Source of the DNA: Rhodococcus sp. SBT000017
GTDB taxonomy: Bacteria > Actinomycetota > Actinomycetes > Mycobacteriales > Mycobacteriaceae
DNA: 64,000 nucleotides
Reading direction: 5' to 3'
NCBI RefSeq assembly: GCF_003688915.1
Contig: NZ_REFU01000001.1
Span: 2,976,001-3,040,000, forward strand
Shown here piece after piece: positions 1 to 64,000 of this stretch; position 1 is the first letter of the stretch; every line of letters begins with the position of its first letter. The notes beneath the pieces are model-generated. The model did no database searches. It saw only the letters and a list, made by a program, of their open reading frames with translations, and was not told where the DNA came from. The position numbers and the translations under genes are program-made.

Positions 1-453
1 CGCGAATCCGGCTGTGGTGTAACCCTGTACGAGCGCCGATGCCCCCAACAGTGACGCGGACCTCGACGGCGCGCATGCTTGCTCGATACCCGTGGTGCCG
101 TGGGCGTAGGAGATGACGGGCCACCCACCCTCGGGCGCATCGCCGGACGGGGTGAACACCGTGCCCGATACCTCGCGCTCGCCCACACCCGGTTGCACCG
201 AGCGGTACACCACCTTCGCGGCGTCGATACCCGACATCCGCACCGGCAGCGGTAGATTCGGCATCGTCTCAGCACTCACGATGGAGCCGCTTCCGGTACC
301 GGGATTCGCGATGTCCATCGGCTCCGGATCGGAACCACGGATCACCGATGCCACTGCCCCCTGCGCCTGGCCGCCGAGCGGCACCACAACGGCGCATCCC
401 GCGAGCAGAGGCAGGAGCACCAGCGGCGCGGCGAGCCTACGGACGGTGTGCAT
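1..453 (-). CDS. Secretory lipase (LIP family) lipoprotein, C-terminus outside window
   Basis: The first 151 codons of an exported lipase-like serine hydrolase are present; the rest runs off the left edge. The N-terminus has a short basic stretch, a hydrophobic core and a clean lipobox (L-A-G-C, Cys at about residue 20), so the product is probably a membrane-anchored lipoprotein. The segments PEGGWPV and YAHGTTG closely match two other lipases in this window (1737-2981 and 3676-4920); the latter is the conserved LIP-family strand and oxyanion-hole region. The nucleophile Ser, Asp and His would lie in the missing part. The ATG is 4 nt downstream of the acyltransferase stop, so it is the last visible gene of the minus-strand arm of the exopolysaccharide locus. 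Family is confident; substrate unknown. Confidence 0.85.
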   Translation of the reverse strand, partial: MHTVRRLAAPLVLLPLLAGCAVVVPLGGQAQGAVASVIRGSDPEPMDIANPGTGSGSIVSAETMPNLPLPVRMSGIDAAKVVYRSVQPGVGEREVSGTVFTPSGDAPEGGWPVISYAHGTTGIEQACAPSRSASLLGASALVQGYTTAGFA

Positions 454-457
454 GAAT

Positions 458-1720
458 CTATTTGCTCGCCTTGAATCTACGTGCGTACGTCAACGACGGC
501 TTCTCGATGAATCGGTACGTCACCGCTCCGAATGCGATGCTCACTGCGCTCACCAGCACGAAGTTCCGCAGTAGCCCCAACGGGCTGTCGCCTGCCATCC
601 ATCCGAAGCGCCCCAACATGATCAAGATGGGAAAGTGCCACAGGTAGACGCTGAGCGAGATCATGCCCACGTAGCTCAGGGGTGCCCAGTCGGCCCGTTC
701 CGCGAGCTTCGACTGCTCACCGCGTGCCAGCGGCACGATGATGAACAGAATGAGCAACGCCGAACCGAAGGACACGGTGGACGTCTGCCAGCGCGAGTTG
801 TGATCGATCAGCATCAGTGAGATCACCGCGGTGGGAATCATCGCGATGCCAGTCCACCACCGCATCCGGGTGACGATCGCGCCCTTGAGCATTCCGTTGT
901 CGATCGCGACGAACACCACCGCCGCCAGCATCCCGTACGTGAAATTGTCTGCCAGCGACCAGAAGCTACGGCTGAGCACCGCGATCTCGTTGGGTCCCCA
1001 TTCCAGCAGTTTCGGATCGGTGATGCCCGACGGCCCCACGCGCGAGGCGGTGTACAGCTTTCCGGTGATTCCGATGACGAACATGATCACCACCGGGATC
1101 AACGCCAGCACCGGTGCCGAGATGGACGTGCGCTTGCGCAGGAAGAACGCGATACTCGTCAGCAGCGGCAGTGCGATGTAGAAGGCGAACTCCAGCGACA
1201 GCGACCACGACGGATTGATACCGGTCTGGATCATGCTCGGAATGTAGGTGTGCACCAGCGTCAGATTGGCCAGCAGCGTCAACGGATCGGTGAGGATGCC
1301 AAGACCGTTGTCGGTGAAATGTTGTTCGGCCACAGCGGCGTTTTCCACGAATACCGCACGCATCACGAAGTTAGCGAACAAGAAGATGAACAGGTATGCC
1401 GGAAACACTCGCAGCAGCCGATGCATCGCGTAGCTGACGTTGTTCGGCATCGGTTTGCCTGCGAACAGCTTTCGTACCATCGGGAGAAAGATCAGGAAGC
1501 CCGACAGTGCGAAGAAGAAGATCAACCCCTGCCCCAGCACCCCGAGCTTGTAGGTCAGGACCGTCTGCGGCGAGTAGTGCCCGCCGACGTGCACGGCGAG
1601 CACGCACAGGCAGGCGAATCCGCGGGGGCCGTCGAGCCCGACGAGGCGGGCAGGTCGCTTGGTACCGGTATCGGCGACCGCGGTGGCGGCGGTCGCAGTA
1701 CTGTCGGGTGTGGCGGTCAT
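458..1720 (-). CDS. Acyltransferase 3 family (OafA/YrhL-type) membrane protein
   Basis: An integral membrane O-acyltransferase, expected to move acetyl or other acyl groups onto extracytoplasmic glycans or lipids. The N-terminal part has the family signature GLDGPRGFACLCVLAVH, with the conserved Arg and His of the first transmembrane helix, followed by about ten hydrophobic segments; length (420 aa) is typical of a stand-alone acyltransferase-3 domain. The ATG at 1720 is chosen over in-frame codons up to 1855 because AGAAGG lies 5 nt before it and the longer version would overlap the upstream lipase gene. It lies 16 nt after that lipase stop, in the same operon, so decoration of the locus polysaccharide or an associated glycolipid is the natural inference. 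Confidence 0.9.
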   Translation of the reverse strand: MTATPDSTATAATAVADTGTKRPARLVGLDGPRGFACLCVLAVHVGGHYSPQTVLTYKLGVLGQGLIFFFALSGFLIFLPMVRKLFAGKPMPNNVSYAMHRLLRVFPAYLFIFLFANFVMRAVFVENAAVAEQHFTDNGLGILTDPLTLLANLTLVHTYIPSMIQTGINPSWSLSLEFAFYIALPLLTSIAFFLRKRTSISAPVLALIPVVIMFVIGITGKLYTASRVGPSGITDPKLLEWGPNEIAVLSRSFWSLADNFTYGMLAAVVFVAIDNGMLKGAIVTRMRWWTGIAMIPTAVISLMLIDHNSRWQTSTVSFGSALLILFIIVPLARGEQSKLAERADWAPLSYVGMISLSVYLWHFPILIMLGRFGWMAGDSPLGLLRNFVLVSAVSIAFGAVTYRFIEKPSLTYARRFKASK

Positions 1721-1736
1721 GGGTACCTTCTGGGGG

Positions 1737-2981
1737 TCATGGCGCAGGAGGCGGGCAGAAGCTGATGGCGTCGGTACCGGCGAACCGGTCACCCAGCCAT
1801 CCGAACGCAGCAGCACCGTCGATGTCTGCGTGACCGGAATTCGGTTGGAGCACATATTGAATCGTGTCCCCGTTGGCGCAGCCGGCCGCGATGGCGGACT
1901 CGGTCCACGACTGCGAGATCAACGTGTCCTTGCCACCGTAGACAACCAGCATCGGTGCGGTGGCGCGAGACATCGGCAAGCTCATCTCCCGGAGGTAATC
2001 CGCGAGCTTCGCCGTCGCCTCGGGAGTTGCCGGACGCAGATCGTCGTCGCTGATCTGCGCCGCCAGGGACGTGCGGTCGGCAGCGAGAACGCCGCCGCAC
2101 GCCGAGAGCTCGTCCCACTTCTCGGCGACGATGCCCCTGCGATAGTCGTCCAGGTCCAGCTCGGGGTGAGACTGGGCAAGGCCGACCAGAACCCACTGCA
2201 GCAGTGGCTTCTGGTCGACGGTGAGCGTGCCGTTCGCAGCGGCCTCCGCCAGACCGACCATATCTGCCGCCGGTACCAAACTGACCGAGCCGACCAGCTC
2301 GAGGCCCTCGCCGTAGCTGCTCGCGAGTTCGTTGGCGGCCCAGGATGCCTGACCACCCTGGGACCCGCCGAACGCCGCCCACTTCGTGGACGCCTCGGGT
2401 ATCAGCTTGCGGGCGGCACGCACCGAGTCGATGAGGTTGTTGCCGACGGTACGAGCGTCGAGATAGGGATGATAGGAACCCTCCAGTCCCAGACCCTGAT
2501 AGTCCGAGACCGCAACGACGTTTCCGGAGCGGACCAGCGCTGCGACGATCTGCGAGCTGCCGAGCAACTCGGGATCGGTCGACGGTGCGCAGTCCTCGAG
2601 CACGCCGGTGGTGCCGTGGCCGTACGCGATGATCGGCCAACCGCCCTCGGGCGGTGTGCCTTCCGGCGCGAAGATCGTGCCCGAGACGCGCTGCGGTGAA
2701 CCGTCCACGCCAGAGGTGGACGAGTAGACCACCCGCGCGGCAACCGAGGAGACAGCACTGACCCGGCGATCGATGGTCAGCAGTTGTTGCGCACTCTCCA
2801 GTGATCCGGGGCCTGCTGCACCGTAATCGGCGTCGAGCGTGGCACCGAATGCCGCGGATTTCGATACCGAATACGGCTCGACAGGCGGGTCGTCGGAGGA
2901 ACACCCCGACGTCACCAGGATCAACGCCAGTGCGCAGGCACCGCCCGCGCGGCTTACTCGGCTTGTTCGCGACGATGTCAT
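1737..2981 (-). CDS. Secretory lipase (LIP family) lipoprotein
   Basis: Exported alpha/beta-hydrolase of the LIP secretory lipase family, 414 aa, the usual size. The signal peptide ends at a lipobox-like T-S-G-C (Cys 27), slightly off consensus at -3. Catalytic features are visible in order: the HGTTG oxyanion region (about residue 126), nucleophile elbow G-G-S-Q-G-G (about 208), Asp in YGGKD (about 355) and His in SGHAD (about 390). Its ATG overlaps the stop of the Wzz gene by 4 nt (ATGA), so translation of the two is probably coupled. Function is hydrolysis or transfer of acyl esters outside the membrane; the tie to polysaccharide genes suggests an acylated envelope glycan or glycolipid as substrate, which is inference. 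Confidence 0.9.
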   Translation of the reverse strand: MTSSRTSRVSRAGGACALALILVTSGCSSDDPPVEPYSVSKSAAFGATLDADYGAAGPGSLESAQQLLTIDRRVSAVSSVAARVVYSSTSGVDGSPQRVSGTIFAPEGTPPEGGWPIIAYGHGTTGVLEDCAPSTDPELLGSSQIVAALVRSGNVVAVSDYQGLGLEGSYHPYLDARTVGNNLIDSVRAARKLIPEASTKWAAFGGSQGGQASWAANELASSYGEGLELVGSVSLVPAADMVGLAEAAANGTLTVDQKPLLQWVLVGLAQSHPELDLDDYRRGIVAEKWDELSACGGVLAADRTSLAAQISDDDLRPATPEATAKLADYLREMSLPMSRATAPMLVVYGGKDTLISQSWTESAIAAGCANGDTIQYVLQPNSGHADIDGAAAFGWLGDRFAGTDAISFCPPPAP

Positions 2982-3679
2982 CGGACCCCCTCTGTGGCAG
3001 GCGTCCGCTTGGCCGCGGTCGCCTGCTTCACGATGTTCTCCACTTGATCGCGATGGTCGATCGAGTCGCGTGCAATTCCGAATGCCAGAACCAGCACACT
3101 GCTCAGGATTGTGCCGATCACTCCCCCCAGAATCATGTTGCTCGTCGGTGTGGGTGTGGTGACCGAGTCAGGAGTGGTGGCCGCATCGACGAGCGTCACT
3201 GCCGACACCGCCCCGTCGGCACCCAAGTCGATCTCGCCGACGAGCTTGCTGAGCTGAACTGCGACAGAATTGGCAATATCCCGAGCCCGCTCGGCGTCCG
3301 AGTTCACCACCGAGATCTCGATCAGAGCGGAGCCCGGAGTAGGCACCACCGTGATGTCGTTCTTCAGTTCGTCTGGTTCGACGGGCAACCCCTGCGAAGC
3401 GATGACCCGGCGCAACACCTGCTCGCCCGTTGCCAACACCACGTACGACTCGACGCGTACCAACGAAGACCGGTTTCCTTCGGTCAACGCCCTGGGCGAC
3501 GTCGGACCAGGAGCGGTGACGAACACCCGAGACGCTGCGGTGTAGGTGGGCTCGACGAACTGCGTCGCCAACCACGCGACGCCCGCCGACAGTACGGCAG
3601 CGGCCAGGATCGCAGCCCAACCCGACAACAGAATACGGCCGTAGTCCTTGAGGGTCGGGACACCCGTGGGCGCGATCAT
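2978..3679 (-). CDS. Wzz-type chain-length determinant / kinase-modulator protein
   Basis: Polysaccharide co-polymerase of the Wzz/YveK class: it would control chain length and export of the locus polysaccharide in the cytoplasmic membrane. The 233-aa protein has a short cytoplasmic start (LKDYGRILLSGW), a first transmembrane helix at about residues 15-35, a long extracytoplasmic part and a second helix near 175-195, then a short tail. No Walker motifs follow, so the kinase domain is absent; that is supplied by the gene at 4926-6400. The ATG at 3679 is preferred over 3736 because it makes a 4-nt ATGA overlap with the lipase upstream, matching the ATGA overlap at its own end with the next lipase. 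Confidence 0.88.
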   Translation of the reverse strand: MIAPTGVPTLKDYGRILLSGWAAILAAAVLSAGVAWLATQFVEPTYTAASRVFVTAPGPTSPRALTEGNRSSLVRVESYVVLATGEQVLRRVIASQGLPVEPDELKNDITVVPTPGSALIEISVVNSDAERARDIANSVAVQLSKLVGEIDLGADGAVSAVTLVDAATTPDSVTTPTPTSNMILGGVIGTILSSVLVLAFGIARDSIDHRDQVENIVKQATAAKRTPATEGVR

Positions 3680-4920
3680 CGATTCAACTCGCACGTGTTG
3701 ATCGGCCGTTGGCCGGCGAACATGCCCTTCACCCACGGCAGCGAACGGCTGCTGTCCAGATCGCCGTGTCCCTCACCCTGATGCAGCTCGTACTCGACGA
3801 GGTCTCCGGAATCACACGCACGCTGCAGCGCTTTTTCGGTCCACGGTTGGAGAATCAGATCGTCCTCGCTGCCGTACATCACCAACAGCGGTGTCGACGA
3901 ACGCTCCTGCGGCAGAGCCATATCCGCCAGGTACCCGCGTAGACGATCCGTCGCTTCGACGCTGACGGGCGTCAGGTCCGCAGCTTGCAGACCCGCCAAC
4001 AGCCCCGGCACGTCGTCGGACTTCGGCGGTACGCATTCCATGAAGTCGTCCCACCGCTCCCGCGCCATTCCGGATCGGTAATCGTCGAGGTTCATCTCGG
4101 GATGACTGATCGCCAACGTGTGCAGCGCATACATCAGCAGCGGGTACTGGGCCCGCGTCAGAGTCCCGTTCGCGGCAGCGTCGGCCAAGCCGGACATGTC
4201 CGACACCGGGACCATCGCCGCGGTGCCCACCAGCTCGAGCCCGCCCCCGTACTCGGCATTGCGGTCGCTTGCCGCCCACGCCGCCATGCCGCCGAGCGAG
4301 ACACCATAGGCGGCCCATCGCAAGCTGAGGGTGGGCATGAAGTTCCTGGCCGCACGGACAGCGTCGATCATGTTGTAGCCGAACGTTTTCGAGTCCAAAT
4401 ACGGATGATACGAACCACCGAGACCGAGCCCCTGGTAGTCGGTCATCGCCACGGCGAAGCCATTGAGCACCAGCGCCGCCACGATGGGAGCACTGCCGAG
4501 AAGGTTGGCGTACCTCGACGGCCCACACGCCTCGAGCACACCCGTCGTACCGTGCCCGTAGGACACCACCGGCCACCCCCCCTCGGGCGCAGTGCCACCC
4601 GGGATCACCACTGTGCCCGACACCTCCGTCGGCTCCCCCGTGACTCCGGACGTCGATCGGTACACCACACGAGTCGCGGTAGCACCCAACTCGGTGATGT
4701 CTGCGGCGATGTCCTCGATCGGCTCGGCCGAGATCAACGAACCCGGCGCGGTACCACCGAAATCGGACGGTGGCGGCGGTGCGGACGTCGGCGGAGCGGC
4801 CGTGACGGGAGCCGTCGGCGCGCCGGACGGCAGGACGATCGGAGTCTGCTGCGAGCAGGAGATCGACACCACGGCTGCGGTCACCAGGACGCCGACTCGG
4901 ACCGTCCACCTACCTGACAT
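3676..4920 (-). CDS. Secretory lipase (LIP family)
   Basis: Second full-length LIP-family lipase of the locus, 414 aa. The N-terminus is a hydrophobic export signal with a Cys (S-I-S-C) in a poor lipobox, so lipidation is uncertain; a Pro/Ala-rich linker follows. The HGTTG region (about residue 131), nucleophile elbow G-V-S-L-G-G (about 212), Asp in YGSED (about 358) and His in GEGHGD (about 392) are all present. It starts 5 nt after the kinase stop and overlaps the Wzz gene by 4 nt, so it sits inside a co-transcribed polysaccharide export module. It is clearly homologous to the gene at 1737-2981 and they probably arose by duplication. Substrate unknown. Confidence 0.9.
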   Translation of the reverse strand: MSGRWTVRVGVLVTAAVVSISCSQQTPIVLPSGAPTAPVTAAPPTSAPPPPSDFGGTAPGSLISAEPIEDIAADITELGATATRVVYRSTSGVTGEPTEVSGTVVIPGGTAPEGGWPVVSYGHGTTGVLEACGPSRYANLLGSAPIVAALVLNGFAVAMTDYQGLGLGGSYHPYLDSKTFGYNMIDAVRAARNFMPTLSLRWAAYGVSLGGMAAWAASDRNAEYGGGLELVGTAAMVPVSDMSGLADAAANGTLTRAQYPLLMYALHTLAISHPEMNLDDYRSGMARERWDDFMECVPPKSDDVPGLLAGLQAADLTPVSVEATDRLRGYLADMALPQERSSTPLLVMYGSEDDLILQPWTEKALQRACDSGDLVEYELHQGEGHGDLDSSRSLPWVKGMFAGQRPINTCELNR

Positions 4921-4925
4921 CGAAG

Positions 4926-6400
4926 CTATCCTCTGCTCGCCGAGGAGGTCGCAGAGTCGTTCGTCGCCGGCTTCGGCCTGACGGCGACCGAGTGGGCAGG
5001 CGCAGACGGAGCTTCTTCCGTGAACGGGGCAATGGAACTTTCTGCAGCAGCAGGTGTTCCGCCGGAGCCTTCGGAGGATGCGGAGTTGCCACCGAGCAGG
5101 CGTCGACCCGAGGGTTCGAAGGTGGTCACCACGCCCAGCACGGTTCCGCTGACACCGTCGAGCACCTTGATCGCACGTCGCAGCTTCTCGCGCGTGGTGC
5201 GGCCGGTACGCGCGAGAACCACCGAGCCGTCGGACAATGCAGTGAGAATCGCGCCGTCGGTGACCTCGAGCAGTGGCGGAGTGTCGACGATGACGTAGCG
5301 GTAGTCGCCGCGCAGCTCCTTCAGCAGCTCCTGAGCGCGGTCCGATCCGAGCAACTCACTCGGGTTCGGCGGCACCGGCCCCGCAGGAAGCACCGACACA
5401 CCGTCGAACACGTTCTTCTGGATTGCATCCTCGACGCTGTGCTCGCCGGAAAGGACGGTCGACAAGCCGCTGTCCTGTTCGATACCCAAGCGGGTGCCCA
5501 GGGTCGAGCTTCGCAAGTCGCCGCCGACGAGCAACACCGTGTGCCCGGCCTCGGCGAGAACGGCGGAGAGATCGATGGCCGTGCTGGTGCGTCCCTCGCC
5601 CGCGGCCGCACTGGTGATGGTGATGACGCGCGGGGCGAGCCGCCGCCGAGGAACCGGATGTTGGTGCGCAGGACGCGCAGTGGTTCACCCATCGTCGACA
5701 TCGACGCCACCGCAACCTTGGGTCGCGTCCCGTCGGCAGGGAGGCCGCCGAGTACGACGCGGCCCGAGACGTCCTCGGCGCGTGGACGATCGCGAATGGA
5801 GCGATCCACCAGGCCACGGAGCAGCGCGAGGGCGAGACCGACGACGAAGCCGACAGCGCCGCCGAGACCGAGGGTGACGAACAGGCCCATGCCGATCGGT
5901 TCCGACGGAACGTCGCCCTGATCGACGATGGTGGCACCGGCCGCGGGATCACCGCCGCGCTGCGATGTTTCCAGTTCCTGCACCACCTGCGTCAGCTGCC
6001 CGGCGACGGCGTTGGTCAGTGCCTGCGCAACCGCGGGATCGGCATCGGTGGCACACAGGTCGAGCAACACCGTCTTCTCGATCGGCGTCGCCGTGATTCT
6101 GGAACGCAGATCTGCCGCAGACCCCGGCAGCTGCAACTGATCGACGGCTCGCTGCGCAACCTGGGTACTGGTGGCCAACCCGGCGTAGGAGGACACGCGT
6201 TCCTGCGAGAACAGGTTGTTCTGGTACGCCTCACCGACGGAACTGCCACCTTCAGTGGTGACGAACAGACGGGCACACGCCTGGTACTGAGGCGTCGTGA
6301 AGAACGTGTAGGCATAAGCCCCGGCGACGCCGATGACCGTCGCGAGAGCGACGATCCACCAACCCGCGCGAAGGATCCGCCAATACTCTCGAATCTCCAC
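4926..6400 (-). pseudogene. Wzz-BY-kinase polysaccharide tyrosine autokinase, apparent frameshift
   Basis: A CpsD/CapB-like bacterial tyrosine kinase fused to a Wzz domain, normally driving polysaccharide assembly through autophosphorylation. The N-terminal half has two membrane helices flanking the extracytoplasmic Wzz part. The frame is lost near 5630-5645: upstream reading ends in RFLGGGSP and downstream reading resumes with RVITIT then a Walker A (SAAAGEGRTST). Restoring one C to the C4 run (G4 at 5632-5635 on the plus strand) yields a continuous 491-aa protein. Walker B (VIVDTPP) is intact, but Walker A' reads VGGDLR, with Gly where the first Asp is expected, and the C-terminus has no tyrosine cluster. 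GTG at 6400 is chosen because AGGAG precedes it by 5 nt. A sequencing indel is as likely as true inactivation. Confidence 0.8.
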
Positions 6401-6466
6401 GAGTGCTCCTATCGAATAACCGTCGGTCAAGGGGAAAGAATAAAGCGCAGCGAAGGATTCGGCACG

Positions 6467-7933
6467 GTGTACATGTTGCGAGTAGATGAAAGCGTGACAA
6501 CATCAGGACCCATGAGCATCACGCAGCGGGTCGGATGGGTTGCCATCGTGGCAATCCCCGTTCTCGTTACATTCGCCATGATCGTCGGCGGAACTCCAGC
6601 GAAATTGGGCGCATTCGCCCTCGTCGCGCTGACTGTGGGAGCGTATATCGGCCTACGTCATCCGCTGTATTTGACTCGCGCTCTTGCCTTTTCATTGGGC
6701 GCGCTCCCCTTCGGCTACGTACCGGGCACGCCCGCGCCGTTGGTCTTCACGTTCGCTGTTGCAACAATCTTCGCCACTGTGATTCACCGCACAGCCGTGA
6801 GCCGTATCACATGGCCCGAAACGACCGTCATTGCGCTCATCGTTCTGTCCGCGCTGTCGGTCGTCGTCACGGCAACCGGACTCGGTGACTTCTTCGAATT
6901 CGGTAAATGGCTGATATCGACCCTCGTGGTGGTGTGCCTGTTGCGAATGCCGCGGGACGAACTGGCACTGTTCGGCAGGATCTACGTCTACGCGGCGTCG
7001 GCTGCCGCTGCGTTCGCGTTGCTGATCTTCATAGGAGATCCCGCCGGCAAGCTCATTCGGTACCTGTCGATCCTCGGATACGGTGCCGAGGAGGAGAGCA
7101 CACGATTCGTCTACAGCCCCACCGGAGCCACCTCGGTTCGCCTGGCAGGGACATACATCGACCCCAACGCAGCCGGAATCGGCTTCGTCCTCGCACTGAT
7201 GCTGTGCATCCTGTTGTTGCGTGGATACCTGCGCACGGCTCTCGCCACCCTGCTGTTCCTGTCGATCGTGCTGACACTGTCGCGAGCAGCCCTGTTCTCG
7301 GTGGTGTTCGGCGTACTGCTGATGTTCGCGTTCCAACAACTGCGCACCAGGGAACGCCTGGCGATCGTCGGCGCATTCGTCGCGGCCTTCATCGGAGCGC
7401 TCGCAGTACCCAGCGTGCGCAGCCGCGTCTTCTCGTCTTTCGGCAACGAGGACGCCGGCTCGAGCGCACGCGGCGACGCACTCGCCGAGTTCCCCGGTCA
7501 CATGCAAGGCCACTGGCTGTTCGGCCTCGGTTGGGGCCGGCCGGAATTCGTCGATCCTGCCACCGCCTTCGAGGTGAACTTCGTTGCCAACTCGCCGCTG
7601 TTGACCGTCTACCGCGGCGGCATTTTCACCGGCCTCGCCTTCACCGCAATTCTCGTTGCCGGTGCCGTTGTGGGCTACCGGATGCTGCGATCGGGACGCT
7701 GGGAACTCGGCTTCTACGGCGGCACATTCATCGGCTTCTCGGTGGTCGCGCTGCAGTTGGACTTTCCCGTCGTCAGCAATCCCTCCACCACGACAACATT
7801 TTCCGTCATGCTTGCATTCGTCGTCTACGCGTGGGAAAAAACGTTCGATACCAATCCGGATGGCGACAACATCGAGGCTACGAAAACGAAAAGCTTGCTT
7901 CCGGCCGAAGGTACTCGACCAGCAGTTTCATAA
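6467..7933 (+). CDS. O-antigen ligase/polymerase (Wzy-type) membrane protein
   Basis: Polytopic membrane protein with the layout of the O-antigen ligase/polymerase family: around twelve hydrophobic segments with a large extracytoplasmic loop (roughly residues 315-390) between late helices. It probably polymerises repeat units of the locus polysaccharide, as the cluster contains no other Wzy candidate. It opens the rightward arm and is separated by only 66 bp from the divergently read kinase gene, so the promoters of both arms must lie in or around that gap. GTG at 6467 is 9 nt past an AAGGA; ATG codons at 6473 and 6512 are alternatives and the last removes 15 residues without touching the membrane core. 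Confidence 0.85.
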   Translation: MYMLRVDESVTTSGPMSITQRVGWVAIVAIPVLVTFAMIVGGTPAKLGAFALVALTVGAYIGLRHPLYLTRALAFSLGALPFGYVPGTPAPLVFTFAVATIFATVIHRTAVSRITWPETTVIALIVLSALSVVVTATGLGDFFEFGKWLISTLVVVCLLRMPRDELALFGRIYVYAASAAAAFALLIFIGDPAGKLIRYLSILGYGAEEESTRFVYSPTGATSVRLAGTYIDPNAAGIGFVLALMLCILLLRGYLRTALATLLFLSIVLTLSRAALFSVVFGVLLMFAFQQLRTRERLAIVGAFVAAFIGALAVPSVRSRVFSSFGNEDAGSSARGDALAEFPGHMQGHWLFGLGWGRPEFVDPATAFEVNFVANSPLLTVYRGGIFTGLAFTAILVAGAVVGYRMLRSGRWELGFYGGTFIGFSVVALQLDFPVVSNPSTTTTFSVMLAFVVYAWEKTFDTNPDGDNIEATKTKSLLPAEGTRPAVS

Positions 7934-7981
7934 TTATCGGTCCGCTTTTTGTAATTTGTACAAGAACGCGATCGAAGTGCA

Positions 7982-9565
7982 ATGATTCCCGCACCGGCCC
8001 GTCGAATGTTGGTACGGACCCCCTGGTGGAGAGAATTGAAGATGGTTCACTTACGCGGAAGCTTTCGCGCAGTAATGTCAGCGACAACCGTTTTGATCGT
8101 CGCTGCCGGGCTCTCGTTCGGAGTCACATCCATAGTCACTTCGCCCGACCACCTCGTCGGCCCATCACGCGCCGAAGCGGCCCCCAATCCACCCGGCGTC
8201 GGCATTTCCGACGGCGGCGGACTGCTGTGGGCCTCCGACGCGGAGCTGGACACCACCGTGCAATTCATGACGGCAATGGGCGTTACTTCGATGCGTATCG
8301 CCATTCCGTGGTCGAGCGTCGAATACAACCGGAATCAGCTGGACTGGACGGCCGTCGATCGCGTCGTGAACAAGCTGCGCGCAGCGAACATCTCGATGCT
8401 GGGCATCATCGCGTACACCCCGCCGTGGGCGACATCCCCGGTCAACCAACCCATCAACACCCGCCCGGCATCACCGGCAGCGTTCGGCGACTTCGCAGGC
8501 AAGGTCGCCGCCCGCTACAAAGGCAAAGTTGCCGACTACGAGATCTGGAACGAGCCCAACGGGTCCATGTTCTACGGGCCGCAACCCGACGCGGCCGGCT
8601 ACACCGACCTGCTCGAGGCTGCATACCCCAAGATAAAGGCAGCCGACTCGGCCGCAACCGTCATCGGCGGTGTCCTCGGCGCAGCCGAGCAGGGCTGGGG
8701 CATCGTCAACCCCGTCGACTTCACCAACCAGATGTACGCCGCAGGAGCGGCCGGCAATTTCGACGCCCTCTCCTACCATCCGTATCAATACTCACTGAAG
8801 TTCTCCGAAGGCCCCTACGTCGAGCATTCACCGGCCCGGCAGGTCATGGACATCCGCGCTGCTATGGTCGCCAACGGCGACGGCAACAAAAAGATCTGGG
8901 CCACCGAGTACGGCGTTCCCACCTCCGCAGTGTCGGGAGACCAGCAGAACGCCATGATCACCGACTTCATCCAGAAGTGGCGTGAGCTGCCCTACACCGG
9001 GCCGATCTTCCTGTACACGATGCGAGACAAGGCCACCGGCAGCAGCGATCCGGAAGACACGTTCGGCCTGCTCGAGAGCAACTGGGGTGCCAAACCGGCG
9101 CTGTGGGGCCTGATGGGTCTGCTGCAGCAGGGCATCCCACGCACTGCCGAATACAACCGATTCGCTGCTGCTCCGAACAATTCCGGAGCGGTACTGGGGC
9201 CGGTGTTCCCCGTTCGCGACACGTGGGCGCAGTACCGCCAGGACGCGGTTCTCTACGAGATGCCGACCGGTTTCGTCGCCGTTCCTCGCGCTGTGGCCGA
9301 ATCGATCCGCGCCACCGGATTTCTCCCGACCACGCCGTTCAACGGCACGTACCAGGATTTCGACAGCCCCTTCGGCCTTCGCGTGTTCTCCACCGCCATC
9401 GGTGGCACCCGCAACATCGGCGGCGGCATCTACAGTGCCTGGGATCCCACCCTGGGGCCCGCAACGAGCGACGAGATGCCGCAGTACGGCGGCGGCGTAC
9501 AGGTGACGTTCCAGTACGGCACGATCACCTGGACACCGTACGTGGGAGCGACCGTCACCCGCTGA
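7982..9565 (+). CDS. Secreted clan GH-A glycoside hydrolase (GH39/PslG-like)
   Basis: Exported glycosidase of the (beta/alpha)8 clan. A signal peptide (hydrophobic stretch around residues 30-50, cleavage after SRAEA) leads into a barrel with the acid/base motif EIWNEPN (about residue 185) and the nucleophile strand ATEYGVP (about 307). After about residue 380 a separate C-terminal domain of unknown type follows. Such enzymes inside exopolysaccharide clusters, for example PslG in Pseudomonas, trim or release polymer during export; that role here is inferred from motif and context. The start is uncertain: ATG 8042, with GGAG 10 nt upstream, gives a more ordinary signal peptide than ATG 7982. 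A paralogue closes the cluster at 17016-18053. Confidence 0.85.
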   Translation: MIPAPARRMLVRTPWWRELKMVHLRGSFRAVMSATTVLIVAAGLSFGVTSIVTSPDHLVGPSRAEAAPNPPGVGISDGGGLLWASDAELDTTVQFMTAMGVTSMRIAIPWSSVEYNRNQLDWTAVDRVVNKLRAANISMLGIIAYTPPWATSPVNQPINTRPASPAAFGDFAGKVAARYKGKVADYEIWNEPNGSMFYGPQPDAAGYTDLLEAAYPKIKAADSAATVIGGVLGAAEQGWGIVNPVDFTNQMYAAGAAGNFDALSYHPYQYSLKFSEGPYVEHSPARQVMDIRAAMVANGDGNKKIWATEYGVPTSAVSGDQQNAMITDFIQKWRELPYTGPIFLYTMRDKATGSSDPEDTFGLLESNWGAKPALWGLMGLLQQGIPRTAEYNRFAAAPNNSGAVLGPVFPVRDTWAQYRQDAVLYEMPTGFVAVPRAVAESIRATGFLPTTPFNGTYQDFDSPFGLRVFSTAIGGTRNIGGGIYSAWDPTLGPATSDEMPQYGGGVQVTFQYGTITWTPYVGATVTR

Positions 9566-9996
9566 ATTAATTCGATCAAGTGATCGATAATTCACAAACC
9601 GCACGCCCCTTTCGATTGGGTTGTCGTGCCCATTTCCCGGTGCCATCGTTTCGGCTACGTTAACTCTGCGAAAAGGTACGGTTTCGTTTTACCGATCAAG
9701 TATTTTGCATTGTGAACCACCTCACTTAGTGCTATCTATTTGCCCCCGAAGCGGATACTTATATAGCGCGAACGAATGACATTTCGTGGCAGGATAATGT
9801 CCAGTGTTCGCACGTCTCGTCGGGGGACGCCGTAAATTCGACGCTCTCACTGTGCACCGTCGCACGTCAGAGCGTCAACAGGCGTTTCGAGATTCCCCTG
9901 GCTCCATTCGAGTACGGACAGACACGATGGGTAGCTCATGAAGACGGATAGTGTTGTGTCACAATTGGTTACGTCGTTATCAATCCGGTTGACAAC
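9566..9996. other. 431-bp AT-richer leader before the glycosyltransferase operon
   Basis: No credible gene is seen on either strand. The stretch is clearly AT-richer than its surroundings and very probably carries the promoter of the eight-gene operon starting at 9997. Visible elements are a 7-bp inverted repeat at 9572-9587, a second copy of its core CGATCAAGT at 9694-9702, a TATATAG box around 9760-9766, and the small palindrome TTGTG-T-CACAA at 9954-9964, 33 nt before the first start codon. Which of these are used cannot be told from sequence alone. Confidence 0.5.
9572..9587. promoter_or_regulatory. Inverted repeat TCGATCA-AG-TGATCGA
   Basis: Perfect 7-bp arms with a 2-nt spacer, lying 6 nt after the glycosidase stop codon. 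The core CGATCAAGT recurs at 9694-9702 in the same intergenic region, which favours an operator over a terminator; no T-run follows the hairpin. Confidence 0.35.
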
Positions 9997-11130
9997 ATGA
10001 CCGACGGTCTCCGCGTCGCGATTGCGCACGACTACCTCACCCAGCGCGGCGGTGCCGAGAAGGTCGTCCTGGCCATGGCCCGTGCCTTCCCCGACGCTCC
10101 CATCTACACAACGCTCTTCGAGCCGTCGACGACGTTCCCCGAGTTCTCCGAACTCGACGTGCGCCCGTCGACATTGAACCGCGTCGGCTTCCTGCGCAAG
10201 AATCACCGCGCCGCACTTCCCCTGCTGCCCTTCGCATCCTCGTCCATCGAGATCGACGCCGACGTGGTACTCACCAGCACCAGTGGCTGGGCGCACGGCT
10301 TCCACACCTCCGGGCGCAAGCTCGTCTACTGCTATTCACCTGCGCGTTGGTTGTACGAATCGCAGATGTATCTGGGTGAAGGTCGCAGCCCAGCCAAACG
10401 TGTTGCACTCACGGCTCTCTCGTGGCCGCTACGCCGCTGGGACATGCGGGCCGCACTGTCGGCAGATCGCTACCTCGCCATCTCCACCGTGATACAGCAG
10501 CGCATCACCGACGCGTACGGCATCCCATCGACAGTGGTGCCTGCCCCGTTCACCGTGGAGACCGCACCACCACAGTCGATCCCCGAAGCAGCGACATGGC
10601 TCGACGGCACCGGCTACTACCTGTGCATCTCCAGGCTGCTGCCGTACAAGAACGTCGACAAGGTGATGGCCGCATTCGCCGGCACCGACCGCAAGTTGAT
10701 CGTCGTCGGCCGCGGCCCCGAGGCCGACCGGTTACGAAAGCTGAAGTCCGACAACGTACTCATGCTCAACGATCTGACGTCAGGCCAAATGACCTGGCTC
10801 TACCGAGGGTGTAACGGTTTGATCGCCGCGAGCTATGAAGACTACGGATTGACCCCCATCGAAGCGGGTTACCACGGCAAGCCCAGCGCCGTGCTCCGCT
10901 GGGGCGGCTTTCTCGACACTGTCGAGGAAGGCATCTCAGGGGTGTACTTCGATCAGCCACAACCGGATTCGATTCGCGACGCGGTCACCGCTCTCGAACG
11001 GACGGCCTGGGAACCACTGAAGATCCAGGCACACGTGGAGCAGTTCAGCGAAGAACGCTTCGCTGCCGAGCTCATTTCAGCAGTATCCGAGATCAATGCA
11101 GAACGAATCGAGAGGACGGCGTCGCGATGA
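9997..11130 (+). CDS. GT4-family glycosyltransferase (WbaZ-like)
   Basis: Cytoplasmic GT-B glycosyltransferase of family 4, probably a mannosyl- or related sugar transferase building the repeat unit of the locus polysaccharide. The N-terminal domain begins with the acceptor-side motif AIAHDYLTQRGGAEKV, typical of WbaZ-like enzymes; the C-terminal domain has SRLLPYKNVD and the donor-binding region with SYEDYGLTPIEAGYHGKP, where EDYGLTPIEA is the GT4 E-x7-E motif. Length (377 aa) is normal. It is the first gene of an eight-gene chain, and its TGA overlaps the next ATG by 4 nt. A GDP-mannose dehydratase directly behind it suggests a GDP-sugar donor, but this is inference. Confidence 0.9.
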   Translation: MTDGLRVAIAHDYLTQRGGAEKVVLAMARAFPDAPIYTTLFEPSTTFPEFSELDVRPSTLNRVGFLRKNHRAALPLLPFASSSIEIDADVVLTSTSGWAHGFHTSGRKLVYCYSPARWLYESQMYLGEGRSPAKRVALTALSWPLRRWDMRAALSADRYLAISTVIQQRITDAYGIPSTVVPAPFTVETAPPQSIPEAATWLDGTGYYLCISRLLPYKNVDKVMAAFAGTDRKLIVVGRGPEADRLRKLKSDNVLMLNDLTSGQMTWLYRGCNGLIAASYEDYGLTPIEAGYHGKPSAVLRWGGFLDTVEEGISGVYFDQPQPDSIRDAVTALERTAWEPLKIQAHVEQFSEERFAAELISAVSEINAERIERTASR

Positions 11131-12122
11131 ACAAGCGCGCTTTGATCACCGGCATCACCGGACAGGACGGCCTCTATCTCGCAGAGCTGCTGCTGAGCAA
11201 GGGCTACAAAGTGTTCGGTCTGCTTCGCGGACAGAACAATCCGAAAGCCCCCATGCTGGAACGAGTACTACCCCAGGTCGAGATTCTGCACGGAGACCTA
11301 CTCGACCTGTCCGCGCTGATGCGCGCCTTCGCTGTCGCCGATCCCGACGAGGTCTACAATCTCGGAGCCGTCTCCTTCGTCGCGTACTCCTGGGAGAACG
11401 CCCGCCTCACCACCGACGTCACCGGCGGCGGAGTGCTGAACATGCTCGAATCGACCCGGTTGTACGAGCAGGTAGCGGGCAAGCAGGTTCGCTTCTACCA
11501 GGCATCGAGCTCGGAGATGTTCGGCAAGGTCCAGCAGGTGCCGCAGCGCGAGGACACACTGCTCTGGCCACGCTCGCCGTACGGTGTCGCCAAGGTCTAC
11601 GGCCACTACATGACCATCAACTACCGCGAGTCCTACGGCATGCACGCCAGCTCCGGAATTCTCTTCAACCACGAATCACCGCGCCGTGGACCGGAATTCG
11701 TCACCCGAAAGGTCTCCCAGGCCGTCGCGCGCATCGCACTCGGGCTGCAGAGCGAGATCTCGCTGGGCAATCTCGACGCCAAACGCGACTGGGGTTTCGC
11801 CGGCGACTACGTCGAAGCCATGTACCTGATGCTGCAGCAGGACGAGGCCGACGACTACGTGATCTCCACCGGCGAGACGCATTCGATTCGAGAACTTCTG
11901 GATCACGCCTTCGCAGCGGTCGACATCACGGACTGGGAGCCCTACGTCAAGATCGATCCGCGCTTCTTCCGGCCCGCCGAGGTCGACCTTCTCGTCGGCG
12001 ATTCGTCGAAAGCGCAAGCTGCTCTTGGATGGAAGCCCAAGGTCGCCTTCCCCGAGCTGGTCGCCATGATGGTGCGCAACGACCTCGTCGAACAGTCCCC
12101 CGACACCGTCAAGATCGCGTGA
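11127..12122 (+). CDS. gmd: GDP-mannose 4,6-dehydratase
   Basis: Extended short-chain dehydrogenase that converts GDP-D-mannose to GDP-4-dehydro-6-deoxy-D-mannose, the entry step to GDP-linked 6-deoxyhexoses (rhamnose, fucose, perosamine types). Seen directly: NAD(P)-binding GITGQDG at residues 9-15, catalytic SSSE (about residue 131), YGVAK (about 156), and the Gmd hallmark NHESPRR followed by FVTRK (about 187-200). Length 331 aa matches the family. It starts by a 4-nt ATGA overlap with the glycosyltransferase and ends in a GTGA overlap with its own paralogue, so both dehydratases should be made in similar amounts. Confidence 0.93.
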   Translation: MNKRALITGITGQDGLYLAELLLSKGYKVFGLLRGQNNPKAPMLERVLPQVEILHGDLLDLSALMRAFAVADPDEVYNLGAVSFVAYSWENARLTTDVTGGGVLNMLESTRLYEQVAGKQVRFYQASSSEMFGKVQQVPQREDTLLWPRSPYGVAKVYGHYMTINYRESYGMHASSGILFNHESPRRGPEFVTRKVSQAVARIALGLQSEISLGNLDAKRDWGFAGDYVEAMYLMLQQDEADDYVISTGETHSIRELLDHAFAAVDITDWEPYVKIDPRFFRPAEVDLLVGDSSKAQAALGWKPKVAFPELVAMMVRNDLVEQSPDTVKIA

Positions 12123-13093
12123 ACGCCGGGCCCCACCCGACCGCCCTGATCACCGGAGTGGCGGGCCAGGACGGCAGCTACCTCGCCGAACTTCTGCTCG
12201 GCCGCGGCTGGGCGGTGCACGGCGTCTCCAAGCCTGGCGGGACCCCGGAGCCGGTGAACCCACTCGTCGAGCAGCACGAGACCGACCTCAGCGACCACCG
12301 AGCCGCCAAGGCACTGATCACCGAGACCGACCCCGACTACGTTTTTCATCTCGCCGGGATCTCGTCGGTATGGAAGTCGTGGAACGACCCGGTGCTGACC
12401 ACCAGGGTCAACGGCGTCTCTGCAGCCGCTCTGCTCGATGCCTGCTTCACCCAGCAGGAGGCGTCGGGAAAGCGGATCGTGCTGATCAACGCATCCAGTG
12501 CCGAGATCTTCGCCGGATCCGGCGTCTCGCTGCAGAGCGAGACGACCCGAATCGCACCCACATCGCCCTACGGTGCATCGAAGGCGCTCAGTCACCACAT
12601 GGTCGACGTCTATCGATCACGAGGACTCGAGGCAACCAATGCCATTCTCTACAACCACGAGTCACCACGGCGGCCGGATTCGTTCGTCACACGGAAGATC
12701 AGCAAGGCCGCGGTCGCCATCTCACGTGGACGCCAGTCCACGCTCGAACTCGGCAACCTCACTGCCGTGCGCGATTGGGGCTGGGCCCCGGACTATGTGA
12801 ACGCGATGGCAGCGATGGCCGAGTACGGCAAGGGCGACAACTTCGTCGTCGCCACCGGCCAGGCCCACAGCGTCGCCGACTTCGTATCGACGGCGTTCGA
12901 GGCGGTGGGCATCGACAATTGGCGTGACTACGTGCGCACTGACTCGGAGATGCTCAGGCCGTCCGATTCGGCCAGAATGGTCGGCGACGCCTCCAAAGCC
13001 CGGAACCTGTTGGGCTGGGAACCGACGAAGACTTTCGATCAGGTCGTCCAAGCAATGATCGAGTTCGACATGACCGAGGAGATTGCAGCATGA
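12119..13093 (+). CDS. NAD-dependent epimerase/dehydratase, Gmd paralogue
   Basis: A 324-aa homologue of the preceding Gmd. It keeps the nucleotide-binding GVAGQDG, YGASK and the NHESPRR-FVTRK stretch, but the catalytic loop reads SSAEIF instead of SSSEMF. Its start is a GTG at 12119 overlapping the gmd stop (GTGA); the next gene overlaps its own stop by ATGA. Family annotation would again be GDP-mannose 4,6-dehydratase, yet two dehydratases for one step would be redundant. A reductase or epimerase acting on GDP-4-dehydro-6-deoxymannose, giving the final 6-deoxy sugar, is an attractive alternative. The retained Gmd hallmarks do not allow a choice. Confidence 0.85.
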   Translation: MNAGPHPTALITGVAGQDGSYLAELLLGRGWAVHGVSKPGGTPEPVNPLVEQHETDLSDHRAAKALITETDPDYVFHLAGISSVWKSWNDPVLTTRVNGVSAAALLDACFTQQEASGKRIVLINASSAEIFAGSGVSLQSETTRIAPTSPYGASKALSHHMVDVYRSRGLEATNAILYNHESPRRPDSFVTRKISKAAVAISRGRQSTLELGNLTAVRDWGWAPDYVNAMAAMAEYGKGDNFVVATGQAHSVADFVSTAFEAVGIDNWRDYVRTDSEMLRPSDSARMVGDASKARNLLGWEPTKTFDQVVQAMIEFDMTEEIAA

Positions 13094-13695
13094 CAGCGGT
13101 GGAAAAGCCCGAGAACGAGATCTACGACGTGTCGAACTACAAGATGCAGGACATCACGTTCAAGCGGAAGCTGCGCAATCGCATCGGCACACTCGGCTTC
13201 AACATGATCGTGACCTACATTCCGTCGCACTGGATTCGGCAGAATTTCCTGCGCGCCTTCGGTGCAACGATCGGCAAGGACACCTCGATCTTCCGCGGCA
13301 CCACCATTCTCGATCCCGAGGGCCTCACCATCGGTGACGCCTGCGCCATCGGGTTCCGGTGCATGCTCGACGCCCGTGGCGGAATCACCATCGGCAGCAA
13401 CGTCGTCATCGCCAGCGACACCCACATCATCGGTGGGTACCACGACCACAACTCCCCCGAGTTCACACCGATTCTCGAGCCTTGCGTCATCGGCGACTAC
13501 GTGTGGATCGCCAGCCGCAGCACGCTTCTCAGTGGTGTGACCCTCGGCCGCGGTGCCGTCGTCGGTGGTTGCTCGATGGTGCGATCGGATGTCGGCGAAC
13601 TCGAAGTGGTTGCCGGTGTGCCCGCGAAGGTGCGAGCGATGCGTGATCCCGAGGCACTCGCCTACCGCCCCAAGTATCGGCCACTGTTCTACTGA
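13090..13695 (+). CDS. Left-handed beta-helix (hexapeptide) acyltransferase
   Basis: A 201-aa transferase of the WbbJ/maltose O-acetyltransferase type. From about residue 65 imperfect hexapeptides are seen (TIGKDTS, TIGDACA, TIGSNVV, VIGDYVW), the signature of a trimeric left-handed beta-helix that uses acetyl-CoA; an active-site His is likely in the SDTHIIGGYHDHN loop. It should O- or N-acylate a sugar of the repeat unit in the cytoplasm. ATG at 13090 overlaps the upstream stop by 4 nt and its TGA shares one base with the next ATG, so it sits in a tightly coupled row of genes. Confidence 0.9.
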   Translation: MTAVEKPENEIYDVSNYKMQDITFKRKLRNRIGTLGFNMIVTYIPSHWIRQNFLRAFGATIGKDTSIFRGTTILDPEGLTIGDACAIGFRCMLDARGGITIGSNVVIASDTHIIGGYHDHNSPEFTPILEPCVIGDYVWIASRSTLLSGVTLGRGAVVGGCSMVRSDVGELEVVAGVPAKVRAMRDPEALAYRPKYRPLFY

Positions 13696-14765
13696 TGATC
13701 CTGCGAGACTGCCGACTCGTCTACGTCGCCCCCCGATCCGGGGTGGGCGGCGTGGGCGACTATGCCGACGACTTCGCCGACGCCGTGCGGCCACACTTCG
13801 CCGAGGTGATCGAGTATCGCCACGAGGGACCCGGATCGCACTCGGCGCGCGATATTCTGCGTCACCGCACAGCGATTCAGGAACTCGTCGACGCCGATCC
13901 GGGTCGCGTCATCGTGCACTGCGAACTCAGCGGCGGCTCGGTGATGCCGTTCTGGGCAACCGCCCGACTCACCGGCGACCCGGTTGTGACTGCGACGGTG
14001 CACGACCCGCCCGGACTGGTCTGGTGGCCCGCGCGAACCAGATTTCTCGCCGGCAAGAAGGTGCTCAATCACGGCCTGCACTACCCACTTCGGTCGGCAT
14101 GGCGTTCGCTCGAACGCCGGGTGGCCGGGAGCCGAACACTGTTCGCGCTCACCCGCTCCGGTGCCGATTCACTCGCGCGCGCGTATCCCGACGCCACCGC
14201 CAAGGCCAGTGCCCTCTTCGTTCCCGCGCGCCCCGACATCGCCCCCGCCGAGGAGCGGCCGCTGGCGGTCGGGCTCTTCGGATTGGTCTATCGCGGCAAA
14301 GGTTTCGACCAGATTCAGCAACTTCGCGACAGCCTCCCCCGCGACATCGCGATCCGCATCGCGGGCCGGGGAACCGAACTGCTCGACCCCGTCGACGGCG
14401 TGGAGATCCTCGGCGAAGTGAACGGACCGGACGAGGATGCCTTCTTCGCGTCCATCCGCGCACTCGTCCTGCCCTACGGCAAGCGGAGTATCTACGGCGA
14501 TGCGTTCCCCGCGTCCTCGGTCGTGACGCGAGCAATCGCGTATCAGACCCCGGTGACCTGCCTCAAGGTCGGCGCTCTTGCCGAGTCCGACAGCGGAGCC
14601 CTCGTGGTCGACGGGGATGTCGCCGAACTCGCCGACGCCACCGCCGACCTCATCACCGATCCGATTGCGCTGGGCAAACTTCGACGCGAAGTGGAGGCGC
14701 TTCGCATCTCCCACACCGCAGAGCTCGTCGTCGAGGACTTCGTCTCCGTGTGGGCGGCGCAATGA
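13695..14765 (+). CDS. Glycosyltransferase (GT-B fold)
   Basis: A 356-aa glycosyltransferase with a GT4-like layout: glycine-rich N-terminal loop PRSGVGGVGDYADD, linker around residue 185, and a Rossmann-like C-terminal half with LFGLVYRGKGFD, IRIAGRG and the late VLPYGKRSIYGDAFPAS stretch where the donor nucleotide binds. Sequence identity to the two other transferases in the operon is low, so each probably makes a different linkage. The gene is joined to its neighbours by a 1-nt overlap in front (TGATG) and a 4-nt overlap behind. The donor sugar cannot be read from sequence. Confidence 0.85.
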   Translation: MILRDCRLVYVAPRSGVGGVGDYADDFADAVRPHFAEVIEYRHEGPGSHSARDILRHRTAIQELVDADPGRVIVHCELSGGSVMPFWATARLTGDPVVTATVHDPPGLVWWPARTRFLAGKKVLNHGLHYPLRSAWRSLERRVAGSRTLFALTRSGADSLARAYPDATAKASALFVPARPDIAPAEERPLAVGLFGLVYRGKGFDQIQQLRDSLPRDIAIRIAGRGTELLDPVDGVEILGEVNGPDEDAFFASIRALVLPYGKRSIYGDAFPASSVVTRAIAYQTPVTCLKVGALAESDSGALVVDGDVAELADATADLITDPIALGKLRREVEALRISHTAELVVEDFVSVWAAQ

Positions 14766-15907
14766 ACGGCAATCTGCTCAAGGCCGGAATCGCTGCTCTG
14801 TGGACCTACGGCGGCCGCGGCATCGGCCTGCTGTGGACCATCGCGCTGATCGCCAAGTTGGGGATCTCCGATTACGGCCAGTACGCGATGGCCTTCGCCC
14901 TCGCCGCGATCATCGCAGCACCACTGGATCACCCCTTCACCGTGCGCTCGATTCGCGTGGCCGAACGAGAGTTTTTGGGCGAGCGCACTACTCGCGTGCT
15001 CGTCGGGGCCGTTCTCATCGTCGGCGGCCTGTGTCTGGCGCAGGTGAACTACATCGCCTGGTTCGCCCTCGTGATCGGTGGCGGCGAGCTGGTGTTCAAT
15101 GCCTACAAGAGCAGGGCACTGCGCGACGGCCGCCCCGATCTCACCCAGCGATTGGACACAGCACGCCAAGCCACGTCCATCGCGCTCGCGACGGCCTACT
15201 TGTTCGCCGTGCCCGACCCGAATCTGACTGTCGCGAGCCTGCTCTACGCCGCACCGTATTTCGTCATCGCCGTGCTGGCCGCCGTGCGGACGCGCATCGC
15301 TGCTCCGCGCATCCCCGGATCGTGGCGCGAGATGTCGATGCTGTTCTCGGAGAACCTCGCCAACGCGGTCTACATCCAAGGCGACGTGCTGCTGCTCGGC
15401 TTCCTCACCGACTCCACCATTGCCGGCTACTACTCCGTCGCTGCAGTGACGGCCTGGGCAGTGGCCTTCATCGGCCAGGCCTTCGGCAACACCTTCCACG
15501 AGAAGCTGCGTGCAGCAGACGGACTCGTCAGTGCCGGACCGGCCTTGAAGCACACCGCGGTTCTCGGCTGCGCCGCCGGATCACTGCTGTTGATAGCCGG
15601 TCTGCTGCTCTTCTTCACACCGGCCTCCCCGCAGGTCGCGGGCGCCCTCGTGGTGATGTCACTGTTCGTGGTGATGCGGGTGATGAACCACGTGTTCACC
15701 ACGGTGCTCTACCTGCAGCACCGCGACCGCACACGAGTGATGGCGGCAGCAACCCTTGCGCCGCTGAAGATGGTTCTCGTCCTGTGCCTGTTCCCCTTCG
15801 GTGCCGTCGGCGCGGCCGTGGCCTCGGTGGTCACCGACGCCGTACTGCTGGTCTGGTTCATGCGCGCCCTGTATCGGCATCCGGCGAAAGAAGAAGTGAC
15901 ACAATGA
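14762..15907 (+). CDS. Wzx-like polysaccharide flippase / oligosaccharide transporter
   Basis: A 381-aa integral membrane protein with about ten to twelve predicted helices, beginning LWTYGGRGIGLLWTIALIAKLG, typical of the MATE/MOP (PST) exporter group to which Wzx flippases belong. It should move the lipid-linked repeat unit across the cytoplasmic membrane to the polymerase. It is the only flippase candidate of the locus. The start at 14762 (ATGA overlap) removes the unrelated upstream extension of the open frame. It is slightly shorter than many Wzx proteins (400-480 aa). Confidence 0.85.
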   Translation: MNGNLLKAGIAALWTYGGRGIGLLWTIALIAKLGISDYGQYAMAFALAAIIAAPLDHPFTVRSIRVAEREFLGERTTRVLVGAVLIVGGLCLAQVNYIAWFALVIGGGELVFNAYKSRALRDGRPDLTQRLDTARQATSIALATAYLFAVPDPNLTVASLLYAAPYFVIAVLAAVRTRIAAPRIPGSWREMSMLFSENLANAVYIQGDVLLLGFLTDSTIAGYYSVAAVTAWAVAFIGQAFGNTFHEKLRAADGLVSAGPALKHTAVLGCAAGSLLLIAGLLLFFTPASPQVAGALVVMSLFVVMRVMNHVFTTVLYLQHRDRTRVMAAATLAPLKMVLVLCLFPFGAVGAAVASVVTDAVLLVWFMRALYRHPAKEEVTQ

Positions 15908-17019
15908 GACGCGCGACATTTCTGCTGTCCAAAGACCCCGTCACAGAACACGGCGGCGATATCGCGCTGTCGCGCTTGATGATGCAGCTCGCCCGCGAGG
16001 CGTTCGAGGTGCGTTCGATCTGCCTGTCCAAGGAGACCGACGTGGCCCCCGACGTGGTGCGCGTCCCCAAGCCCACGGTCGATGTGGGGTTGCTGATGAA
16101 GTCGCTGCGGCCGACGCGCTCGGTGGTGCACGGACGCTACGACGTCGACGCCTTCCGCGACGCCATCGACGCATCCACCTCCGATGTGTATGTGGCCGAA
16201 CACAGTTACATGGCCGAATCGTTCCTCCGCTCGTCCAAGCTGGGGTCACCGTTCGCGATCAACACCGTCAACACCGAGTCGCAGGTGTGGAAGGTGACGC
16301 GCGGATTGATCGGTCGTATCGAGGCACCACGCATCCTGCGGGACGAGATTCGCGTCGCCCGCGCGGCAGATGCCGTCGGGACCTACGATGCCGACGAAGC
16401 GCAGATGTACCGGAGCAAGGGCGTGCGCGACGCTCGGTGGATCGACCTCACTCTCGAACCCGCGCCGCAGCTGGACCTGTCCGAGACCGCGAAACGCCTG
16501 GTGTTCATGGGAACTCGTGATTGGCCGCCGAACCAGGAAGCCTTCAAGATCGCACTCGAATACTGGCCGGCGATCTCCGCGGGCATCGACGGTGCCGAAC
16601 TGTGCATCATCGGCGCGAAGGCCCCGGGTGCCAAGGATCCCGTCTACCCTGCCGGAGTCCGCGATCTCGGCTTCGTCGACGATCTGCAGGAGTTCCTCGG
16701 CACCTGCCGAGCGTTGATCGCCCCGGTCGCCACCGGCGGCGGCGTACGCGTCAAAATCCTCGACGCAGCCAGCAAGGGACTACCCGTCGTCGGAACCTCG
16801 GCGGCCGTCGGATCGCTCGACTCGATCTTCGAGTTGCCCACGTTCGACGACACCGAGCAGTTCGTCGCCGAGTGCCGCCGCTACCTGCTCGACCGCACCG
16901 CCGCCGTCAAAGCAGGTGAGCGCATCTATGAGCTGAACACCGCGCGCTGGAACGACCGCGTGCCGCATTCCACCGTCGAAGCACTGATCAGCGCCCCGCT
17001 CACGAGCACCTTAGGATGA
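15904..17019 (+). CDS. Glycosyltransferase (GT4-like)
   Basis: Third transferase of the operon, 371 aa. The C-terminal half carries the typical donor-domain elements: LVFMGTRDWPPNQEA (about residues 198-213), a central beta strand AELCIIG, and VATGGGVRVKILDAASKGLPVVGT (about 276-299), the region equivalent to the GT4 E-x7-E segment. The N-terminal half begins with TFLLSKDPVTEHGGDIALSR, which resembles the acceptor-side glycine loop. ATGA overlaps link it to the flippase and to the glycosidase. Sugar specificity is unknown. Confidence 0.85.
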   Translation: MRRATFLLSKDPVTEHGGDIALSRLMMQLAREAFEVRSICLSKETDVAPDVVRVPKPTVDVGLLMKSLRPTRSVVHGRYDVDAFRDAIDASTSDVYVAEHSYMAESFLRSSKLGSPFAINTVNTESQVWKVTRGLIGRIEAPRILRDEIRVARAADAVGTYDADEAQMYRSKGVRDARWIDLTLEPAPQLDLSETAKRLVFMGTRDWPPNQEAFKIALEYWPAISAGIDGAELCIIGAKAPGAKDPVYPAGVRDLGFVDDLQEFLGTCRALIAPVATGGGVRVKILDAASKGLPVVGTSAAVGSLDSIFELPTFDDTEQFVAECRRYLLDRTAAVKAGERIYELNTARWNDRVPHSTVEALISAPLTSTLG

Positions 17020-18053
17020 TCGCCATGACCCTCCGCTCCCGTCTGCTCACCGTTGCCGCAGCCGCCGCGATCGCCGTCGGCCTCTCTGCACCCGTCGCAC
17101 ATGCGGCCCCGCCTGCCGGACTCGGATTCACCGGCGGAGCGCCGTTTCTGACGCTCGACGACGCAACGCTGAACAACGAACTCGGTGCCGGACGCGACAT
17201 CGGTGCATCGTGGGTACGGGTGGTGGTGAACTGGGCGGCAATCGAGACAGCACCGGGCGTCTTCGACTGGGGCAACACCGATCGCGTGATCAACGCTGCG
17301 ACGGCGCAGGGCTACTCGGTACTGGCCGTGCTGGGTGGAACCCCCGGATGGGCGCAGGGTGGCATCGCCTCACCTCTGCCCGGCGCAGTTCCCCTGGATC
17401 CCAACGCCTTCGGCGCATTCGCCGGCGCAGCTGCGGCGCACCTCGGCGAGCGCGTCGACCACTACGAGGTGTGGAACGAGCCCAACATCCCGACCTTCTT
17501 CGCACCCGTCGACGCCGTCCGCTACACGAACATGCTGCGTGCGGCCTACCCCGCGATCCACAACGCCGACGCCGGAGCCACCGTGCTGAGCGCCGGATTG
17601 GCGACCACCATCAACGCCGGAGCCTGGACCACCGCGCCGGTGACCTTCCTGCAGCAGATGTACGCCGCCGGAGCAGGCGGATTCATGGACGCCGTCGCCA
17701 TGCACCCCTACACCTTCCCCTTCACCGTCGAGAACGACCCCAACGGACAATGGGCACAGGTGGATCAGGCCTACGGCACGATGGTGGCCAACGGCGACGG
17801 TGGCAAGAAGATCTGGATCACCGAACTCGGCGCACCCACCGGCAACGGACCAATGGCCGTCACCGAGGACGCACAGGCCGCGATCATCGGCTCGAGCCTG
17901 GCAAAGGCGTCGTCGCTGCCGTACGTCGGCCCGGTATTCGTGCACTCGCTGCGTGACTCGGGCACCGACCCCGCCGATTCCGAGCAGAACTACGGACTGC
18001 TGCGCACCGACTTCAGCCCCAAGCCGGCCTACGACGTGGTGCGGGGTTCGTAG
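17016..18053 (+). CDS. Secreted clan GH-A glycoside hydrolase (PslG-like), single domain
   Basis: Paralogue of the glycosidase at 7982-9565 but without its C-terminal domain (345 aa). A clear Sec signal ends in APVAHA (residue 30); the barrel has the acid/base motif EVWNEPN (about 152) and nucleophile strand ITELGAP (about 268). It ends the eight-gene overlapping chain, starting inside the stop of the last glycosyltransferase (ATGA). Production as part of the polymer operon suggests processing or release of the same polysaccharide outside the cell rather than nutrition. The second in-frame ATG (residue 4) gives the tidier signal peptide. Confidence 0.87.
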   Translation: MIAMTLRSRLLTVAAAAAIAVGLSAPVAHAAPPAGLGFTGGAPFLTLDDATLNNELGAGRDIGASWVRVVVNWAAIETAPGVFDWGNTDRVINAATAQGYSVLAVLGGTPGWAQGGIASPLPGAVPLDPNAFGAFAGAAAAHLGERVDHYEVWNEPNIPTFFAPVDAVRYTNMLRAAYPAIHNADAGATVLSAGLATTINAGAWTTAPVTFLQQMYAAGAGGFMDAVAMHPYTFPFTVENDPNGQWAQVDQAYGTMVANGDGGKKIWITELGAPTGNGPMAVTEDAQAAIIGSSLAKASSLPYVGPVFVHSLRDSGTDPADSEQNYGLLRTDFSPKPAYDVVRGS

Positions 18054-18154
18054 AGCTCGCCAATCTTGCTGGCGAAGCGCACCTCACCGTTCACGATCGC
18101 ACCGTGCACGCGGGATTCCGCGCACTCGACTCGATACTGAACGCTCAGGTCCGG

Positions 18155-18562
18155 CTACTGCCGACTCCGATCGCGGGCACGCGCACGGAACTCGCCGATT
18201 GCGAGGACGGTCAACACAAACCCCAACAGGGTGAGGGGAACTTGGGCGAGCGGAGCGTCGATATCGAGTACGACGATCTGCCACACCACCCACGCGATGG
18301 TCACCAACCCCACCAATGCGACGCACACGGCAGCTTCGGAGGCGTCGACGAGCACGGCAGCCACGCAGATCAACGGTCCGAGACCGAGGAAGATCAGCAC
18401 GAACAACCCGGATATGCGGTAGTCCCAGGTATGCCATTCAGGGAGCATTCCGACGTTCAGGCCCAGTGACCGCCCGCTGGGGTCGGAGACCAACGACAGT
18501 CCGTTGTACGTCCCGGCTGCGCCCAACAGGATCAGCAATGCCACCGTAGAGAGCTTCTTCAC
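18155..18562 (-). CDS. Small four-helix membrane protein, unknown
   Basis: A 135-aa protein with four hydrophobic segments (about residues 5-25, 48-68, 75-100 and 105-125), a short loop WHTWDYRISG between the first two, and a basic C-terminus (RARARDRSR). No family is recognised. It starts at a GTG and reads away from the BASS transporter gene across a 199-bp gap that contains an 8-bp inverted repeat. Convergent with the polysaccharide operon, from which it is separated by 101 bp with no obvious T-rich terminator. Confidence 0.6.
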   Translation of the reverse strand: MKKLSTVALLILLGAAGTYNGLSLVSDPSGRSLGLNVGMLPEWHTWDYRISGLFVLIFLGLGPLICVAAVLVDASEAAVCVALVGLVTIAWVVWQIVVLDIDAPLAQVPLTLLGFVLTVLAIGEFRARARDRSRQ

Positions 18563-18630
18563 GGTGGCGTCATGCGTTCGTCGTCCTTCGGTTGTGGCCG
18601 GCAGCGGTTCACGTCAAGGTCGATACTGCC

Positions 18631-18656
18631 AGAACGAGTCCGATTGGTCTCGTTCT
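18631..18656. promoter_or_regulatory. Inverted repeat AGAACGAG-N10-CTCGTTCT
   Basis: Perfect 8-bp arms with a 10-nt spacer in the divergent gap between the small membrane protein and the BASS transporter. The size suits a dimeric regulator covering both promoters. No regulator gene lies next to it, so the binding protein is unknown. Confidence 0.4.
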
Positions 18657-18761
18657 ATTCGAGTGTCTGCATTGTGAGCACCTGCCCGTCGAGGCTGCCG
18701 CTAGGCTCGGTGGGTTGCGCGCCCGCCCTGGGCCGTGCCCCGACCGCACAGGAGACTCCGC

Positions 18762-19739
18762 ATGCCCAAGCTGAAATCCATCAGCGAGTTCACCGGCAAG
18801 TGGTTCGCCCTGATCGTCGTGGCCGCAGGAGCACTGGCCCTGATCACTCCCGACACGTTCAGCGGCGGCACTCCGGCCGTTCCGTGGCTGCTGTCGATCA
18901 TCATGCTCGGCATGGGAATGACGTTGCGGCTGTCCGACTTCGCCGTCGTCGCACGACGACCGTGGGCACTGTTGCTCGGTGTTGCCGCGCAGTTTCTCGC
19001 GATGCCGCTACTCGGTCTTGGCATCGCCAACCTGCTCGGCCTCTCTGCCGCACTGACCGCAGGGATGGTGTTGGTCGGTTCGGCTCCGGGCGGCACTGCG
19101 TCCAACGTGATGGTCTACCTCGCCAAGGGCGACACCGCGCTGTCGGTGGCCATGACATCGGTGTCCACCTTGCTCGCACCTATTCTCACGCCGCTGCTCG
19201 TGCTGTGGCTCGCCGGCGAGTTCCTGCCAGTCGATGCGGGCGGGTTGTTCGTCTCGATCCTGCAGATAGTGCTGGTTCCCGTCGTACTGGGAGTTGTTCT
19301 GCGCCTGCTGTTTCCCGCGGTGATCGACCGCATGCTCGACGCTCTGCCGCTGGTCTCGGTGGCGGGAATCACCGCGGTGGTGCTGTTCGTGGTTGCAGCC
19401 AGTGCACCGACATTGCTGTCCATCGGAGCCCTCATCGTCCTGGCCGTCGTGCTGCACAACTCGCTGGGACTCGCCGTGGGGTACGGCATCGGCAAGGCGT
19501 GCGGACTCGACGTCGCCAGCCGACGCGCGGTCAGCATCGAAGTCGGCATGCAGAATTCCGGATTGGCCGCGGCTCTGGCATCGGTGCATTTCAGCCCCGC
19601 GGCAGCCCTGCCCGCGGCCATCTTCTCGGTGTGGCACAACGTCTCGGGCTCACTACTCGCCAGCTACTGGTCTCGACGTTCGATCGAACCGCAGCCGGCC
19701 GAGCGACCAGCGGAGTCGACACGCACGACCACCGACTGA
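18762..19739 (+). CDS. Bile acid:sodium symporter (BASS) family transporter
   Basis: A 325-aa integral membrane protein with nine to ten helices, belonging to the BASS/SBF family of sodium-coupled organic anion carriers. Diagnostic stretches are GSAPGGTASNVMVYLAKGD (about residues 105-123), holding the first substrate/sodium crossover motif, and EVGMQNSGLAAALA (about 257-270), holding the second. ATG 18762 is preferred to an earlier in-frame codon since AGGAG lies 7 nt before it. The natural substrate in actinobacteria is not established; pantoate, 2-oxoacids and steroid-like acids are all known for relatives. A strong terminator follows the gene. Confidence 0.88.
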   Translation: MPKLKSISEFTGKWFALIVVAAGALALITPDTFSGGTPAVPWLLSIIMLGMGMTLRLSDFAVVARRPWALLLGVAAQFLAMPLLGLGIANLLGLSAALTAGMVLVGSAPGGTASNVMVYLAKGDTALSVAMTSVSTLLAPILTPLLVLWLAGEFLPVDAGGLFVSILQIVLVPVVLGVVLRLLFPAVIDRMLDALPLVSVAGITAVVLFVVAASAPTLLSIGALIVLAVVLHNSLGLAVGYGIGKACGLDVASRRAVSIEVGMQNSGLAAALASVHFSPAAALPAAIFSVWHNVSGSLLASYWSRRSIEPQPAERPAESTRTTTD

Positions 19740-19756
19740 GGCTGGATTCCACTCCG

Positions 19757-19806
19757 AATCCGGTGCAGCTAGCCGCGCTCAGCGCGGTCAGCTGCACCGG
19801 ATTTTT
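19757..19806 (+). terminator. Rho-independent terminator after BASS gene
   Basis: A 14-bp perfect stem (19757-19770 with 19790-19803) encloses a second 6-bp stem CCGCGC-TCA-GCGCGG and is followed by a T-run at 19802-19806. It begins 18 nt after the transporter stop and insulates the downstream NmrA operon. Confidence 0.85.
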
Positions 19807-19904
19807 CGGTTCTGGGGTCGTAGCGCCCTTGCGTTATCTGCATTCACTATGCAATATTCGCAACAACGCTCCGCATCCGCCGAGCTCACCGTCGAGGAGG
19901 CCTC

Positions 19905-20897
19905 ATGATCACAGTGACCAGTGCCGCGGGTGGTGTCGGCCGCTTGCTCGTCCGACAGCTCGCCATGCAGGACGTGCCGGTTCGGGCGGTGGTCAAGAAC
20001 GGCGCGCAAGCTGCGACCACCCGCAAGGACGGGGCCGTCGAGGTTGTCGTAGGTGATCTCAGATCGGAGGACACGCTTCGTAGGGCTTTGGCCGGGGCCG
20101 ACGTTCTCTACCACGCGGCACCGACCCAGATCATCGACGAGAAACCCATCATCGATCACCTGATCGAACTGGGACCGGCAAACAGGTTGCAGCACATAGT
20201 TTTCCATTCCGTGATCCATCCGAATCTGCACCAATTGACACACCATCACCAGAAGGACATCGCCGAAGGAATACTGCGGAACAGTGGAATCCCCACTACG
20301 GTGCTCAGACCGTCGCACTACATGCAGAACTACCTGGAAGTGTGGGAATTCCTGCAGGCCGGAGTCATGCCGTACCCGGTGTCACCGGACAGCGTGATGG
20401 GCGTTGTCGATGTCGCCGACGTCGCCGAAGCAGCCGCGAACATCCTCATCGACCCAACACCGCACACCGGGCGCGTCTACGACCTGTCCACGGTGGAACT
20501 GACACGACACGAGATGGCTCAGATCTGGTCCGATGTGCTGGGCCACCGGGTCACCGCCATTCGGATCCCCCCATCGTCGTTGACGAACCAACTGAACGTG
20601 CTGCCCGCACTCGCCTCGGTCGTCGGGCATGCAGTGCAATCGACGAAACTGAACTCCATCGGCCACCTCGTGCGCGGTGCCAAGGACGCGTCGAATCCTC
20701 GTGACATGAAGAATTGGCCCGCCGATGCACGCGAGGCGTACCGCACGATGATGACCCACTACGACGGCCACGGCCTCCCGGCCGGAGACCTGACGGTTCT
20801 TCCGACTCTGCTCGGTCACGCTCCGACGTCGTACGAGGAGTTCGCACGACGCTCGGCCGCTGAGCTCGGGCGCACGCCCGTCGGTTCGGACCGATGA
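19905..20897 (+). CDS. NmrA-like NAD(P)-binding protein
   Basis: A 330-aa atypical short-chain dehydrogenase of the NmrA/HSCARG type. The N-terminus forms the nucleotide-binding turn TSAAGGVGRLLVRQL; later segments TVLRPSHYMQNY and VDVADVAEAAA are typical of the family, which often lacks a full catalytic Tyr/Lys pair and acts as redox sensor or quinone/flavonoid reductase. A strong GAGGAGG precedes the ATG. The stop overlaps the following SDR gene by 4 nt. No substrate can be assigned. Confidence 0.85.
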   Translation: MITVTSAAGGVGRLLVRQLAMQDVPVRAVVKNGAQAATTRKDGAVEVVVGDLRSEDTLRRALAGADVLYHAAPTQIIDEKPIIDHLIELGPANRLQHIVFHSVIHPNLHQLTHHHQKDIAEGILRNSGIPTTVLRPSHYMQNYLEVWEFLQAGVMPYPVSPDSVMGVVDVADVAEAAANILIDPTPHTGRVYDLSTVELTRHEMAQIWSDVLGHRVTAIRIPPSSLTNQLNVLPALASVVGHAVQSTKLNSIGHLVRGAKDASNPRDMKNWPADAREAYRTMMTHYDGHGLPAGDLTVLPTLLGHAPTSYEEFARRSAAELGRTPVGSDR

Positions 20898-21679
20898 ACC
20901 GCCGAGATTCCCACTACCGGCCGGGCCGCTCCTTGGTGACCGGTGCAAGTTCGGGAATCGGTGCCGAGTTCGCCCGAGCACTGGCCGCCCGAGGCTCCGA
21001 TCTCGTACTCGTCGCACGACGCGAAGACCGCCTGACCGCCTTGGCGAAGGAGCTCGAGCAAACCCACGGAATCCATTGCCGCACAGTGGCCTGGGACCTG
21101 TCCGAGGAAGCGAGCGGACGCCGACTGCGCGAGGTCGTGCCCGAGCAGATCGATCTCGTCGTCAACAATGCAGGGTTCGCGGTACAGGGACCGTTCGCAG
21201 ACGGCGATGCCGAAAACTTCGAGCGCCTCATTGCCGTCGACATCCGTGCCGTCGTGGACATCTGCTCGGCGTTTCTCCCGGACATGATCGACCGCGGGGA
21301 CGGAACAATCGTCAACGTCGCCAGCACGACTGCGTTCCAGCCCGTCCCGTCACTCGCGGTGTACGCCGCCGCCAAGGCATTCGTGCTCAGTTTCAGCCAG
21401 TCCCTGTGGTACGAAGCAGGACAACACGGAGTCAGAGTGTTCGCGCTCAATCCGGGCCCGACCCGCACCGAATTCTTCGACGTCATCGGAGACACCGCTG
21501 CAGCAGCCGGCAGCTACCAAACCCCGACCGAGGTCGTTGCTACTGCGATGCGCACACTCGACGCCAGACGGTCTCGCCCGCAGGTGATTTCGGGTCGACG
21601 AAACACTGTTCAGGCCATCGCGGCGGGTCTCGTCCCCGCGCGAGTTCTACTGCCCACCCTCGCGCGGATGCTCCGCTAG
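20894..21679 (+). CDS. SDR family NAD(P)-dependent oxidoreductase
   Basis: Classical short-chain dehydrogenase, 261 aa: cofactor motif TGASSGIG (residues 16-23), NNAG (about 92), catalytic Ser in VASTT (about 139) and YAAAK (about 152-156). An Arg-rich turn after the second strand (VARREDR) suggests NADPH preference. It overlaps the NmrA-like gene by 4 nt, and a TetR regulator follows 46 nt downstream, so the three may form one regulated unit. Substrate unknown. Confidence 0.9.
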   Translation: MNRRDSHYRPGRSLVTGASSGIGAEFARALAARGSDLVLVARREDRLTALAKELEQTHGIHCRTVAWDLSEEASGRRLREVVPEQIDLVVNNAGFAVQGPFADGDAENFERLIAVDIRAVVDICSAFLPDMIDRGDGTIVNVASTTAFQPVPSLAVYAAAKAFVLSFSQSLWYEAGQHGVRVFALNPGPTRTEFFDVIGDTAAAAGSYQTPTEVVATAMRTLDARRSRPQVISGRRNTVQAIAAGLVPARVLLPTLARMLR

Positions 21680-21725
21680 GTCCGAGCCGAACTCGGCACC
21701 TGACGAGGAATGTAGTGTCACGACC

Positions 21726-22442
21726 ATGGCCAGGGTCTCCAGATTCACACTCGCCGATCGGCAGGATGCGGTCGCCCGTGCGTTCGGCGGTTCCGAGAGC
21801 CCGGCGGACGTGGCGACCTCGCTGGGTATCCACACCACGACGCTCTATCGCTGGGCCGGGTCTTCGGCTACCGACGAACCCGGGCCCGCAGCGGCCCGAC
21901 TGATCGAGGCCACCCAGGAACTGCTGCAGGACGCCGACTACGCGGACATCACGATCGAAAGTGTCGCTCTCCGATGCGGTCTCGCACCGAGAACCGCGTT
22001 CCACCACTTTCCCACCAAACGTGAACTCTTCCAGGCCGCCGTCGACGACGCCGCCACCGTGCTGATCGGCCGCATTCACGAGAAGTCGGCGGCCGCCACT
22101 TGGCCGGGCACCCCACTCGAACAGCTGCAGACATTTCTTCGCATCGCGGCAGCGAGCATCTACGACACCCCACGCACTCACGTCCTGTTCCGCAATCTGG
22201 GAGTACCGAGATCCGAGGGCTCGGCAGAACGCTGGCACGACAGTTTCGTCGACGCGATCGCCCAACTGCTCCGTTCCGCCGTGGAAGCAGGGCAAATCCA
22301 CAGCGACACAGATGTATTCGCTGCAGCCCACCTACTCACCGGTGCCATGCGGGGGATACACAGTGCGGTATTCGAAGGCGTGGATGCCGACACCGCTCTG
22401 GGCCTGGTCGAGAGAGTTCACCTCTTGATCCCACCTCGATGA
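21726..22442 (+). CDS. TetR/AcrR regulator with extra N-terminal helix-turn-helix
   Basis: A 238-aa regulator. Residues about 55-105 form the standard TetR DNA-binding domain (ITIESVALRCGLAPRTAFHHFPTKRELF). Unusually, residues about 9-44 (ending ADVATSLGIHTTTLYRW) read as a second helix-turn-helix of the transposase/InsE-like kind, so the protein may contact DNA twice per subunit. The C-terminal helices are normal ligand-binding size. It is co-oriented with the NmrA/SDR pair upstream and the acetyltransferase 16 nt downstream. A small palindrome GCCGA-AC-TCGGC (21684-21695) upstream could be its own operator. Confidence 0.85.
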   Translation: MARVSRFTLADRQDAVARAFGGSESPADVATSLGIHTTTLYRWAGSSATDEPGPAAARLIEATQELLQDADYADITIESVALRCGLAPRTAFHHFPTKRELFQAAVDDAATVLIGRIHEKSAAATWPGTPLEQLQTFLRIAAASIYDTPRTHVLFRNLGVPRSEGSAERWHDSFVDAIAQLLRSAVEAGQIHSDTDVFAAAHLLTGAMRGIHSAVFEGVDADTALGLVERVHLLIPPR

Positions 22443-22458
22443 TCGAAGAAGGACCTCC

Positions 22459-22893
22459 ATGTCGAATCTCCACCATGCTCCACTTGCAGGCGTCAACCCG
22501 AGCACCCTGTACCGCATCATGGCGCTTCGGGTCGAGGTGTTCGTACACGAACAGAAGATCGTCGACGAGGCGGAACTCGATGGTGCAGATATGCTTCCGA
22601 CAACGGAGTTGTTCTGGATCCAGGACGAGAGCGGGGAGGTGTTGGCCACGCTGCGCGTGCTCGTCGACGACGCGGTCCACATAGGGCGCGTCGCGACCGC
22701 CGTTCAGGGTCGTGGCCGCGGCTATGCAGGAGAACTCGTCGAGGCCGCACTGACGGCATACCCCGGGGTGGTCGAGATCTCCGCGCAAGCGCACCTCGAA
22801 AACTGGTACGGGCGCTTCGGATTCGTTCGAGTGGGAGAGCAGTACCTGGAAGCGGGAATCCCCCACGTGAAGATGCTCACCCGCGCCGATTGA
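22459..22893 (+). CDS. ElaA-like GNAT N-acetyltransferase
   Basis: A 144-aa GNAT-fold protein of the ElaA group. The family opening LYRIMALRVEVFVHEQ is clear, and the acetyl-CoA pyrophosphate-binding loop (Q/R-x-x-G-x-G/A) is seen as VQGRGRGYAGELV (about residues 81-93), followed by the NWYGRFGFVRVGEQYLE stretch near the C-terminus. The acceptor of ElaA proteins is not known. A good ribosome site (AAGGA) lies before the ATG and the gene follows the TetR gene closely. Confidence 0.87.
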   Translation: MSNLHHAPLAGVNPSTLYRIMALRVEVFVHEQKIVDEAELDGADMLPTTELFWIQDESGEVLATLRVLVDDAVHIGRVATAVQGRGRGYAGELVEAALTAYPGVVEISAQAHLENWYGRFGFVRVGEQYLEAGIPHVKMLTRAD

Positions 22894-22936
22894 GTCTACG
22901 TCGTACTGGCGGACCGGCGCTCTCGGTACAGTCATC

Positions 22937-23278
22937 GTGACCCCCGAGGAGATGGCCGCGCAATGTTTGCTCCACTGTCGGGCTCGATGGGAGGGATTCC
23001 CGCCACGACGGTGTCGAGTGGAGCGTCAGTTGCAGGACACAATCCACCCTCGTCGTGGGAGAATCATCGCGCCGCTGATCAGCTACAACAACACCGGAAA
23101 CCGCATCGCCGACGCCCAACGCGCGGCCGGCCTCCAGCCGACCTGCAGCTCGGTCGTGGGGCTTCTGCTCACCTTCGTCTTCGGACTGCAGAGTTTGTAC
23201 TACCAAATGGAGCTGAACAAGATCACGGCGCGATACAACGACGTCGAGCAGGGAACGGTAGTCCCTCTCGCTGCCTGA
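22937..23278 (+). CDS. Short hypothetical protein with C-terminal hydrophobic helix
   Basis: A 113-aa frame beginning at GTG 22937. The first 45 residues are Arg-rich and look weak as protein. From about residue 48 (ISYNNTGNRIADAQ) the sequence becomes convincing, with a hydrophobic helix VVGLLLTFVFGLQSLYYQMELNKI. It may be the truncated tail of a longer DUF4234-like membrane protein, or a small protein starting within the frame. It converges on the Fic gene with only 7 nt between stops. Confidence 0.4.
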   Translation: MTPEEMAAQCLLHCRARWEGFPPRRCRVERQLQDTIHPRRGRIIAPLISYNNTGNRIADAQRAAGLQPTCSSVVGLLLTFVFGLQSLYYQMELNKITARYNDVEQGTVVPLAA

Positions 23279-23285
23279 CGGTGTG

Positions 23286-24704
23286 TCATGCTTCGGTCAA
23301 GCGCTCATGCAGATCCGGGGCCGGTAAGAATACAAAAGCTTTCCCCCGCTTGACTTTGGTCAGGAACCCGCGTCGCTCGAGGTCGTAGAGATCGCTACGT
23401 GCAGTTTGCATGGCAACGCCGTGTGTTCGCTGATGACTGTTCACGGTGTAGTCGTTCGCCGCGTTCTTCACCGCACCTTCCAGCAGATTTATTTGCCGGT
23501 GATTCAGTTCGCCGTGCGCTCCCGAGAGCCAATCCCGCGCTGACGCCAGTTCCGATGCCTTACGTTCCAAATGTTCGTTCAAATCGTTCAACGCACGTTG
23601 GATGATTCCCAGGTGATAGATGATGAAGTGCGTCAGATCGCCACCGTCATCTTCTGACAACAAGAATGACCGGGCATATTGCGCGTGTGCCGTGTTCAAT
23701 ATTCGAGATATTGTCAAATATTCAGTCAGCCAGTAGCCCTGCTTAAGCATGCTCCAGTAGAAGAGCGCACGTGCTGTGCGACCATTTCCATCCTCGAAAT
23801 AGTGGTCGTATCCCGCCATGAAGTGCACTGTGAGTGCCCGAACTACAGGCGGAACATACGGATCCGATTCGGGACCGGCGTTGGCAAATTCACACAGGGT
23901 CTGCAACCGACCAGGCAGTTCGTCCACCGGAGGCGGCGCATGAAGGACTTGATCCTGCTCGCCGTAGACCCTCACCCGATCGGCTGGATCGGGATCACTT
24001 TGGATGGTGCCGGCTGCATCCGGGTTGTCCAGCGTCCCGTCCGTCACGATCCGATGAAGCTCACATATCGCTTCAGGCGTGAACTCCGCATGCTGGTTTT
24101 CGGAAATGTGCTGCATCGCATGAAAGTTGTTCAAAATCATCTGTTCGCTACGATTTCGCGGCCGGGACTTGTTCTTGATCATCTTCTTGGCATCGCGACG
24201 ACTTGTAACTGCGCCTTCGAGCTGACTCGATGTGATCGCTTCCTCGATGAGCGAACTGACGACGTACTTGTTCTTTGTCGCCGAGTTGGTGATCTCTTCC
24301 GGCGCAGCAATTTGACCACTGGCTCGTTTGGTCACATCGTCGAGCAGCCTGAGCACCTGGTCCGGTAGGGCGTAGGAGAAGAACGTACCGTCGACGCTCT
24401 GAAGTGGGAGCGGTCGCAGCAAGCTCGATCGCGCCACCTTCACCCCGAACCACCACTCCTCGTGGGTCAAGCCCTCAGGGGGCGTCTTGTACCGCAACCT
24501 GTCCCAGGCCATGTACTCACCGGTGGCTACATCGCTCGTGAGCTGCATGATCTCGAACATGCGCGCGGAATTGTCCGACAGTTGAATTTTCCGCGCAATC
24601 GACTCGAAGGATGGCGGCGGCGCGGGTGTCTTGATGATGCCTCCTCGTTCGACTAATTTGCACCTAGCACCGGTGAATTTAGGCCGTGTAACTCGACCAG
24701 ACAT
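23286..24704 (-). CDS. Fic family protein (self-inhibited AMPylator type)
   Basis: A 472-aa Fic-domain protein expected to transfer AMP or another nucleotide part to a protein target. Residues roughly 170-180 carry the inhibitory-helix motif S-S-Q-L-E-G ahead of the Fic core, so it is the self-inhibited class with the helix N-terminal. The active loop is H-Y-F-E-D-G-N-G-R-T-A-R (about 306), with Tyr where Pro is common. The C-terminal 70 residues form a winged-helix-like domain (MQTARSDLYDLERRGFLTKV). No antitoxin partner gene is adjacent. The start is uncertain: ATG 24704 or GTG 24716 lack ribosome sites, while GAGGAGG sits inside the frame at 24640-24646. Repeats upstream may allow autoregulation. 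Confidence 0.85.
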   Translation of the reverse strand: MSGRVTRPKFTGARCKLVERGGIIKTPAPPPSFESIARKIQLSDNSARMFEIMQLTSDVATGEYMAWDRLRYKTPPEGLTHEEWWFGVKVARSSLLRPLPLQSVDGTFFSYALPDQVLRLLDDVTKRASGQIAAPEEITNSATKNKYVVSSLIEEAITSSQLEGAVTSRRDAKKMIKNKSRPRNRSEQMILNNFHAMQHISENQHAEFTPEAICELHRIVTDGTLDNPDAAGTIQSDPDPADRVRVYGEQDQVLHAPPPVDELPGRLQTLCEFANAGPESDPYVPPVVRALTVHFMAGYDHYFEDGNGRTARALFYWSMLKQGYWLTEYLTISRILNTAHAQYARSFLLSEDDGGDLTHFIIYHLGIIQRALNDLNEHLERKASELASARDWLSGAHGELNHRQINLLEGAVKNAANDYTVNSHQRTHGVAMQTARSDLYDLERRGFLTKVKRGKAFVFLPAPDLHERLTEA

Positions 24705-24724
24705 CCCAGTTAACACCTAGCTTA

Positions 24725-24749
24725 CGCCTAACATCGCCTAAATTAGGCG
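24725..24749. promoter_or_regulatory. CGCCTAA repeats upstream of fic
   Basis: CGCCTAA occurs at 24725-24731 and 24735-24741, ten bases apart, and the second copy forms a perfect palindrome CGCCTAA-A-TTAGGCG (24735-24749). A further TTAGGC lies at 24679-24684. The spacing of one helical turn suggests cooperative binding next to the fic start, perhaps by the Fic winged-helix domain itself. Confidence 0.5.
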
Positions 24750-24759
24750 GAAGTAGTAG

Positions 24760-25548
24760 TCAGTCCCGCGTGAACTGATGCATCGCTGCAGGGCGACCCA
24801 ATCGATAGCCCTGCAGCAAGTCGGCCCCGATCGACGTGGCGACTTCGAGATCGTCGTCGGTCTCGATGCCCTCGAACACGCAGCGCGCGCCGGTCTTTCG
24901 CGCGAATTCCAGGATCAGTTCGGCCACCACCATCTTGATCCTGTTCTCCCTCATGCCGTGCACGACGAATGCGTCGAGCTTGATGACATCGGGTTCGAGC
25001 AGCACCAGGTGACGCAGACCCGCGTAGCCCGAGCCCACATCGTCGACGGCGATGTCGACGCCGCCGCGTCTGAGTTCGGCCAGCACCGCCAGCACCCCGA
25101 CCTCGTCGTCGATGGTGGCGTGCTCGGTGATCTCCACGATCAGGTGCCGCTTTTGCCCGAATTCGACGAGATGTCCCACCAACGAGAAGTCGGCCAGTAG
25201 TGTTGCGGCACAGAGGTTCACAGCAAGGAACGATCCGTGCGGGAGCTGAGCGGACTCCTTCAGGGCATTCATGACGGCAGACGTGTCGAGAGCTGCCCCG
25301 AGTCCACAGCACACGGCGTCGGCGAACCACCTCTCGGTGGTGCCGCCGCCTTCCGGAAAACGTGAGAGAGCCTCGTATCCCTCGATCGCGCCGTCGACGG
25401 CGCGAACGATCGGCTGAAAGACGATGGTCGCGCCGTCGACGGCGCGAACGATCGGCTGAAAGACGATGGTCGGACCACCCGAGTCGATGACAGCCCGGAT
25501 GCGACGCGATACGTGTCGCCGGTGGGAGGCGTCCCTAGTCGGTAGCAC
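24760..25548 (-). CDS. EAL-domain c-di-GMP phosphodiesterase with internal duplication
   Basis: A 262-aa stand-alone EAL domain, predicted to hydrolyse c-di-GMP to pGpG. The metal and catalytic positions appear intact: E in YEALSR, N in AVNLC, E in VEITEH, DD in AVDDVGSGYAG, K in VIKLDAF, E in EGIET and Q in LLQGYRLGRP. Near the N-terminus a perfect 42-bp tandem duplication repeats the segment TIVFQPIVRAVDGA, so the first beta strand of the fold is present twice. The GTG at 25548 has a weak ribosome site and lies inside the end of a small upstream frame (25535-25822), suggesting coupling. Confidence 0.85.
   Translation of the reverse strand: MLPTRDASHRRHVSRRIRAVIDSGGPTIVFQPIVRAVDGATIVFQPIVRAVDGAIEGYEALSRFPEGGGTTERWFADAVCCGLGAALDTSAVMNALKESAQLPHGSFLAVNLCAATLLADFSLVGHLVEFGQKRHLIVEITEHATIDDEVGVLAVLAELRRGGVDIAVDDVGSGYAGLRHLVLLEPDVIKLDAFVVHGMRENRIKMVVAELILEFARKTGARCVFEGIETDDDLEVATSIGADLLQGYRLGRPAAMHQFTRD
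25388..25471. repeat. Perfect 42-bp tandem duplication inside EAL gene
   Basis: Two identical 42-bp units, 25388-25429 and 25430-25471, with no mismatch. The unit is a multiple of three, so 14 codons are added without breaking the frame. Perfect identity points to a very recent event. Confidence 0.9.
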
Positions 25549-25822
25549 GGGCCCGCAACGGAATGACCGGACAGAGTGTCACCGACACCGCACTCCCTCT
25601 GATCGACCTGCTCACCGCCGAGGGATCGGACTCTCCCAAATCGAGAAGGAGTGCGTGCACACGCCTCTCGTTTTGAGGCCAGGTGAGGCCGAAGGCGTCG
25701 GCAACGGCGAGATAGTCGTTCACCCGTTGCGCGGCGCTCAGCGCGCCGTCGATACGGTTGCGGCGATAGAACTCTCGCATCTCCCGCCATCGCCAGCGGT
25801 CGATGATCAGTCGAAAGTACAT
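25535..25822 (-). CDS. Small protein upstream of EAL phosphodiesterase, unknown
   Basis: A 95-aa frame from ATG 25822 to TAG 25535, filling the gap between the lipase and the EAL gene. It overlaps the lipase end by 16 nt and the EAL start by 14 nt. The first 65 residues (WRWREMREFYRRNRID, QRVNDYLAVADAFGLTWP, VHALLLDLGES) have a normal, mixed composition that looks like a folded helical domain. The last 30 look weaker. No family recognised; position suggests a partner or regulator of the phosphodiesterase. Confidence 0.45.
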   Translation of the reverse strand: MYFRLIIDRWRWREMREFYRRNRIDGALSAAQRVNDYLAVADAFGLTWPQNERRVHALLLDLGESDPSAVSRSIRGSAVSVTLCPVIPLRARATD

Positions 25823-27102
25823 GCTGCCAAGGGACGATCGGCGAACCTGTCCATCAAGAACTGGGCAGCTTCTCCACCGTAGCCGTCGATCAGCTGCGGC
25901 CCGAAGTGGTTCGGCAACACCGCACCCTGCAGAATCGGCGGCAATGGGTTGCTGTTGAACTGCACGGTCGCACCGCGACCGCACCAGTCGTCCGCCAACT
26001 GCCGGGCCTGCCCGTACGGCACTGTGTCGTCGTTGATTCCGCTGGTAATCAACACCGGAGCGTTGAGTGTGCGTCGACCGATGCGTTGCTCGTCGAAGAT
26101 CTCACCGGCCTGGGGAATGGCGCGAAGGTTCTCGAGCATCGACTTGCCGTCCTTCGTCAACGACTCCGTGCGCAGAAACGGATGCTCGAGAATGGTGTCG
26201 CCGATGCATTCGGTCGACAGTTCGTTCAGCACCGCCTTGCCGTGATCGGTGAGCCTGCTATCCACGAGCGGCTTCAACGTGGGGTCCCGCTCGATGAAAC
26301 CGTTGAGGGCATAGCCGATCACACCGCCGATCAGGGTGCCGTCGACCGTCCCCAACACATCCAGAAGGTCCGCCGTCGGTGCGCCGGCCCACGTTCCCTT
26401 CAGATCGAGTTCCGGTGCGTACTCCGACGCGAGTTCGGCGGCGGCCGCTGCGGCACCACCGCCCTGCGAGTAGCCCCAGATTCCGATGGGCGCGTCCGCG
26501 TCACCCGCGAGTTCGAGTGCGGCGCGGGCACCGTCGAGCACCGCATGACCTTGCTCCGGCCTGTTCACGTAGGTGTGGATACCGGGCGTTCCCAATCCGA
26601 TGTAGTCCGTGACGAACACGTTCGCGCCCATCGACCCCCACAGCGCCGAGGACAACAGTTCCTGGTTGAACGAGATCGACAATGGTTGCGTCACAGCGTT
26701 GATCGAGGTCGGGAAGGCTCGCGACGGTGCGCACTGGTCTCCCTGACCCATCGTGCCCGGTGCCACGACGATCGTCGGACGCGGGCCCGCACCTCGCCAC
26801 GGCACCTCGGTGTCGATGAACGTACCCGTCACCCCGACGGGCGCACCGTCCTGCGTGCGGGAGGTGTACATGACGCGCTGTGCCTGCGCCGGATACACCC
26901 CGTCCGCACCGGGCAGAGCGGCGAACAACGACATCGGTTGCGTCCGAACGACGGACCCCGGGTTGTCTTCGAGTTGCGCAGGTGGCACGTAGAAGTCGTC
27001 GACGGGATCGGCATGCGCAGTCGAGGTACCGAGCGCGGTCACCGACGATGCCAGCAGTGCGGTGCCCACGAGAACACGAATCATGGTGCGATACGGGTAC
27101 AT
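25807..27102 (-). CDS. Secretory lipase (LIP family), Sec-exported
   Basis: A 431-aa exported lipase. The signal peptide ends in TSTAHADP (about residue 32) and has no lipobox Cys, so the enzyme is probably released. Nucleophile elbow G-Y-S-Q-G-G at about residue 199; Asp probably in SGINDDTVPYG (about 368) and His in LPNHFGP near 405. It is only distantly related to the lipases of the polysaccharide locus. It starts 20 nt after the GMC oxidase, so the two exported enzymes probably share a transcript, perhaps acting in turn on sterol esters and sterols; that pairing is inference. Confidence 0.9.
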   Translation of the reverse strand: MYPYRTMIRVLVGTALLASSVTALGTSTAHADPVDDFYVPPAQLEDNPGSVVRTQPMSLFAALPGADGVYPAQAQRVMYTSRTQDGAPVGVTGTFIDTEVPWRGAGPRPTIVVAPGTMGQGDQCAPSRAFPTSINAVTQPLSISFNQELLSSALWGSMGANVFVTDYIGLGTPGIHTYVNRPEQGHAVLDGARAALELAGDADAPIGIWGYSQGGGAAAAAAELASEYAPELDLKGTWAGAPTADLLDVLGTVDGTLIGGVIGYALNGFIERDPTLKPLVDSRLTDHGKAVLNELSTECIGDTILEHPFLRTESLTKDGKSMLENLRAIPQAGEIFDEQRIGRRTLNAPVLITSGINDDTVPYGQARQLADDWCGRGATVQFNSNPLPPILQGAVLPNHFGPQLIDGYGGEAAQFLMDRFADRPLAACTFD

Positions 27103-27122
27103 CGGTCTCTTTCTTCCGAGTG

Positions 27123-28712
27123 TCAGATGACGGTGCCGAGGTCGCGAGCGACGATGTTGTCCAGTGCTCGTTCGGCGAGCGCAGCGATGGTCATGGACGG
27201 GTTACAGGCCGCGGTGTTGCCGGGCATCAGGGCACCGTCGAGCACATACAGTCCGCGTTGGCCGTGTACGCGGCCGTCGAGGTCGCACACCGGGCCCATG
27301 TTGGCCCCGCCCAACGGATGCCAGGTGGATGGAAACAGCGCATTGGTGTCGGTGAGAATGCTGCCGGTACCGGCGATGCGACGAACCGTCGGGTCGATGG
27401 ATCCGTCCTGAATGACGGAGTCGCCGTTGGCCGGCCAGTGCAGCTGGGCCTGGTCTTGCGCCGAGTCGTAGCCGAAGTGGCCGCGCCCGTTGCTGACTCC
27501 GTAGCCGACGAGCATGGTGCTGCGGGCGTCGAAGGACAGTGGTGGTATCGATGCCTGGATGACGGTGTGTGCAGTGCGCGGGTCGTCCCAGTTCAAGCTG
27601 CCGAACACCACCGGACCACCCTGCGGCGCACCGAATTGCTGCTCGATACTGGACCACACGTAGATGCGGTCGGCGTTGGTGCCCCAGCCCTGCCCGAGTT
27701 CGTCCGGCAGATCGGGAATGGCTCCGGTGGCGCTCGCGCGGACGAGCATCTTGGTGGTGTTGAGGCTTCCCGCCGCCATGATCAGTGCACCGGTGGTGAG
27801 GATCTTGTTCTCCAACACCGTTCCGTCGGAATCGATTCGGTCCACGTGGACGACCCAGCGGCCGTCGGCAGCGCGCTCGACATACGTGACGTTGTGCTGT
27901 GTTGCCACGGTTGCCCGACCGGTCGCCTCAGCGGCCGCGATGTAGGTGACGTCGACAGAATGCTTGCCGCCGTTGTTCACTCCGAACGCGCCCGCACCGT
28001 TGGTGTACGACGGCGTCATCACCCCGCGCGTCTCGTCGAGCGCGTAGTTCCAGTCGATCGGCATCGGAATCTTCGACACCGGCAGCCCCGCTCGACGCGC
28101 ACTGTCCGCGAATACCCGCGCCGCTCGATAGTTGGGAGTGTCGATCAACTCGTCCGGGGCCTGCGCGAGCTGCAGCATCCGCGCGACCCGGGGATAGTGG
28201 ACTGCATTCAACCTCGTCCAGTCGAGCTCGATCGGAAAGTGTGTCTCGAACACGGCCTGCGACGGCTGCAGCGTCATTCCCTGATAGATCAGAGATCCGC
28301 CGCCGACACCCGCGGCGCACAGCGCGGTCATGTTGTCGCCGGGGACGGCCTCGAGCAGACCGACGTACGGATCGAACGGAACGGGCCTACCGAACAGATT
28401 GGGGCTCGAGCCGTACCACAGCATTCTCTTGTCCGGCGCGGTCGCGTTGGGGAAGGTATTCGCATTCGGCCCTGTGGGCCAACGCCTTCCGCGCTCGAGC
28501 ACCAGAACGGGTATGCCGGCCTCGGCCAGACGCAACGCCGCGACGCCACCGCCGAATCCCGATCCGATCACAACGACGCGATGGTCCTCACGGGTCAGCG
28601 AAACCTGAGTTCTGGAGCCGGTGGCTGCGCGGGCCACGCCGGTACCCGCCACTGCAGCCAGGCCGGCCACCGCAGTAGCGCCCAGAAATGACCGACGATT
28701 CAGCTTCGACAC
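27123..28712 (-). CDS. Cholesterol-oxidase-like GMC oxidoreductase, Tat-exported
   Basis: FAD enzyme of the GMC class most like non-covalent cholesterol oxidases (ChoA/ChoD type). N-terminus: Tat signal NRRSFLG and hydrophobic core, then the FAD-binding GSGFGGGVAALRLAEAG. Family hallmarks follow in order: PDKRMLWY, GVGGGSLIYQGM, NNGGKHSVDVTY, catalytic WHPLGG (His) and CNPSMTI (Asn) near the C-terminus. The loop that carries the isomerase Glu in the Streptomyces enzyme reads IPPLSFDAR here, so the oxidase part may be kept without the usual isomerase base. GTG 28712 is chosen since GGGGGG lies just before it. Probably co-transcribed with the lipase downstream. Confidence 0.85.
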   Translation of the reverse strand: MSKLNRRSFLGATAVAGLAAVAGTGVARAATGSRTQVSLTREDHRVVVIGSGFGGGVAALRLAEAGIPVLVLERGRRWPTGPNANTFPNATAPDKRMLWYGSSPNLFGRPVPFDPYVGLLEAVPGDNMTALCAAGVGGGSLIYQGMTLQPSQAVFETHFPIELDWTRLNAVHYPRVARMLQLAQAPDELIDTPNYRAARVFADSARRAGLPVSKIPMPIDWNYALDETRGVMTPSYTNGAGAFGVNNGGKHSVDVTYIAAAEATGRATVATQHNVTYVERAADGRWVVHVDRIDSDGTVLENKILTTGALIMAAGSLNTTKMLVRASATGAIPDLPDELGQGWGTNADRIYVWSSIEQQFGAPQGGPVVFGSLNWDDPRTAHTVIQASIPPLSFDARSTMLVGYGVSNGRGHFGYDSAQDQAQLHWPANGDSVIQDGSIDPTVRRIAGTGSILTDTNALFPSTWHPLGGANMGPVCDLDGRVHGQRGLYVLDGALMPGNTAACNPSMTIAALAERALDNIVARDLGTVI

Positions 28713-28774
28713 GTTCCCCCCACAGTCGCGGATGCGCACGCACAGAGACTCGGGTCACACGTACGCGCCGTGCA

Positions 28775-28804
28775 AAACTAGACAGAAGAGCCCACAGGTG
28801 TCAA
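28775..28804 (-). promoter_or_regulatory. Candidate promoter of cholesterol-oxidase/lipase pair
   Basis: On the minus strand TTGACA (28804-28799) is a perfect -35 box; TAGTTT (28780-28775) fits a TANNNT -10 box at 18 nt spacing (or CTAGTT at 17). Transcription would start about 55 nt before the GTG at 28712. Confidence 0.45.
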
Positions 28805-28814
28805 GTTTTCCGGG

Positions 28815-29366
28815 CTAACCAAAACGCAGGACGGGAATCAACCAGCGCTCGAGATAGTGACGCAAACCGTCGTCCTCGTGAATGGAGGGGTCGTCGAACA
28901 GGATCACCGACAGACCCACCCGCACGATGACCCCGTCGATACCGTCGAACTGCCCGGAGTCGAAACCTGGATTGCGCTCGACGTAGCCGTCGAGGAACTG
29001 ACGAACCACCGGTAGCGCCCGATCCATCATGTCCGCGTCGAACAGCGGGTTGGCGTTGCCCGAGCGCAACAACGAATTGAGCACCGGTTCGCGCCGAATG
29101 AGATTGCGCGCGGCGACGATCGTCTCGACGATGAACTCCGTCGGAGTCTCGGCCTGATCGGCCTTTTCCCTGATGCCACCCAGGACCTCGACGATGAGCC
29201 CCACCATCGCCTCGGAAATGACGTCCTCGCGGGTGGTGAAGATCGAATACACCGTCTGACGCGTGACACCAGCAGCACGAGCCACGGCCGCGATCGTGAC
29301 GCCCTCGAAGCCGGACTCGGCGATCAAGCCGAGTGTGGCGTCGAGAATCTTCTGCTTGGACCGCAT
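28815..29366 (-). CDS. TetR/AcrR family regulator
   Basis: A 183-aa regulator: helix-turn-helix at residues about 20-45 (VTIAAVARAAGVTRQTVYSIFTTRED) and a helical ligand domain behind it. ATG 29366 (MRSKQKILDATL) is preferred over the longer frame from 29447, whose extra residues are atypical. It lies upstream of, and in line with, the cholesterol-oxidase and lipase genes and divergent from the carboxylesterase at 29432, so it could control either or both. No convincing palindrome was found in the 65-bp divergent gap. Confidence 0.85.
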   Translation of the reverse strand: MRSKQKILDATLGLIAESGFEGVTIAAVARAAGVTRQTVYSIFTTREDVISEAMVGLIVEVLGGIREKADQAETPTEFIVETIVAARNLIRREPVLNSLLRSGNANPLFDADMMDRALPVVRQFLDGYVERNPGFDSGQFDGIDGVIVRVGLSVILFDDPSIHEDDGLRHYLERWLIPVLRFG

Positions 29367-29431
29367 GGTCCGATTATGACGCCACGGGCGGACGATATGC
29401 TCACGCTGTTCGACACAGGGGGGTTCTGGAC

Positions 29432-30736
29432 TTGAACGACGAGACAACGGCCGGATCGACGCGGCGAACGATCACGGGCACCACCAGCGGAGATCTCGAG
29501 ACAGTCGAATTCGACGGGCTGATCCACGCACGGGGAATCCCCTACGCCACCGCCACACGCTTTCGGCGGCCGGAACCGGTCGACACCCCGGGCACGACGC
29601 GCGACGCCACCCGCCGCGGTCCGGCCTGCGTTCAATTGCCCTCCCGGCTCGACAATGTCACCGGTCCGATGATCGACCGGCTCGAACAGAGCGAGGACTG
29701 TCTCGTACTGTCGGTGACCGCTCCCGCTGCGGCCGAGGGACTTCCGGTCATGGTCTGGTTGCACGGCGGCGGCTACGTCTCCGGCGGCGGCGAGGCCGAG
29801 AAGTACGACGCGGACCAGCTCGTTCGGGAGGGCGTCGTGGTCGTCAGCGTCACCTTCAGGCTCGGCGGCTTCGGTTACCTGACCCCGAAAGAGTCGGGAG
29901 ACAGCAACATCGGTGTTCAGGATCAGATCGCGGCACTGCGCTGGGTGTCGACCAACATCGCTCGATTCGGCGGCGACCCGACCACTGTGACCCTGTTCGG
30001 TCAGTCCGCGGGCGGCGATGCCATCCTCTCGCTGATGGCCTGCGAGGCGGCCGCAGGGTTGTTCTCGCGAGCAATCGTGCAGAGCGCACCGCTCGGCTTG
30101 CGCTCGGGCCGTTCGGCGCTGTACGACACGGCACGAAAGGCTTTCGCGAGTCGGTTCTCCACGGACCCGGCCACCGCACCTGCGTCGGAGGTGCTCGATG
30201 CAGAGCGAGCCGTGACTCAGGCCGTGCGCAGGTTCGGCGCCGCGGGCGGAATGCCGTTCGGGCCGGTTGCTCACCTAGAGCCACTGTCCGGTGACCCCGA
30301 CGCCGCCCTACGCAAGACAGCCACTCGCGTCGAACTGCTGATCGGTCACACCAGGGACGATGCTGCGCCGTTCGTCGACATCGTGTCGAACATGCTGTGG
30401 CTGAACAGGTTCGGTGTTGTCAGTTCGGTGCTCACCGCTCCGGTCGTCCGTCTCGTCACCAACATGCTGTTCGGTGTGGATTCGATGGTGAAGATGTGGC
30501 ACCGCGCCGGTGGACGGGTCGCTTCGTACCGAGTCGACTGGGCACCGAAAGGTGCACCGTTGGGGGCATGTCACTGTATCGAATTGCCGTTGCTGTTCGG
30601 TGACGCGTGGTCGGACGCGCCCATGCTGGCCGGCCACACACCGCCGACGGCGTTGGCCGCCAGGGTACGTCGGACATGGGCAGCATTCGCCAGAGAAGGA
30701 GTGGCCGGGTTGCCTGCCCGCTCGCTGGTGTTCTGA
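29432..30736 (+). CDS. Type-B carboxylesterase family protein
   Basis: A 434-aa serine esterase of the carboxylesterase type B/para-nitrobenzyl esterase group. It shows the family block SEDCLVLSV, oxyanion loop WLHGGGY (about residues 109-115), and nucleophile elbow FGQSAGG (about 189-195); a Glu/Asp is likely in IGHTRDDAAPF (about 307) and His in GACHCIELPLLFG (about 383). No signal peptide, so cytoplasmic. The frame opens further upstream, but those codons look non-coding; TTG 29432 with GGGGGG before it is my choice and is uncertain. It converges on the MCE gene with 7 nt between stops. Confidence 0.85.
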   Translation: MNDETTAGSTRRTITGTTSGDLETVEFDGLIHARGIPYATATRFRRPEPVDTPGTTRDATRRGPACVQLPSRLDNVTGPMIDRLEQSEDCLVLSVTAPAAAEGLPVMVWLHGGGYVSGGGEAEKYDADQLVREGVVVVSVTFRLGGFGYLTPKESGDSNIGVQDQIAALRWVSTNIARFGGDPTTVTLFGQSAGGDAILSLMACEAAAGLFSRAIVQSAPLGLRSGRSALYDTARKAFASRFSTDPATAPASEVLDAERAVTQAVRRFGAAGGMPFGPVAHLEPLSGDPDAALRKTATRVELLIGHTRDDAAPFVDIVSNMLWLNRFGVVSSVLTAPVVRLVTNMLFGVDSMVKMWHRAGGRVASYRVDWAPKGAPLGACHCIELPLLFGDAWSDAPMLAGHTPPTALAARVRRTWAAFAREGVAGLPARSLVF

Positions 30737-30743
30737 CAGAGCC

Positions 30744-32075
30744 CTACTTCAGCTCGATCTGATTTCCTCTCATCGCCGGTGCTCCCAATGCCGTTGTCCA
30801 GGAGGGAATGTCCGAGGGCGAGATCCCCAGCCTGTTGGCGTAGACGACGTCGAGGGTGCTTCGCTCGACATCGGATCCGGCGTATGCGGCCGGTGTCGCA
30901 GGAAACACCCGTTCGTTCGCGGTGATGCCACCTGCATCCTGCGGCCCGGGGTTGCGCGACGGCACCTGATACGAACCATCGTTGAACGAGCCACCCGGAT
31001 ACTGCGGGGCGTTCTCGCCGCTGCCCGGAACTACGCTCTGATGACACTGTGGCCCACGGTCGTCCAAGAAACGAGGCTCGTCCTGGTTCGGCAGGTAGCG
31101 CCCCTTGGGATTGACGAACTCCGCTGTTCCCTGGATTCCGGGGAACTCGTTTTCCGTGTCGAGCACTTCGGGAATCTGGGGCGTCACGGCGACGATCTGA
31201 TCGAGGAAGCAGTCGACGGTCGGGATGTACTCCTCGAGCGTTTCGAGCAGCTCCCGTGAATCGGCCGCCAAGCTGATGATGTTTTCGGAGTTGGCCGCGA
31301 GGAAGTCCGCAGTGGTCGAGGAACTCGAGGTCAGCGACGCGATCAGGGTATCGATCGCGGGGCGGCGTTCGACGACCGTGTTCCCCGTGACCCGGAGGTT
31401 GTCGAGAGCGTCGACCACTGACGGCAGGGCGTCGGAGTAGGTGTCGGCGAGGTCTGCAACACCTCGAATATCCTCCTGGAGCGACGGCATCTCTGCGTTC
31501 ACCTGCGCGAAGATGTTCTCGAGCCGATCGATCGTGGAGCCCAGTTGCTCACCTCGCCCGGAGAGTCCTTGCGCCAGCGCACCGAGGGTATTGGCCAGGT
31601 CCTGAGGAGGGACGGCCTCCAACAACGGCAGCAGTCCGTCGAGCAACACTCCCACCTCGATCGCGTTACCGCTGACGTCCTGCTCGAGCACCGAACCGTC
31701 GACGATCGGGTCGGCTGGGCCCGCGGGATCGAGCAGGGCGACGTACCGCTCCCCGAAGAGCGTCTTGGGCAGCAAACGCGCGGTGGCGTCGGATGTGATC
31801 GCCGTGGCGTAGGACGGCGTGATCGCCAGATGCGCGACGACGACACCATCACGCGCAGTGGTCGAATCGACATGCCCGACAACGACACCACGAAACTTGA
31901 CGTCCGCGCGTTGCGGCAGCGCGTTGCCTGCGGAGTTCAGGATCAGGTCGACGTGGACTGCGTCGTCGAACGTTCCGTCGTACCGGGTGACGCTCCATCC
32001 GATGAACAGAGCCAACGCCACGAAGAACGCGGCACCGAGCGGGATGGTGGTCGAGCGTCGGTGCGCCTCGATCAT
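30744..32075 (-). CDS. Orphan MCE family protein
   Basis: A 443-aa MCE-domain protein: one N-terminal membrane helix (about residues 10-30), MCE/MlaD domain (VHVDLILNSAGNALPQRADVKFRGVVVGHV and on, about 40-125), a long helical part (about 150-300) and a Pro/Gly/Asn-rich tail. MCE proteins form periplasmic lipid-transfer tunnels with YrbE permeases. Here there is no yrbE pair and no other mce gene next to it, unlike the usual six-gene operons, so it must work with subunits encoded elsewhere or alone. It is divergent from the FAD hydroxylase at 32208 across a gap bearing two copies of a shared operator. Confidence 0.87.
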   Translation of the reverse strand: MIEAHRRSTTIPLGAAFFVALALFIGWSVTRYDGTFDDAVHVDLILNSAGNALPQRADVKFRGVVVGHVDSTTARDGVVVAHLAITPSYATAITSDATARLLPKTLFGERYVALLDPAGPADPIVDGSVLEQDVSGNAIEVGVLLDGLLPLLEAVPPQDLANTLGALAQGLSGRGEQLGSTIDRLENIFAQVNAEMPSLQEDIRGVADLADTYSDALPSVVDALDNLRVTGNTVVERRPAIDTLIASLTSSSSTTADFLAANSENIISLAADSRELLETLEEYIPTVDCFLDQIVAVTPQIPEVLDTENEFPGIQGTAEFVNPKGRYLPNQDEPRFLDDRGPQCHQSVVPGSGENAPQYPGGSFNDGSYQVPSRNPGPQDAGGITANERVFPATPAAYAGSDVERSTLDVVYANRLGISPSDIPSWTTALGAPAMRGNQIELK

Positions 32076-32122
32076 GTCGAGCCCTTGCAGCCTGAGTGAT
32101 TCATGCCATACTCCTTAGGGAA

Positions 32123-32154
32123 TGACGTTATCGTCACGCATGGCGGTATCGTCA
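32123..32154. promoter_or_regulatory. Tandem operators TGACG-NN-ATCGTCA before FAD hydroxylase
   Basis: A near-perfect palindrome TGACGTTATCGTCA (32123-32136) and a weaker copy TGGCGGTATCGTCA (32141-32154) start 18 bp apart. The same 14-bp palindrome, again followed by a weaker copy 18 bp on, lies before the P450 operon at 36858-36914. A TetR-type repressor, most likely the one at 36966, is the obvious candidate. Confidence 0.65.
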
Positions 32155-32207
32155 GTCAAGTCCCCCGGCACCCTGTCGCGCACAGTCGCCCAACTTCGAG
32201 GAACAAC

Positions 32208-33833
32208 ATGACCAGCAGCAACGACGTCGGCTCCCCCACTCTCGATGTGGACGTCGTCATCATTGGATTCGGCCCCACCGGAGCAACCGCCGCCAACTTG
32301 CTGGGCCAGCGCGGTATTCGCACCGCCGTCGCCGAGCGCGACGTCTCCATCTATCCGCGCCAACGTGCGATCGCCTCGGACGAGGATGCCCACCGGGTGT
32401 GGCAAGGCCTGGGACTGTTCGACGACATGCTCGCCACGATGTCGACCGACGTCCGGGTGCACTTCAAGCACGGCGACAAGACATTCCTGTCGATGACCTC
32501 GTCGCAGAGCCACGACCAGGGTGTTCCCGGCATGTGTTACTACCATCAGCCCGAGCTCGAACGTGTTCTGCGGCAGGGCATCGAGCGGTTCCCTTCCGTC
32601 ACCGTCATGCCGGGGTACGACGCGATCGACCTGGTGCAGGACGAGCAGAGCGTGACCGTCACACTTCGCCCGGCCGACGGGAGTCCGGACCGGACCATCA
32701 CCGGCCGCTACGTGATCGCATGCGACGGTGGTTCGAGCTCGATCCGCAAACTTCTCGGAATTGCTCTGCCCGGCAAACACATCGAAGAGCCGTGGTTCGA
32801 TATCCAACTGCGAGCGTGGTACGACCTGCCCGTCGATGCTCCGCTGGACTTCACCTTCATTTCCGATCCCCATCGCCCGGGCGTCGACTGCCCATGCCCC
32901 ATGGGATATCACCGCGTCGAATTTCGGGTCAACAAGGGCGAGACCGTCGAGCAGCTGCAGACCGAGGAGGGCCTACGCGGCCTGCTGGCCGAACGCGGGA
33001 TCGACTACGACCAGGTGGAGATCTACCGGAGCTGGGGTTACACCTTCCACATCCGCCAGGCCGAACAGTGGAGAAAGGGGCGGGCCTTTCTGGCCGGCGA
33101 CGCCGCACACATCATGCCGCCGTTCGCCGGGCAGGGCGTCTCGTCCGGAGTCCGCGACGTGGCGAACCTGTGCTGGAAACTCGATGCAGTCCTCAACGCC
33201 CACGCGAGCCCGAGCCTGCTCGACACCTACGAGCCGGAACGCCGACCGAACGTGCAGCAACTGACCGACTTCTCGTTGCGAATCGGGAAGTTGGTGATGC
33301 TCGAGAACCCCACGGCAGTCCGCATGCGAGACAGCGTGATTCGTGCAGCCATGAAGCTGCCGACCCTGGGCCCCCTGATCAAGAGCAACGGACTCAAACC
33401 TCGATACCAACTCGGGACCACGGGCGGGTTCTTCGGCCGTACCGCGTTGCGACGCAGCCCCCGTGGAAGTTTCATCGCTCAGCCCTGGGTCACGGGATCG
33501 GATCTGACCCCGGTGCGTTTGGACACCGTGCTGGACAACAAGTGGACCTGGGTGGGCTTCCCATCGGCACCGATTCCGACGCCTCTCGCCGAAGCCGGTG
33601 TGCACGAAGTGAAACTCGAATACTCCTCTGCCGTAGCCGTCCACGACGTGGCTGCCGGACACTACGTGGACAGCGAGGGCACATTGGAGCGGCAGATGCA
33701 CCGATCGCGAGCACGGGGTTTCCTCGTTCGGCCCGACAAGTTCATCTACGCCAGCGATCGGGAGATCTCGTCGGACGACTACGCCCGGGTGGCGGCGGTC
33801 GTCGAGGGACTACAGCTCAGCGGCACCGCTTAG
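32208..33833 (+). CDS. MhpA-like FAD-dependent aromatic hydroxylase
   Basis: A 541-aa class A flavoprotein monooxygenase, closest in layout to 3-(3-hydroxyphenyl)propionate hydroxylase. Motifs: GFGPTGATAANLL (FAD, residues about 17-29), ACDGGSSSIRK (the DG motif, about 173) and FLAGDAAHIMPPFAGQG (the GD motif, about 295-311), followed by DVANLCWKLDAV. It should use NAD(P)H and O2 to ortho-hydroxylate a phenol-like ring. ATG 32208 has GAGGA in front; the earlier in-frame codons would place the operators inside the gene. The shared operator suggests it works with the P450 operon on one substrate. Confidence 0.88.
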   Translation: MTSSNDVGSPTLDVDVVIIGFGPTGATAANLLGQRGIRTAVAERDVSIYPRQRAIASDEDAHRVWQGLGLFDDMLATMSTDVRVHFKHGDKTFLSMTSSQSHDQGVPGMCYYHQPELERVLRQGIERFPSVTVMPGYDAIDLVQDEQSVTVTLRPADGSPDRTITGRYVIACDGGSSSIRKLLGIALPGKHIEEPWFDIQLRAWYDLPVDAPLDFTFISDPHRPGVDCPCPMGYHRVEFRVNKGETVEQLQTEEGLRGLLAERGIDYDQVEIYRSWGYTFHIRQAEQWRKGRAFLAGDAAHIMPPFAGQGVSSGVRDVANLCWKLDAVLNAHASPSLLDTYEPERRPNVQQLTDFSLRIGKLVMLENPTAVRMRDSVIRAAMKLPTLGPLIKSNGLKPRYQLGTTGGFFGRTALRRSPRGSFIAQPWVTGSDLTPVRLDTVLDNKWTWVGFPSAPIPTPLAEAGVHEVKLEYSSAVAVHDVAAGHYVDSEGTLERQMHRSRARGFLVRPDKFIYASDREISSDDYARVAAVVEGLQLSGTA

Positions 33834-33851
33834 CGCAGTAGTCCGAGACGC

Positions 33852-33894
33852 AGACAGGGAGTGGTTGTCGCAGAACGACAACCACTCCCTGTCT
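33852..33894. terminator. Bidirectional hairpin terminator, 19-bp perfect stem
   Basis: Perfect 19-bp stem (33852-33870 with 33876-33894) and a 5-nt loop, lying between the convergent hydroxylase and membrane-protein genes; an outer ACGC/GCGT pair (33848-33851 with 33899-33902) extends it. No long T-run, but a T-rich/A-rich flank on either side is typical of GC-rich actinobacterial terminators. Confidence 0.7.
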
Positions 33895-33901
33895 TACTGC
33901 G

Positions 33902-34282
33902 TCAGAGCTGTATATCGGCAAGCACACCGGCAACAACGAAACCTCCGGCGATGGCGCAGCCTGCCACGCGCGTGCGCTGCGGCAGATACGCGGTCAGAGC
34001 GAAGGCACCGGTATCCCAGACATCGACTGCCACCCCGGCGCGCAGCAAGGGGCGCACCAACTTCGGTGCATACCTGGTGGCCGCATAGAGCCCGCCACCG
34101 ATGTAGATTTCGCGGATTCCGAAGGTGCGGGCGGCAGCACGCGTGGTTGCCACAGCGGCGTCGGGTCCGGCCAGGAGTTCGTTGGCGCGAGTGGGCGCGA
34201 TCATATGGGCGATTCCGATTGCCGCACGGCCCAACCCGACGATTTCGGGAAGGCGTCGTACAAGTGTGGTGCCGATAGCCAT
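33902..34282 (-). CDS. Small membrane protein at end of P450 operon
   Basis: A 126-aa protein with weakly hydrophobic segments (LGRAAIGIAHMI, IYIGGGLYAA, AVDVWDTGAFALTAYL, CAIAGGFVVAGVLADI), giving three to four membrane-associated helices; it resembles small uncharacterised actinobacterial membrane proteins of the DUF4267 sort, without certainty. ATG 34282 is preceded by GAGGA. It starts 11 nt after the reductase stop and so ends the P450-ferredoxin-reductase transcript. Several other frames overlap here but are Arg-rich shadows. Confidence 0.7.
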   Translation of the reverse strand: MAIGTTLVRRLPEIVGLGRAAIGIAHMIAPTRANELLAGPDAAVATTRAAARTFGIREIYIGGGLYAATRYAPKLVRPLLRAGVAVDVWDTGAFALTAYLPQRTRVAGCAIAGGFVVAGVLADIQL

Positions 34283-34293
34283 GATTACAATCC

Positions 34294-35436
34294 TCAGGTA
34301 GTGGAGACAGTGTTCTCGCGAGCCAACCGCCGGAGCAGACCGACGGGCTTCTTGATGCCGAATGCGACGATGGTGGTGCGGCCGTCGTCGTGGGTCCACT
34401 GCAGCAGGGCAGACCCGTCGTCGACGGATCCTTCCAGAACGGTCGGATCTCCCTGCAGGGGAAGAGGACCGACGACTTTGATGGACAGCCCCAGGATCTC
34501 GGTCCAGAAATAGTCGTCGGTGGGTGCGCAGGTCGGTTCGACGCCGAGAGCGGAGGCCGCAGCAACTTTGCCCTGCGCGACGGCATTCGACCAGAACGGT
34601 GCTCGACGCGACGCCGTGCGCGAGTACGCGACATCTCCGGCGGCAAAGATACCGGGAACGGTGGTGGCGCAGCGGTAGTCGATACCGACCCCGATCCGGT
34701 CCGCGATACCGGCACCGTCCAGCCAACTCGTCTGCGGCTCATCCCCGGCGCAGGTGACGACGAGGTCGGCAGTCAGCGTTCGATCTGCGAACTCGATACC
34801 CGTGACGGGATCACCGACCAACGTGACGGGGGCGTCCGCCCGAACGAACTCGACCGACGCAGCCTGGGCTCGCGCGACTATCGCGTCGGACAGGAAGGAA
34901 CCCAGGAGCCGCTGCAACGGTGGATCCACATCGACGACGGTCACCGCGATTCCTCGTGCAGCGCAGGCACTGGCGAACTCCATGCCGAGGAACCCTGCAC
35001 CCACCACGACTGCGGTCGAGGCCTCGTCCAGTGTCGAACGCAGGGCGCGGACGTCCGCGAAGGTCCGCAGCACGATCTCGCCCGCCTGATCAGGACCGGC
35101 GATGCGCCGGGCGGACGCTCCGGTGGCCACGATCAGAGCGTCGTAGGGAACGTCGATTCCGGCAGTCGTGGTGACCACTCGTCGCGTCGTATCCATCGAC
35201 ACCGCGGGATCGACGATCGCCGTGATACCGAGATCCGACAGGTCCCACGTTTCTGCCTCGGCTGCTTCACCTTTGAGCACATGCTTCGACAGCGGCGGTC
35301 TTGCATAGCAGCCGTCCTCGTCGGCACCGATCATGACGATCGAACCCTGGTGCCCACGGGCGCGGAGCTCGCGGACGGCGGTGCACCCGGCGATGGAGTC
35401 TCCGACGACGACGATGCGACGGTCGGCGGCGCTCAC
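34294..35436 (-). CDS. FAD-dependent ferredoxin reductase for P450
   Basis: A 380-aa pyridine nucleotide-disulphide-type flavoprotein of the putidaredoxin-reductase group. N-terminal FAD motif VVVGDSIAGCTAVRELR (Ser/Ala variants of GxGxxG), RPPLSK after the first half, second dinucleotide (NADH) motif VVGAGFLGMEFAS (about residue 150), and the FAD-contacting GIFAAGDVAY (about 270). It should pass electrons from NAD(P)H to the ferredoxin just upstream. The GTG at 35436 overlaps the ferredoxin stop by 4 nt (GTGA), which excludes the long Arg-rich extension of the frame. Confidence 0.9.
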   Translation of the reverse strand: MSAADRRIVVVGDSIAGCTAVRELRARGHQGSIVMIGADEDGCYARPPLSKHVLKGEAAEAETWDLSDLGITAIVDPAVSMDTTRRVVTTTAGIDVPYDALIVATGASARRIAGPDQAGEIVLRTFADVRALRSTLDEASTAVVVGAGFLGMEFASACAARGIAVTVVDVDPPLQRLLGSFLSDAIVARAQAASVEFVRADAPVTLVGDPVTGIEFADRTLTADLVVTCAGDEPQTSWLDGAGIADRIGVGIDYRCATTVPGIFAAGDVAYSRTASRRAPFWSNAVAQGKVAAASALGVEPTCAPTDDYFWTEILGLSIKVVGPLPLQGDPTVLEGSVDDGSALLQWTHDDGRTTIVAFGIKKPVGLLRRLARENTVSTT

Positions 35437-35630
35437 TTGCTCTCTCGGAGAGCCGCTACCGGACACGCGCCGATTGCCGAACGTGCCGCGGAGGCAAGGT
35501 CGTCGGGTATGTCGCCACCATCGAAGGCGTAGTGCAGCTCGCCCTCGTCGTCCAGGCTGAAGACCTTGGGCGCTTGATCGGCGCAGATTCCATGTCCTTC
35601 GCACCGATCCCAGTCGACGGCGATTCTCAT
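35433..35630 (-). CDS. Single-cluster ferredoxin of P450 system (CX2HX2C type)
   Basis: A 65-aa ferredoxin: DRCEGHGICADQAPKVF near the N-terminus and GACPVAALRE at the end. The cluster motif is C-x2-H-x2-C ... C-P, with His in place of the second cysteine, a variant known from mycobacterial and rhodococcal P450 ferredoxins that may carry a 3Fe-4S or His-ligated 4Fe-4S cluster. ATG 35630 overlaps the P450 stop by 4 nt and its own stop overlaps the reductase start by 4 nt, so the three redox partners are translationally coupled. Confidence 0.92.
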   Translation of the reverse strand: MRIAVDWDRCEGHGICADQAPKVFSLDDEGELHYAFDGGDIPDDLASAARSAIGACPVAALRESK

Positions 35631-36829
35631 TGCGGTGTCCCTTCTGCAGCCACCAATTTCAGTGGCAGGCGTTCGTATCGGTGAATGACGTTGTTGACGG
35701 CCCTTTTCGGTGTTCCCGAGGGCACGAATCGTTCGACCCGACGTGCCAGCACACGAAGCATGGTCTGCGCTTCGAGACGCGCCAGTCCTTGACCGGCGCA
35801 GCCGTGCGTACCCGAACCGAAGCCGAGTTGGCGAGCCGCATCGCGGGTGATGTCGAACGCATCGGGGTTGTCCCATTCCCGTTCGTCGCGGTTCGCCGAC
35901 GCGTAGATCACCAGCACGCGGGCCCCTGCGGGAATTCTCGATCCGCCGACATCGGCGTCGCGCACTGCCCGTCGAGAGAATGCTCGGATGGGTGACTCGT
36001 ACCGGACGACCTCGTTGACGGCGTTGGGAATCAGGTCGGGGTTCTGCCGTATCGCCTGCCATTGCTCGGGGTGCCGAGCGAACAGGTCCAGTGCGCCGGA
36101 GATCGCTCCGATGGTGGTGTCGAGTGATGGGCCGAGGTAGTCGATCATCAGTGCCGGGCACGCCGACTTCTCGAGTCGATTCTCGTCGGCGGCGATCAGC
36201 ACGTCCTCGCCCATACTTCCGGGCAGGACCGACCGCTCGCGCACCACCCGCTTGGAGAAGCTCAGCATCTCGGTGGCAGCCTTCACCGCGGTCGCCGAAT
36301 GTCGATTGACGGGGCCGAGGGAGTCGAACGTTGCGCCGGCCCAACGGAGGAGGTCTTCGCGGCCGTCTTCGGGCCAGCCGACGAGGTCGGGAACGATCGA
36401 CATGGGCAGTGCCGTTGCGAGGTCGTCGACGCCGTCGACGAACTGCTTGCTCAACGCGGCGTCGACGATGCTTTCTGCCTTCTCCGAGATCGCCGTGGTC
36501 ATCTTCCGAACAGCCTTCGGAGTCAGCCGGTGTGCCAGAACCGCGCGCTTCGATGTGTGCTCGTCGCCGTCGCTGTTGAGGGTCGTACCCCGGCCGAGCC
36601 GGTTGGCGATGGGATTGAGCGCGACGCCGTCCCCGGAGACGAAGGTCTCGTCGTCGAGCAACACCGCCTTGCACTCGGCGTACCGCGTGATCGCGAACAC
36701 CTGCTGACCTGGGAGCCACACCACCGGGCCCAGTTCCCGCAACCTCGCGTAGTGCGGGTATGGATCGAGAATGGCGTCGGTGGAGTAGATGTTCGTTCGG
36801 TACTGGGGGATCGAAACAGCGTGAGTCAT
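35627..36829 (-). CDS. Cytochrome P450
   Basis: A 400-aa soluble bacterial class I P450. Heme-binding loop FGSGTHGCAGQGLAR (Cys about residue 347), K-helix E-V-V-R (about 276) and I-helix region YLGPSLDTTIGA (about 232-243), where the usual acid-alcohol pair is D-T. It should hydroxylate a small or aromatic substrate with the downstream ferredoxin and reductase. ATG 36829 has GAGGA 7 nt in front. Its upstream region carries palindromic operators shared with the MhpA-like hydroxylase gene, so the two oxygenases are probably induced together. CYP family not determined. Confidence 0.92.
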   Translation of the reverse strand: MTHAVSIPQYRTNIYSTDAILDPYPHYARLRELGPVVWLPGQQVFAITRYAECKAVLLDDETFVSGDGVALNPIANRLGRGTTLNSDGDEHTSKRAVLAHRLTPKAVRKMTTAISEKAESIVDAALSKQFVDGVDDLATALPMSIVPDLVGWPEDGREDLLRWAGATFDSLGPVNRHSATAVKAATEMLSFSKRVVRERSVLPGSMGEDVLIAADENRLEKSACPALMIDYLGPSLDTTIGAISGALDLFARHPEQWQAIRQNPDLIPNAVNEVVRYESPIRAFSRRAVRDADVGGSRIPAGARVLVIYASANRDEREWDNPDAFDITRDAARQLGFGSGTHGCAGQGLARLEAQTMLRVLARRVERFVPSGTPKRAVNNVIHRYERLPLKLVAAEGTPQ

Positions 36830-36857
36830 GTGCAAGTCCTCGATGCAGGTCAGTTAA

Positions 36858-36914
36858 TGACGATATCGTCACCCATGAGAGCGTCGCCAGTCAAGGTTTT
36901 TGACGAAATCGTCA
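36858..36914. promoter_or_regulatory. Operators TGACGATATCGTCA and TGACGAAATCGTCA between P450 and TetR genes
   Basis: In the divergent gap a perfect palindrome (36858-36871) lies nearest the P450 operon and a second nearly perfect one (36901-36914) nearest the TetR gene. Weaker half-matching copies start 18 bp after each (36876 and 36919). This fits repression of both genes by the TetR product and matches the sites at 32123-32154. Confidence 0.7.
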
Positions 36915-36965
36915 TATTTGACAGGCGATAGGCTGGCCTCACAACTTGTCGAGTAGGAGCAGCCC

Positions 36966-37643
36966 GTGGTGGAAGGCAACCGTGTCGCGCGCCGAAAGGC
37001 TCGCACCAGAGCCGCTCTCGTTCGGGCCGCGCAAGGATTCCTGGCGAGCGGCAACACCAATGCACCCGTCCTGGAAATAACCCAAGCCGCCGACGTCAGC
37101 AACGGATCGTTCTACAACTACTTCGAGACCAAAGAAGAGCTGTGGCAGGCGGCCATCGACGCGGCCCTCGAATCCGCAGGCGACTACCTCGACTCACTCA
37201 CCGTGGGCCTGGACGACCCGGTCGAGAAGTTCACCCAGTCCTTCAGATTGTCTGGACGACTCTTCCGCCTCGAGCCGCAACTGAGTCTCGTGCTGCTCAA
37301 TTCCGAGGCTGCGGCATTCGCGGCAGCCGGCGGCCTGGCACCGCGTTCACGCCGCGATATCGAATCAGCCGCCGCTCAAGGGCGATTCGATGTGGACGAC
37401 GCAGATGTCGCACTCGCGATCGTGGCCGGTTCACTGCTGTCCATCGGGCGATTGCTGCTCGCCCAACCCGAGCGCGACGAAGCGACAACCGTGGACGGCA
37501 CGACACAACGGGTCCTGCGGGCACTGGGAATCTCCGCCGAGGAGGCCGAAACACTGTGCAGCCGAGAACTTCCGACGTCGTACAGCGGTGGAGTACATGC
37601 GGCCATCGACCCCACGTCGGGCACCGGCGATCAGAGTCTCTGA
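36966..37643 (+). CDS. TetR/AcrR regulator of P450/hydroxylase genes
   Basis: A 225-aa TetR-type regulator with its helix-turn-helix at residues about 25-55 (VLEITQAADVSNGSFYNYFETKEELW). GTG 36966 follows AGGAG by 6 nt. It is divergent from the P450 operon, with palindromic sites between; the same sites occur before the MhpA-like gene 4.6 kb away. I infer that this protein represses both transcripts and itself, and that a pathway substrate or intermediate releases it. Confidence 0.88.
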   Translation: MVEGNRVARRKARTRAALVRAAQGFLASGNTNAPVLEITQAADVSNGSFYNYFETKEELWQAAIDAALESAGDYLDSLTVGLDDPVEKFTQSFRLSGRLFRLEPQLSLVLLNSEAAAFAAAGGLAPRSRRDIESAAAQGRFDVDDADVALAIVAGSLLSIGRLLLAQPERDEATTVDGTTQRVLRALGISAEEAETLCSRELPTSYSGGVHAAIDPTSGTGDQSL

Positions 37644-37649
37644 TCCGGC

Positions 37650-38411
37650 TCAGCCGATCACCGGCAGGCGGTCCTTGGTCAATTCGTCGAGTTCTGCCTG
37701 CATCACCGAGTGAACGCGATGCGCGAATTCCTCCGCGGACTCGTCGGGCTCGGGACGCATCGGCGCGAGCACCGACGTCTGGAGCTTCGTCGGTAGTGGG
37801 AGATACGGAAGCAACCCGACCACCCCGACATTGACGCCCCAGGGAATGGATATCGACAGGGGCACCGTCTTGACCCTGAATGACGACTTGTGCAGCCGAA
37901 GCGCTTTGGCGATGCGCTTCCCGCTACTGAGGACGAGGAGAGACTCACCAGCCCCCGCGGTCACCACCGGAACGATCGGCACCCCGGCCTCCATCGCCAG
38001 ACGGGCGTAGCCGCTGCGTCCGGCGAAGACGATCTCGTTGCGTTGCCGCCACGACTTGAGTGCATCGAGGTCGCCGCCGGGGAAGACCAGAACATTGTGT
38101 CCTTCTTCGAACGCATCGAGAGCGTTCTGTCGAGCAGCCGGCCGAGCGCCGAACGGCTCGAGCAATTTCCCTGCACGCAGCGTCCACGCGATCTGGTGCG
38201 TCAACGCGATCACTTCCCTGGACAGGTCCAGATCGTCGTACGCTGCTGCGAAGGCGAAGACGTTCAGATCGATCACTCCGCCGAACCCGTGATTGCACAC
38301 GAACAACACAGGCTCGTCGGGAACCGGTTGCGCGACCGACACTTCCAGGCGGTTGTACAGACGAACCGCATTGATTCCCATGGCCCGAATCGCGCGAGGT
38401 ACTTTGTGCAT
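37650..38411 (-). CDS. PlsC-like lysophospholipid / glycerol acyltransferase
   Basis: A 253-aa acyltransferase of the 1-acyl-glycerol-3-phosphate acyltransferase superfamily. The HX(n)D block is CNHGFGGVIDLN (about residues 39-50) and the phosphate-binding block is VFPGGDLDALKSW (about 110-122), as in the hemolysin/DGAT-like members of actinobacteria. Membrane-associated; it would acylate a lysolipid or alcohol in lipid synthesis. It is convergent with the TetR gene (6 nt between stops) and separated from the catabolic genes upstream by a 51-bp gap, so a role in the pathway is not implied. Confidence 0.85.
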   Translation of the reverse strand: MHKVPRAIRAMGINAVRLYNRLEVSVAQPVPDEPVLFVCNHGFGGVIDLNVFAFAAAYDDLDLSREVIALTHQIAWTLRAGKLLEPFGARPAARQNALDAFEEGHNVLVFPGGDLDALKSWRQRNEIVFAGRSGYARLAMEAGVPIVPVVTAGAGESLLVLSSGKRIAKALRLHKSSFRVKTVPLSISIPWGVNVGVVGLLPYLPLPTKLQTSVLAPMRPEPDESAEEFAHRVHSVMQAELDELTKDRLPVIG

Positions 38412-38462
38412 GCGCGCACTCTAGCCGGGCGCACTCGCATCCATACGAGGTTCGGTTTCGGT

Positions 38463-40241
38463 CTAGGAAACGGCAGCGAAGTACGGCGCCCACTTCGTGT
38501 TCAGAAAGCCGGTGAGCGACGCACCGGCATCGGACGCCGAGCCTGCGGTACGCCACGCAACATGTCCGTCGGGGCGCACGAGCACTGCCCCGACCTCGCC
38601 CACCTCGTACAGGTCGATCAGTTGCCTGCGCTCGGTTCCGGTCGGCGCATCGGCCGAAACCGTGACCACCCCGGGCCCGCCTGCTGCGAGCGTCGAGACC
38701 ACTGGGGCCCACTCGTCACCGGCAAACGTCAACAGTGTCAGCCTGTTCGGATCCAGCGCGTCGTGCGCGTCCACACGCGTGCCGTCCACCGACAGCACCG
38801 CATGCGGAAGGCGGGCACCGGGATAGGTGGTGGGGACGTAATCGACCACGTCCTCGGCCGGCGTGCTCGACGCGTCCTGCGCGATCAGCGAACCGGCGTA
38901 GAGGTAGCCGAACTGCAGGCCGGTCGAGACGAAGTGCTCCACCTGAAGCGGAATGGCGTCGGCGATCTGCTGCCGCAACCCGGCCGATCCGGCGAACTGT
39001 GGGTTCAACCTGCGGGAGCGACTCATCTGCTTCCGCGTTGCCGTAGCGGCGATCGGGGCAATGAATCGACCGGGGATCTTGTTCAGCGGCGCACGGCCCA
39101 TCGCAGTGGTGGCCTTGGCCAGCATGACATTGGTGATGCCTACCTTCTTCCCGATGGCATCCATCCGAAAGTGGTTGTCCACGCTCTGTTTCGCGAACTT
39201 CTCCACCACCGGACGACGTTCGGTGTCGTAGGTGTCGAGCAACGAGTCCGACGCGGCCCCCGACAGGACTGCGTCGAGCTTCCAGGCAATGTTGTGGGCG
39301 TCCTGAACTCCCGAGTTGAGTCCGAAGCCGCCGGTATGCGGAAACCGATGCGCAGCGTCGCCGAGCAGCAGGAGTCGACCCCGCCGAAAGCTGTCGGCGG
39401 TCTGCGACGTCATCACCCACGTGCCCGTCGACTCCAACTCGAAGTTGTGACCGTTCAACACCTTCGGCAGCGTCTCGGCCCAGAACTGCTTACCGTTGCG
39501 GGCAATCTCCTGGTCCGGATGGAGATACGCCGTCATCAGGATGTATCGATTCTCGGCGTGGGCGATGAGCACTCCACACAGCTCGGGCGTGTAGATCCAA
39601 CTCAGCAACGGCCGCGCATCGTCGGGGAAGAGGGTCGTGGAGGTGAAGAAGGCGCTACCCATGTTTGCCAGAACCGGCCCGGACAGGGAGATTCCGGCCG
39701 CATCACGAGTCGGGCTGTTCGCGCCGTCGCACGCGAGCACGTACTGAGCCTGTATCTCGGAGGAATCCCCACCCACCGTGACGCGGACACCGTCGACGGC
39801 CGGGTCGACCGACCGCACGTTGACACCACGACGAAAATCGATCAGCGGCTCCGCCTCGATCGCGTCCCACAACACCGGCATCAGGATGTGCTGGCCGATG
39901 TGCGAGACCATGAACGGGCTCTGGCTCTCGACGATGGCCTTGCGATCGGGATCCGAGAGCAGGTCGATCGACCCGATCGCGCCATCGGCCAGACCGCCGT
40001 ACCAGCTGATCAGGTTGACGGTCTCGTGCGGCGGCGACATCGCAGCGATCGACTTCGCCAGCTCCGGGCCGTACTCGTTCCAAATCTCCAACGTGCGGGC
40101 ATTGATCACATGCGCAGCCGGATGGAACAGTGGTTTCTCCCGACGCTCGAGGACGATGCTCCGAATCCCTCTGCGAGCCAGCAGAAGTGCAGCAGTGGTT
40201 CCCGCCGGCCCCGCCCCGATGATGACGACGGGTGCGGTCAT
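38463..40241 (-). CDS. FAD-dependent aromatic-ring hydroxylase
   Basis: A 592-aa class A flavoprotein monooxygenase. Motifs: IIGAGPAGTTAALLLARRG (FAD, residues 6-24), LACDGANSPTRDAAG (DG, about 160) and LLLLGDAAHRFPHTGGFGLNSGVQDAHNIAWKL (GD, about 290-320, given here in parts: GDAAHRFPHTGG then NSGVQDAHN). A thioredoxin-like C-terminal extension (about 480-592) is usual in the phenol/PHBH-like hydroxylases of this size. It starts by ATGA overlap with the FAH-family gene, third in a three-gene operon with an extradiol-type dioxygenase; it should make the catechol that the dioxygenase opens. Confidence 0.88.
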   Translation of the reverse strand: MTAPVVIIGAGPAGTTAALLLARRGIRSIVLERREKPLFHPAAHVINARTLEIWNEYGPELAKSIAAMSPPHETVNLISWYGGLADGAIGSIDLLSDPDRKAIVESQSPFMVSHIGQHILMPVLWDAIEAEPLIDFRRGVNVRSVDPAVDGVRVTVGGDSSEIQAQYVLACDGANSPTRDAAGISLSGPVLANMGSAFFTSTTLFPDDARPLLSWIYTPELCGVLIAHAENRYILMTAYLHPDQEIARNGKQFWAETLPKVLNGHNFELESTGTWVMTSQTADSFRRGRLLLLGDAAHRFPHTGGFGLNSGVQDAHNIAWKLDAVLSGAASDSLLDTYDTERRPVVEKFAKQSVDNHFRMDAIGKKVGITNVMLAKATTAMGRAPLNKIPGRFIAPIAATATRKQMSRSRRLNPQFAGSAGLRQQIADAIPLQVEHFVSTGLQFGYLYAGSLIAQDASSTPAEDVVDYVPTTYPGARLPHAVLSVDGTRVDAHDALDPNRLTLLTFAGDEWAPVVSTLAAGGPGVVTVSADAPTGTERRQLIDLYEVGEVGAVLVRPDGHVAWRTAGSASDAGASLTGFLNTKWAPYFAAVS

Positions 40242-41164
40242 CGGACCACGGTCCTCTGCGTGCCCAGATCGATGGCACCGTCGGCGGTGCGGATACTCGC
40301 CGTGATGACGTCGTCCACCGACAGATAGTTCGGGTTCTTCGCCTGGCGCGCGAAGAAGAACTTCCACTTGAGGGCAGGCGGAATCAACTCGCCGACCTTC
40401 TGCACGAACTTGGGCGGAGCAGAAATGGCGGTCCCGATCGGTGTGCCGGTCAGCAGCACATCACCGGCCGTCATGTTCTGAAACCTGGCCAACCTGGTCA
40501 GAGCTTCGGCAGGCGGGGTGATCAGGTCGTTGCCGATCGTCTGATCCTGACGCGATTCTCCGTTGACGGCCAGGCTCATGTGCAACTCGGGGATGCGGCG
40601 CAATTCGTCGTTGTCGAGAAGAACCAACCGCGGCCCGAGTGGGGTGAACGTGGGATACGACTTGCTCTCGTACACCTGCACTTTGGTCAGCTGGATCTCA
40701 CGCGCAGAGACGTCGTTGGCCACCACCAACCCGGCGACGTACTTAGACAGCGTGTCGTCGGTGACCGTGGTTCCGATCGGAATCTCTGCTCCGACCACGA
40801 CCCCCAGTTCGATCTCGTAATCGAGCAGTGCGACCTCGGGTGGCTGCCTGATGGGATCGAACGGCCCGCTGATCGACGCCGAGGACTTGCGGAAGAACGT
40901 GGGCTGCAGAGTCTTCGGGTCCGACCCGGCGTCGATGGCGTGCGAGCGATAGTTGAGCAGCTGCGCCACCACCCGACACGGGGCGGTGACGGGAGAGACG
41001 AGCTCGAGTTCGGCGACGCTCGTGCCGGGTCCCGACGCGGCGGTGATCGCATCGCGGTCGCCGAGCAGCTGCCCGGTGGTCTCGGCCGTCGTGTCGATCT
41101 CGATCGCGCGGTCGCCATCGAGACGCCACCAGGCATCGGCGGTACGGATTACGTTGACAGGCAT
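40238..41164 (-). CDS. Fumarylacetoacetate hydrolase (FAH) family protein
   Basis: A 308-aa FAH-fold enzyme. The metal site is seen as Y-E-I-E-L-G (the two Glu, about residue 116) and N-D-V-S-A-R-E (Asp, about 150); the late GDVLLTGTPIGTA stretch is also typical. In meta-cleavage pathways such proteins hydrate or hydrolyse 2-hydroxypentadienoate-like or acylpyruvate intermediates. Position between an extradiol-type dioxygenase (15 nt upstream) and an aromatic hydroxylase (4-nt overlap) supports that role; the exact reaction is not determined. Confidence 0.9.
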   Translation of the reverse strand: MPVNVIRTADAWWRLDGDRAIEIDTTAETTGQLLGDRDAITAASGPGTSVAELELVSPVTAPCRVVAQLLNYRSHAIDAGSDPKTLQPTFFRKSSASISGPFDPIRQPPEVALLDYEIELGVVVGAEIPIGTTVTDDTLSKYVAGLVVANDVSAREIQLTKVQVYESKSYPTFTPLGPRLVLLDNDELRRIPELHMSLAVNGESRQDQTIGNDLITPPAEALTRLARFQNMTAGDVLLTGTPIGTAISAPPKFVQKVGELIPPALKWKFFFARQAKNPNYLSVDDVITASIRTADGAIDLGTQRTVVR

Positions 41165-41179
41165 AGCTTTGAAGTCCCC

Positions 41180-41815
41180 CTACAGAGTTTTCGGCGTGAT
41201 GGTCTTCTTGTTGGCGATCACCGGGTGCCCGGGCCGAGTTCCGGCTTCACGCCGACGAAGTTCCTCGTGCGGCACGCCGTTGCGTAGCTGGCTGAGCAGG
41301 TAATCGGGGTCGATGTTGACGCCGATCGGGTTCTTCGCGAACTCCTCGGTGAAGAAGAACGCAGCGGTGTTGTCGGGGTCGAAGTTCTCGACCTGGAACT
41401 CGAGGCGAATCCCGTCGGGATCCTCGTAGTAGAGCGAGATCGTGGGCCCGTGGTTGATGGACCACACCGGGAGAATGCCCAGACGCTTGAGCCGGACGTA
41501 GTTCTCGAGGAGCCGTTCGAGCGAGACGAAGGTCAACGCGATGTGGTCGATTCCGTAGGCCTTGCGCCGAAGCTTGGCCAGCGGGAAGAGGAACCGCACC
41601 GGCTTGGGCACCGCGACGATCGCCAGGCGGTGCGACTCGTCGTCCCAGGTCAAGAACGTGATCTGCTCGTCCTGGTACGCAATTTCGGCACCGAACACCG
41701 TGCCGTACCACCGCACCATCTCCTCGGTACGAGCGGACTTCACCACCCAGTGGGCGATGTAGTCGGGCCCCACCCGCGACGGCGCTCGGCCCTGTTCTTC
41801 CTGCGTCGAACTCAT
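41180..41815 (-). CDS. VOC-family extradiol-type dioxygenase / glyoxalase-fold protein
   Basis: A 211-aa vicinal-oxygen-chelate protein. The likely metal ligands are His in YIAHWVV (about residue 22), His in GIDHIALTF (about 91) and Glu in IRLEFQVENF (about 137), which fits a one-module extradiol dioxygenase or related lyase. First gene of the operon with FAH and FAD-hydroxylase genes, divergent from a TetR gene with two inverted repeats between. The metal may be Fe(II) or Mn(II); substrate probably a substituted catechol, by context only. Confidence 0.85.
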   Translation of the reverse strand: MSSTQEEQGRAPSRVGPDYIAHWVVKSARTEEMVRWYGTVFGAEIAYQDEQITFLTWDDESHRLAIVAVPKPVRFLFPLAKLRRKAYGIDHIALTFVSLERLLENYVRLKRLGILPVWSINHGPTISLYYEDPDGIRLEFQVENFDPDNTAAFFFTEEFAKNPIGVNIDPDYLLSQLRNGVPHEELRRREAGTRPGHPVIANKKTITPKTL

Positions 41816-41865
41816 CGAACTCGCCTCTCCTCGGCAACGCTGATGTGACCTACGCTACGACGGGT

Positions 41866-41899
41866 TTGACTAGCAGTCAATATATTGAGCATCGGTCAA
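41866..41899. promoter_or_regulatory. Two TTGA-N7-TCAA operators between VOC operon and TetR
   Basis: TTGACTAGCAGTCAA (41866-41880, perfect 6-bp arms) and TTGAGCATCGGTCAA (41885-41899) start 19 bp apart in the divergent gap. They are the natural binding sites of the TetR encoded from 41934 and resemble the palindrome at 45692-45713. Confidence 0.65.
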
Positions 41900-41933
41900 A
41901 CCAGCAGGCCGTTCGTGCACTAATGTCGGATCG

Positions 41934-42563
41934 GTGTCGACCAACGCGTCCCCCGGTGCCGAGCGGTCCCGCCGAGCCCGTCCCCGGATGGACCGTCGAC
42001 AGGCCCTGATCGACGCCGCCATCGAGCTACTGGCCGAGGGCAACAGTGCCGACATCAGCGCAGCAGCGATATCGCGTCGCGCAGGGGTGGCGCACGGGCT
42101 GCTGTTCTACTACTTCACCGACAAACAGGGCCTCGTTGCGGCAGCGTTGGCCGACGTCCTGGCGAAGCTGGCCGAATTCCAGGAACCCGAGGCCGATGAG
42201 CAATCGGTGCGGGCTCGCGTGGAAGGTTTCGTCCGACGCCACATCGAGTTCCTCGAACGTCACCGCGCCCTCTACGTCCGGGTGATTCGCGAAGGAGAAC
42301 TGGGCGATTCCGTCGTCGAAGACGCCGTCAAAGAAGCCCGCACGGAGGGCGCTCGACAGGTGGCAGCCCTCGCCGGACTTTCGGAACCCCTGTCTCCGTT
42401 GCAGAGTGCCGCCATCTCCGGGTGGACCGGCTTTCTCGACCGGACCGCCGATGCGTACTTCGACACCCCCGATCTCGGACTCGACGCGGTGGTCGAATTG
42501 GTCGTCGACACCTTCGAGGCGGTCGTGGCAGCAACGCACCCTCGTCCCGAGAAAGTCGATTGA
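41934..42563 (+). CDS. TetR/AcrR regulator of meta-cleavage operon
   Basis: A 209-aa TetR-type regulator; DNA-binding helices at about residues 25-60 with the recognition stretch RRAGVAHGLLFYYFTDKQGL. GTG 41934. It is divergent from the VOC/FAH/hydroxylase operon, with two inverted repeats in between. Its recognition helix is almost identical to that of the TetR at 47052 (VAHGLLFHYF), so the two may bind the same kind of site and cross-talk. Confidence 0.88.
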   Translation: MSTNASPGAERSRRARPRMDRRQALIDAAIELLAEGNSADISAAAISRRAGVAHGLLFYYFTDKQGLVAAALADVLAKLAEFQEPEADEQSVRARVEGFVRRHIEFLERHRALYVRVIREGELGDSVVEDAVKEARTEGARQVAALAGLSEPLSPLQSAAISGWTGFLDRTADAYFDTPDLGLDAVVELVVDTFEAVVAATHPRPEKVD

Positions 42564-42831
42564 GGTCAATACGACCAAGTTCGGTAGCAGCAGGCACCCC
42601 TGAACTGTGCAATCTGCACTATTTCTGCGGCATCACTTGCGCAACAAGGGAAGCGACTGGTCCACTGTCCCCCATCGCAGCTCAGTGGCACCCATCCGGC
42701 GATTCGCAACCCGAACGCCCGCCCGGACCACAGGACCACACTCGGTCCCGCGTCGTCCGCTCTTCTCGCGTGCCCTTCGGCCTCGGCCGGCATCAGGACG
42801 TTCTTCATCGTCGATTCAGGAGCCATCTGCC

Positions 42832-45180
42832 ATGACCAGCATCAGCCCCGCCGACCGCCGATCGCCGGTCGGTGACGGCAAAGACCTGCACGACATCGCC
42901 GAGCGTGTGCTGTGGCTGTCGACTTCGATGATCCACCACGCCAACCGGATTCGGCCGAACCCCACCGGACTGAAGGTCGGCGGGCACCAGGCATCCTGCG
43001 CGTCGATGGTGTCGATCATGACGTCGCTGTGGTTCGAGCAACTGCAATCGGGAGACCGCGTGTCGGTCAAACCCCACGCCTCCCCGGTGCTGCACGCGAT
43101 CAACTATCTCCTCGGCGAACTGGACGAGAAGTATCTGACGACGCTCCGTGCCTACGGCGGTCTGCAGTCCTACCCGTCGCGCTCGAAAGACCCCGACACC
43201 GTCGATTATTCGACCGGCTCGGTGGGAATCGGTGCCACCGCACCGATCTGGGGTGCGATGTCGCGACGCTTCGTCGAGGACCGCTTCGGCCCGGACGACT
43301 CCGCCCGAACCGGCTTCAGCGGACGCCAGTACTCACTGGTCGGTGACGCCGAGCTCGACGAAGGTGCCGTGTGGGAAGCGATCATCGACCCGGGTATCGC
43401 AGAACTGGGCGAGATCGTCTGGATCGTCGACCTCAACCGCCAGTCCCTCGATCGCGTCGTGCCGAACATCGCCGCCCGCCGTCTCGAGAAGATGTTCGAC
43501 GCCGCCGGGTGGCAGGTCATCACCGTCAAATTCGGTCGACTGCTCGAAGACCTGTTCGCTCGACCCGGTGGCGATGCTCTCCGCACCCGAATCCTGGACA
43601 TGCCGAACCCCGAGTACCAACGTCTGCTGCGCTGCACGGCCGAAGAAGTGCGCACCCGACTGCCCGGATCGGGACCGGATGCGAGGACGATTGCAGACCT
43701 CATCGCCGACCTCGACGACACCGTGTTGACCGAGTCCATTCGTAACCTGGGCGGACACGACCTGGATGCGTTGCGCGAGGCCTACTCTCGCATCGACGAC
43801 ACCCGACCCACCGTGATCGTCGCGTACACGGTCAAGGGTTTCGGGCTGCCCACTCAGGGACATCCGCAGAATCACTCCTCGCTGCTCACCGTCGACGAGT
43901 ACGCAGAGCTCGCACGCAGCCTCGACCTGGATCCCGCTGCGCCCTGGGGTCGCTTCGAAAACGACAGCGCACCGGGACGACTGTGCGCCGCCACCGCGGA
44001 ACGGCTACGCCGCGAACCGGTTCCGGCGTCGACTCCTCCCGCCGTTCCCACCGACATCGGCCGAACCCCCAAGGGCACCGCCACCACTCAGGCCGCACTG
44101 GGCCGCACGCTGATAGACCTCACCCGCGAGGCCCCGGAAGCAGCGAAAAGGGTTGTCACAGTGAGCCCCGACGTCAGCTCCACCACCAACCTCGGCGGCT
44201 GGGTCAACAAGGTCGGCGTGTGGTCATCATCCGATCGGCACGACTGGTTCGGTGACGACGCCGAAACGATCATGCACTGGCGCGAGGGACCGAGCGGTCA
44301 GCACATGGAACTCGGCATCGCCGAGACCAACCTCGTGGGGCTGATGGGCGAACTCGGTGCCACGTGGAGCCGGTGGGGACAGCCGTTGTTCCCGATCGGC
44401 GTCATGTACGACCCGTTCGTCGAACGCGCTCTCGAGCCGTGGTCGTACGGCATCTACGCCGGCGGCCAATCGATCCTCGTCGGCACGCCGTCCGGCGTCA
44501 CGCTGGCCGCGGAAGGCGGTGCGCACCAATCGATCAAGACGCCGTCGATCGGTCTGGAGCAGCCCGGCTGCGTCAGCTACGAACCCGCATTCGCCATCGA
44601 CGTCGAATGGACCCTGCTCGCCAGCATCGCGCGCCTCGGCCGACCCGACGGAACCTCGGCATACCTACGATTGTCGACGCGACCCGTCGACCAGTCGAAG
44701 GCCGACGTCCCCACCGACCCGGCGGCCAGGGAACGCAGGCGTCGCCAGGTGGTCGCCGGCGGTTATCCACTGGTGCGTCGGGACGGTGCGGCGGTGACCA
44801 TCGCGGCCATGGGAGCCGTGATCACCGAAGCACTCGAGGCTGCCGAGCGATTGAGCAAGGTCGGCGTGATCGCAGACGTTCTGTGCATCACCAGCCCGGG
44901 CGAGCTCTACCGAGCCCTGCAAGCGAGGCAGGGACGCGGAGTCGGAGAGTCGTGGATTCTCGATCAGCTGCTCCCCGCCGATCGGGCGACGCCGATGGTG
45001 ACCGTGCTCGACGGCCACCCGCACACTCTGGCCTTCCTCGCGACCGTCAACCGGGTGGCCTCGACGTCGTTGGGAGTGAGCAACTTCGGGCAGGTCGGAT
45101 CACTCGACGAGGTGTACAAGCACCACAAGATCGACACCGACTCCATCGTCGGTGCCGCGCTCGATGTCACCGATCACTGA
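42832..45180 (+). CDS. AceE-like TPP-dependent enzyme (transketolase / pyruvate dehydrogenase E1 type)
   Basis: A 782-aa thiamine-diphosphate enzyme with the domain order of homodimeric E1 components. The N-terminal domain has the TPP motif GDAELDEGAVWEA...DLNRQSLD (about residues 170-210), very like GDGEMDEPE...NLQ of AceE; the central and C-terminal transketolase domains follow (HMELGIAETNLVGL, the catalytic Glu region, about 487). It is about 100 residues shorter than AceE and no E2 or E3 gene is nearby. In this catabolic setting it may decarboxylate or condense a 2-oxo acid released from ring cleavage. ATG 42832 has GGAG 10 nt upstream. Confidence 0.85.
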   Translation: MTSISPADRRSPVGDGKDLHDIAERVLWLSTSMIHHANRIRPNPTGLKVGGHQASCASMVSIMTSLWFEQLQSGDRVSVKPHASPVLHAINYLLGELDEKYLTTLRAYGGLQSYPSRSKDPDTVDYSTGSVGIGATAPIWGAMSRRFVEDRFGPDDSARTGFSGRQYSLVGDAELDEGAVWEAIIDPGIAELGEIVWIVDLNRQSLDRVVPNIAARRLEKMFDAAGWQVITVKFGRLLEDLFARPGGDALRTRILDMPNPEYQRLLRCTAEEVRTRLPGSGPDARTIADLIADLDDTVLTESIRNLGGHDLDALREAYSRIDDTRPTVIVAYTVKGFGLPTQGHPQNHSSLLTVDEYAELARSLDLDPAAPWGRFENDSAPGRLCAATAERLRREPVPASTPPAVPTDIGRTPKGTATTQAALGRTLIDLTREAPEAAKRVVTVSPDVSSTTNLGGWVNKVGVWSSSDRHDWFGDDAETIMHWREGPSGQHMELGIAETNLVGLMGELGATWSRWGQPLFPIGVMYDPFVERALEPWSYGIYAGGQSILVGTPSGVTLAAEGGAHQSIKTPSIGLEQPGCVSYEPAFAIDVEWTLLASIARLGRPDGTSAYLRLSTRPVDQSKADVPTDPAARERRRRQVVAGGYPLVRRDGAAVTIAAMGAVITEALEAAERLSKVGVIADVLCITSPGELYRALQARQGRGVGESWILDQLLPADRATPMVTVLDGHPHTLAFLATVNRVASTSLGVSNFGQVGSLDEVYKHHKIDTDSIVGAALDVTDH

Positions 45181-45200
45181 CGTCGGTCCGTCCTCACGCG

Positions 45201-45638
45201 TCAGTTCGTAGCGAGATAGCTCTCGAGTCCGGTCAGTGTGGCCGTGAGCTTCTTCTTGAACGTGCCCTGCAGCGCTTTGCCCACCACGCCGAACAACAGT
45301 GGACTGGTCACCTCCAATTCGAGGGTGACGACCGAGCCGGTGCCGCGGGTGCTGCAGTGCATCGTCAATCGAATTTTGGAGCCGGTGGATCCGGCACCCA
45401 CGAGTACCAATTCCTCCGGCGCACGGAGGCTTTCGACTCGAAACTCGATGGTGTCGGTGATGCTGGCGATCTTGATCTTCTCGACCATCGTCGACCCGAC
45501 CTCGAGATTCTCGGGCGGCGTCTCGACCCAATCCTCGTGCAGGGCATGCCACTTCTCGAACGTACTCACATCGGACATCGTTGCCCACACCTCGTCCTGA
45601 GGGGCGGGCAACTCCTGCGTCATGGCGATATTCAACAT
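45201..45638 (-). CDS. SRPBCC family protein
   Basis: A 145-aa START-like/SRPBCC (polyketide cyclase/dehydrase-type) protein with a hydrophobic ligand pocket; family pattern APQDEVWATMSDVSTFEKWHAL at the N-terminus and a long C-terminal helix. Likely binds a hydrophobic aromatic or lipid; catalytic role uncertain. ATG 45638 follows GGAGG by 7 nt, so the in-frame codons back to 45722 are not used. It is divergent from the flavin monooxygenase gene, with a palindrome in between, and convergent with the TPP enzyme (20 nt between stops). Confidence 0.8.
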   Translation of the reverse strand: MLNIAMTQELPAPQDEVWATMSDVSTFEKWHALHEDWVETPPENLEVGSTMVEKIKIASITDTIEFRVESLRAPEELVLVGAGSTGSKIRLTMHCSTRGTGSVVTLELEVTSPLLFGVVGKALQGTFKKKLTATLTGLESYLATN

Positions 45639-45691
45639 CTCGGGTCCTCCGTTCGACGGCATTGTTCCCACAACTACGCCACATACCTGAT

Positions 45692-45713
45692 TTGAAGTCA
45701 ATATTGACATCAA
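45692..45713. promoter_or_regulatory. 22-bp palindrome TTGA-N-GTCAATATTGAC-N-TCAA
   Basis: An almost perfect inverted repeat with a 12-bp perfect centre, in the divergent gap between the SRPBCC and flavin monooxygenase genes. Its TTGA/TCAA ends recall the operators at 41866-41899, so one of the two look-alike TetR proteins (41934, 47052) is the probable binder. Confidence 0.6.
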
Positions 45714-45779
45714 GTCAGTCATCGGCTTAGTTTCGTGAGACCCGCCTCACAGGTATGGGGCAGAACCGAAAGAGGAGCC

Positions 45780-46982
45780 ATGACGACGACCGAAGCGCTG
45801 CCCATTGCAACCGCTACCGATGTGCTCACCAATCTCCGAGCCCTGGTACCCGATCTGAAGGCCGGTGCCGCCGAGAACGAAAAGGCACGACGGCTTTCCG
45901 AGGACACTGTCGCCGCCCTCCGACGCTCGGGCGCATTTCGAGTCGCAGCACCTGCGAAGTTCGGCGGACTCGAAACCGATCTATGCACCATGCTCGACGT
46001 CTCGGCGATCATCGCCGAAGGTGACGCCGGCGCATCCTGGGTCACCACTCTGTCCAACGTGAACAACTGGGCCGCAGGCCTGTACAGCAACGAGGCTCAG
46101 GCCGAGATCTATGCGAACGGGCCGGACGCCATCATCGCCGGCGTCGTCACCCCGGGCGGCACCGCCCGCAAGGTAGAGGGCGGCTACCGTCTCACCGGCA
46201 CGTAGCCCTACGCCTCGGCCAGCCTGCATTCGGAGTGGTTCACCGGCGGAATCATCATCAACGACGAAGACGGTGACATGCTCGACCAGGGCATGGCATT
46301 GCTGCCCCGCTCGGACTACCGCATCGACGACACGTGGTACGTAGCCGGCATGCGCGCCTCCGGCAGCAACACCGTCATCGCAGAAGACGTCTTCGTTCCC
46401 GAACACCGCATGCTCTCGATGATTCCGGCGTTCAGCGGTGCCAACGCGACCGAACGTACCGACTCCGCATTCGCTCGTTCGGCCTTCGGCCCCATGCTGG
46501 TCATGGTGCTCGTCGGGCCGCAGCTCGGAATGGGCCGTGCCGCAGTCGAACTGGTCCGCATCAAGGCATCACAGAAGGCCCTGGCCTACACGGTGTTCGA
46601 CCGTCAGGCCGACTCGGTGGCTTTCCAGATGCTGCTCGCCGAAGCGTCGCTGAAGGTCGATACCGCACATCTGCACGCATACCGCGCAGCGGAGGACGTC
46701 AAGCGGTGGGCCGAAGCCGGCGAGTACCCGGACCTGCTCTCGCGCGCTCGTGTCCGCGGCGACGCCGCCGTCGCACTGCGCAGCATCAACGAGGCACTCA
46801 ACATGCTCGTCGACGCCACCGGAGCCGGTGCCTTCGCCGACGTCAATGCGCTGCAGCGCATTTGGCGAGATTCCAATGTCGGTGCCCGCCACGCCGTCAT
46901 GCTGCCGCGGGTGTCGATCGAAACCTACGGCAAGGCGCTGCTCGGCTTCGAACTGCACGACCACATCACGCCGATCATCTGA
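45780..46982 (+). pseudogene. Flavin-dependent monooxygenase (HsaA/acyl-CoA-dehydrogenase fold), internal TAG
   Basis: A 400-codon gene of the acyl-CoA dehydrogenase superfamily, monooxygenase branch (HsaA/TftD/DszC-like), which uses reduced flavin from a partner to hydroxylate an aromatic ring. The frame is open except for one TAG at 46203-46205 (codon 142) in the stretch LTGT-stop-PYASASLHSEW, where the family has Trp; TGG to TAG is one base. The second part (from about 46278) contains the C-terminal helical bundle unchanged. No reductase gene is nearby. Start ATG 45780 has AGAGGAG just in front. Either a recent loss of function or a base-call error; truncated product 141 aa. Confidence 0.8.
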
Positions 46983-47051
46983 GACGACCTAGGCTCGTAT
47001 GCAACCGACGGCAACAGCCGGGCGGACAAGCCGAGGCAGATTGGATGTGCG

Positions 47052-47732
47052 GTGCCAGATCGAGCCACCAAGCCGGCTGCACGGTCAGTCCGGGCGGCCG
47101 CCCGAGCCGCCGAAACACGTCAGCGACTGATCGACGCGGCCGTCGCCCTGTTCGCGGAAGCCGACTACGACAAGGTCGGCGTGGCAGACATCGTGGAGTC
47201 GGCGGATGTGGCCCATGGCTTGTTGTTCCACTACTTCGGCAACAAGCGAGGCATCTACCTCGAGTCGATGCGGGCCACTGCCTCGGCCATGTCGCAAGCC
47301 TTTGCCGACATTCCCGATTCGACACCCGACGTCCAGATACGGGCTGCTCTGACCAGCCATCTCGAGTACTTGAGCGTGCACCGCGGCTTGGCGCTGCGAA
47401 TGGTGTTGGGCGGCAGAGGTGCCGATCCCGAAGCCTGGGAAGTATTCGAAGGTGCCCGCACCGCAGTGTTGGAAGCGGCGGCCACGCGCCTCGGACTGGA
47501 CGCGGAGAACACCGGCGTCAGACTCGTCGGACGGAGCATCGTCGCAGCCATCGACGGCGCGACGGCCCGATGGCTCGAAGAGGACGTCAGCATCGACGTC
47601 GAGCAGATGGTCGAGTGGCTGGTGCACCTCATCGTCGCGTGCCTGCGCACCGCGCCGGTTCTCGATTCTTCGCTGAACATCGACGATGCCGTCGCATCAC
47701 TTCGAGGAAGTGACCAGGCCTCGGGGGGTTAA
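47052..47732 (+). CDS. TetR/AcrR family regulator
   Basis: A 226-aa TetR-type regulator with a basic N-terminus and helix-turn-helix IVESADVAHGLLFHYFGNKRGI (about residues 45-66). GTG 47052. Its recognition helix nearly equals that of the regulator at 41934, so it probably binds a TTGA/TCAA palindrome; the closest is at 45692-45713, before the flavin monooxygenase gene upstream. Its stop overlaps the convergent TspO-like gene by 4 nt. Confidence 0.87.
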   Translation: MPDRATKPAARSVRAAARAAETRQRLIDAAVALFAEADYDKVGVADIVESADVAHGLLFHYFGNKRGIYLESMRATASAMSQAFADIPDSTPDVQIRAALTSHLEYLSVHRGLALRMVLGGRGADPEAWEVFEGARTAVLEAAATRLGLDAENTGVRLVGRSIVAAIDGATARWLEEDVSIDVEQMVEWLVHLIVACLRTAPVLDSSLNIDDAVASLRGSDQASGG

Positions 47733-48484
47733 CCCGCCGAGACTCTCTTTCGCCCAAGCACCCTTGTTCCTACCGTGGTAATTGCGACCACCACCGCAGC
47801 GAGAACGGCTGCCCAGCCGACAGTCGTATCGACCACTTCACCGGAGAAGCGGCCCTGCGCCAACCATCCCAGTCCCCAGACGATCGCCAGCATCGGTGCG
47901 AGCGCACCACTCGAGTACCGGGCCAGAAACACCCCGACACCAGCTGCCACCGCGAGCACGATGACCGCCCATACCGTTGCGCCACCGGTGAACCCGAGAC
48001 TCACCAGCCACGCCGAGATGTTCGCGATCGTCGCCACACACACCCACCCGAGGTAGATCCCCATCGTTCCGTCGGTGATCACCGCATCGGCGATGCCCTC
48101 CGGTCGATGCTGCTGCATCAGCACGAACACGCGGACGAGCACCGCCAGCAACGCGACGATGACGATCACGCTCAGCCACACCTGCCCGATCTGAATCGCG
48201 AGAATCCACGCCGGATTGAGCAACATCGACGCGACGATCGGTGCTCGCAACGCGTCGTGGCGTGCGGTGCGGCCGGGTAGGAACTGCCAGACGGCGTAGG
48301 CGACGAGCCCGGTGTAGATCACCGACCAGATCGAGAACGCAGGGCCGGCGGGCGCCACCAGCGTCGACGTGGCACTGAGCGCCCCACCGGCCGCCTCGGC
48401 AATCGGCGTTCCGATCCACGCACCCGACCCGAGAAACGACACCACGACTGCCACGACCGCACTGACGACGACCACGATTTTCAT
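47729..48484 (-). CDS. TspO/MBR-like membrane protein
   Basis: A 251-aa integral membrane protein with six to seven helices and the motif APAGPAFSIWSVIYTGLVAYAVWQ (about residues 44-67, quoted in parts: PAFSIWS and YTGLVAY), typical of the tryptophan-rich sensory protein/TspO group. It is longer than classical TspO (about 160 aa) and matches the larger actinobacterial subgroup. Members bind porphyrins or other hydrophobic ligands; no role is implied by neighbours. Confidence 0.78.
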   Translation of the reverse strand: MKIVVVVSAVVAVVVSFLGSGAWIGTPIAEAAGGALSATSTLVAPAGPAFSIWSVIYTGLVAYAVWQFLPGRTARHDALRAPIVASMLLNPAWILAIQIGQVWLSVIVIVALLAVLVRVFVLMQQHRPEGIADAVITDGTMGIYLGWVCVATIANISAWLVSLGFTGGATVWAVIVLAVAAGVGVFLARYSSGALAPMLAIVWGLGWLAQGRFSGEVVDTTVGWAAVLAAVVVAITTVGTRVLGRKRVSAG

Positions 48485-48551
48485 AGCAGCACTGATCCCC
48501 CGAATTCGACGGTCGCAAACACCCTTGCCGAAGTGCGTCTACCGTGCTTGC

Positions 48552-49418
48552 ATGACGTGGCGATGGGCGGTGGGCCTACTGATTGTCGCGATAACGGCAG
48601 TCACCTGCGGCTCGCCGACCTCGCTGGGGCCCGTTCGACCGATCGCCGAGATCGGATCGGCGAACGCCTTCCAGTGCGGGACCACGCAACCGGTCGATAG
48701 ACCGAGACCATCGGAGCGTCGACCGACTCCCGGGATGATCCCGGACGGCTTCACGCCCGCAGCCGCGATACTGTGCGAAGGCGGCGACACCGTGGAGCCC
48801 GATGGAACCGTCACCCACCGCGAACAGCGACGAGAAGGGGACTTCTCCACTGCGATTCGTCTGCTGAACGAGCCATCCGAGCGCGCTCTGGCGGCCGATC
48901 TGTGCCCGATGTACTCCATTGTCGAACCCCCACAATTCTGGCTCGTCGATACCCGAGGCCGCGCTGTGGAACCGACACTGCCCATCGGAGAATGCGGTCT
49001 CTCGAAGCTCGGTGGTATCGACGCCATTCTGAAACTTCGAGTGGTCGACGTGGTGGAGTATCGCGACCCACTTCTTGCACGGCCACGGTTGAGCCTGTCC
49101 AGTTGCTCCCCGCATTTCACTCCACCGGACGAGGGCACCGAACCTGCCGTCGGTCTCACGGTCGGCTACGTCTACTGCCTGTTCGACGGCACCTCCGTGA
49201 AAGGAACGACCGACGAAATGCGCTTACCGATCGAGAATTTGCCACCGGCCGAGCCGTGCTCGCTGGTCGCAACGCGAACTGCCGTCACCACCTACGTCAG
49301 CCCGGGGCCGTTGAACATTCGATCCTTGACCGTCGAACTCGACGGCTGCCGCCGCGTCATTCCCGACGGCTATGCCCCGCTCCAGGCGTCGGATTCGATG
49401 TTGTCTGCATTTCGGTAG
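48552..49418 (+). CDS. Exported Cys-containing protein, unknown
   Basis: A 288-aa protein with a short N-terminal hydrophobic segment (VGLLIVAITAVTC), then an extracytoplasmic part with about nine cysteines, suggesting disulphides. The Cys after AVT could be a lipobox variant. No domain recognised. ATG 48552 lies 67 nt from the divergent TspO-like gene. Its last 62 nt overlap the 3' end of the convergent TetR gene (49357-50043). Confidence 0.65.
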   Translation: MTWRWAVGLLIVAITAVTCGSPTSLGPVRPIAEIGSANAFQCGTTQPVDRPRPSERRPTPGMIPDGFTPAAAILCEGGDTVEPDGTVTHREQRREGDFSTAIRLLNEPSERALAADLCPMYSIVEPPQFWLVDTRGRAVEPTLPIGECGLSKLGGIDAILKLRVVDVVEYRDPLLARPRLSLSSCSPHFTPPDEGTEPAVGLTVGYVYCLFDGTSVKGTTDEMRLPIENLPPAEPCSLVATRTAVTTYVSPGPLNIRSLTVELDGCRRVIPDGYAPLQASDSMLSAFR

Positions 49419-50043
49419 TGTCGGCACCCTCGAACGCGGCGAGCAGCATGCGAGCCGTCGTGGCCACTAGCATCGTTCGGTCCGAGCCCGTGGGTCTGAA
49501 CAACGCGACTCTCATGCACAGGCTCGCGGTGGCACCCATCGTCAGGAAGACGAGATCGTCGAGGGCGTCGTCGTCGAGATCGGGTCGGATGCGAGTGGGC
49601 AAGATGCGCGCCAGGGGCAGCAGTGGACGTTCGATGTCTTTCCACTGGCCACCCAATTCCGAACCACCCGCTGCGAAGGCCGTCCGGACCACCGCCTCGT
49701 GTTCCTCGAACGCAGAAGTGAGTGTCTCGACGATGGTGACGATCGCGTCGGCCGGTGCTTGATCCATTGCGCGTCCGATTCCGGTGGCCAGCCGCATCGT
49801 GATGTCGTGGATCGTTGCGGTTCGCAGCTCGTCCATGACGGACTCGATGTCGGTGAAATAGCGATACACGGTGCCGATGCTGACGTGCACGTGCCGTGCG
49901 AGCTGGTACGTCGTCGGGAGGTAGCCGGGCTTCTTCTGCAACAACTCGATGGTTCCGGTCAACAGCCGGGCCCGCATCTCGACGGCGCGTTGCTGACGCG
50001 GAGTCGATCGCGGTCGCGGTGACGACGGGCGTTGGGCGGGCAT
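49357..50043 (-). CDS. TetR/AcrR regulator next to MpaB-like oxygenase
   Basis: A 228-aa TetR-type regulator; helix-turn-helix YQLARHVHVSIGTVYRYFTDIESV (about residues 46-69). ATG 50043. It is divergent from the MpaB-like gene with a gap of about 45 bp or less depending on that start, so it is the likely repressor of the oxygenase. Its 3' end overlaps the convergent unknown gene by 62 nt, long enough for antisense interference. Confidence 0.83.
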   Translation of the reverse strand: MPAQRPSSPRPRSTPRQQRAVEMRARLLTGTIELLQKKPGYLPTTYQLARHVHVSIGTVYRYFTDIESVMDELRTATIHDITMRLATGIGRAMDQAPADAIVTIVETLTSAFEEHEAVVRTAFAAGGSELGGQWKDIERPLLPLARILPTRIRPDLDDDALDDLVFLTMGATASLCMRVALFRPTGSDRTMLVATTARMLLAAFEGADTTEMQTTSNPTPGAGHSRRE

Positions 50044-50088
50044 GAAAGTGAATAGTAAGTGAGGAATTCTCGTGTTCCACTGAAATGT

Positions 50089-51273
50089 ATGAATACTCGC
50101 GCTCCCAGTGGCCTGGTTCGCACCGACGAGGCCGTCTCGATGCACGGCCAGGCAGGACGCGAATGGCTCGACGCGATGTGGCGAGCCGATCCGCTCGCCG
50201 ATCGAGTACTCGACGAGGACTTCGGTTCCTCGTCGTCCACTGCCGCCGTCTCTGCCGCGCTCACGAACGGCATCGCCCCCGATGCCCCGGCTGCGCTTCG
50301 AAAGCTGTTCGCATTTCTCGATTCCGAACCGGACTGGGTCGATCACGACCGCCTCGACCGCGCCGCCGACGCCCTCGTTCGCTACAGCGCCGTGATGGGG
50401 ATCGTGCTGGGAGCGGCATCGTTGCTTCGCGGCGCAGAGAACTCCATTGCCGGCAAACCGCTGGCCATCACTGGTCGATACGTCTCGCAACCGGCCATTC
50501 GCTCCATCGAAGTGGGCAACTGGCTGCAGAAAGTCATCTCCCCGGGCGGAATGGCCAGGCACGGAGAAGGTTTCGCGTACACGGTGCGCGTGCGAATGAT
50601 CCACGCCCATGTCCGACGAGGAATCCGGCACCTCGGCACGTGGGACGACGAAGCCTGGGGTGTGCCGATCCCGCAGCCGTACATGGCGTTCACGATTGCC
50701 GAGTTCGGCCACATCGCGCTCGACGCCATGCACCGGGTCGGCGTGCGCTTCATCGACACAGAACTCGGCGACATCTACCACCTTTGGCGCTACGTCGGCC
50801 ATGTCGTCGGCGTAGATCACGAGCTCAACCCGATCGACGAATCGGACCACATCCGCATCGAGCAGTTGTACCGACTCACCTCCCCTGGCCCCAGCCAGGA
50901 CGACCGGGACTTCGTCGCTGCCCTGACCGACGACTATCTGGTGCCCGAACTCGCCAACCTGCTACCCGGGCCCCATGGGGTGACCCGCGCGGTGGCGTCG
51001 GCGACGATGTCTGCCCTGCAGCGCGTGTTGATCGGCGACGAGGCGTCGGACGATCTGCACATCCCGGCCTCGTCACTCACGCATGTCGTGTCGCTCGTCG
51101 GGCCGCTGCTGCCGCTGGTGAACAAAGCGCGCACGCTCCGGGCCGGCGGACCGAGTGAGCTCACGCGGCAGTCCTACCTGGTGCGCGACGCGGAAATGCA
51201 GCGCATGCGCGCCGGTTACCGGGTCACTCACGAACTGGTCGACGACGTCCACCGGACGCGCACTGGCAGTTGA
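50089..51273 (+). CDS. MpaB/Lcp-family oxygenase (DUF2236)
   Basis: A 394-aa helical heme protein of the MpaB/latex-clearing-protein family. The core R-V-R-M-I-H-A-H-V-R-R (about residue 176) with its preceding KVISPGGMARHG gives the conserved His/Arg set used for heme and substrate; Lcp members cleave polyisoprene. No signal peptide is seen, unlike secreted Lcp, so a cytoplasmic lipid or terpenoid substrate is more likely. ATG 50089 or GTG 50059 are both possible. Divergent from a TetR gene. Confidence 0.83.
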   Translation: MNTRAPSGLVRTDEAVSMHGQAGREWLDAMWRADPLADRVLDEDFGSSSSTAAVSAALTNGIAPDAPAALRKLFAFLDSEPDWVDHDRLDRAADALVRYSAVMGIVLGAASLLRGAENSIAGKPLAITGRYVSQPAIRSIEVGNWLQKVISPGGMARHGEGFAYTVRVRMIHAHVRRGIRHLGTWDDEAWGVPIPQPYMAFTIAEFGHIALDAMHRVGVRFIDTELGDIYHLWRYVGHVVGVDHELNPIDESDHIRIEQLYRLTSPGPSQDDRDFVAALTDDYLVPELANLLPGPHGVTRAVASATMSALQRVLIGDEASDDLHIPASSLTHVVSLVGPLLPLVNKARTLRAGGPSELTRQSYLVRDAEMQRMRAGYRVTHELVDDVHRTRTGS

Positions 51274-51312
51274 GCCTGCCGGTTATCGCCACGGTCTGGT
51301 AGACACGCGGGA

Positions 51313-52542
51313 GTGAATGCCATCAGTCGACCGAACCGAGCTCGACGCGTCGGGGCCGCACTCGCGGCGTCCACCTGCGCGGTGACCGCGCTCGTCGGGT
51401 GCAGTTCCACACCCGAGCCCGAGCCCGCGACCACGCCCGCCGAGACGACGACCGCACCGGCCCCGCAGTACGACCTCACGGGAGTGCCGGGCACCGTTCT
51501 CGATTCCGAGGACTTCGGCGATCGATCGGCAGAGCTCTCCGACACCGGTGCCACGCTGTACCGATTCGTCTACGAGTCCACGTCGGGTGTCGACAATTCC
51601 CCCACGGCGGTCTCAGGAGTAGCAGCCGTTCCGGCAGGCACCCCGCCCGAGGGCGGTTGGCCGATCGTCGTCTACGGGCACGGCACCACCGGAGTGCAGG
51701 CCGATTGCGGACCGACCCTGTACCCCGACCTGCTCGGCTACCAATTCGCTGTGCAGGACTTCACCGAACTCGGATACGTCACCGTGCTGCCCGATTACCA
51801 GGGCCTGGGCACCGGCGGCGGCACCCACCCGTACCTGGAACCGCGCACCTCGGGACACAACATGATCGACGCGGCCCGCGCAGCCCAGAGCGCACTGCCC
51901 GACGTCTCCACGCGCTGGGCCGCTGTCGGCCTGTCGCAAGGTGGCCAAGCCGCCTGGGCTGCAAACGAACTCGCCGCTTCCTACGGTCAGGGCTTGGACC
52001 TGGTGGGATCGGTGTCACTGTCACCGCCGACCGACCTGAAGCCGCTGGTACATGCCGGAATGGACGGAACCCTCACCACACCGCAGAAAGAACTGATGCC
52101 GTCCGTGCTCTACGGCGCACAACAGGTCGATCCCTCGATCGACCCGAAGAACTACAGCGGCAGCGTCGCCGAAGAGAACAACGAGCTCCTGCTCACCTGC
52201 CAGGGTGGAGACGTCGAAGGCAAGGAGCGGGCCGTCGAGGCGATGGCACCGGACGAGTTCGCCGCTGACTCAGCGCAATCGGAGCAACAGCTGCTCGACG
52301 TGATCGATCGCTACACGCTCCCCCAGGTGCGAACCGAGGTGCCCATGTTCGTGGCCTACGGCGCGAAAGACGACATCGTGCTGCCGCAGTGGACCGCCGA
52401 CGGCGTCGAAAAGGCATGCGCCCTGGGCGATTCGGTCGTTGCGCAGGAACAGCCCGAACAGGGCCACGATGTCAGCGACGAGGCGGCCATGCAGTTCCTG
52501 GCTGCCGTGTTCGCAGGCCAATCGGTGCCCAGCACATGCTGA
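51313..52542 (+). CDS. Secretory lipase (LIP family) lipoprotein
   Basis: A 409-aa LIP-family lipase, close to the three in the polysaccharide locus. Signal peptide with lipobox A-L-V-G-C (Cys 30), a Pro/Thr/Glu-rich linker, HGTTG (about residue 120), nucleophile G-L-S-Q-G-G (about 203), Asp in YGAKDD (about 358) and His in EQGHDV (about 386). GTG 51313. The downstream hydrolase begins inside its last codons (7-nt overlap), so the two are co-expressed. Substrate unknown, probably an extracellular ester. Confidence 0.9.
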   Translation: MNAISRPNRARRVGAALAASTCAVTALVGCSSTPEPEPATTPAETTTAPAPQYDLTGVPGTVLDSEDFGDRSAELSDTGATLYRFVYESTSGVDNSPTAVSGVAAVPAGTPPEGGWPIVVYGHGTTGVQADCGPTLYPDLLGYQFAVQDFTELGYVTVLPDYQGLGTGGGTHPYLEPRTSGHNMIDAARAAQSALPDVSTRWAAVGLSQGGQAAWAANELAASYGQGLDLVGSVSLSPPTDLKPLVHAGMDGTLTTPQKELMPSVLYGAQQVDPSIDPKNYSGSVAEENNELLLTCQGGDVEGKERAVEAMAPDEFAADSAQSEQQLLDVIDRYTLPQVRTEVPMFVAYGAKDDIVLPQWTADGVEKACALGDSVVAQEQPEQGHDVSDEAAMQFLAAVFAGQSVPSTC

Positions 52543-53426
52543 CGACCGGCTCTGCGACGAAGAGAATCACCGAGTACATGCGCGACGGTTTCGTGTTCGA
52601 TGTGCTCGACCAGGGACCGCTCGACGGCCCGGTCGTGTTGCTGCTGCACGGATTTCCCGAGCGGGCATCGTCATGGTCTGCGGTGATGGCGATACTCAAC
52701 GATGCCGGGATGCGCACGATCGCCCCGGATCAGCGCGGCTACTCGCCGCGCGCTCGGCCGAAGCGGCGTCGCGACTATCGCGTCGGAGCGTTGGTGGACG
52801 ATGTGGTTGCCTTGATGGCGGTGATCGGAAGACCGGTTCACCTGGTCGGACACGATTGGGGAGCGAACATCGCCTGGGTCACCGCTGGCCGACACCCCCG
52901 ACTCGTTGCGTCGCTGACGGCGTTCTCGGTTCCGCACCCGGGTGCCTTCATGACTGCCCTGCTCACCTCGAAACAGTTCCGACTTTCCTGGTACTTCGCG
53001 TTCTTCCAGCTGCCGATCCTGCCCGAGCGATGGATGACGAGACCGGGCAAGAGGGCCGAGAAGTGGTACGAGAAAAGCGGAATGAGCGAATCCGATCTCG
53101 CCCGAACCGTGGAGGAGGTCGTCGACTACGGGTCCATGCACCACGCGATCACCTGGTACCGCGGACTGCCGTTCTCGAACCCGGGCATCGGCCGTCTGCG
53201 CATCACCGTGCCGACGTCGATGGTGTGGAGCGACGGAGACACGTTCATCGGACGATCCGCCGTCGAGGGTGCGCAACGCTACGTCGATGCCCACTACACA
53301 TTGACGGTGTTACCTGATGTGTCGCACTGGATTCCGACCCAAGCACCGGATGCCGCGGCCGCTGCGATCCTGACCAACGCCGAACTCGCAGTTACGCAGG
53401 GTTTCGGGTCCGATTCGTCTGCATAA
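52536..53426 (+). CDS. Epoxide-hydrolase-like alpha/beta hydrolase
   Basis: A 296-aa alpha/beta-fold hydrolase. HGFPERASSW (oxyanion loop, about residues 38-47), nucleophile elbow G-H-D-W-G-A with Asp (about 108-113) and SHWIPTQAPD with catalytic His (about 265). Asp rather than Ser as nucleophile plus HGFPE points to the epoxide hydrolase/haloalkane dehalogenase branch; the lid should carry Tyr residues (WYRG region). ATG 52536 overlaps the lipase end; an ATG at 52578 is an alternative. Cytoplasmic. Confidence 0.85.
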   Translation: MLTTGSATKRITEYMRDGFVFDVLDQGPLDGPVVLLLHGFPERASSWSAVMAILNDAGMRTIAPDQRGYSPRARPKRRRDYRVGALVDDVVALMAVIGRPVHLVGHDWGANIAWVTAGRHPRLVASLTAFSVPHPGAFMTALLTSKQFRLSWYFAFFQLPILPERWMTRPGKRAEKWYEKSGMSESDLARTVEEVVDYGSMHHAITWYRGLPFSNPGIGRLRITVPTSMVWSDGDTFIGRSAVEGAQRYVDAHYTLTVLPDVSHWIPTQAPDAAAAAILTNAELAVTQGFGSDSSA

Positions 53427-53448
53427 CTGCGAGCTCGTCGGCGCTGGA

Positions 53449-53889
53449 TCAGCTGGTCTGGGTCTCGATGGTTCGCTGCGTGTTGTCGTGGGCGATCTCG
53501 ATCTTGCGCGGCTTGGCACGGGCTGCGAGGGGAATCGTCACCGTCAGCACGCCGTTGTCGTACGACGCCGAAATCTTTTCCGCGTCGACACCGTCACCGA
53601 GCGAGAGCTGGCGGCGATACGTTCCGGCGAATCGCTCCGACGAAAGCCACTGCACGCCATCACTGGTGGGCGCGGTGCGATGCGCGGTCAACGTGAGAGT
53701 GCCACGATCGACGTCGACATCGATCGAGCCCGGATCGACACCGGGCAGATCCGCGTTGAGAACGTAGTGGTCATCGAGTTTGTACAAATCCATCGGCATG
53801 AACCTGGGTGCGCGGTCCGAACCACTGGTCGCGCCGAGCATCCCGGCAGCAATCGAGTCGAGGTCACGGAACGGATCGAAGCGAAGCAC
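53449..53889 (-). CDS. Hsp20/alpha-crystallin small heat-shock protein
   Basis: A 146-aa ATP-independent chaperone. Begins LRFDPFRDLD, then the alpha-crystallin domain (MPMDLYKLDDHYVLNADLPGV to about residue 125) with the conserved DNGVLTVTIP and a short C-terminal tail. GTG 53889 is chosen because AGGAGG (53898-53903) lies 8 nt before it, while the earlier GTG overlaps that ribosome site. A CIRCE element at 53960-53986, 71 nt upstream, shows heat control by HrcA. Confidence 0.92.
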   Translation of the reverse strand: MLRFDPFRDLDSIAAGMLGATSGSDRAPRFMPMDLYKLDDHYVLNADLPGVDPGSIDVDVDRGTLTLTAHRTAPTSDGVQWLSSERFAGTYRRQLSLGDGVDAEKISASYDNGVLTVTIPLAARAKPRKIEIAHDNTQRTIETQTS

Positions 53890-53959
53890 AGCAACCACCT
53901 CCTGTACGACGATGCGTCCGCCCCAGCGGCGGGCCGCCTCTCACTGTGCGAGACCCAAA

Positions 53960-53986
53960 TTAGCACTCTCCACCGGAGAGTGCCAA
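53960..53986. promoter_or_regulatory. CIRCE element (HrcA operator)
   Basis: TTAGCACTC-N9-GAGTGCCAA; the consensus is TTAGCACTC-N9-GAGTGCTAA, so one mismatch. Placed 71 nt before the hsp20 start codon, as expected for HrcA repression. Confidence 0.88.
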
Positions 53987-54000
53987 GAGGGAATTGCTAC

Positions 54001-54060
54001 GCAGTGGTGCGATTGAATGCCGTCCATGGCACTCGACCACACCACTGCCGCAGGCACTTA
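54001..54060. repeat. Palindromic dispersed element, copy 1
   Basis: GCAGTGGTG (54001-54009) pairs with CACCACTGC (54040-54048), with an inner TGCC/GGCA pair. The 32-bp right part (54029-54060) recurs at 55369-55400 with two mismatches. The element ends on the TAA of a short minus-strand frame (54058-54147, 29 aa), just as copy 2 ends on the stop of the HadA/HadB-type gene. Confidence 0.6.
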
Positions 54061-54215
54061 CAGGCGTTCGACGATGGTGGCGTTCGACAGGCCGCCCAGC
54101 GTCACCGACAAGAATGGCTCGGAAGTGAACGAGCTCAGAGTGCGCATCGCGTAGCCGCCGCTATTCGAATCGGAGAAGCGCCCGCACAGCGTGCACGACG
54201 CGTAGCCTGCTGCTC

Positions 54216-54380
54216 ATGGGCGATGATCGGAGTGCTGCAGCGGAGGCCGATCCGCGAGCCAAGTGGCGGAAGCTACCGGGCAGCGTGGAACCAACCCAGG
54301 AGGGCCAGGCGCTGGAGTCGGACGCGTCGCTATGGGACCGCACTCCCAAGTACGATCCGAACACGGGGATAGTCCACTGA
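54216..54380 (+). CDS. Small acidic/polar protein, 54 aa, unknown
   Basis: A 54-aa frame from ATG 54216 to TGA 54378-54380: starts MGDDRSAAAEADPRAKWRKL and ends WDRTPKYDPNTGIVH. The composition is hydrophilic and balanced, with little shadow character, and the gene at 54394 begins 13 nt behind it, so I take it as real. No family recognised; it may be disordered. Confidence 0.5.
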   Translation: MGDDRSAAAEADPRAKWRKLPGSVEPTQEGQALESDASLWDRTPKYDPNTGIVH

Positions 54381-54393
54381 GCGAGTCATCCTG

Positions 54394-54888
54394 ATGCGCT
54401 GGACCGCAATAGTTTTCGGTCTGACCCTGGCCACAGCGTTGTCATTTCTGTGGCACTTCGCCGCGCCCCTTGCGCCCTTCGACCCAGCGGCTATCTCCGG
54501 CGAGTCCGGAAGCATATCGATCCTCGGTTATGCGCAACTGTTCACCGAACAGGGTCCGCCGTGGTTTCCGTCGTCGCTCGTCATCAGCGCGCTGACACTC
54601 TGCACGGTTGCAGCGGCAGCATGGATTCGCAGATCTCGGCAGTCGCTGTTCTGGTGGCCCTTGCCGATTTCGGTGTTTCTGGGAGGTTCCTTGTGGGCCG
54701 CCGCCACCGTCAGTCCTCCGCCGGTCTCCGGCATTGCCTTGGTTCACCCCGACTCGCTGGCCGCGCAGATGTCGGAGTCGCCGCTGTTCAGAGAGTCGAG
54801 TCTCGTATTCTTGACCGAATGCCTGACGGCGTCGATCGTGATCGGTGCCGTGTTCGCCGGCATCCAACACATAGTCGACCGGCGCTGA
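54394..54888 (+). CDS. Small membrane protein, unknown
   Basis: A 164-aa protein with four hydrophobic segments (about residues 5-25, 60-78, 85-103 and 138-156) and an extracytoplasmic loop after the first (PAAISGESGSISILGYAQL). No known family. It follows the 54-aa gene by 13 nt and probably shares its transcript. Confidence 0.62.
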   Translation: MRWTAIVFGLTLATALSFLWHFAAPLAPFDPAAISGESGSISILGYAQLFTEQGPPWFPSSLVISALTLCTVAAAAWIRRSRQSLFWWPLPISVFLGGSLWAAATVSPPPVSGIALVHPDSLAAQMSESPLFRESSLVFLTECLTASIVIGAVFAGIQHIVDRR

Positions 54889-55058
54889 CGCCATCGACGA
54901 ACAGGGCTCCCGCCGGATCGAGATCGCCTGGCATTGTGCGAAGCCCCGCGATGCGGTCAACTGTTTCTTAAGGATCGGCCCAATCAGCAATGGTGTTGCC
55001 GCGCATGCGGGAATCGCGCACGTGCGGCCCGACACCACGCAAAGGAGAAGCGCGTATC

Positions 55059-55136
55059 ATGAACATTTCGGTACGCCAGGTGGTACTCGACTGCACGGAC
55101 GCTCGCCGAGTTCAGCCGACACATTTACGCCCCTAG
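55059..55136 (+). pseudogene. Remnant of VOC/glyoxalase-family gene start
   Basis: Good ribosome site AAGGAG, then ATG 55059 and MNISVRQVVLDCTDARR, which matches the usual opening of glyoxalase-fold proteins (VxLDCxDxxxLAEFY). Reading stops after 25 codons. The expected next residues LAEF appear in the +1 frame directly behind, so a frameshift followed by decay or deletion removed the rest. The gene-poor gap 54889-55397 holds nothing else that looks coding. Confidence 0.4.
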
Positions 55137-55159
55137 CAGCAATCCACACCCCCCCGTAG

Positions 55160-55197
55160 GGGGCGTAGATTCCGAACCGGGGCGTAGATTGCGACCC
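55160..55197. repeat. Two 19-bp tandem iterons GGGGCGTAGATT-NCGA-NCC
   Basis: 55160-55178 and 55179-55197 differ at two positions. A third, inverted and partial copy (GGGGCGTAAAT on the minus strand) lies at 55121-55133. No gene reads from here; function unknown. Confidence 0.6.
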
Positions 55198-55342
55198 CAC
55201 CCACACATCCACTCCCCCACCTGCACATCAGCTCCCCAGATATGGATACCCGACGCCGATCGGAGTCAGAAATCCAAAACCGGGGAGCCGATCCGCGGCG
55301 AAGGCGACCACGCCCACCAACTCGCCAGTCAGCCGGGCATCG

Positions 55343-55400
55343 AGTGGTGTGGTCAAGTGCCGCCCGGGGCACTCAACCACACCACTGCCGCAGGCACTCA
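55343..55400. repeat. Palindromic dispersed element, copy 2
   Basis: A 19-bp near-perfect stem (AGTGGTGTGGT-CA-AGTGCC against GGCACT-CA-ACCACACCACT, 55343-55386) with a 6-nt loop; its right part repeats 54029-54060. It abuts and includes the TGA (55398-55400) of the HadA/HadB-type gene, so it may work as terminator of that gene while being a mobile REP-like unit. Confidence 0.65.
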
Positions 55401-56513
55401 GCCCAATTGCACTGTTGCCGTAGCGCGGTGACCGAAGATTCGCTTGCCCTCGAATGTCGCGCCCAGTGAGATCACTGCAGTACGCGTCGCCTCGTCCTTG
55501 GACTTGATCTTGCCGGTGAAGACGATTTCGGCGGCCTTGTGGGTGTCCACAGGGATCGGGGTGGTGAAGCGGACGGTGTAGTCCTTCACAGCGCCCGGGT
55601 CGCCGAGCCACTCGGTGATGTAACCGCCGCCGACGCCCATCGTGAGCATCCCGTGGGCCAGCACGTTCTCGAGATCGATCAGCTTGGCGAACTGCTCGCT
55701 CCAGTGAATCGGGTTCGCATCGCCTGCCACGCCCGCGTAGTTGACCAGATCACCGCGGGTCAGGCGCACCGTGCGCGACGGCAGTTCGTCTCCGACGTTG
55801 ACGTCGTCGAACTTCTGCGTCGGCCGACCCCGGTACTCCTCGATGATCAGCGGCTCGTGTTCCTGCGGAGTGGACAGTGTGTCGCTCTCGCCGGAATCGG
55901 CACCGCTGACATCTGTCGTCGCGCCGAACATCACCAGATTCTGCGCGGACTCGGAGATGGCCGGATCGATCTCGCCGGACCGACCGACGAGGAGCGTGGT
56001 GTACGTGGTTTGCACCAGCTCGTTCTTCTGATTGGACACGACGTTCTTGGTCACCATCATGTCGCGACCCATGACCGTCTTGAACGAGTCGAGCGAGACA
56101 TCGCATGTCAGTTGGTCGCCGGCGAGGATCGGCTTCTGGAACACCAGCACCTGATCGGTCTGCAGAATCTGGCTCAGGTCGTAGCCCTCGGCGATGGACT
56201 GCAGAAGCTTCCTCTGCGCGAGGGTGCCGACCAGCGACATGAACGTCAGCGGTGCGACGAGGGCGCTGTGACCCAGCGCAGCCGCGGCGTCACCGTCCCA
56301 GTGGGCGGGGTGGAAGTCCTGGACGGCGCGGGCATATTCACGGACCTTTTCGCGGCCCACCTCGTAGTAGTCCTCGGTGCGGTAGTGATAACCGACCATG
56401 CTCCGAGCATGTTCTGCCGGATCGAATGCTTCCCCGTCGGTTGCTGCCGTACCGGACTCCGCTACCTGCTCTGCCACTGTTGTCCCACCGTCTCGTACCC
56501 CACTGTTCACCAT
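55398..56513 (-). CDS. Fused HadA/HadB-type (3R)-hydroxyacyl dehydratase (MaoC family)
   Basis: A 371-aa double hot-dog protein. The N-terminal half matches HadA/FAS1-like dehydratase domains (VGYHYRTEDYYEVGREKVREYARAV, about residues 40-64, seen in parts); the C-terminal half is a MaoC domain with the hydratase motif GDANPIHWSEQFA (Asp/His, about residue 268). In mycobacteria HadA and HadB are separate subunits of the FAS-II dehydratase that makes mycolic acids; a fusion is the form expected in Rhodococcus-type organisms. ATG 56513. The gene end lies in a palindromic repeat. Confidence 0.88.
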   Translation of the reverse strand: MVNSGVRDGGTTVAEQVAESGTAATDGEAFDPAEHARSMVGYHYRTEDYYEVGREKVREYARAVQDFHPAHWDGDAAAALGHSALVAPLTFMSLVGTLAQRKLLQSIAEGYDLSQILQTDQVLVFQKPILAGDQLTCDVSLDSFKTVMGRDMMVTKNVVSNQKNELVQTTYTTLLVGRSGEIDPAISESAQNLVMFGATTDVSGADSGESDTLSTPQEHEPLIIEEYRGRPTQKFDDVNVGDELPSRTVRLTRGDLVNYAGVAGDANPIHWSEQFAKLIDLENVLAHGMLTMGVGGGYITEWLGDPGAVKDYTVRFTTPIPVDTHKAAEIVFTGKIKSKDEATRTAVISLGATFEGKRIFGHRATATVQLG

Positions 56514-56563
56514 TACCCGAGCAACTTACCGAACAACGGCGTTCGTTGGCCAGGCCGGAGGGT

Positions 56564-57532
56564 TCAAGCCGAGCGGTGTCGCGGAGAGTCGTGGTAGCCC
56601 ACCATGCCCACCATCGAGGCGTGTTGCGACGGCGCAACGTTGGCGATCGTGGCACCACGCGGGCGATGTCGACGCGACGCGACCGCGTCGACGGCCATCA
56701 GAGCCGCACCGTGCGCGGTGAGGGACTCCGGATTGGCCGGCGCAACGACCGGCAGCAGCAGATCACGACGAAACAGGCGCCGCAGCGTCGGGATGTTGGC
56801 GCAGCCGCCGACCATCACCAGGGCGTTCACGGCGCAGGGTGCGTCGACGATGACACTGGCCACCCAGTCCTCCAAAGAGCGAATACTGCGCTCGAGGACA
56901 TCGTCGAAGGTATTGCGCCACAACCTGACAGGACCACCGATGAAGGGTCCGGCAACTTCCGCCACCCGCAGTCGAGAAAGCTGCTCGCGTGCCGTGCGGA
57001 CCGACACCGCCAATTCTGCGCGGGCGTGATCGGACGTCAACTCGTCCGCTCCGTACGTCGAGAGCAAGTAGCGGGCGAGCTGCTCGTCGCAGCTGTTGCC
57101 TCCGAACAGCGTGGTGCGCACCGAACTGAAGACCGTACCGCTGGCCGGGTCTGCGACGGACACCGTGGTGCCGGATGCCCCGACGTCACAGACCGCGACG
57201 GTGCGAGCGCCCTCGAGCTGGCCCGTGCCCCACAGATACCGCAGCTGAGCACCGAGTTCGGAAGCGACCAGCAGGCGATCGGCCTCGTAGGTGGAGTAGG
57301 CGGACGTCCGCGCGCGAGCACCGGGATCGTCGGGTACGGCCAACACGATGTCGGTTCGGTCGACCATCTGGTCGCGTGACATGGAGTCCAGCAAGTCGAT
57401 GGCGACCTGCAGGTGGTCGTCAGGATCGAACGAGTGAACGATGTGGGCCGACCGCACCGACTCGTCGATCGCATCGACTGCGACCCCTCGGGCAGTGGCG
57501 GAACCCACCGAAACACCAAGGACTGTTCTCAT
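56564..57532 (-). CDS. Hsp70/actin-like ATPase-fold protein without substrate domain
   Basis: A 322-aa protein with the Hsp70-type ATPase layout but no substrate-binding domain. First phosphate loop VSVGSATARGVAVD (residues about 7-20), second CDVGASGTTVSV (about 146-157), adenosine loop VMVGGCANIPTLRRLF (about 258-273). The usual connect residues are partly changed, so ATP hydrolysis may be weak. No membrane segment; cytoplasmic. ATG 57532. It shares the DVGASGT block with the membrane-anchored relative at 60792-62384 and lies 140 bp from the ANTAR gene in front. Confidence 0.78.
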   Translation of the reverse strand: MRTVLGVSVGSATARGVAVDAIDESVRSAHIVHSFDPDDHLQVAIDLLDSMSRDQMVDRTDIVLAVPDDPGARARTSAYSTYEADRLLVASELGAQLRYLWGTGQLEGARTVAVCDVGASGTTVSVADPASGTVFSSVRTTLFGGNSCDEQLARYLLSTYGADELTSDHARAELAVSVRTAREQLSRLRVAEVAGPFIGGPVRLWRNTFDDVLERSIRSLEDWVASVIVDAPCAVNALVMVGGCANIPTLRRLFRRDLLLPVVAPANPESLTAHGAALMAVDAVASRRHRPRGATIANVAPSQHASMVGMVGYHDSPRHRSA

Positions 57533-57672
57533 GATTCCTCGACTCGACTGGCTACTCCGACCTGCCGATAGTAGCCGCCGAACCGCCGTCTGGACAGCAA
57601 TCTCGGTATTTGAATGAACTTTCGGTTTGTTTTGGGAGATATAACAAGCAGCGAAACTCGTACAGTCCGATC

Positions 57673-57960
57673 TCAGGCGACGTGATCGTAAGGATCTCGA
57701 CGGTCCGCCAGCAGTGGACCCCACTCCTCCTGCGCCGACGACATCGCCGCACAGGCGACACCGTTGGCCGAGTCCATCCCACGCGCGGCCGCGACGATGG
57801 AGCGGGCGGACTGCACGAGCGAGACATCGAAGCGGAAGCTGTGCGCCGCCAATTCGGCGAACGCATCCTCAGGGCTACAGCCACGCAGCGCGATGAGAAC
57901 ACCCACTGCCCTGTCGATGGTCGTGCGGGTCACCGGTTCTGCTGCGGAATGTTCGGTCAT
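57673..57960 (-). CDS. ANTAR-domain RNA-binding protein
   Basis: A 95-aa protein made almost only of an ANTAR domain: IDRAVGVLIALRGCSPEDAFAELAAHSFRFDVSLVQSARSIV (about residues 15-56, seen in parts), with the conserved small residues and Ala/Arg of the three-helix bundle. ANTAR proteins bind paired hexaloop RNA hairpins and stop terminators from forming. No GAF or receiver partner domain is attached, which is unusual: such short ANTAR proteins need another sensor. It lies between two Hsp70-like genes. Confidence 0.82.
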   Translation of the reverse strand: MTEHSAAEPVTRTTIDRAVGVLIALRGCSPEDAFAELAAHSFRFDVSLVQSARSIVAAARGMDSANGVACAAMSSAQEEWGPLLADRRDPYDHVA

Positions 57961-58111
57961 CGAATACTCACCGTCTACTGGTCGATCACTCGATGGTAGC
58001 GACGGGTGAGCAGAAGTTCAGGTGTCCGAGTCGAATTCACATACCCGTCACGCGAAGGACTTGTACAAGTATCAAAACCGCTCGCTCACAATGCAATCAA
58101 CGGATCGAGGG

Positions 58112-59212
58112 CTATTCGACCGGATCTGCCGGCGGTTCTCCAACGGTGGTGGGGTCGGTGGTCTCCGGAACCTCGGTGGTCGGCTCGGCCGGGTCCGTGG
58201 ACGGCACCTCGGTTTCGGGTTCCGGCTCGGGCGGGGGATCGACGGTCGACGTTTCCTCGCCACCCGAGTCGCCACCCGAGTCACCACCCGAGTCGCCACC
58301 CGAGTCGCCACCGCCGGAATCACCGCCGGAATCACCGCCACCGGAGTTGCCCCCGCCGGGTCTGCCGCCACCCGAATCGACGGCACCAGCATCGACGGCA
58401 CCCGAATCGACGCGACCGGAGTTGCCGCCACCCGACGACGCCTCGACGTACGGAGTGGGGACCGAACCCGCAGTGGGTGCTGCACTCCAGGTACCGACCG
58501 GCATCGGCCCGTACGCGGGGACCTCGAGCAACCCGGTGTCGACGGACGGAATCGCCGACGGGTCGGTAGAGGGGACCGCCGAATCGGCGACCACCACCGC
58601 CGAGGACGCGGCTTCGTTGTTTCCGCTCGACGGGACCTCGGCAACATCGGCGGTATCGACCACGGAACTCTGCGTCGGATCGGACGCCGCCAGAGCCCAC
58701 ACGGTGGCTCCGCTCAGTGCCGCGAGAACCGCGACGCCCAACCCGATCATCGTCAGTCTCGCGCTGCGGGGTGTACCGGCCACATCGCTGCCGGAACCAC
58801 TCCGGTCCTCGTCACCCGTCGCATTCGGAACGGCCACCGGCTCGGCGAGGGCGGCCTTGGCTCCGATCAGTGCCGCTGCAATTCCCAATGGAACCGCGGA
58901 GTTCAACCGCGGATCTCCGGCATCCACCACCCCGACGTCGTGAACATCGTGGGCGGCCAGAGCGGCGCAAACGGTCCCGCAGAGCGCGATGCTGTCGCAG
59001 ACCACCCCGGAACCGCTGATCAGCAGGTCGTTCTGGGCCGCCTGCACCCTCATGATTCCGAGCATCGTCGTGACGGCGTCACCGACACCCCCGGGAACCG
59101 AGGAGACGGAGACGGTGCGAGTGGAAATGGGGCCGAGCTCGGGTAGATCGGCCTCGACCAATGCAGCAGATATTTCGTCGTCACCGACGTGCACCCCGAG
59201 CGCAATGGCCAT
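58112..59212 (-). CDS. Single-pass membrane protein with degenerate ATPase-like head and Gly-Ser-Asp tail
   Basis: A 366-aa protein. Residues 1-130 begin MAIALGVHVGDDEISAALVE, which recalls the first loop of the neighbouring Hsp70-like proteins but lacks the rest of the ATPase; it may be a DUF7159-like domain. One membrane helix follows (about 152-172, MIGLGVAVLAALSGATVWAL), then an outer region ending in GGDSGG repeats (about 295-330) and a Pro/Glu/Thr tail. The tail is low complexity, from tandem 9- and 12-bp repeats at about 58260-58340. Same architecture as 60792-62384. Confidence 0.7.
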   Translation of the reverse strand: MAIALGVHVGDDEISAALVEADLPELGPISTRTVSVSSVPGGVGDAVTTMLGIMRVQAAQNDLLISGSGVVCDSIALCGTVCAALAAHDVHDVGVVDAGDPRLNSAVPLGIAAALIGAKAALAEPVAVPNATGDEDRSGSGSDVAGTPRSARLTMIGLGVAVLAALSGATVWALAASDPTQSSVVDTADVAEVPSSGNNEAASSAVVVADSAVPSTDPSAIPSVDTGLLEVPAYGPMPVGTWSAAPTAGSVPTPYVEASSGGGNSGRVDSGAVDAGAVDSGGGRPGGGNSGGGDSGGDSGGGDSGGDSGGDSGGDSGGEETSTVDPPPEPEPETEVPSTDPAEPTTEVPETTDPTTVGEPPADPVE

Positions 59213-59293
59213 GATCGTCGACTCCCCCGAATTCGATTCGGGCTCAGAGTACCCTTCGGGTCTCGAATCGGGGAATCATCCCGGTTTCGCTGA

Positions 59294-60745
59294 TCAGAAC
59301 TCCAACCTGCTCGCCTCGTCCCGGGCTACCTCGGCGGCGCGACACTCGCGCTCGAACAGCAGGCCGAAGGTGAAACCGTTCTCCCCCGCCGTCGTCCCTG
59401 CCCGCGCGCCGAGAGTCCGCAGAATTTCCGCCGCGATCACCGCATCCTGGTGCTCTCCCAGCACCTCCTGAATCGTCTTGTAGTGCTTGATGTTCGCCTT
59501 CGAGACCTTCTTGTCCACCACCGGCGCAACCAACTCGGCCGCATACCGCGCACGTTTCGACGCCTTCCGTGCACGATGCAACGCCTCGTCGTCGGTACCG
59601 CGCACGGCACTCTTCGTGCGATCGATCGCCTTCTTTCCGGCCTTGCGCGCTAGCTTGACCAACACGCGGTCGGTGACCTCGCCGTCGATCGGTAGCCCCC
59701 GCGACCACTCCGACAGCGTCGTGAGCAGCGCGCGGTATCGCTCTCCGTCGAGTTCGGTCATCGCCGCCTCGCGGTATCGGATCTGCTCGGCCAACAGATC
59801 GTTCTCGATGCGCGACGCCACCGGCCCGAGCACCAGTTCGGGCGGCAGTTCGCGCAGCGCTGCCGCGAACCGAGCACGCTGCACCTGACGATCTCGAACC
59901 TCGCCGAGAATGCTTGCATACCAAGATAGTTCGGCCTCGAGTTGGGCAGCCGGCTCGTCCTCGAACAAACTCCCGAATACGCGGAGGGTACTGCGGTAGC
60001 GCCGAATGGCCACCCGCGTGGAGTGAATCGGATCCAGCCCCCGACGCAGATACACATCTCCTGCGACGATCGCCTGCGCCTGATCGTCGAGATAATCCGC
60101 CAGCAGCGCCACGCCGGGTTCGGCAGGCTCCTGGCGCACCACCGACAGCGCCCGATCCAACTTCGACGGATGCGCCGACGGCCGAGCACCGGCGGCGCGC
60201 AACACCTTGCCCGCCTTCTTCAGGAACGACTCCGAGCCTGCGGGGCCGAGTTCCACCTCCACCTCGCGCCACCGCGGACCGGTCGCGCCGCCGATCAAGA
60301 CCACCGACACCTCGTCGTCGGCGATTTCCGCGACGACAGCCCCATCGGCGTCGGACACGGTGTGAATCGTTCGACGCGTCGTGAGCGTCGCGACCGCGGC
60401 CAACTCCGCGCCCATCACCGCACCGCGCAGCACATCGTTGAGCTCGTCCGGCACCGCGTTGTGCGCACCGCTGCCGAGAGGGAGCCGAATCTCGGTCCGC
60501 GCCTTCTCTGCCGGGACCTTCGCATGCCAGCCGTTGTCGGAATCACCGGTACGACGCCGGACGGTGATCCCGCGTCGCAACAGGTCGTGGCCGGCAGTGT
60601 CGAAGTACTCACTGCTCAGGTCGGTCTCGCTCGACACCAGTGCGCCGCCGGTGGGTACCAGCGAAGCGAGAGTGGGCAACTGAAAATCTGCGTCGACGTC
60701 GAACTTGTCTTCGCGCTCGGTCTGAATCGACTCCATACTGCTCAT
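59294..60745 (-). CDS. CYTH-CHAD domain protein
   Basis: A 483-aa two-domain protein. CYTH at residues about 8-200, with the EREDK (ExExK) motif near residue 11 and the basic/acidic ladder of a triphosphate tunnel; CHAD at about 220-475 with HSTRVAIRRYRSTLRVF and HRARKASKRARYAAEL, the His/Arg-rich helices that bind inorganic polyphosphate. Such fusions act on, or store near, polyphosphate or triphosphate substrates. ATG 60745 (or 60736) is chosen over the longer Arg/Pro-rich frame. It lies in line between two Hsp70-like membrane proteins. Confidence 0.85.
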   Translation of the reverse strand: MSSMESIQTEREDKFDVDADFQLPTLASLVPTGGALVSSETDLSSEYFDTAGHDLLRRGITVRRRTGDSDNGWHAKVPAEKARTEIRLPLGSGAHNAVPDELNDVLRGAVMGAELAAVATLTTRRTIHTVSDADGAVVAEIADDEVSVVLIGGATGPRWREVEVELGPAGSESFLKKAGKVLRAAGARPSAHPSKLDRALSVVRQEPAEPGVALLADYLDDQAQAIVAGDVYLRRGLDPIHSTRVAIRRYRSTLRVFGSLFEDEPAAQLEAELSWYASILGEVRDRQVQRARFAAALRELPPELVLGPVASRIENDLLAEQIRYREAAMTELDGERYRALLTTLSEWSRGLPIDGEVTDRVLVKLARKAGKKAIDRTKSAVRGTDDEALHRARKASKRARYAAELVAPVVDKKVSKANIKHYKTIQEVLGEHQDAVIAAEILRTLGARAGTTAGENGFTFGLLFERECRAAEVARDEASRLEF

Positions 60746-60791
60746 CCTGCCTCGAGTGCCCGGGCCGGTGACGGCGGAAAGCGCAGACCGG

Positions 60792-62384
60792 TCAGCGTCG
60801 CGGAAAGTCGAAATCCGGCAACGGAAAATCGAACGTCCGGGTCGACCGCGTGGTGGTCGTCGGCGTCGTGGTCCGGGTGGTCGTGGTGGGACGCGTTGTG
60901 GTCGGACGAGTCGTGGCGGCGGGTGGGACCGTCGTCTGCACCACGGTCGACGAATCGACGGTGGGCCTGCTCGGTGCCGTCGTCTGCTCGATGACGGACG
61001 GGGCACCGGTCGTGGTGACGACGCGCCGTGTGGCGGTGGCGCTTTCGGCGACCGTCGTGGCCGGTGCCGGGGACGAGGACGACGTTGTCGGCGCGCCGAC
61101 CGGAGACGAGGTCGGCGTCGCCGTCGTGGTCGCGAACGGCACCGAGGGCCCGGCGGGTTCGGCGGGTTCGGCGGCTGACCCGTCCGCCGCAGGCACCACG
61201 GACTGCGACCGGGCGGGTTGCGAGGAGTCCTGCGACGTGGTCACCGACGTCGCTGGATCTTCGCCGCTGGTCCGTGCCGCCGCAGTGACCACGGTGCCGG
61301 CTGCACATACCGCGACGAGTGCCGCGAGCGCGCCGCCGAGATGCCGAGCCTTGTTGGCCCTGGTCATCCGCTTGAAGGAGGTGTCGCTGTGCCGGGGACG
61401 CTTGGAGACCACCGCGGCCACCTCGAGGTCTGCGGAATCCCGGTCCACGGCAGCGAATCGATCGGTGAGCACCTCAGGTGCCGCCGGCGCAGGCCGCAGA
61501 CCCACCGTCCGAACGATCCCGGCAGCGCCGTAAGCCGCCAGCAGTTCCGGCTGCTCGGGCACGTAGACCGGCACCGCCACCGCGTCGAACAGGACCTGGC
61601 GAACTATCTGCATGTTGGCACCGCCGCCGACGGCGACGACGGCGTCGACGCGAACGCCCTGCGCGCTGACCGCATCGAGGACGTCGACGGCCATCGAAAC
61701 GGCTCGGTGCACGGCGTCGCCGATGACCTCGTCGAGATTGCCACGCCACAGCGACGCTCGTCCGCCGACGAACGGCCCGATGATCGACACGCTGCGAAGC
61801 AGGGCCAGCTCGTGTTTGCCGTCGCGGACGTCGTGCACGAGCCGCCTGCGAGCCTCGATCGTCGGCGCCTCGGCCGCACCGAATGTCGCGATGAGGTGAT
61901 CGCACAGCATTCGATCGCACTCATCGCCGCTGAGCGCGTCGGTTCGACGCGACGCGAGAACGTCACCGCTGTCGATGTCGACGACGGAGACCGAGGTACC
62001 GGATGCGCCGACGTCGAACAGGGCGACGCAGCGTTCGCCTGCCAGCACACGTGTCTCACGCAGTGCACCCAACTGGGCGCCGAGTTCGGATACGAGGACG
62101 ACACCGTCTGAGAAGTCCTGGTCGTAAGCCGTTCGGGGGTCGCTCTCGCGCAATGCGAGCACCGGATAGAAATCCGCCGACGCATACTCCGTCGCCAGAT
62201 TGTGTACCGAGGTGACGACGGCATCCCACGGATCGGGGGCGAGGCCGTTGGGTGCGGGCCGAGACGCGACGGGCTCGTGCACTTCCAGAACGGCACCGGA
62301 GCGCGAGTCGGCACTGATCACGCTGCGGAGACCACTCGACCCCAAAGAAGCGCCGAGGACGGACACATCGTGAACCGCGGACAC
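60792..62384 (-). CDS. Hsp70/actin-like membrane protein with Thr/Ser/Pro-rich outer tail
   Basis: A 530-aa protein: an Hsp70-like ATPase half (about residues 1-300: loop 2 FDVGASGTSVSVVD near 125, adenosine loop VAVGGGANMQIVRQVLF near 275), a cytoplasmic linker, one membrane helix (about 350-370, LGGALAALVAVCAAGTVVTA), then a 160-residue Thr/Ser/Ala/Pro-rich tail ending in PLPDFDFPRR. GTG 62384 has GAGG 6 nt upstream and a better start than codon 62426. The tail is probably wall-exposed, perhaps O-glycosylated (inference). Paralogue of 56564-57532. Confidence 0.78.
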   Translation of the reverse strand: MSAVHDVSVLGASLGSSGLRSVISADSRSGAVLEVHEPVASRPAPNGLAPDPWDAVVTSVHNLATEYASADFYPVLALRESDPRTAYDQDFSDGVVLVSELGAQLGALRETRVLAGERCVALFDVGASGTSVSVVDIDSGDVLASRRTDALSGDECDRMLCDHLIATFGAAEAPTIEARRRLVHDVRDGKHELALLRSVSIIGPFVGGRASLWRGNLDEVIGDAVHRAVSMAVDVLDAVSAQGVRVDAVVAVGGGANMQIVRQVLFDAVAVPVYVPEQPELLAAYGAAGIVRTVGLRPAPAAPEVLTDRFAAVDRDSADLEVAAVVSKRPRHSDTSFKRMTRANKARHLGGALAALVAVCAAGTVVTAAARTSGEDPATSVTTSQDSSQPARSQSVVPAADGSAAEPAEPAGPSVPFATTTATPTSSPVGAPTTSSSSPAPATTVAESATATRRVVTTTGAPSVIEQTTAPSRPTVDSSTVVQTTVPPAATTRPTTTRPTTTTRTTTPTTTTRSTRTFDFPLPDFDFPRR

Positions 62385-62489
62385 TAGAAACCTCGCTCTG
62401 GTAGGCCCCAACCCACGTGAGGTCACCAGAGTACCGCTACAACCGGTCGTTCGTCATGTTTTACGGCTGGCAAACAAACTGCGAGATCG

Positions 62490-63068
62490 TTACTCGACGC
62501 TCGACCGGACGAAATTCAGGTAGGCCTTCGACGGCGTCGGCCCGCGCTGACCCTGATACTTCGACCCCACCGCGGCACTGCCGTACGGATTCTCGGACGG
62601 CGACGACAGCCGGAACAGACACAGTTGCCCGATCTTCATGCCCGGCCACAACGTGATCGGCAGGTTGGCGACGTTGGACAACTCCAACGTGATGTGGCCG
62701 CTGAAGCCCGGATCGATGAAACCTGCAGTCGAGTGCGTGAGCAGACCCAGCCGCCCGAGCGAGCTCTTTCCCTCGAGCCGACCGGCCAGGTAGTCCGGCA
62801 GCGTCGTCAATTCGAGAGTGGAGCCGAGAACGAATTCGCCCGGATGAAGAACGAACGGCTCGCCGGCCGCAGGTTCGACCAACGTCGTCAACTCGTCCTG
62901 CTGCAGCGACGGGTCGATGTGGGTGTAGCGAGTGTTGTTGAACACCCGAAACAGCTTGTCGAGCCGCACATCGACACTCGACGGCTGAACCATCGACGGG
63001 TCGAACGGTTCGATCGCCAGGTTTCCCAGGGTCACTTCGGCACGGATGTCACGGTCGGAGAGCAGCAC
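62490..63068 (-). CDS. dcd: dCTP deaminase, probably bifunctional (dUMP-forming)
   Basis: A 192-aa all-beta deaminase of pyrimidine nucleotide synthesis. The N-terminus [12 protein letters not shown], the PSSVDVRLD block (about residue 30), [11 protein letters not shown] (about 100) and the [20 protein letters not shown] block (about 112-131; catalytic Glu) are all present, with [11 protein letters not shown] at the end. Actinobacterial Dcd converts dCTP straight to dUMP, so the same is likely here. It is divergent from the gene at 63209. Confidence 0.95.
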
Positions 63069-63208
63069 CTCTGCAGGCTACTGGTCCTGGGCGGTCCCCC
63101 GCGACACACCCGAGTCCCGATCGCGGCGCATAGCTCTGCAAAGGAAAAGCCGGACAATCGAGCGGCACGACCATTCACATTCGGCAAACTCCTGTCAGGA
63201 AGACTGAA

Positions 63209-63922
63209 ATGACAATTCCGTTCGACGTCCCCTCGTACTGGGATCAGCGATCCCAATGCCTCGTTCTGGCCACCACTCCCACAGAAAACCCGGGGTTGTG
63301 GAAACAATTCCTCGACGGCGCAGAGGAAAGCTATATGAGACACGGTGTCACCACCGCTCTCGAAATATCGGCCATTCGTGACGGCAGCACCACGGCGCTG
63401 TTCTTCGCCGCACTCGACCGAACCGGACAAATAGTCGGCGGAGTACGGGTGCAAGGACCGTATTCCTCGGTCGATCAATCGCACGCACTGATCGAATTCG
63501 CCGACCATCCGGAAGGCCTACGGCACGTGCACACCATGCTCGACGAACGCATCGACCACGGAGTCGTCGAACTCAAGTCCGCGTGGGTCGCTCAGCACGC
63601 ACCCCACGGCCGAGCCGTCACCGCGATGATCGCAGAATCACCCGCCTACAGCACGGCACTTCTCGGCGCGCGCTACGCCCTTGCCACCGCGGCCTCCCAC
63701 GTCCGCACCGCATGGCTCGACACCGGTGCCGTCATCGCCACCCAGATCGAGCCGATCCCCTACCCTGACGATCGCTATCGAACCGAGGTGTTCTGGTGGG
63801 ACAGAACAACACTCGCATTCAACGCCGACCTGGCCACCTGGCGCCGGATGCGGCACAACACGGTCACCCTGCTGGCACACCGCCGCGCAGCCGTCGAACT
63901 CCCGGAAGCAGTCGCATCATGA
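63209..63922 (+). CDS. Unknown protein, possibly GNAT-fold
   Basis: A 237-aa soluble protein with alternating strands and helices (TALFFAALDRTGQIVGGVRVQG, VVELKSAWVAQHAPHGRAVTAMIA, then a C-terminal stretch with PIPYPDDRYRTEVFWWDR). The first segment looks like the central strands of a GNAT-type acyltransferase or N-acyl amino-acid synthase, but no acetyl-CoA loop is clear. AGGA lies before the ATG. Its stop overlaps the next gene (ATGA), so the two are an operon divergent from dcd. Not recognised with confidence. Confidence 0.7.
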   Translation: MTIPFDVPSYWDQRSQCLVLATTPTENPGLWKQFLDGAEESYMRHGVTTALEISAIRDGSTTALFFAALDRTGQIVGGVRVQGPYSSVDQSHALIEFADHPEGLRHVHTMLDERIDHGVVELKSAWVAQHAPHGRAVTAMIAESPAYSTALLGARYALATAASHVRTAWLDTGAVIATQIEPIPYPDDRYRTEVFWWDRTTLAFNADLATWRRMRHNTVTLLAHRRAAVELPEAVAS

Positions 63923-64000
63923 ACGATCGAACCACACCCGGCCACCACTGGAAGCCTGTGATATTCGACGAGACGGACGCCACACAGCGCGACGCACTCG
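63919..64000 (+). CDS. Start of next gene, cut by window end
   Basis: The ATG at 63919 overlaps the stop of the previous gene by 4 nt and opens MNDRTTPGHHWKPVIFDE and on for 27 codons to the window edge. Too short to assign; the overlap makes a real, co-translated gene likely. Confidence 0.6.
   Translation, partial: MNDRTTPGHHWKPVIFDETDATQRDAL

Follow-up and report, generated by a model that had tools for sequence, protein, structure and literature searches.

Three Hsp70/actin-fold proteins kept together beside dcd in Rhodococcus-like bacteria: a possible membrane scaffold

Background

A run of genes in Rhodococcus sp. SBT000017 encodes Hsp70-like heads, some of them carried on membrane proteins with low-complexity tails, and raises the question of which of these genes belong together and for what function. 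The window is the whole stretch of 64,000 nucleotides that was analysed. A sequence-only reading had proposed an envelope or polyphosphate-linked system in which Hsp70-like proteins, an ANTAR protein and a CYTH-CHAD protein work together. Polar-growing Mycobacteriales are reported to organise wall growth without MreB and FtsA. Three proteins of one fold family, here called H5, DEG and H1, are kept together beside dcd. The best explanation, held tentatively at a little under even chances, is that they function as a single module: a membrane scaffold that is built on the Hsp70/actin (ASKHA) fold, binds ATP and does not act as a chaperone.

The genes of the locus

All features described here are on the minus strand. 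The five genes of the sequence-only reading lie on this one strand as claimed, at 56564-62384, and their identities are confirmed by Pfam except for DEG, which has no Pfam match. The dCTP deaminase gene dcd (62490..63068; TIGR02274, 5.7e-63) is just upstream, and a neighbour encoding a fused HadA-HadB (3R)-hydroxyacyl-ACP dehydratase (55398..56513; NCBIfam NF040620, 485.7 bits) opens the interval; both were absent from that reading.

H5 (60792..62384, GTG start; PF00012, 39.9 bits) is a membrane-anchored Hsp70-like protein. Its predicted cytoplasmic head of about residues 1-295 (61500..62384), placed by profile matches to solved Hsp70s and by dN/dS, is followed by a transmembrane helix at residues 352-370 (61275..61331), placed by hydropathy and charge bias, and by a Thr/Pro/Ser-rich tail predicted to be outside (60795..61274), recognised by composition and dN/dS. 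DEG (58112..59212) has a one-lobed head at residues 1-125 (58838..59212), a transmembrane helix at residues 153-171 (58700..58756; hydropathy and charge bias) and a Gly/Ser/Asp-rich, low-complexity tail, also predicted to be outside (58115..58699; composition and dN/dS). H1 (56564..57532; PF00012, 41.3 bits) is a soluble Hsp70-like head with no substrate domain, helix or tail. Between these genes are those of the CYTH-CHAD protein (59294..60739) and an ANTAR-only protein (57673..57960). The descriptions of H1 as Hsp70-like without a substrate domain and of H5 as membrane-anchored with a Thr-rich tail were borne out, as were the loop DVGASGT in two proteins, which are H1 and H5, and the order of head, one helix and low-complexity tail in two, which are H5 and DEG.

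Heads, helices and tails

A single helix is predicted in both H5 and DEG, placing the head in the cytoplasm and an unstructured tail beyond the membrane; H1 is soluble. The residues that flank the helix on the head side carry more positive, or less negative, charge in 26/27 H5 sequences and 26/30 DEG sequences. The heads of all three proteins are under purifying selection and the tails evolve faster than the heads. The dN/dS is 0.07-0.09 for the H1 head, 0.11-0.19 for the H5 head (three comparisons) and 0.15-0.47 for the DEG head, against 0.42-0.54 for the H5 tail and 0.36-1.02 for the DEG tail.

The helix and low-complexity tail of DEG stand as first described; the head, previously called degenerate, is predicted to be a lone first lobe of the Hsp70/actin type and is under purifying selection. 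Its AlphaFold2 model (pLDDT 81.5, pTM 0.74) has the predicted topology b1b2b3-a1-b4-a2-b5-a3, that of the ASKHA first lobe. The second lobe is absent, the head being modelled to residue 125 and the helix beginning at 153. Structure comparison of the model matches the fold, and ROK repressors, which sense sugars and do not catalyse, are among the matches. With hhalign, the DEG profile (17 sequences) aligned to 20 paralogue heads at a probability of 96.9 (E 1.5e-10; reversed control 1.0) and to all 52 heads at 92.5; against the heads of the trio alone it was not significant (2.8; H1 alone 10.5, H5 alone 0.8). Likewise, no significant homology was found between the narrow DEG profile A2 (15 sequences, the window and 14 of 24 DEG) and either A1 (15 sequences, the window and 14 of 24 H1) or A3 (13 sequences, the window and 12 of 21 H5). 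The sequence search of the DEG profile against solved structures gave no meaningful match, and the DEG proteins of the window, G002, G016 and G057 had no Pfam match up to an E of 1, DUF7159 included. Structure prediction of the heads succeeded for DEG and not for H1, for which AlphaFold2 reached a pLDDT of 38 from an input of four sequences.

The same architecture would suit a wall-sensing relay, in which H5 and DEG would use their outer tails to sense the state of the wall or of the mycolate layer, and their heads would serve as docking switches, controlled by nucleotide, for H1 and other regulators, with no polymer or scaffold. The predicted orientation of both anchored proteins, the faster evolution of the tails and the ROK repressors among the fold matches of DEG are in its favour, as is a mycobacterial protein of tailed description that co-purifies with FhaA (PMC11898655). 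Yet the conserved core holds no kinase, sigma factor or transcription factor, and only 22 of the 37 genomes have the ANTAR gene in the block. Such a relay is rather unlikely.

Conservation of the gene order

Every one of the 37 genus genomes keeps the order, whole or in part, and has dcd adjoining the module. The core of the block is dcd, H5, DEG and H1, with DEG present in 37/37, H1 in 36/37 (a contig ends in the remaining one) and H5 in 31/37. Because six of the 37 genomes have no H5 in the block, it is not strictly needed there; in three genomes it is shortened (358-389 aa), in one of these without the helix. This conservation of order is far beyond chance. The expectation that the genes would keep their order in relatives rather than being scattered holds for the trio within the genus and in G057, a genome of another genus.

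In G057 and seven diverged genomes of the genus, H5-DEG-H1 stand beside dcd with the surroundings mostly gone. When the 61 called genes of the window were compared with these eight genomes by tblastn, dcd and H1 were in place in 8/8, DEG in 6/8 and H5 in its own place in 3/8, the others being recovered by profile. As a neighbourhood control this covers mainly the downstream side, since only 932 bases of the window remain upstream of dcd. In G016 the window gene at 63209-63922 has a homologue roughly 6 kb away from dcd (37%, E 8.6e-49), and the other matches were Hsp20 in G015 (70%) and distant paralogues (24-37%). H5 and DEG are separated by 35-43 bases in the diverged genomes G002, G005, G015, G100 and G016 and by about 140 in G057, these spacings being approximate as gene starts in the relatives are longest-frame calls.

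Among 121 genomes drawn from the family, the same nine have H1-grade (E < 1e-55) and DEG (E < 1e-9) matches, and the two genes are adjacent in all nine. The trio is found in at least 2 of the 31 genera drawn and, in an order-wide search of 298 genomes, in at least 3, which all belong to this genus; outside the two genera there was none among the candidates scored in these draws of 121 and 298 genomes. These counts are lower bounds, the family draw having scored 18 (A1) or 29 (A2) candidates in many genomes and the order-wide search 11 per listed genome, the latter missing a weak match in G051 that was known before.

In a tree of 52 heads, the H1 and H5 heads of the trio form one clade (100/99), within which H1 (94/85) and H5 (88/73) are sister groups. 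One rooting was used for the first alignment tree. For both proteins G057 joins the seven diverged genomes instead of falling outside the genus; long-branch effects or transfer may account for this. The sister relationship is also what would be expected of tandem paralogues without a joint function, produced by an old local duplication beside dcd and held together by inertia. Scattered single copies are abundant in the wider family, and other genera too have tailed heads near dcd, so the place may attract or hold such genes. Inertia is, however, an unlikely explanation for an order that survives the loss of most of its neighbourhood, for the occurrence of H1 and DEG in the same nine of 121 genomes and for purifying selection on every head.

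Nucleotide-binding motifs of the H1 and H5 heads

In Pfam, both H1 and H5 match HSP70 best, which would suit a membrane Hsp70 chaperone set that holds or folds envelope proteins on export. The PF00012 match, however, covers only positions 183-391 (H1) and 184-369 (H5) of the 599 in the profile, and there is therefore no substrate-binding domain in either. Subdomain IB is missing as well: profile position 32 of H1 aligns to chain position 121 of 5tky_A, and profile position 105 of H5 to position 185 of 1dkg_D. The two heads are some 80-90 residues short, leaving no room for IB. The phosphate-1 Asp, found in Hsp70 within the motif GIDLGTT, is present in 0 of the 48 heads readable at that place; 4 of the 52 rows are gapped or cut there, including that of the window H5, which reads LGASLGSSG. 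The Hsp70 chaperone reading was rejected on these three losses. Judged by motif, the H1 and H5 heads are probably not chaperones, and a membrane chaperone set is very improbable. The phosphate-2 Asp is retained in 52/52 heads and the adenosine Gly-Gly in 51/52; the active-site Glu is variable in H5.

H1 scores above the cut-off of Pfam MreB/Mbl PF06723 (33.0 bits, cut-off 27). This score does not discriminate, because DnaK of the same genome scores higher with it (66.9). In the MreB profile search of this genome DnaK reached 66.9 bits, H1 32.7, H5 23.6 and one paralogue 21.1, and no MreB proper was found. The PilM match of H1, at 22.6 bits, is below the cut-off of 27.

CHAD, ANTAR and promoters

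The CYTH-CHAD and ANTAR identities are confirmed, with all domain scores above cut-off (CHAD PF05235, 167.3 against 25.6 bits; CYTH PF01928, 34.7 against 23.2; ANTAR PF03861, 42.5 against 27.3). The block includes CHAD, always at one position, in 30 of the 37 genomes, and ANTAR in 22. Both are missing from the block of the seven diverged genomes and of G057. They are lineage-specific members of the block, not core, and therefore neither polyphosphate chemistry nor an RNA-level switch, both suggested previously, describes the core. ANTAR proteins target a double-hairpin RNA motif. One simple pattern for it found 0 on the coding strand of 55300-63260, where 0.3 would be expected at random, and Rfam gave no match reaching the gathering score within 52000-64000; these searches of the locus lend an RNA switch no support. 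A system of polyphosphate or triphosphate chemistry built around the CYTH-CHAD protein, the Hsp70-like proteins serving as its effectors, has in its favour the constant position of CHAD in 30/37 genomes and the binding of polyphosphate by CHAD domains (PMC6537752), yet was rejected as the core and is the least credible reading, the trio standing without CHAD in the block of those eight genomes, in five of which, all of the genus, a CHAD protein 36-38% identical is located elsewhere. What remains of the proposed system is that H5, DEG and H1 belong together beside dcd; CHAD and ANTAR are outside the core, and the edges had been misplaced.

A conserved TAC-type -10-like box precedes each of four genes in 12 aligned rows: TACTCT 5' of H5 (62428..62433; 11/12, one TATTCT), TACTCT 5' of DEG (59246..59251; 10/12, with TAC in 12/12), TACCAT 5' of ANTAR (57993..57998; 11/12, one TACGAT) and TACTAT 5' of H1 (57568..57573; 11/12, one TACGAT). 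A sigma-70 consensus scan recovered none of these four boxes. H5, DEG, ANTAR and H1 may be separate transcription units in this lineage.

A candidate ATP-dependent scaffold

In the membrane scaffold preferred here, soluble H1 would bind ATP between its two lobes and assemble with the membrane-bound heads of H5. The one-lobed head of DEG would dock on an open lobe of H1 or H5, capping or orienting the assembly, and the cluster would gather the outer tails at one site of the wall, most likely the growth zone. The switch would be ATP binding rather than fast hydrolysis, because the heads retain the phosphate-2 Asp and adenosine Gly-Gly but have neither the phosphate-1 Asp nor subdomain IB. Counted in favour of the scaffold were the conserved presence and order of the trio, the joint occurrence of H1 and DEG in the family draw, the single clade of H1 and H5 heads, the first-lobe homology and fold of DEG, purifying selection on the three heads, the two retained nucleotide motifs, the lack of an MreB proper in this genome and the FhaA interactome listing of Rv0312/MSMEG_0692. 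Counted against it were the absence of H5 from the block in 6/37 genomes and its shortening in three, the possibility of own promoters, the presence of the trio in only 2/31 genera, the failure of the DEG profile to reach significance with no heads but those of the trio, the tree position of G057, the H1 pLDDT of 38 and the variable Glu of H5.

A more specific form, in which the trio is an actin-like scaffold taking over some of the tasks of MreB and FtsA in mycolic-acid bacteria that grow at the poles and have neither, with H1 as the soluble, H5 as the anchored and DEG as the one-lobed capping or orienting subunit, is distinctly unlikely. Seen in only 2/31 genera, the trio does not replace MreB and FtsA in general.

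Comparison with known systems

Among open-licence papers, a search covering the module and its relatives gave none on the module, no description of a capping or orienting role for half an ASKHA fold and no functional study of the tailed Hsp70-like family. The heads of the trio share with Hsp70/DnaK lobe II of the nucleotide-binding domain and the phosphate-2 and adenosine motifs, and differ from it in having no substrate domain, no IB and no phosphate-1 Asp. With MreB, FtsA and PilM the likeness is the H1 score above the MreB cut-off, the sub-threshold PilM match and a head without IB; the difference is that DnaK outscores H1 with the same profile, and H1 filaments would be putative. According to PMC10522489, bacteria of this kind possess neither MreB nor FtsA. 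The same paper describes Glp-GlpR of Corynebacterium, which links division and polar elongation. By that description, and not by sequence, it resembles the trio in pairing a soluble protein of enzyme-like fold with a membrane partner in bacteria reported without FtsA and MreB; it is Gephyrin-like, however, and not ASKHA.

Single head-helix-tail proteins are widespread, with several tailed Hsp70-like proteins per genome here. In locus L133 (genus g29, probably Mycobacterium), an HSP70 head with one helix and a Thr-rich tail is about 4 kb from dcd. It differs in that the head matches more of the Hsp70 profile (117-378) and in that neither H1 nor DEG adjoins it, DUF7159 proteins being there instead. 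By its description, this tailed protein is putatively Rv0312. Rv0312/MSMEG_0692 is tabulated as a one-helix, Pro/Thr-rich, ATP-binding protein, and so resembles the tailed heads by description only; it belongs to the FhaA interactome, having co-purified with this polar growth protein (PMC11898655). To this extent the earlier view that no role has been described for Hsp70-type heads with tails needs qualifying.

DUF7159 (PF23717) is placed in the same fold family by this work, being homologous to the Hsp70-like heads (hhalign against 20 paralogue heads, probability 99.1, E 8.9e-19; reversed control 0.2). It too has the order of head, helix and tail and is likewise near dcd in g29. The difference is that its head of about 220 residues is aligned over both lobes, whereas DEG is one-lobed and has no Pfam match to DUF7159; direct comparison of the two by hhalign gave a probability of 80.8 (E 1.3e-5, residues 1-97). 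The set of three genes, one soluble, one anchored and one anchored with a single lobe, is a small, deletable handle on the large tailed Hsp70-like family. If the actin-like form of the scaffold is true, other genera would have branches of this machinery in DUF7159 and the remaining tailed heads.

Gene order of the block

In the window (positions 2976001–3040000 of contig C1 of the 5.65 Mb genome G000), transcription on the minus strand runs from dcd (62490–63068) through H5 (60792–62384; an Hsp70-like head, one helix and a Thr/Pro tail), a CYTH-CHAD gene (CHAD, 59294–60739), DEG (58112–59212; a one-lobed head, one helix and a low-complexity tail), an ANTAR gene (57673–57960) and H1 (56564–57532; a soluble Hsp70-like head) to a fused HadA-HadB gene (55398–56513). 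Among the named relatives found, the nearest are Rhodococcus sp. 14-2483-1-2, Rhodococcus sp. 06-235-1A and Rhodococcoides fascians A44A. The sequence-only reading described each of the five proteins from H5 to H1 correctly and its interval takes them in, but it omits the dehydratase within that interval and dcd immediately beyond. Its observation is mostly sound, but its polyphosphate reading of the block is not; a dcd-linked trio of H5, DEG and H1, with a one-lobed member, is the better finding.

The order is kept in related genomes, a check put forward with that reading and made here in 37 genomes of the genus. Both dcd and DEG are present in the block in 37/37, H5 in 31, CHAD in 30 and ANTAR in 22. 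An H1 orthologue is present in 36, the exception being G018, where the contig stops after DEG. The commonest arrangement is dcd-H5-CHAD-DEG-ANTAR-H1-MaoC (21/37), followed by dcd-H5-DEG-H1 (7), dcd-CHAD-DEG-H1-MaoC (5), dcd-H5-CHAD-DEG-H1-MaoC (2), dcd-CHAD-DEG-ANTAR-H1-MaoC (1) and dcd-H5-CHAD-DEG before a contig end (1). Outside the genus, the arrangement dcd-H5-DEG-H1 recurs in one genome, G057. That genome also has a fourth Hsp70-like head-helix-tail frame (L082:12975-14774) overlapping the upstream end of dcd, making four such genes around dcd. Shortened H5 frames of 358–389 residues are found in L051, L057 and L064 (G010, G008 and G028), that of L057 lacking the helix; these may reflect decay or sequence errors. 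HadA-HadB follows H1 in 29 of the 37 genomes and is absent there in seven diverged ones; the G018 sequence stops before its place.

Linkage was set against ordinary synteny by comparing the 61 called window genes by tblastn with 19.5 kb around the trio in seven diverged genus genomes and G057, a control covering mainly the downstream side, with only one window gene upstream of dcd. Matches were found for dcd and H1 in 8/8 and for DEG in 6/8; H5 was matched at its own position in 3/8. The DEG and H5 copies missed in these eight genomes were detected by profile. Otherwise there was a homologue of window gene 63209–63922 lying some 6 kb away from dcd in G016 (37%, E 8.6e-49), an Hsp20 match at 70% in G015, and distant paralogues at 24–37%. 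The H5–DEG spacing is 35–43 bases in five diverged genus genomes.

CHAD, ANTAR and promoters

The CHAD family binds polyphosphate, according to PMC6537752. CHAD and ANTAR belong to the block in part of the genus; they are not needed for persistence of the trio, although they may tune it. Conserved TAC-type -10-like boxes precede H5 (box at 62428–62433), DEG (59246–59251), ANTAR (57993–57998) and H1 (57568–57573), each ending 32–43 bases ahead of the start codon, and suggest separate promoters for these genes in the window's lineage. The boxes of H5 and DEG have GTACTCTG in common; none of the four was listed by a consensus scan.

Head and membrane features

H1 and H5 match Hsp70 across lobe II and are about 80–90 residues shorter than solved Hsp70s ahead of it, so subdomain IB is missing. 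The head motifs are given their DnaK names and roles. The alignment of 52 heads shows the phosphate-2 Asp in every row and the adenosine Gly-Gly in 51. None of the 48 rows that can be read at its place has the phosphate-1 Asp of Hsp70. In H1 the Glu of SELGAQL is kept in 16/16, but it varies in H5. From these sequences, the heads would be expected to bind ATP with slow or no hydrolysis.

A single helix is predicted in H5 and in DEG, the head side being more positive or less negative in 26 of 27 H5 sequences, the other lacking a helix, and in 26 of 30 for DEG. Across the sets, tails are rich in T/P/S/A in H5 and P/T/G/A/S in DEG. A hydrophobic stretch near residue 224 in some H1 is, judged by its position, the strand before the adenosine motif and no membrane helix.

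Breadth and age of the trio

In a family draw of 121 genomes from 31 genera, H1-grade matches (E below 1e-55) were found in nine. DEG matches (below 1e-9) occur in exactly these nine and lie next to H1 in 9/9. The nine are all eight drawn genus members and G057. The other 112 have neither at these levels among the candidates scored, which in many genomes were part of the candidates. Weaker DEG-like matches (3e-9 to 6e-5) occur in nine further genomes; in two of these, G109 and G051, what matches is the N-terminal portion of a complete head.

In a midpoint-rooted tree of 52 heads, every trio H1 and H5 falls in a single clade (100/99), separate from 20 paralogues. This divides into H1 (94/85) and H5 (88/73), neither starred, and the diverged genomes branch in identical order in both parts. 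The simplest account is one duplication, then joint retention. In both parts G057 groups with the diverged genomes rather than outside the genus, which may reflect a long-branch effect or transfer.

The wider family and comparison with known systems

The window's genome has ten HSP70 matches, two being parts of DnaK and two H1 and H5; a further match lies at 2757408. Of seven further heads, six are followed by a predicted helix, and in five of those six the tail is clearly of low complexity; the seventh is soluble. That soluble head (L097:9358-10182, 274 aa, on the 102 kb contig C3) is a second tail-less one, grouping with heads of G060, G109 and G051. At about 2784 kb two heads with a helix lie in tandem (L096:7523-9448 and L096:9597-11105), one of them very diverged; they adjoin what by eye appear to be acyl-carrier and acyl-CoA dehydrogenase genes.

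Genomes of six other genera have comparable head-helix-tail proteins; a tailed head is directly after dcd in G092 and two genes after it in G044. In G254, of a genus (g29) that is probably Mycobacterium from its gene content, an HSP70 head with a helix and Thr-rich tail is about 4 kb from dcd, around which are two DUF7159 proteins (L133:6915-8084 and L133:953-2629). By profile, Pfam DUF7159 is homologous to the Hsp70-like heads (prob 99.1, E 8.9e-19) and looks like an ASKHA family without that label in Pfam.

The trio, for which fold, predicted topology, linkage and selection are shown, would on the best explanation be an ATP-binding, non-chaperone membrane scaffold; we infer the contacts among its proteins, their assembly, place and role. 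The MreB profile matches DnaK, H1, H5 and one paralogue in the window's genome, and this search found no MreB there. PMC10522489 reports MreB missing in Corynebacteriales and Actinobacteria lacking several FtsZ regulators, including FtsA. MSMEG_0692/Rv0312, as described in PMC11898655, has one helix, is Pro/Thr-rich, carries an ATP-binding annotation and was found only in FhaA pull-downs made after cross-linking; by this published description it would agree with the tailed-head family.
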